A stretch of 64,000 bases of DNA. It comes from Mytilus galloprovincialis. Lineage: Eukaryota > Mollusca > Bivalvia > Mytilida > Mytilidae. Where the stretch lies: positions 37,427,958 to 37,491,957 of the forward strand of contig NC_134842.1 of the NCBI RefSeq assembly GCF_965363235.1, given 5' to 3'. Numbering within the stretch: the stretch's first letter is position 1; every line of letters begins with the position of its first letter. Positions 1 to 64,000 of this stretch are shown here, in pieces. The position numbers were made by a program, and so were the translations under genes. The notes under the pieces were generated by a model. The model made no database searches and had not been told where the DNA came from. It saw only the letters and a program-made list of their open reading frames with translations.

Positions 1-1262
1 GTTGAAGAATCATCGTTGTTGTCATCTAAGTTGTTAATGTTTGTTCGGATTTCGAGCGGGTACAGTTTTACTATAGGACGCGAAGTACGTCCTGCACTAG
101 TTCGTATTATAGCTGCTCGTGTAAAACCATCGTTTCCGGTGATCAATTCATCAACAACGGCAATGTTCCATCGGTTTTTCGGTAATTTATCATCTTGGAC
201 TTGCACTACATCTCCAACTTGTATAGTTTGTAAGTTGTTTCCTGTTTGGCGATGAAACTCTCTAAGAGTCGTTATGTACTCGGATTTCCACCGGTTCCAA
301 AAATGCTCCATTAAACTTGACTGTTTATTCAAATGTTTATGCAGTTCTTGTTTTCCACTATTCACGGCAATGTATTCAATATTCGGTTGTGGATACGGCG
401 TTAAAGTTATTCTTCTTCCGTACAGCAAGTGTGACGGAGTTAACGGCTCCTCGTCCTCAATATCCGGTGATACGTAGGTCAATGGTCTATCATTAATGAT
501 CGCTTCTATTTCTGTCAGAATTGTTTGAAGTGTATCCATGGTAACGTAAGATCTGCCTAATGTTTTCTTCAAACAAGTTTTTGTAATTCCTATAAAGCGT
601 TCCCACCATCCACCATACCAGGGCGCTCCTTTTGGTATGAATCTCCAAGTTGTTCCATATGTTGACAACGTATCATTTAGCGATGGTGATTGGGTTAATT
701 TCTTTAATGTTTCCGAGGCGGCTAAATATGTCGAGGCGTTATCCGATATCATGGTGTGTGGTCTAGATTTACGACTAGCGAATCTTCTAAAGGCTTGTAA
801 AAATGATTTTTCTGATAAGTCCGGTACAACTTCCAGGTGTACGGCTCTCGTTGAAGCACAAGTAAATAGGCATATAAAAACCTTGTGTTCAGTATCATGT
901 GTATCTCTAATGTACAGCGCTCCGGTAAAGTCTACGCCGGTAATTGTAAAAGGCGGTGCTTCAAGTAATCGAACTTTTGGCAGTGGCGGAGGATCGGGTG
1001 CTGTATATGGTTTACTGTTGATTTTTCGACAAATTACGCAATTTCGCAAAATTCCTCTTACGTATTGGCGAATTCGGGGTATCCAGTAAGTTTGTCGTAT
1101 CTGAGTCACTGTTGATAAAACTCCTGAGTGTTTCATGTACTTGTGTATATCAAGAACAACTAATTTCGTAAAATGATGACTTCTAGGTAATAAATAAGGA
1201 AATTTCGTATTTTCACAAACAGGTGCGTTATGAATTCTCCCTCCACAGCAAATTGCGTGTAA
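1..1262 (-). CDS. BEL/Pao integrase, C-terminal part outside window
   Basis: Read on the minus strand in the +1 frame relative to gag-protease. It begins near CCGGRIHNAPVCENTKFPYL, the standard opening of the BEL integrase zinc domain. The HHCC finger follows: His residues in the KLVVLDIHKYMKHSGV stretch and the NCVICRK cysteines. The DDE core comes next (GVDFTGAL first Asp; TMISDNAST second Asp; the WWERFIG segment holds the Glu). A DUF5641-like C-terminal region (VGDVVQVQDD, then NRWNIAVVDELI) runs to the window edge with no stop. It has no start codon of its own. Whether the original element expressed it by frameshift or fusion cannot be told, because the deletion junction changed the frame. 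Confidence 0.88.
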
Positions 1263-3036
1263 AGTATTTCGTCTGGTTTTGAAGTGGAACTGCAATATCT
1301 GGAACAATCAATGCATTAATGTTTACAATCTCACCTTTGTCAGTTTGTAGTTGAACGGTTGCTGTATCCAAATGGCGTATATTCTTCTCCTTGTCTCCAA
1401 AGGCTGACAGTTCAATTGTGTCCCTTCCGCTTGGTCTTATCTGTAATTTGTCTGCTATGCTCTGAGTGATGAATGAACGTTGGGCACCTTCGTCAAATAA
1501 AATACTAGCTTCTGTGATCTGTTTCCCGTATGATATTGGTGCGATAGCGGTTTTCAATAAAACGCTTGTGTGTTGTGAGGTATACATTACTGCAGTTTCT
1601 GGTTCTTCTGTTTTTACCAAGCTTACAACGGTTGATTTTTCCTTGCTGTCCTGTCCTTTTCCATCTGTAGCTTGTTCCCCGCAAATACTGGTGTGATGTT
1701 TCTTGTTACATTTCTTACATCGGTTACGCGATTTACACTCGGCAACACCGTGGTTTCCTAGACAGTTGAAACATTTTTTCTTTTGCTTTACGATGTTCAG
1801 TCTTTCATTCACGTCAGAAATTATCGTGCAATCTCCCGGAAAATGTATACCAGTGCAGTAGATGCATGGACGTTTTTTGTCATTGAAACGTGGATTGTTT
1901 GTATTGAAATTTCGCTGAGTTTTATTGCGAGCTTCGGTCAGAAATGTAGCGGTAGTATGTAAACCTTCGCGGTCGGTAAATTGTCCCGCTTCAAGAATTC
2001 TCGCTTCTTTTGTGATGGCTTTTCTGAGGTTGTTTAGAGTTATATGATCGCTATCATATTCACGGGCAATACTTTTTCTCGTTTCTACTGGTAGTTTACT
2101 AATAATTATAGGTACTAATAGCGCGCCATACATTTCTTGTGTTTGACCCAAACATTCAAGACCTCTTACGTACGTTTCTAGGTGGTCTCCGTACCTCCTT
2201 AGGCTGTTTAAATCATTTGACGGTGAAGGAAGATCCATTAAAGCTTTCATGTAGGCATGAATAATCTTTTGAGGCGATCCAAAACGCTCTTTGAGCAAAT
2301 TAACGGCAGTGGTGTAATTGGCATTTGTCAGTGCGAAACCTTCAATAGTTTGGGCGGCATGGCCATTGAGTTGGGCCTTCAAGTAACTAAATTTCTGTAT
2401 CTCGGTCAAAGTACTGTTGAAATGAATAGTTGATTCATAGGAATCCCAAAATGTTTGCCATTGTAAAATTTCCCCATCAAAGTGTGGTAAATCAAGTTTA
2501 GGTAATCTGTGATTTTGACTGCTGTTTGATACTGAAGAAAAGCCTTGGTTGTACAAGTTATTTGTAGACTGCAAGTCACGATGGGTATTTTGCATGGAGC
2601 GAAAGTTATCAAAATTGGTTGGCTGTACATTAATTTCAGTTTCATTGCTGCGTATAACATTGGCATTTGTAAGCGATGAATTTGTGGGGTAAGATGGCAT
2701 AAAACTATTTGCATTTGGATCTAGAGACGTTGATGCGACATTTTGAGAAACAGAATCAGAATATATTTTTCTAATTTTCCGAAGTTTGGACTCTAAATTA
2801 AACATATACTCATCAGACTCTTGAATTTCCTCTTCTACATCCTCCTCCGACGTTAAATCCAGTATCTTTTCATTCAAATCCACGATAGTCTTCTGTTTCT
2901 GTTCAACTGCATCCGAAATTAGTTTCACATCGTCTTTGTCTAAGTCCGAATTCTTTTCAATCTCATCGAATTTCTTGAATAACTTTGTAACTTGCCCTCT
3001 GTGTCCTCTACGTACTGCTTTTAACTTCGATTCCAT
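1228..3036 (-). CDS. BEL/Pao Gag-protease polyprotein, 602 aa, truncated in protease
   Basis: Residues 1-100 are charged and coiled-coil-like, and the start reads MESKLKAVRRGHRGQVTKL, a usual BEL gag opening. The DUF1759-like gag core lies at about 180-330 (KLDLPHFDGEILQWQTFWDS; later LKERFGSPQKI). Three CCHC-type knuckles of form C-x2-C-x3-H-x4-C follow at about 390-455, beginning CIYC, CFNC and CKKC. A DUF1758-type aspartic protease follows (ILFDEGAQRSFITQ), with DEG in the place of the commoner DSG/DTG. The protease is cut short: after IVPDIAVPLQNQ the conserved C-terminal half is absent and the frame ends at 1228. The ATG lies just inside the primer-binding site, as expected. The frame is intact for 602 codons, so the copy is fairly young. 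Confidence 0.9.
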   Translation of the reverse strand: MESKLKAVRRGHRGQVTKLFKKFDEIEKNSDLDKDDVKLISDAVEQKQKTIVDLNEKILDLTSEEDVEEEIQESDEYMFNLESKLRKIRKIYSDSVSQNVASTSLDPNANSFMPSYPTNSSLTNANVIRSNETEINVQPTNFDNFRSMQNTHRDLQSTNNLYNQGFSSVSNSSQNHRLPKLDLPHFDGEILQWQTFWDSYESTIHFNSTLTEIQKFSYLKAQLNGHAAQTIEGFALTNANYTTAVNLLKERFGSPQKIIHAYMKALMDLPSPSNDLNSLRRYGDHLETYVRGLECLGQTQEMYGALLVPIIISKLPVETRKSIAREYDSDHITLNNLRKAITKEARILEAGQFTDREGLHTTATFLTEARNKTQRNFNTNNPRFNDKKRPCIYCTGIHFPGDCTIISDVNERLNIVKQKKKCFNCLGNHGVAECKSRNRCKKCNKKHHTSICGEQATDGKGQDSKEKSTVVSLVKTEEPETAVMYTSQHTSVLLKTAIAPISYGKQITEASILFDEGAQRSFITQSIADKLQIRPSGRDTIELSAFGDKEKNIRHLDTATVQLQTDKGEIVNINALIVPDIAVPLQNQTKYFTRNLLWRENS

Positions 3037-3062
3037 TGTTTCCTACAGTCACGGCACCATAA
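3037..3062 (-). other. LTR-retrotransposon primer-binding site
   Basis: On the minus strand TGGTGCCGTGACT lies just before the gag ATG and just after the putative LTR end. It begins with TGG, the complement of a tRNA CCA end, followed by an acceptor-stem-like stretch. This is the expected place and form of a BEL/Pao primer-binding site. The tRNA species was not assigned. Confidence 0.6.
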
Positions 3063-3063
3063 A

Positions 3064-3173
3064 TGTTGTGTAAAGTAGATAAAATGCGTTGTGTATAGAT
3101 CGTGTTTATTCTAACGTCTAGCCATTGCTATAAGTAACGTCATAATTACTTAAGTCAAGTAGCAACGTTAACA
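3064..3173 (-). repeat. putative 5' LTR (edges uncertain)
   Basis: Minus strand: starts TGTTAACG, ends ACACAACA directly before the primer-binding site, and contains an AATAAA-like motif (gaataaacacg). The TG...CA edges suit an LTR, but 110 bp is short for BEL/Pao. The true 5' edge may lie further right (3173-3250). The partner LTR is outside the window. Confidence 0.35.
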
Positions 3174-4213
3174 TGTATATATTCGCGCTAAAAGTGGTCC
3201 CGACCTGTTTAAGGTGATTCAACAACCATTCTGGACACAAAGAAAGATAACTCCAATTTATTGTTTTGAAACTACAAAAATGCTTGTTTTTGGCCGCTTT
3301 TTGGCCCTTTATTCCTAGACTGTTTGCCCCTTAACCCACAAAATATATCCCAACCGTCTACTAATGGTATTAGACGCAAACAACAATCACTCATCCATTG
3401 TGGCGTCAGATTTTTGTTTTATGACGTCAAAATTTTACGGGAACCTGTGTGAAATCTCGTAATGGCGAATAGCGATAAGAAGTATTGTTTGATCTGAAAA
3501 AACATTACCTGATAAACAGAGTTTCTTTGTTTACATTGAATATGACGTCAGAACTTAAATAACGTCACAACTAAATCCCTAACAACAGAACCAATATCGG
3601 AAACATTACGATATTTCCATGTCTTTTATCAACATTAATTAAAAAAAAATTAATAGACTTCGTCCCAATTTACAGGTAATGCCTGCCTCATATTAAGGCA
3701 CAGATTGCATACACAAAATCCCATTAATGATTAACAAATAACCTAAGGGCTCATCGGTTAGAAAATATCAAACTGAACAGTAAATATGCTTCAATGTCAT
3801 TGGTCTATATTGACAAGGCCCACATATAAAGAAAAGCCATTGCATCATCAGCTGTTACAAAATTCGTCTGCAAATTTGGTCTTGACACCAAAAAAAGTTA
3901 TTCAACCTATGTTTTTCGACAAAAAAATTGTACCTGCTTGAATTCTGTGCGATGGCTCTTACATGACAACAAGAAGCTGTTGCTGTTCTAGAAAATATTT
4001 GCTTCAAAACAATGCTGGCCATTTTCGATTTGTTTTTTGACCTCGAAAAGTTACCGGAAGTTAACATAACCGGAAGTGTATTTCGTTTATATTTATTTTA
4101 TTGAATTCTTTTTAATGTAAAATTTGTGTAAATTAATGATTGTATCGTAATTTAATTTGAAAACCATAAGGATTTAATGTAAATTTCTTGTTTTTAAAAC
4201 TTTTAATAGGTTC
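3174..4213. other. non-coding region between the BEL element and the CFAP73-like gene
   Basis: No coding exon seen. It holds TGACGTCA (CRE-like) motifs near 3421 and 3542 and two ETS-type CCGGAAGT motifs at 4054-4061 and 4070-4077, 16 bp apart. The ETS pair is a common arrangement at animal housekeeping promoters. Confidence 0.5.
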
Positions 4214-4227
4214 GATGTCATGGCAAC
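4214..4227 (+). promoter_or_regulatory. X-box-like RFX motif upstream of CFAP73-like gene
   Basis: GATGTCATGGCAAC agrees at 12 of 14 positions with the ideal X-box GTTGCCATGGCAAC. Its right half-site, GGCAAC, is perfect. It starts 112 bp before the ATG at 4326. RFX factors bind X-boxes in promoters of ciliary genes in animals, and the downstream gene encodes an axonemal-family protein. The assignment is by motif and position only. Confidence 0.5.
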
Positions 4228-4325
4228 TACTGACTGGTTTACAAATGGCGGATCATTGAACAACAATTTGAAAGTGTCCTTTATTGTTGCTGTTTTTATT
4301 TAGACAATAACTTTATACCATCAAA

Positions 4326-7300
4326 ATGTCTGTGGATCTGGAAGAATATTTCAAGACGACCTTCGAGGATACCCTCGTGGTGTACGTTTTCCTACAGTAG
4401 TCTAGAATATGAAAAATAATGCATATTAATTCCACACTGGTTCAATGTAAAAAATGGAAGTAGTTTAAGAAAACACATAGACCTAGATATGTAGAATGTG
4501 GTTTTCTTCTGTCATGATTCCCTATTGGCATTATAGCAATTACCTCTATGCAGTTACATGTACACTCGGGCATGTATGACTATGTACATGGCTGCATGCA
4601 GTTCCAAAAGAATACACCTTATCGCTATTTGTCTGCCATTACTGTACATCACGGTATCGGGACCGTTTGCCCTAATAACATGTTCACCCTGGGAAGGTTC
4701 GCCCTAAACATTCGTCCATAGAGTCTGTTTGCCTTACTGAAGTATTGAAGTTGAATAAACTTATTCAGATATTTCTATGGTATATATTCTTGAAATTTGT
4801 TGAAACAGGGAAATATTTAAAAGTTTATGGCTTGTTTAGGATCATTATAATTGTTCAATGACAAAATAGTTCAGATCACTGATTATTTGTGATACTTGTC
4901 TTTTGATGGATTATAAATAAAAATCAAACCGGTTTTGTTTTGATAAAATATTCAGCTTGAAATTAATAAAAACAATGATGTATGAACTGTAAATCATGAA
5001 ACATATAAAAAAAGAAGATGTGGTATGATTGCCAATGAGACAACTGTCCACAAGAGACCAAAATGACACAGAAATATGTTTGTTTACAAGTTCACTTAGT
5101 GTAGTCATCAATAAAGAGAAATACATTGTATTTCAGTATCCTACTCTGTAAATCAAAGGGAAAATGATAAATTGATGTTTATTTCACATGTGAATTTATC
5201 GGTTATTATTTAACTGGGAAATCAACATAATTCATTGCAACCAATGTAATAATGATGCTTATCCACCAGTTTCGAAGAATCAGACACCTTTTAAATTCTA
5301 ATTATGATTTTTAAACATTTACTGACTAGTTAGAACAGTCATGACAGTTAAGTTTCATTTTTTTATTCTGTTTTTAGATCACACCTGAACTGTTGAACTT
5401 GACGTCATACAACATTCGCTTTTCCTTCATGGCAACAGAAATTTTCTATTATATATAATTAGGATGTCAAAATTTTATGAATTCCTTTTGTTATTGCATA
5501 TGAGAAAGGTCATCTTATCATGATCCCCTTTTATCTAATGTTTAATATATGTGGAAGAGAAAATCTTTATTTCCTGTTTTTCTTTAATTAGCAAAATGCC
5601 TGAGCGGGAAGATGATCACTTGACACCTGCAACAAGACTTTTGGAGAAGAGAAGAGAAATGGCAGAAGTTGATCAGGCACTCCTAGCCCAGAAAGAGGTA
5701 TTGTAGATTGGTATATTTTCTAATTAAAATTCAGCTCATGAAGAATTTATGACTAAACTATTTACTGGAATAATTCAGTTGTTATAATCCACTGATCTAT
5801 TATGGCTACATTAACACCTGAATGTCTAGACAATGTAAAGTAGTCCATTAATCATTTGAAATTAGCTCTGGATTTACCTACCTTGAAAACTTTAAGCTTT
5901 CAGCTCATCCAGAGAGTTTCAATCAAAATCCTTGATTTGTGAAGCCTTTTAATCTTATAAAGATTTCAGGCCCTCAACATTCAGAGAAATAAACACTTCA
6001 ACTGGGACTGAATTATTTATTTTCCAAAATAAATGCACATTAGCATAATTAGGGTATTAGATTAAAAAGTATGGTACATTTTACATTGTTTTATGACTAT
6101 ATGATCAATTATTGTCTTCCTTTGAATTTGTAAATGTTGAACACTGCAAGTCTGGAACTTGTAGTTCTTCAAATGCTTTCATGAAATAAGTTAATTAACT
6201 AAAAATGAAAGACAAGTCATTTTTAGATATTTTTTATATACCTTTTCCCTGAACCAGCTACATAGTATGATGCGCAGGGTTTCCCCTGGGTCAATTATTT
6301 TTTTCGCCACCTCTTTCGCCAAAACAATATATTTTTCGCCACTGTATTATTTTTTCGCCAAGTAACATATCGTTTCAAATTTAACTTTTTTCTGCCCCCC
6401 TCTTTTCTTAAATAAGATGACTTTGCCCCATTGTGTCTATGATAATTCTCTCAAACTTATGTTAGAGTCTACATTTTAATGAATAAACACTCAACATTTA
6501 CTTTACAAGAACAGATTTTTTTTTAACTTAAAAGGGAAAAATATTCATTGTATTTTAAACAACTTTTCTAAATGAGGAGGCCACTATACTTTTAATAATA
6601 CAGAAGATATAAGTCCTGGAATATAACAAAATTCATGGATATGTTTTGATCTTATAATACCAGTATAGTTGGTAGGGAAAGTTTCTTAAAAAGAAATATA
6701 CTGATGTGCCCTTTTGTACTAAGAAGCGGTTTTTACTACAAAACAAAAGCTTTTATCACATTAAATTGATCCCTCATTTCATGTGTAGTCATTACTTTGA
6801 AGGGTTAATCTCATTCTAGGGGTTGTTCCCGACCTTTTGGATAGATTTTTTTCATAACGACAGTTTTCTGTTCTTGACCATCGTAAATAAAAAAGTTGAA
6901 ACGTAAAACTATGCTTGAAACACGTGTGTCACTCAAACAACTTTAAAGTAGTCTCCCTATACTAATCAATTACCTATATTAAAGTCAAAGGATAATTAAA
7001 GTTTTAAATCGGAGATTTTTCTTCCTTTTGAACATTTTTCGTCACAACAGCATTCTTTTCTAAACTATCTTTAAAAAGAAAAGGAGACGTCAAAAGTTTG
7101 CTTCAATCACGTGCGTCGCAAAGTGGTAAATAAATTTTGTAATATGACATTTTCCGGAAGCCATTTAACCATATCGTTTTGTCAAACAATTCAATCAACA
7201 CCTTTATTAATTAGTCCTTTGTTGTCGATAGCCATAAAATGCAATCGGCTGATTATTGATTTTCTGTCCAAATCTTAATGAGGTCAAGGTGAATTCCGAG

Positions 7301-10300
7301 TATTGTCTGATCGGGTAAAGTCCGAGAAACTCGAAAAAAGTAAATAAACAAGATGGAGGAAAATAATTCGTTATATATTTTTCTTTCGCCAAATTCTTTC
7401 GCAAATGACGAATTTTTATCGCCACAATTATTAATTTTTCGCAAATTGCGAAAATGGCGACCGCCAGCGGAAACCCTGATGATGCGATATATTTCATATT
7501 TTTAAAAACAATTATATGATATTCTACTTCAAGGAATTCCAAATGAAAATGGAAAGTTTACAGCAAAGAAGAGAGGAACTAGAAAGAAAAGAGTGTGATT
7601 TAAAGGAGCAATTACTGAAGTTTGATCATTTTCTCAAGGTAAGTATCAGAGGTTTATAGATAAATCATCTTTTGTAAGGGTTGTTCTTGTAAATGCAGCT
7701 AATGATATATAGATGTAAATTATTCCTATTTAAAAGTGTCTCACTTATCTTGAAAAAAACAAATTTTAATGAAAAATAAACATCCTGCTGTCAAAACTGA
7801 GTAATGACACTTATTATGATTGAATATATATTGCAAAATATGCAGAAACATTATATATTTTGGCTAAAGATGTTTTTTTACATTTGTGATGACATTGACA
7901 TCTTATAGAATGATTCAAAAATTGTGGTTGAAAATGGAAGTATTTGCACTATCAGCGGTTAGAAAAATATGTAAGAATTGATTGAAATTAAAGTTAATTA
8001 CTAATGTTGAGCTCCTTAAAAGATCTGTTTGTATATAGAATTTAATATTTCTAAAGGATATTACATTAAGTTAACTGGAACTTTTATTTTAAAAAGTTTT
8101 ATAATATAAGGTAGTGAATTTATGAAAAAAAAATATTACTATATCATAAAATATCATTTGTTTACAGGAAAATGATTCTAAGAAAGCAAGAGCTTTGAAA
8201 AAGGCTGACGAGGAAAGAGATTCAAAGAAACATAAAGATAAAGAAATTGAGAAGTAATTACAACAACATTATTACCTCCCTTGTCACAATATCTATGTAT
8301 TTGACAAAATTACCTCCCTTGGCACAATACATAATTTATATTTGACAAAATTACCCTTTGGCACAATACATAATTTATATTTGACAAAATTACCTCCCTT
8401 GGCACAATACATAATTTATTTTTGACTAAATTACCTCCCTTGGCACAATACATAATTAATATTTGACAAAATTACCTCCCTTGGCACAATACATAATTTA
8501 TATTTGACTAAATTACCTCCCTTGGCACAATACATAATTAATATTTGACAAAATTTCCATCCTTGGCACAATACATAATTTATATTTGTCAAAATTACCT
8601 CCCTTGGCACAATAGTATTATATTGTCAAAATTACCTCCCATGCCATGGTACAATAATGGCATATTACTCTTGGTTTGTTATTATGGTGTATTGGGTTAG
8701 CCAAAAGATATAGATATGTTCAAAATTTAAGGTTTATATTTATTCATTCGTGTAAACTTCTTATCTTTAGATATAAACTTCTATTTCGAAGAATTCAAAA
8801 ATATTCAACTCATGACCGAACAACACTGATAATTAACTCCTAGTCATAGCTACGCGCATTTGTGAATTAATGTGTTGTTTGGTCACTCGTTGAATATTTT
8901 CTCTATTTGAATTCTTCGATTAGTTATTCTATAATTTTAAAACAACTATGTACACTTTATGTAACAACTTGTCTTTTTGAGATCTGTTCAGTATGTTGGT
9001 CTGATTGACTTGTGGATTGAAAATTTAAACATAGACTTAAAATTTGATTTAATGTTAAAAAATCCAGTTATCTGTATAGCCTTTTGGTTAATTGCATAGC
9101 AAATAATCACCAGCTAGATATGCTTAATTAAACTGGTCTCTATATTTCACCTGAAACATCAAGTATGTAAGTAAAATTATTTAATACAATGTTATTTTCA
9201 TTATTTTTTGTCTCACCTGTGACAAAAGTTGCAGAAGACAAGACATAGGTCAAGGACATCAACAATTGTTAAGTCTTCTGCTTAAGGTGGCTCGGGCCTA
9301 TTCGAAGTTTCTATCAGAATTGCCATATTTTTAAAAATTTTATTCTTTACAGAATGTGAATCAAATGGTCGAAAAAAAAATAGGGGGTCACTGACCATTT
9401 AGGCTCAAAATTTTACTTTTAAATAGGTATGTAAAAGGGACCATTTTTCAATGAAATGATAGGAAAAATAGAGGTGTTGACATATTTTTATCAGAATATA
9501 AAAAAAAGTTCTCTGACAATTCGTCCAAAACTGTAATATAAACAGCTGAAATATAGCTTCAAACAATGAGCAAATAAAAAACATAGGTCACTGATAATGG
9601 AAAAAAAATATTTTGCCTTAAAACCCAAATAGTGGTGGGAAAATGGTGAAATTGGGTGATATGGCATTTTGAGCCTTTCACAGATAAACATAATAACAAT
9701 AATATTTTTATATTGACATAACTACAATGACTTAACATTTTTAATTAATCAAAATATTTTAAAAAAATAATATCGAATTTATGACACATACTTTTTGTGT
9801 GTGTTGTAATTCATGCGTGAAATTATGCACAGTCGAATAGTCCCGATCCACCCTAAGTCAGTTTCATAGAAACTTAACTTGTGATTGATCAATGCTTTTT
9901 TCTATAACGTTGCATTACTATCAGTACATCACAGTTGAAGATCATTTTGACGTGCTGCCCTAAATGTCATGGGTCCAGCAAACTTTGAATTAATTAGCAT
10001 TGTTGCTGTTTATCCATTTGTCTGCATTTTCTGTCGACAGGCAAGACATGTCTCAGTGTCAACAGTTTAATTTTTATTTACTTTTGAGTTGTTTCAATAT
10101 ATAGTTAAAATAGTTTCTTTCTTGATTATACTATGTGATATTCATTTAAGAGGGGCAAAAGATACTAGAGGGACAGCCAAACTCATAGATCTTAAAATAA
10201 ACTGAAATCACCATGGCTAGAAAATGAAAAGACAAGCAGACAAATAATAGTACAAAAGTTTAATTTCTCTCAAGTTGTACAGGTAAAATTGATTCCCTTG

Positions 10301-13300
10301 TTCTATTTAAAGCCTTGGGTCATGAAAATGTCGACCAGGAGTAAATTTTAAAAAATATTGCCTCCTTTTAATTAATTTCAATGACTATCTATGTATAATG
10401 CGTTTAATTCAGGCTTGGCAAATGGGTTATTTCTTTTCATGTAATACATTAAAAGACATTTATTTATTGCTGAAGATTTTTATGTATCAAACATTTATTG
10501 TTTGTTATTGTTGAAAAGTGTATGTATTTAATATATACTTCTAATTATTATGTTTCATTGTACACATATTTGTCACTAAAAAAAATCTATTTGTTGAACA
10601 TTTGGTTCTATATTTATATTACAGATAAAGGTAATATTGGTACACAAAAAACAAACAAACAAATCTTTTTATAAACTTTATTAAAAGAATTAACAGACAT
10701 TAACATTGATGACATCAGAAATTTCACTTTTATTAGAATTCAAAACTCTAAACTGTATTGATGGATCACAGCTCTTCATCTTTCTTTTGAGATTTCCTTC
10801 CCATCAATCTTTTTTTACTCTGTAATTTTTGCATTTTGGATATGAGGATATTTCACATAATCACATAATTTTGTCTGACAAATAGGCTATGCAAATAGTC
10901 AGAATCGTCTGTATATACTTCAGTGTTTCTTATTACTTTTTTAGATTGAAAGTAGAAAAATCAAAACTAGAAAAAGACAAATCCAAGTTACAAGAAAAAT
11001 TAGATAGATTTAAAATTTATCACACTTACATGGAAAAGGTGTTAGAAGCAGGAGAGGAATTTGGTGAAATGAGAGATATTATAGCTAGATATGACACATT
11101 GACAGCAACACATGAGGTAAGAAACTATCATGATGAATCAGCGGGAAAATAGGATGAAAAAAAGACCACAACACATAAATCGTGTGCTGCAACAAATGAC
11201 AATTGATTGTTTTAAACCTTGACTTTGTTATAGCACTTTCCTTGAACATTTTTATGGTGAAAATTATTCTCACCAACCCACTTCGGCATACCTACTTATG
11301 AATTATTGTTTTAATATCTTGCCCAGGCCCCCATTACAAAAAGTTCTGGATCTGCCACCGTCTTGCAAGATTATTGTCCATCATTTGCACTGAACATTTT
11401 TCAAAGACCAATTTTAATTGAATCTTTTTAGTATTCATATTTTTTTATTCATTACTTGTGAGATATATATATATACATATACTTGAAATATTAAGATATT
11501 TTACTAAGACAATCCTACAATACATTGTTCTATACAAGACATAGAAACATTAAAAAAAAATGAAAAATGATTTAGCAGTACATGTATAATACTTTACAGG
11601 TGAATAATATTCGAATATTCATTTATAAAATTGTAATTTTTTCCAGGATTTATTAGAACAGGACCAAAGAAATCAGGAAGTCATAGAAAAAGAACGACAA
11701 AATTTGATGAAATACAGCGAGGTATGTTGGATCAAGGCCTTGCTGTGATAATTAAAAGAACCATGAATTATCATTAAAGAATTGAAAAAATATTTGATTG
11801 TAGTATAAAAATGTTCACCATTTTTTGAAATTTAGACACTACATTCATTTTGTCAACAAATCTGGCCTTTGTTAGTCTTGTGTTATTTTAATTTTAGTTT
11901 CTTGTGTACAATTTGGAAATTAGTATGGCGTTCATTATCACTGGACTAGTATATATTTGTTTAGGGGCCAGCTGAAGGACGCCTCCGGGTGCGGGAATTT
12001 CTCGCTACATTGAAGACCTGTTGGTGACCCTCTGCTGTTGTTTTTTATTTGGGCGGGTTGTTGTCTCTTTGACACATTCCCCATTTCCATTTTCAATTTT
12101 AAAGAATAGTACAACCTTTATAACTAGGTAGAAAAAATGTGTGCTGTGTTGAGATTTTCTTGACTGTTTTAGAAAGTAAAGTAATTATTTATTTGCAGAA
12201 ATAGATTTTCTACTCAGGTGTCTTCATCTCTTTGAACACAAGCATATTCAATTAAGAATAAAGTAGTTTTAATTAAGGTGTATATTATTTTTTTTAAATA
12301 TATTAAGTAATACGAACTGAAAGGTAATGCACTATACACATCATATGCCGCCATGACGTACGTTGTCTGCCACTGCTATTCGCGGCATATTCTGCGATGA
12401 CCATGGATATTTCATCAGGACTCTTAAACCATTCGGTTTTCATTTTGGGTCCTCTCATTTTTCCTCATATGAATTGAGGATATACAAGGTCTCATTTGCG
12501 CTTGAAATCCCATCAATTTTTATAGTAAAATCATGCAGTAGAAGGAAAATAGAAGGAAAATAAAAACAAATATTTTGACAAATGCAAATGGCGGAAATCG
12601 GAAACGAAGCTGTAAATATGGAAATATTTCAGCATTCTATGGCAAAACTGAAAACGAGGATTAGTTAAAAGGTTTCTTGTTATCTCAATGTGTTTATTAC
12701 ATTTAATTCGTGTGGGAAATATGATTTGATAGATCATTACGAGACGTAGAAATAGGGGGGAACCGGAGGTTGACTGAAAATTTTCAGGACGGAGCCTATT
12801 ATTTGTACCATGATTATATAATACGTTGTGTATAGTGCAATAGGCTATGGAATTGAGCAACTGGTGTCTTTTATATTATATGGCAGATAAGACAAGAAGA
12901 TAAATGAAGACTAAAAGTAGTTTTTATTCAAAATTCATTACAAATGTAATATATTACACCTTTTACCTGTTAATTACCTGAAAATGCAGCTAACCTGATA
13001 AAAATTTATTGAAATAATTGCCTAACATTACAGGTTATGCTCTCCTGATTATTTTTCATGCAATAACTGTTTCTGTATCTCTTATAATAAAAAAAAATAC
13101 AGCAGTCTGAAAAGGGATATACTGTTTTATTGAATGAACACCAAAAAAATGCAGCAGGAGCAGCAGCCATTTTTCTATGTTTTTTGTAGCGTTGAAACTT
13201 GAAAGGGTTAACAGTATAAATTATAATTGTTTATATTATTTTCATAGGAAAAAGACAATGAGATTTTATCCTGTAATAACCAATTATCAGGATTACAGAC

Positions 13301-16300
13301 TCAACTTGACACAGCTCAGAGTGAGGCTGTAAAATGGGAGTCAGCATGGACACATATTAAAAATACTGCTGCTACAAAAACACTTACACTTGGTAGAATT
13401 AAAATGTAAGTTCACACAAAACTGTGGGTGTTAGTAAGACTTGAATACTTTAGTTATAGTAATTGATGTTCATTGTATATTTCTGATATTTTATAAGATA
13501 AGCACCATCCATTTTTGTTGCTGAAAAAAAACATGTGCACAAATTTGAAAGCATCTATATATAGAATACCAGTGTAGTATATAAAAAATATTTTTTACAT
13601 AAAAATTCCCTCTCATCATCCCATTTCTCACACCCCACCCCATACTTTCCCACATAAACAAAAAATTGATCAAGCTGGCAAGAATTGTTATAGATAAACT
13701 AAATGAAACATCTTTCATTGCACAATTTTAAATAAATTTATTTTTGTTTTGATAGGGCTGCCAGAAATTTGTATCAGTTAGTCAAACGACACCAAAGACA
13801 GTCAGCGGAAGAAGAAGAAACACATGAACAATTAGCACAGGTAAAATTGTACCTCAAATTACATATATATATATCTGGTGTTAAATGTCACATATGTATG
13901 TATTTTGGTAAAGGTTTGGTTTATAAAATATGGACAAGCAAAGTGGAAATCTGTTGTTGAAGTACTCTCTTACTTCCTTGCAGAATATACAAATACCCAA
14001 AGACAAACATACATATTTATTTTGTACACAGATGTTTTGATTTAAACAAAGTTACCTTCAGCATTTGGGTTTAAGTTCAGTTCTCATGCAACATGACCTA
14101 CGATCATAAAACTTTTTAGGAAGATATCTATGTTTTTGCAAATAAAGTTCAAACGTTATAAAAAGTTAAGGGATTGAATTTTCAAAACTAGAAAAACAGA
14201 AATCAGAGAGGAAAATCTAACAGATTTCTCACCTTGTGAAAAGAAATATATATGTATATATGCGTGTTTGTCATGCCAGTGAAAACTGTACTCATAGATG
14301 ATTTGTTTGTTTGAAGGATATATATATATTAAGTTTTCAAAAGCACTATAAAGATTAAGATTTTTTTTTGTCTTCCTTTGAAGTACATTTGTAAAAGCAT
14401 AAAATCTAATAATGTTTATTTTGCTATCATATGTTGAGGAAATCGAAACATTTGATTTGATATATGTAATACAGCTATGAGCTAGCTTTAAATATGGTTA
14501 TGGATCATTAATTTGAAGAATAAGTGATCTTCTCACCAAGGAAAAATAAGAACATTGGTTACAGTAGACTGATGTGATATATCTTTTGTTAACAAGGTAA
14601 AGTGTAACACTACAATCAACTTTCTATCCTACATGTAGAACAGAAAAATATCAATTTGAATAATAAAGTTATGAATAGTTTATTCTAAAAAAGAAAGATA
14701 ATATTAGGTACTCATATACAACTCCTAACCAACCTAAAGAATAAGTACAAGGAAGAAAAAACACGGGCAAAGTGAAAAATAAAAAAAATTCAAATGGACA
14801 AAAATATTCTGATTTATAGGAAAAAAATGGTGCAGTAACTTGTCAAAGTTAAAACTGAAAAATAACTAACAGACAAAATAGTTAAACTTCCTACAGGGAA
14901 AAAAATGGTGTTGTTAAACTAGTTATCTTTGTGTTTAAAATGTCATTGACCAAAAGTTTTCAGCATAAAATTATTGACAAATGAGCAATCACAATGAAAG
15001 ACTAAATCTTTTCATGATGGCACTAAAAAACAAAGCAAGTGGCAGTGACGGGTACCAGCCATAAAAAAAAAAATGATTTCTTATAGTAGTTTTTCATTAT
15101 TACATTTTTTTTACAATAGAAATTATTGATTGACTATGTTTCTTTATAATTTTTGTATTCTTCATTTTTACAGTTAATTGAGTTCCAGTCAAAATTCCTT
15201 TTTATTGCCTGTTTATTTTGCATTAAGATAACAAAATGCTCTGAACATTGGATGCTATTTTTCATAATTTGTTGAAATAAAGATTACTTATATTTTATAG
15301 AAAAACAAATATAACTTAGGAGTACAATTATTTTTCTTTATAAGAACCTTGTAATATTTTTGGAAAGTTTTGATTATAAATGATAAAAAAAAATAAAACT
15401 GGTCTGTGCAAAACCAATTTGAAGATCTTCAGGATTTGAGACTTTTTTGATTAGAAAAGCATTTGATTTAAAAAGATTGAAAATATTTATTGTATTTTTT
15501 TTTGGTTTTAAGTACTTGTAATCAAATTAATTAGCTTATCTCCCTTGTTGAGAGCATTTTTCCCTTACTTTAGAAACACCTGCATGTTGTATACCCTAAC
15601 TGCATGAATAAATCACATGTATGACCTTTACTAACTGTTTAACTTAAATAAGATTTGAGTTCAAAACATATATTAAATATAAGGTAGTGCACATATTTGT
15701 TTTGAGTAGATATCATATATATATAGTACTTTAGTATAGAAGTATAAAATAGTAATATACAAGAGTACATGACTTAGGAATATTTCATACACATCAATAT
15801 ACATGTATAAATAAAATAGACAGTGTAGCACTCTTCTCCATGTGACGATTACTTTTTAGTAGCCTTTTAGGTGGAGCAAAAAAGTATTTTTATATTACTC
15901 TAGTGTAAGTTGTATTTACAAAGGAGTCAGCATAATGGGTCAAGCAGAAAAAATCACCCAAAATAAAAAAAAAGGCTGAATAACAAAGATTTGAAACTAA
16001 AAGGGGGATAAAGTATAAAGAACAATGGAAAATATGCCATAAAAATACTTTTCTTGCTACATATAAACATACGATGAAACTTCCTTGGAAAATTATTTGC
16101 TTAAGTTATCTCCCCTTATGTTAAGCTATTTTTTAAAATTTACTGAAACAATCAGAAGAATTTCTGTTAAGTAAAATCTTAAAATACTAAATTATACATG
16201 GTTTCGATAATGCCACTTCCTGTTTTCACCAGTGAATGTGAGTGGACACACTTGCTAATTTGACCTTTTGAACTATGTGTTGTATGTACTAGTGTCACTT

Positions 16301-17564
16301 GTGCATGTGTGACACACTTAGCTTGCACATTAGCTTGTGTAATAGCCTAGCTTCTAATGTATAACAATCTCCCAAAATGTACCAAGCTGGGGCAGCACAA
16401 GTTCAAGGCCAACAATGAAAAAAGGTGAGAAATTTTTTTTGAAAAAAATTAGCATGCTTAGATATTTATAGCAAACTTGATGTTAATGCATTATATATTT
16501 TTGATGCTTTTTTGGTGTATATTCTATAAAATTTTGAATATAAATAGGTGTATCATTGGTTCATATTATCATTATTCATGCAGAGTTGTTTTATGATCTG
16601 AGAATTATATAAACTTGAGTGGTAAAATTTCAGTTCTTCATTATGTAAATTTTGTGTGTTTTTTATAGTTGACTATTCTAGTCAGGAAGTTATCCATTTT
16701 TCTTCATTCCTTCACACCATTTTTCAAATCAACATTCCCTATAATTCTTAATATCTATGTGTTTTAACATACACTCCAAAACAATCAATACAAAGTCTGA
16801 TGTGTGATTTCCAGTACCTACCAGTTACCATAACCAAATATGATCAAAAGAGTTGCTTCCCTTTATAAGTCTGACTTTTAAAGATATATTTTACCTGTTT
16901 TATAGACATGTAGAAATGTGGTTGTATATAGAATCCAATATTATATATCAATTGTCTCTTTGAAATTGGTATAATATTTAACTGGGCTATATTTGAAACT
17001 TGCAATTAGTGTTTTTAAATAGATAACAAAATATCACTGTAATTTAACAAAAAATCACAATAAAAAAATCACAAATTTATAAATAAAACATAAAGGTTAG
17101 CAACAAGTGTTTGCATTTATTCCATCTCCTTCATTCTTTTTTATTTTCATCAAATATGTTTTGTATAACTATTGATGTTTTTCTTTTGATGTCATTTACT
17201 TTGACTGCATAATTATTGACCAATTTTCTTTTGCTTTCATTTCAGATTCAGATGTTTTTGTTTGATCTAAAGGACATTGTACAGGAACTGAAAAGATCTG
17301 ATACTTTTGTGTCTTCTGCCTATGTACCATCATCATCATAGACTTATCTCCCCTGCTGCTGCCAGTACTTACCTCCCTTTCCTCAACATCTTGTGTGGCT
17401 CATTACTATACTTCTGCACACTTGGAATGATTCATTTTAGAATATAATATGTAAAATTACGATTTCAGATCCGTGTAGTCATTCAGGATTTGCTGTCGAT
17501 AACCGGTGAGATTAGAAGAGCAGAATTGTCTCAGGCATCAATAGTTCCACCATCATCCAGTTAA
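4326..17564 (+). CDS. CFAP73: CFAP73/CCDC42-family axonemal coiled-coil protein (9 exons)
   Basis: Coding exons: 4326-4381, 5592-5697, 7534-7638, 8168-8253, 10945-11116, 11647-11721, 13248-13405, 13756-13840, then 17246-17341 or 17469-17564. All introns are GT-AG and all phases join without a break, giving about 312 aa, close to human CFAP73 (about 308). Recognised stretches are [20 protein letters not shown] (exon 2), [20 protein letters not shown] (exons 3-4), [16 protein letters not shown] (exon 5) and [20 protein letters not shown] (exon 7). The protein is almost wholly coiled coil. The Chlamydomonas relative (FAP73/MIA2) is part of the MIA complex that regulates inner dynein arms; animal CCDC42 acts in sperm flagella. 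A ciliary or flagellar axoneme role is inferred. CFAP73 is favoured over CCDC42 because of exon 2. AATAAA at 18234 is the likely poly(A) signal. Confidence 0.9.
6275..7478. mobile_element. non-autonomous hAT-type DNA transposon
   Basis: The ends are perfect 10-bp inverted repeats (CAGGGTTTCC ... GGAAACCCTG). The flanks are an exact 8-bp duplication ATGATGCG at 6267-6274 and 7479-7486. An 8-bp duplication and a CAGGG end are the hAT signature. The subterminal parts repeat 'tttcgcca' motifs on both sides. I see no transposase. It sits in intron 2 of the CFAP73-like gene, ending 55 bp before exon 3. Confidence 0.85.
8271..8640. repeat. 41-bp tandem repeat, about 9 units
   Basis: Units read 'ttacctcccttggcacaata' plus 'cataatttatatttgacaaa', with small variants such as gaca/gact and tata/taat. 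The array begins 17 bp after the end of exon 4 of the CFAP73-like gene, in intron 4. Confidence 0.85.
8786..8919. mobile_element. hairpin MITE, about 134 bp
   Basis: Ends TCGAAGAATTC and GAATTCTTCGA are inverted. The arms continue as an imperfect palindrome (aatattcaact...gaccgaacaacac against gtgttgtttggtc...gttgaatatt). No clear target duplication. It lies in intron 4 of the CFAP73-like gene. Confidence 0.6.
9286..9852. mobile_element. MITE with TTAA-like target site
   Basis: Terminal inverted repeats are GGTGGCTCGGGCCTATTCGA and its imperfect complement at the right. The flanks are TTAA (9282-9285) on the left and CTAA (9853-9856) on the right. TTAA targets are used by piggyBac and by Kolobok transposons. 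No coding capacity seen. It lies in intron 4 of the CFAP73-like gene. Confidence 0.6.
11828..12110 (+). repeat. dispersed repeat, 3' end 'ccccatttcc...caatttta'
   Basis: One of several copies sharing 'ggggccagctgaagga', 'gacacattccccatttcc' and a fixed end 'tctcaatttta'. Others are at 30566-30640, 39360-39717 and 43005-43262; an inverted copy is at 44287-44370. Copies differ at the left edge but end at the same point, as retroposons with 5' truncation do. Confidence 0.6.
13841..17245. other. large intron 8 of the CFAP73-like gene
   Basis: AT-rich, with short AT microsatellites (for example near 13862 and 15714). I see no exon, RNA gene or well-bounded mobile element. Confidence 0.5.
17246..17341 (+). 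CDS. CFAP73: CFAP73-like terminal exon, version a
   Basis: The acceptor is ttgctttcatttcag; the exon has 31 codons plus TAG. It starts [19 protein letters not shown] and ends VPSSS. It joins in frame to exon 8 (phase 0). This helical end corresponds to the C-terminal segment that follows the conserved family core. It is the first of two alternative last exons of the same length. Confidence 0.75.
   Translation: MQMFLFDLKDIVQELKRSDTFVSSAYVPSSS
17469..17564 (+). CDS. CFAP73: CFAP73-like terminal exon, version b (duplicate)
   Basis: The acceptor is ttacgatttcag; the exon has 31 codons plus TAA, exactly as long as version a. It starts [19 protein letters not shown] and ends PPSSS. It also joins in frame to exon 8 at phase 0. 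Aligned without gaps to version a, it shares the opening Ile, the D-L pair, the later Ile, Glu and Arg, and the P-S-S-S end. The most economical reading is a tandem exon duplication giving two alternative C-termini. Confidence 0.65.
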   Translation: MRVVIQDLLSITGEIRRAELSQASIVPPSSS

Positions 17565-17700
17565 CCTTGTATATAAAATATTGGAAAATATTACAAGGGA
17601 TACTGCCTATGAAAACTATGTGCTGGCTGGTGTGAAACAATCTTCCCATAAAGTGTGACATTTCTAAGTACCCAATTCTTTTCGTACTAGAAAAAATTGT

Positions 17701-17905
17701 AAAAATGCATTTCCAAGAGTATGACAGACCTTAAGAAACCATTCTGATTGATTCAATTTAAAAGGCATTTCTATGAGTAATGCCTAACCTTCAAAAAAAC
17801 ATTCCGATTGATTACATTTTATGCAACAGTATGTTTTCAATTTTAAAGGCATTTCTTTGAGCAATGCCTAACCTGAAAAAAAACCATTCCAACTGATTAC
17901 ATTCT
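17701..17905. repeat. imperfect triple repeat in the 3' UTR region
   Basis: Three copies of a segment of roughly 70-95 bp with 'ggcatttct.tgag.aatgcctaacct' followed by an 'aaacattccgattgattaca' variant. It lies between the CFAP73-like stop codons and the AATAAA at 18234, so it is probably transcribed. Confidence 0.6.
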
Positions 17906-18233
17906 TTGTTATAATATATATGTTCTGAAAGCATTTTGAGTGGCTGAGCTGTGAAAGAGTGTGTGATTTGTATAAAAGCTGTTGCAGATGTGATATGTAT
18001 GGAGTCTATATTTGTGTTAATGTTTGTTAAAATGACGACCTTTCAACTTCTAAAAAAATTATTTCAAACCTTAGTATACTAAAAACTGATGAAGATCTAT
18101 GTATCCTACAAATTTTTCTTTACAATTATTTTTATTTTTCTCCATACTGTTGTATACATGTGCCAAGGTTGTGATATGTATTATATGTGCTGTGTAACAG
18201 TTGTTTATTTTATTATTTCAAGATTATACACAA

Positions 18234-18239
18234 AATAAA
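18234..18239 (+). terminator. candidate poly(A) signal of the CFAP73-like gene
   Basis: AATAAA about 670 bp after the version-b stop. It is followed by T- and G-rich sequence (gttttgatgatg-like). It is the first canonical hexamer that also has a suitable downstream context. Confidence 0.4.
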
Positions 18240-18490
18240 AAAGATATAGAATTGTTTGATGATGTATTGTTTCCTAACTCCTAATACATTTTGTTAGTGT
18301 TTTTACCTATGGTTACTTTAGGATAGAAATAATTCCCATCTGGGATATGTCATAAAATTATTCTTGATCTCATTTTATTGCTCAATAATTGCTCAAAATA
18401 TTATGTTTTTGTAAACACAGGATTGTGTTTGGATATTGTTTTTGACCCATACGACAGTCCATACATCCATTACTCTTTCAGTCCTGTTTT

Positions 18491-18865
18491 TGGCATTGCA
18501 AGTCCTCTGAAACCACACAACAGAATTTGATGAAACTTTGTAAATAAGAAGTACATACTAACGTAGATGTTTAAAAATATGTTTTTGGCATTGCAAGTCC
18601 TCTGAAACCACACAACAGAATTTGATGAAACTTTGTAGATAAGAAGTACATACTAACATAGATGTTTAAAAATATGTTTTTGGCATTGCAAGTCCTCTGA
18701 TCCCACACAACAGAATTTGATGAAACTTTGTAGGTAAGAAGTACATACTAACGTAGATGTTTAAAAATATGTTTTTGGCATTGCAAGTCCTCTGAAACCA
18801 CACAACAGAATTTGATGAAACTTTGTAGATAAGAAGTACATACTAACGTAGATGTTTAAAAATAA
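18491..18865. repeat. 95-bp tandem repeat, 4 units
   Basis: Four near-identical units contain 'ttttggcattgcaagtcctc', 'acacaacagaatttgatgaa' and 'catactaacgtagatgttta'. Differences between units are single bases (aaacca/atccca, cgtag/catag), implying recent amplification. The array lies between the convergent CFAP73-like and SANBR-like genes. Confidence 0.9.
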
Positions 18866-19125
18866 AAAGATGTGGTATAATTGCCAATATGACAACTCTC
18901 CACCAGAGACCAAATTACATAGAGGTTAACAACTATAGATCACCAACCAGCCTTCAACAATGAGCAAAACACACACAGAAAAGTTAGCTATAAAAGGCCC
19001 TGAAATGACAATTGTAAAACAACTCTAACAAGAAATCTAACAGCCTAATTTATGTCAAAAAAGAACATGAATAACACAAATAAAAGGCACATACAGAATG
19101 AGGCAGGTTTAAACATCCCTATGTA
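18866..19125 (+). repeat. dispersed 'agatgtggtat' repeat copy
   Basis: Starts aaaagatgtggtataattgc, then gacaactctccaccagagac, and continues through ccagccttcaacaatgag. It is related to copies at 5010-5075, 31018-31160 (inverted) and 45237-46615 (split by a solo LTR). I recall this family as abundant in mussel sequences. Confidence 0.6.
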
Positions 19126-21452
19126 CAGGAAAATAAGATTTATTGTTCTTTCTATGAGTTATGCCCCTTTGAAATTAAAATTTTGACCTAAATATACAGT
19201 AACAGTTAGTCAGTCTGACTTCTCTGGAACCAGTTACCACTGAACAGAATTTCTTGAAAATTTGTAGTCGATGAGGACATAATATTTAGATGTGCAATAT
19301 AATTCACCTACTGTTAACCTAATTGGTCATTTGTAAGTTTTTGTGATGGGCCCATTTCTCCTATACTATCAGTTATAGTTATTGACAACTTTAATAATAG
19401 AAAGATTTTAAAGTGTACTTTTTTTAATGAAAGGAGTCAAGTAATGTCAATGCTCTTTGGATTCCTGTATTAATTCCTTATCAATATAAACTAGTGTTTT
19501 GAAAAGTTAATTACTTTGAAACTGAGAAGCGTACTCCCTTAAAGGGTTTAGGCTTTTTATTATAATCGATTAAGATAATCTTTGTTGACCAGCAAACTGG
19601 ATATAAGCAAATATAGGTCACCATAGGGCCTTCAACAATGAGAAGGTCACATGTCAGCTTTAAAAGGCCCCAACTTGATTGTTGGTGTTTTAATGCGATT
19701 TTTAAGACATTTTGGGCTATTTGTGGCAGTCAGTTTTTATAGGTGGAGGAACTCTGAGTGCCATGAGAAAACCACTGACCTTCGATAGGAAAACTGACCA
19801 TCTTAGTCAATTTTAAAAGATTGAAGTAGACTGCAACCACACAAGGGGGGGGGGGGGGGGTTTAAACTCACAATTACAGCTAGTGATTGCAGTAGTAGAA
19901 ATACTTAAGACCACTTGGCCACCGAGGAAAATTTGAAAATCAGTTCAAATGAGAAATATAACTATATATATAGCTAGTTCATAACAATACAATTTACAGA
20001 AACATGATCCAAAGACAACCATTAAATTATAGGCTTCTGACCTTGGACATCACAAGGTTAAAGATGTTAATGACAAAAAACTCCAAATCGTTTCATATAT
20101 AATTTTTAATCATAAATAAATCACATAGATTGCTTAAAATCAAACATAAAAAAAATACATGAATAGTAAATTAAAATTGTTAAGATATACCTATTTGCCC
20201 TTTGTTATCATTTTTTGTAAAAAAAATACATAAAATAAAGTTAAATACACTATCTCACTTTTGTTCATTAAACAGTGTTACACAGAAAATAAATAACAAC
20301 AGAAGAAAGAATAATTCATACTGAAATAACACATGTAGCTACAGTTGCATATATGTTGTTTTAAAAAGACTATGAAGTGTAGGAGAAAAATATTAATAGA
20401 GATTGCTAGCCCCTGTCAATGAATTACAGAGGACCATAATGGGATGACAATATTGGGTTTTTTTTTCATTTTTGTGGGAATTTAGGATTTACAATTACCA
20501 TTACTGGAATAACTGATTTCATTTTTCAAGATCTAAGAAATTATGAAAGAATTTTTTTTAATGAATTCAGGATTGTTTTTTTTTACCCAGGAATTCTTGA
20601 TGACACCTTCTCACACCTTCATGTACAATGATTATTATTTTATGTTCATAAAAGTAAGTAGATGTCAAATTGTCAATTATAAAACCAAACACCAAAAACG
20701 GCATGACATGAAAGCAAAACTTATGTGTAAACTTCAATAATATTTTGATAAAGCCTATAAAAAAAAAACTTCCATCATGCCATTCAGTTACAAGCGACTT
20801 AATTTCCGGCTAATATGAGAACTCAAGACGGCAAAACAGAGTGAAGATGTATTGGGGCAAGTCATAATATGACTAGGGTTTCATACACATTTTTTTTTTG
20901 ATTATTATAATTCAAATTCATAAAAAAACAATAATATTATAAACTAAAGGACAAAATTCAACAAGGTATAGGATCTTAAAAGAAAGTCTATCTAATTAGA
21001 TCAAGGCTCAACAAGACCTCAAAATGTTAGACAAATTCAAGCCAACAGGATTAAATGTCTTACAATATATTTGAAATTAACAGTACCAGAAAAAACAAGT
21101 GTTAACTAAACAAGTTTTTTTTGTAAGAATACAAACTAATTTGTGTACAGTGTACAAATTTTCATTGTGATATTTTCAATTTTACACATTTTTACATATA
21201 CAACTGTATTAAAAAAAAATATAAAAAAATACTTGGATTCTAATAAAATTGCAAAAGAATATTCCATGTGATAAAAGCAGCATATTTGTAAAAAAAATGT
21301 TTCGTGCACCTGTCGTCTGCTAAAATGATTTCTTGCATTAAATGCAGTGAAAAAAGTCATAAATGCTTCCTTGTCAGCTGTGGCAAGACTTTGTCCAATG
21401 TTTCTAGTGCTAACATCAATGTCATTGTACTTGGAGACTTTAATACTGACAT
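19126..21452. other. convergent intergenic region before the SANBR-like gene end
   Basis: AT-rich and non-coding as far as I can see. It includes a poly-G tract near 19846-19860 and a partial 'ggccttcaacaatgag' repeat near 19630. 21136-21452 would be 3' UTR if the tentative last SANBR exon is right. Confidence 0.4.
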
Positions 21453-58022
<36,570 letters not shown>

Positions 58023-58030
58023 TCTCTAAT

Positions 58031-59693
58031 CTATAAAAGAAAAATTATAAAATTGAATACTAGGTTTGACACATTTACAATGTAAAGCAGGAATCACCAG
58101 ACTATTTAAGGATTGTGCTCCTCCACTCCTTTAATATTTAAACACCATTCTTGCATAGCTAGCACAATTTCTGATTTTCTCAGCACAATTAAGAGAGTAT
58201 AATGGAGAAGGATGATGAAAAAAAAATTAAATTTTTAGTAACTATGATAAATTTTTAATATTTATCATTAAGAGTTTAAGAATTATACATTTCCGTGAAT
58301 GCACAATGTAAACACACAAAAACATCCATGTAAATTTTACACCATAATGTATTGCATAAAAGGTATAAAAATTTTCAACACCAAAAATGATCATTAAGAA
58401 TGACAGATTATTTTGTTTGGAGAATGTAGTATGACCAGCTGGGTTACACTAAAGACCTGAATAGACCTGAAGATATATGACTCAAATTATTCAAATTGCA
58501 ATAACTTTTTTATTATTTAATGGATTTTCATAAAGTTAGAAATTTATTGAATGTTAATATCCATATTTCATATAAATTTAAATGTTATAAATAAAAAACA
58601 ATTGTTGATGTTAAAAGTTGGACCTAAACAGAGAAATGAAAAGACCTGAACAGACCTGAAAATATATGGTTGGACTTGTTCTAACTTCAATAACTTTTTT
58701 AATATTCAATGGATAGCTTTCAACTTTAGATTTCTGTAGTTTTATTTCAGACAATTTTCAAGGTTTGTTTTGTTTTACTTGTGTTTTTGTTTTATGATCT
58801 TTTTGATTCTAGATAGTCAATAATTTCTTGCTTAACAATATATGACTTATTAAAGTCGTATTTTGTCTTGCTTTAAAGGGAGACAAATCCTAAAACTTAC
58901 AAATTTGGACCTCTATGAGTCAAAAGCAGATTCAGTTCATGTGACATATTCAACATGATCAAGAGACAAGATTGAATAAAGAGAGAGTGCAAGCTGATAA
59001 AACTGATGTATGATTCCAGCAATGGAAAAACAAATAGTGATAAGGTGTGAACTTAGTATAAGGGCTTGATAAGATTTTGTAGGGGTACAATAGTTATCAA
59101 AGGTACCAGGATTATAATTTAGTACGTTTGTAGGGGTACAAAGTTTCCATAGAACTATCATTTGACTATTGGATGCTGCAAAAAATATAACTATTGATTA
59201 ATACTACTAGAAGAGTCAAATACTTAAAAGGTCTTCGTGTATAAGCCTCACGGTCAATGCATCAATATATTTTTATTTATTGAAATAATTTCCAAGACCC
59301 ACTTGGATTTTTTTTAAAACGTTTGTCTAAATCAATGCACAAACTGTAGAATCTTGATTTATCTTTAAAAGATACATTTGACTAGTATTTATTACGTGAA
59401 AACGCCTTTAATGGGATGAATTGTCCTAAAAACGACCGTTCTACTCCAGTAACCAAGTGCGTTTTTCCATTTTTAAACAATTCGAAATTTTATTGATCAC
59501 AATGGATAAAACGAATCAAAATTTATTTGATCTTTTTCGTCAATTCTTTTAAGAAGGAGATTGAAAATATAAAAATCATAAAGTTTTGAGTCGAATATTA
59601 TGTGCCTTTCCGTTTATATTTGAATAAACAATCATATTTTCAATATGACTAAGTTCGTTTTGTCTGAAAATCCAGAATCTGAAAATTCTAAAA
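58031..59693. other. divergent region between the SANBR-like and CD2BP2-like genes
   Basis: It should hold both promoters and the missing SANBR 5' non-coding exon(s). It contains a diverged two-copy repeat of about 190 bp with 'agacctgaa.agacctgaa' at 58452-58700. I found no TATA box I would defend. Confidence 0.45.
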
Positions 59694-62600
59694 ATGTCGA
59701 AACGAAAACGATTTGAACAAGACCGCGAAGAGGATTTGAGAGATTTCGAAGATTTAGACGACGAAGCAGCCCGGAGATTCAAAGATAAACATTCCTTAGA
59801 TAGTGACGAAGAAGATGAAAACACCGGAAAATATGACATATTGGATGAAGATGATATTGAAGGTTTGCAAGCAACTCGGAATGGCATTCGTATCTATCGG
59901 ACTTGTCCCTGTCTTGTTCTTCTTCTTCCAATAATTTGCATACCACCTCTGGTGTATTATCGCAAATGACTATTTTCACAAATCTGGTTAAAAGCCATCG
60001 CGGTGTTATACACAATTAAAATTGAAATATCTTACATGAAGCAGTAGTCCATTTGGACTAATGAAACAGGTGTCTCCTTCTTCTTTCTTCTTCTGATATA
60101 CAGTTACAGCTTCATTTCTTGAAGATTACGAACTGTTGCATGCGCGGAGTATATGAGTCTGGAGGCTGTCTTTGAATCCTTCCAAAGGGGAAGCTGTGAC
60201 AACAGCAGATGGTAGTTCATTTCACAGACAAATTAAAGATGGAAAAAATTATTACTGGTGGTTTTGATCATAGCACTATTTTCGGTCTTGATAGAATCCG
60301 GGTCCGTTCGCGCCCATTCACGTTCGCACCCACTCATGTTCGCCCCCTTTCATTTTCGCACCCTACATGTTCGCACCCAAAGTCCGTTCGCACCCTACAT
60401 GTTCGCGCCCAATTTTAATCGGTTTTGTGTTTAATAACTTTGTAATCAAGTTTTGACAAGTAGTATTCTTATAAGTATAATTGTTTTCATGGTCTCAAAA
60501 TAAAGTGAGACAGCATTTTTTTTTGTGTTGAATAAATCTTAATCATGTTTTGGATAGTGTATTGTTAAAAAAAAATATATTCCTTTCTAAATAAAGTGGG
60601 ATTCTGTCAACGTTTTATTTTGTGTTGAATAATTGTTTATCATGTTTTGGTTAGTGTATTGCTATAACTTTTGTTTCATTAACTTGTTTCAAAATGAAGT
60701 GAGATTCTGACTACGTTTCTTCTTTTTTTGTGTGTGTTGATTAAATTTTATCATGTATAGTGATATATAATAGTGTATTGTTTCATTAGATCAGATCAAA
60801 GGGACCAAGCTGTTAAAAACAATTATCTTTTGTGTTTTTCATTTAAAATCTTCAATCTTTTACTCATACCAAGCTATAAATACATTCAGTATTTACACGA
60901 AAGCAATTAAAAACAACAATCATGATTTTCCAATTATTCAACTGGAATTTGAATTAAAATTGGGCGCGAACGTGTAGAGTGCGAACGGACCTTGGGTGCG
61001 AACATGCGAGGTGCGAACGTGTAGGGTGCGAAAGTATATTGGGCGCGAACGGACCTGATGCCGTCTTGATACATATTTCAGATATACATTTTTGAAAAAG
61101 CGCCACAAATATGCATAAATATTAATAATGACTGTTCCATAGTACCACACTTTTCTTACATGTCTAAGTGTGATGAAAACGGGTGCACTAATGGCAGGAC
61201 GACAGACCGGATAGTGACAGGACGGTTGACTAGATGAGACATAAATCGTCAAAAGTTTTTTGTTATTCGGTAGAGTTTTTAAATATTTATAGACTTTAAA
61301 GATATCAAACTATATTTTATGCAAATAAAACAAAAAAAGTGAAAATAATCATTTTTGAGCCCAAAAAAGTTGACCAGACGGGATTCACACTCGCCGTTAT
61401 ACGCTATATATATATATATATATTCAACTGGTCGACAACAAGTGTTAATATCTCTTTTGTTTTACAATATTTGTCCATGAAATTCAGGAAACTGTGAGAT
61501 TTATGAATATATTTTAGGAACATATAAACTTGATAGCAAAATATACGCTATATATATATAATATATATATATTCAACTGGTCGACACAAGTTTTCATATC
61601 TCTTTTGTTTTAAAATATTTGTCCATGAAACTCAGGAATCTGTGAAATTAAATAATATATTACATAAAAATATAAACTTTATAGTAAAAAAAATATTTTT
61701 CTGCAATAAAAAGTTGACCAGACGGTATTACGTTCAACAATGTACACGTTGATTATATTTAACTAAGCGACAAAAAAATGTAAATTTTTTTTTTTTTGTT
61801 CAACAAAATTTTTTCATAAAACTGAAATATCTGCGAGATCAATAAATATATGATATGAAAATATAAACTTTATAGTATGAATCTTGACTAAATCAGCACA
61901 AGAATTAAGTGATTGAGGGCATTTTGAAAAGTATCCTAGTTCAAGATATTTAATCAAATGGTCTCTCATACTAGTTTGTTCAAAGTTTTTTTTTAAAGTC
62001 AAATTTAAGCCCCTCATTCAAGCAAAAACAATTTGGTCGCTGTTGCACATTTGAAATGTATGTTTTACCGTGACTATAACTTAATTTCAGCAAGCTGGAT
62101 GTCAAGAGATGGCGTAAGAGTAATAGTCATACTGAAGCTTTCCAGAACATAGATGCACTGGTCACTCACTGATTGATTTGACCCAGTGGGATTCGCCAGT
62201 ATGATGTATTTGTACAAGTTGGGCAACCCTTTTATGCGAAACTACCATTTTTTCTGATCAACTGGGAAGACTGGGGAAAGCTACAGGCATTTCCGTATAG
62301 GTCTATCTTCAAAAATTATATTACTAAATACTAGTGCTGAAACCAAAAAGTCTCCCAACTTAAAGGGAATACTTTTGAAACTATATATATGCATTTTTCT
62401 GCAAAGAACCAACTGGTGTTTTTCTACCATTTGTATTGTATTGGTAATCGTATTTTGTAAAAATGTTTTTGAAAAACATTATTACCAATGGACAAAAAGA
62501 CATGCTATGAAAGTTATATACTGTAGCGCTAAAATTTGTGAGATCTGAACTGGTTGAAAGTCCGAGCAGATATTACTAGGTGTGTTAAAAGTTTATCTGT

Positions 62601-64000
62601 AATCTTGAAATTTATCAAATTTCTTCTTTGATTGGATTCTAATTACCAACTGAATATAAGGTAATTCAATACAATGTATATTGATGTCATTGATGTCTCA
62701 GGTGTGAAAACTTTATTGACTTGTTATTTGGCTTAATTGGTGATTACGACAAGTGTCAAAGTTAATTCTGTCTGGTCAACTTTTTTTGAAGAAAAACATT
62801 TTTTTTACTAAAAAGTTTATATTTTCATATCATATATTTATTGATCTCACAGATTTCTCAATTTCATGGACAAATATTTTAAAACAAAAAGAGATATTAA
62901 CACTTGTTGTCGACTAGTTGGACATATGTGTAGCGTAAATCGGCGAGTAGGAAATCTGTCCGGTCAACTTTAATTGCTCAAAAATATTTTGTTTCACATA
63001 TTCACACATTAAGGTCTACAAATACATGTATTAAACAAATCTACCGAATAACAAAAAAGTTACGACTATTTATATCTCGTCCGGTCAACCGTCCTGTCAC
63101 TATCTGGGCAATCGTCCTGTCATTAGTGCTTCCCAATGAAAACAGGAAGAGTTATCTCGCTTTAGAAGAGTGCTCACTTTTGACACACAAAAATATATGT
63201 TTATGTCGTAAATGTTATACTAGTCAGAGATCTGTATGGGTACGTCATAGCTACCAATTCTGGCTTTTATACAATGGAGATTACTCTCTGACGTCCAACA
63301 GCTGTTTTGACAATGTTTGACAGACAAGCTTGTCTGATAAAACAGCCCTTGGACGTCAGAGTAATCTCGGAATAATGTTATACGAGGTGTTTTGATTTCC
63401 CTAAAATTAACTCTTACGTCTTTAATATAATCAGGTCAGGTCAAACAGGCCTTTCAGGCTTCATTCATAAAATTGAAATTTGAATCTCGCTTTTATACAG
63501 TATAGTATTAAACTAGTCATACCTAATGAACTATCCAAAGTCAGTGGTGTTTTATCTCTTTAAGGCGATTTCTGAACTTTGTAACTAACATGACTAACAG
63601 TCCTGCAATTCAGTGTTAAATGAAGTTTTAAAAAACTAGGATTGCATCTCATTGAACTTGATTCTCTTAACAATATTTTTAGCATCTATAAAAGTAACAT
63701 GTAAGCACAAAAAAATAGTGTCTCAAGACAGAGATATTAAAACGACCTTGGGAGAATTTTATTTAAACTCAACAAAAAATTCAAAAGATATCTAGGCATT
63801 TGATTAAGTTTGTTAAGGCTTAAATCAAGAAGTGAAATTTAGAAAAAAGAACAATTTAATTGACCTTATTTGTTGTCTTTTTTAGGTCAGGAAGATGGCA
63901 CCATGGATTTTGATGGAGAAATACAAATTACACCCTTCAACATGAAGGAAGAACTAGAGGAAGGACATTTTGATAAACAGGGAATGTATATCCATGATAA
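59694..64000 (+). CDS. CD2BP2: CD2BP2 (U5-52K/Lin1)-like spliceosomal protein, first two exons
   Basis: Exon 1 is 59694-59862 and exon 2 is 63886 to beyond 64000. Exon 1 starts MSKRKRFEQDREEDL and carries the family signature FKDKHSLDSDEEDE and KYDILDEDDIEG. It splits one base into the Gly codon, donor gtttgc. Exon 2 follows ttgtcttttttag and continues QEDGTMDFDGEIQITPFNM, then EELEEGHFDKQGMYIHDK. This is the N-terminal half of the CD2BP2/Lin1 family, which binds U5 snRNP (Prp6 and U5-15K) through later regions and whose GYF domain (right of the window) binds proline-rich peptides. Tri-snRNP assembly in the nucleus is its known role. The 4-kb intron is packed with mobile elements. Confidence 0.9.
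60294..61062. mobile_element. fold-back element with 9-bp target duplication
   Basis: Flanked by GTCTTGATA at 60285-60293 and 61063-61071. The ends are inverted ('ggtccgttcgcgccc' against 'gggcgcgaacggacc'), and each arm of about 110 bp is itself built of short 'gtgcgaacgtgtaggg' modules. The spacer has roughly 100-bp imperfect repeats around 'aatcatgttttg.atagtgta'. A 9-bp duplication suits Mutator-like or fold-back elements. No coding sequence. It lies in intron 1 of the CD2BP2-like gene. Confidence 0.8.
61185..63129. mobile_element. 1.9-kb element with long terminal inverted repeats
   Basis: The ends are GCACTAATGGCAGGACGA and the complement of GCACTAATGACAGGACGA. Inverted similarity then runs inward for about 360 bp or more ('gatagtgacaggacggttga', 'gttgaccagacgg', 'caagtgttaatatctctttt'). 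The left arm has an internal duplication (61395-61545 and 61546-61700). 'atgaaaac.gg' occurs on both outer sides (61173 and 63137), but not at exactly matching distances. The centre holds a decayed protease-like trace. The superfamily is not assigned. Confidence 0.75.
61830..62220 (-). pseudogene. decayed Ulp1/C48-protease-like fragment inside the long-TIR element
   Basis: Read on the minus strand with stops ignored. LVQIHHTGESHWVKSIS near 62218-62170 resembles the 'vqvl..g..HW' motif holding the catalytic His. KNFEQTSMRDHLIKYLEL near 61990-61935, in an open stretch, resembles the 'MR.HL..Cle.g' end seen in Ulp1-like proteins common in marine invertebrate genomes. Between them are several stops and no intact Asp/Cys motif. 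Identification is by pattern memory and is tentative. Confidence 0.4.
63277..63368. mobile_element. 92-bp hairpin (MITE-like)
   Basis: GAGATTACTCTCTGACGTCC is answered by GGACGTCAGAGTAATCTC, and inside by CAGCTGTTTT against AAAACAG. The loop 'gacagacaagcttgtctg' is also self-complementary. It lies in intron 1 of the CD2BP2-like gene. Confidence 0.65.

Follow-up and report, generated by a model that had tools for sequence, protein, structure and literature searches.

Among human tandem-duplicated-exon events, 77 of 236 swap the C-terminus of the protein, which is above expectation, and tropomyosin genes carry tandem duplicated 3' exons in human, in fly and in worm alike, apparently without a common ancestor (available part of PMC9741552). 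Also, mutually exclusive terminal exons of tandem-duplication origin have been reported from fly (PMC9013439, in the part available). Human capping protein beta has homologous 3'-terminal exons, in a source whose available text treats multiple poly(A) sites as the usual case for homologous terminal exons (PMC3228551). As a general arrangement, homologous alternative last exons are well documented in vertebrates, to judge from the available portions of two of these papers (PMC9741552, PMC3228551).

The gene considered here is CFAP73-like, and CFAP73 (FAP73) is part of a complex that helps to hold a dynein motor in place. According to the available text of PMC10266980, FAP73 and FAP100 of Chlamydomonas form a coiled coil named MIA. 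This coiled coil is among the four anchors that hold inner-arm dynein f, and it contacts the doublet surface through a C-terminal helix of FAP100 and a member of the FAP189 family through its N-terminus. CCDC42 is described as a paralogue of CFAP73 whose loss leaves male mice sterile (PMC6702985, in part), and two FAP73 orthologues are described in Drosophila (PMC6367277, in part). In the accessible portions of the literature on CFAP73/FAP73-FAP100, CCDC42B and Mytilus mutually exclusive exons, no such duplication of the CFAP73 last exon was found. Here, we describe a CFAP73-type gene of the mussel Mytilus galloprovincialis with two tandem versions of its last coding exon, named copies A and B, from which two alternative C-termini are probably produced. 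The gene lies in a stretch of 64,000 nucleotides, positions 37427958-37491957 of contig NC_134842.1, that was analyzed as a whole and is called the window.

Results

A CFAP73-like gene with two possible last exons

The gene is on the forward strand and comprises eight shared exons (4326-13840), followed by two possible last exons (Table 1). In the gene model, every intron is GT-AG whichever ending is taken, and exons 1-8 joined to either A or B encode an in-frame protein of 312 residues, the frame being completed without a gap.

Table 1. Features of the CFAP73-like gene, in window coordinates
Feature	Position	Strand	Remark
Exon 1, ATG start	4326..4381	+	N-terminal alignment with chains 8j07_j3 and 9fqr_Ho
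Exon 2	5592..5697	+	GT-AG boundaries
Exon 3	7534..7638	+	GT-AG boundaries
Exon 4	8168..8253	+	GT-AG boundaries
Exon 5	10945..11116	+	GT-AG boundaries
Exon 6	11647..11721	+	GT-AG boundaries
Exon 7	13248..13405	+	GT-AG boundaries
Exon 8, phase-0 donor common to both ends	13756..13840	+	Donor score 3.09
Terminal exon copy A, 31 codons and stop, strong acceptor	17246..17341	+	
Spacer of 127 nt, putatively 3' UTR in the A form and, in the B form, the terminal part of the last intron	17342..17468	+	
Terminal exon copy B, 31 codons and stop, weak acceptor	17469..17564	+	
AATAAA, probable shared poly(A) signal	18234..18239	+	Sole AATAAA between the stop of A and 18400

The CFAP73-like character of the gene, noted in the preliminary description, is upheld by a DUF4200 domain and by collinear matches to three CFAP73 chains. 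The PF13863 (DUF4200) profile scores 111.3 bits for the A form and 110.7 bits for the B form, the cut-off being 29.7. In the PDB, eight distinct sequences were matched with E values up to 0.001, and the top three are all named CFAP73: 8j07_j3 (192.7 bits with tail A, 193.1 with tail B), 9fqr_Ho (172.1 and 173.3) and 8glv_AV (169.6 and 167.5), where 8j07 is a structure that we take to be human and 8glv one that we take to be from Chlamydomonas. None of the eight is named CCDC42, and two are named only DUF4200 domain-containing protein. The match to 8j07_j3 spans residues 1-297 of 312 in the A form and 1-300 in the B form, and the match to 8glv_AV spans residues 26-300 and 26-307, respectively. 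The chain matches thus stop at residue 297-307, which leaves the PSSS ends of the protein outside the matched stretches.

When isoform A was searched as a protein against its own genome (E up to 1), 11 matches were obtained, nine of them at the CFAP73-like locus; the two elsewhere are weak (E of 0.053 and 0.197) and look DUF4200-like by eye only. The block containing A and B has one match in the 1.38-Gb assembly (331 contigs), its own locus. With isoform A as the query, no relative was confirmed in the viral and prokaryotic collections, either among the 2 pattern matches in viral_contigs or among the 27 in genome_contigs. In the own-genome search, a weak match that is 33% identical over residues 74-127 of the query protein lies at L010:1501-1662 (G000 C3) and is perhaps an exon of another DUF4200 gene.

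Other elements were recorded in and around the gene. Intron 4 holds a tandem array with a 41-bp unit in 9.2 copies (8271-8640), and a second array with a 95-bp unit in 4.0 copies and 96% matches lies shortly past the probable end of the gene (18485-18864). On the reverse strand, an open frame of 602 residues (1228-3036) matches DUF1759 with 144.7 bits and DUF1758 with 21.8 bits, just below the cut-off of 22; both domains are presumably marks of Pao-type retrotransposons. Two adjoining reverse-strand frames (52395-53522 and 54031-55824) match different parts of one reverse transcriptase profile, positions 91-204 and 1-86, and are probably a single broken non-LTR element.

Homology of the two terminal exons

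The preliminary description had proposed a duplicated terminal exon with diverged copies, on the basis of two exons of 96 nt including the stop, 127 nt apart, both in phase 0, beginning with Ile, ending in PSSS tails and aligning without a gap. Each of these features was found as described, at the same coordinates, and duplication and divergence are both borne out. Moreover, both copies keep the signature of the CFAP73 C-terminal helix, with hydrophobic residues at positions 1, 5, 8, 11 and 15 and the pair Asp7-Leu8 being present in A, B and all three CFAP73 chains. In structure prediction, helix 2-25 was obtained for copy A alone (mean pLDDT 69.0) and for copy B alone (mean pLDDT 84.2), which is weak evidence as each was a single peptide predicted without an alignment. 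After the helix, each tail ends in PSSS (VPSSS/PPSSS).

The two exons are identical at 42 of 96 nucleotides and at 11 of 31 amino acids, or 12 of 32 when the stop is counted. The BLOSUM62 score of their alignment is 46, a value reached in none of 200,000 shuffles of A. When only the first 26 residues are considered, the score was equalled in 4 of 200,000 shuffles, and for the first 19 residues in 1 of 200,000.

To place this resemblance among the other reading frames, 6351 AGs on both strands were scanned, the 1818 followed by at least 19 open phase-0 codons were kept, and their frames were scored against segments of 19 residues taken from the C-terminal helix of each of the three CFAP73 chains. 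The two top ranks among the 1818 frames belong to A and B, with a sum score of 75 each, against 42 for the next-best frame, which is at 27153, outside the CFAP73-like gene. Also, the best partner of A among the other frames is B (31, next 17), and the best partner of B is A (31, next 13). Because both copies head the scan with the CFAP73 helix and pair reciprocally, A and B very probably both descend from the CFAP73 terminal exon. The scores against single chains differ, A being closer to the 8glv stretch (29 against 18) and B to those of 8j07 (28 against 24) and 9fqr (29 against 22), over 19 residues that are too short for these differences to be interpreted. A third copy was not found among the 1818 frames (phase 0, at least 19 codons after the AG). 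In the flanks, when 17046-17468 was compared with 17342-17800, all matches were of 12 nt or less, except for the spacer against itself. A and B are adjacent, homologous, in the same phase and of equal length, the properties by which tandem duplicated exons are recognized. Within the spacer, 17366-17440 has a good acceptor-like AG followed by 24 open phase-0 codons and a stop; this frame is absent from the listed best matches to the CFAP73 end.

Age of the duplication and constraint on the copies

Identity between A and B by codon position is 14, 18 and 10 of 32 for the first, second and third positions (P of 0.019, 0.0007 and 0.42 against base composition). With the shared tail left out, the signal is weaker, being 10, 14 and 7 of 26 (P of 0.11, 0.008 and 0.59). 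The Nei-Gojobori method gives a dS of about 2.5 and a dN of about 0.89 over 31 codons, and a dS beyond range with a dN of 0.95 over 26 codons, all of them rough values because of the few codons. Given that third positions are at chance identity and second positions are not, we infer that the duplication is old and that both copies were maintained at the protein level during most of the time since.

The persistence of an open frame was simulated with 1500 runs per point and an assumed indel rate of 0.12 per substitution. An unconstrained copy kept its frame intact in 20-21% of the runs at 0.1 substitutions per site, in 4-6% at 0.2 and in about 1% at 0.3. An unconstrained copy thus rarely stays open, which sets a limit to the time that A or B could have spent free of constraint. 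The first of these values makes the intact frame of B compatible with a recent loss of this copy. Codon usage is weak evidence for coding in either copy: 6.8% (A) and 3.9% (B) of 985 stop-free intron stretches score equal or higher. Of the three forward frames of A, its own has the highest score, and for both A and B there are higher-scoring reverse frames. The frame of B is not singled out, with forward values of -0.003, 0.019 and -0.087 and one reverse frame at 0.327.

Splice sites and 3' end

Splice sites were scored with a generic matrix typed from general knowledge and not trained on molluscs. Both exons had been credited with a good acceptor, and this stands for A, whose acceptor is rank 2 of the 198 AGs in 13841-17700 and is exceeded by 0.65% of all forward-strand AGs. 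However, it does not stand for B, whose acceptor has a poor pyrimidine tract, is rank 86 of the same 198 AGs, is exceeded by 46% and, with -4.45, is the weakest of the nine in the gene, those of exons 2-8 spanning -1.2 to 5.31 in this matrix. With a strong acceptor for A and a weak one for B, A would be the default form, and B would be a minor or regulated form, in need of help, or recently lost. Two AGs close by score above the acceptor of B, one in the spacer (17366, 4.73) and one within B (17487, 3.44), and an additional AG lies 28 nt upstream of it. The first 89 nt of the spacer are 67% pyrimidine.

The preliminary description had the second ending arise by skipping of the first exon, a wording that a choice between 3' splice sites fits better. 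The six GTs inside the coding part of A score -5.49 or lower, and internal use of A through a donor in its coding part was rejected on these scores. Given also that A carries its own stop and that the only AATAAA up to 18400 lies beyond B, two competing 3' splice sites would be the simplest arrangement, and the poly(A) site would be common to the A and B forms. Other motifs in this region call for caution, namely a weak donor-like GT in the spacer (17393), with a score of -0.27 near that of the exon 4 donor (-0.93), a strong donor-like site inside B (17506, CCG|GTGAGA) and an AATATA at 17441. A splice from 17393 to the acceptor of B could make B the UTR of a spliced A message. No excess of RNA structure that would force an exclusive choice was detected around the exons (z of 0.52, with 67 of 100 shuffles folding at least as well).

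Discussion

The features described above suggest the following scheme for this locus. Long ago, a CFAP73-type gene would have acquired a tandem duplicate of its last coding exon. The donor of exon 8 (13841) would be spliced to one of two acceptors, at 17246 or at 17469, with one poly(A) site past 18234 serving both messages. In the first case, the message would carry tail A and copy B would be contained within its 3' UTR, and in the second, A would be removed inside the last intron and the message would carry tail B. The swap would keep the helix signature and replace further residues, including charged ones, at the C-terminus of a MIA coiled-coil protein. We consider it likely, on the genomic sequence, that alternative C-termini are selected through these two 3' splice sites, the poly(A) signal being common to both forms, and plausible that both ends are made.

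The evidence at the acceptor of B also suits another history, in which B worked for a long time as an alternative end, its acceptor then decayed and it now does no more than contribute to the 3' UTR of the A message. The poor pyrimidine tract of the weakest of nine acceptors and the share of simulated copies, about 21%, that keep their frame at 0.1 substitutions per site are in accordance with such a retirement. Nonetheless, B matches the outgroup chains as well as A does (sum score of 75 each) and retains an intact frame, stop codon and PSSS end, and on balance we hold its recent retirement to be unlikely. The AATATA found 100 nt beyond the stop of A and just before the acceptor of B leads to another alternative, in which early 3'-end formation would set the A form and the two copies would be alternative last exons, each with its own poly(A) site. 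In AT-rich DNA, variant poly(A) hexamers will occur by chance, and the sole canonical AATAAA up to 18400, at 18234, is downstream of both A and B. Even with the precedent of human capping protein beta and the view, in the available text of PMC3228551, that homologous terminal exons most probably have multiple poly(A) sites, early 3'-end formation has in our opinion only a slim chance of being correct.

Two further proposals concern the nature of B itself. It could belong to an internal exon, with its end at the donor-like site 17506 and a further exon downstream, considering that this site scores 6.8 and that, of the eight donors of the gene, only that of exon 3 (7.85) exceeds it. However, the frame runs past 17506 through residues aligned with CFAP73 to a PSSS tail like that of A, which makes an internal exon very improbable. 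The similarity of A and B could also be fortuitous between unrelated open stretches, given the low nucleotide identity (42 of 96) and the lack of flanking matches above 12 nt. This explanation is rejected by the shuffles (0 of 200,000 reach the A-B score) and by the ranking of both copies at the top of the 1818 frames compared with the outgroups, and the probability left to it is negligible.

In relation to the MIA complex, tails A and B would correspond to the C-terminal end of the FAP73 partner, and their exchange may alter docking of the dynein. A tuning of docking between gill and sperm, as suggested in the preliminary description, would be a speculative consequence. If both ends are made, the mussel gene would offer a natural swap of the last helix in a dynein-anchoring coiled-coil protein, between copies whose third codon positions are at chance identity, and a direct test of the role of the CFAP73 C-terminus in holding inner-arm dynein f across cilia. 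One could go further and propose that a single CFAP73-type gene with swappable helices covers the roles that vertebrates divide between CFAP73 and CCDC42, general motile cilia versus sperm, with B needing a tissue-specific splicing factor; we regard this extension as decidedly improbable.

The exon duplication in itself would be a further case of a well-described process. The preliminary description knew of no such arrangement in the vertebrate genes; as a general kind, it is documented there. The C-terminal tandem-exon swaps, e.g., those of the tropomyosins, resemble the mussel gene in having adjacent homologous last exons, homologous C-termini and a protein of coiled-coil type, and differ from it in being annotated isoforms according to the available part of PMC9741552, whereas the mussel case is known from genomic sequence alone. 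Human capping protein beta is similar in its homologous alternative last exons and in being a cytoskeletal protein; however, it has multiple poly(A) sites (PMC3228551, in the part available), and for the mussel gene we consider one shared site likelier. Finally, with respect to CFAP73/MIA2/FAP73 of the DUF4200 family, the three solved chains are collinear with the mussel protein and either tail aligns to their C-terminal helix, whereas the mussel gene carries its last exon in duplicate and encodes PSSS ends beyond the matched stretches.
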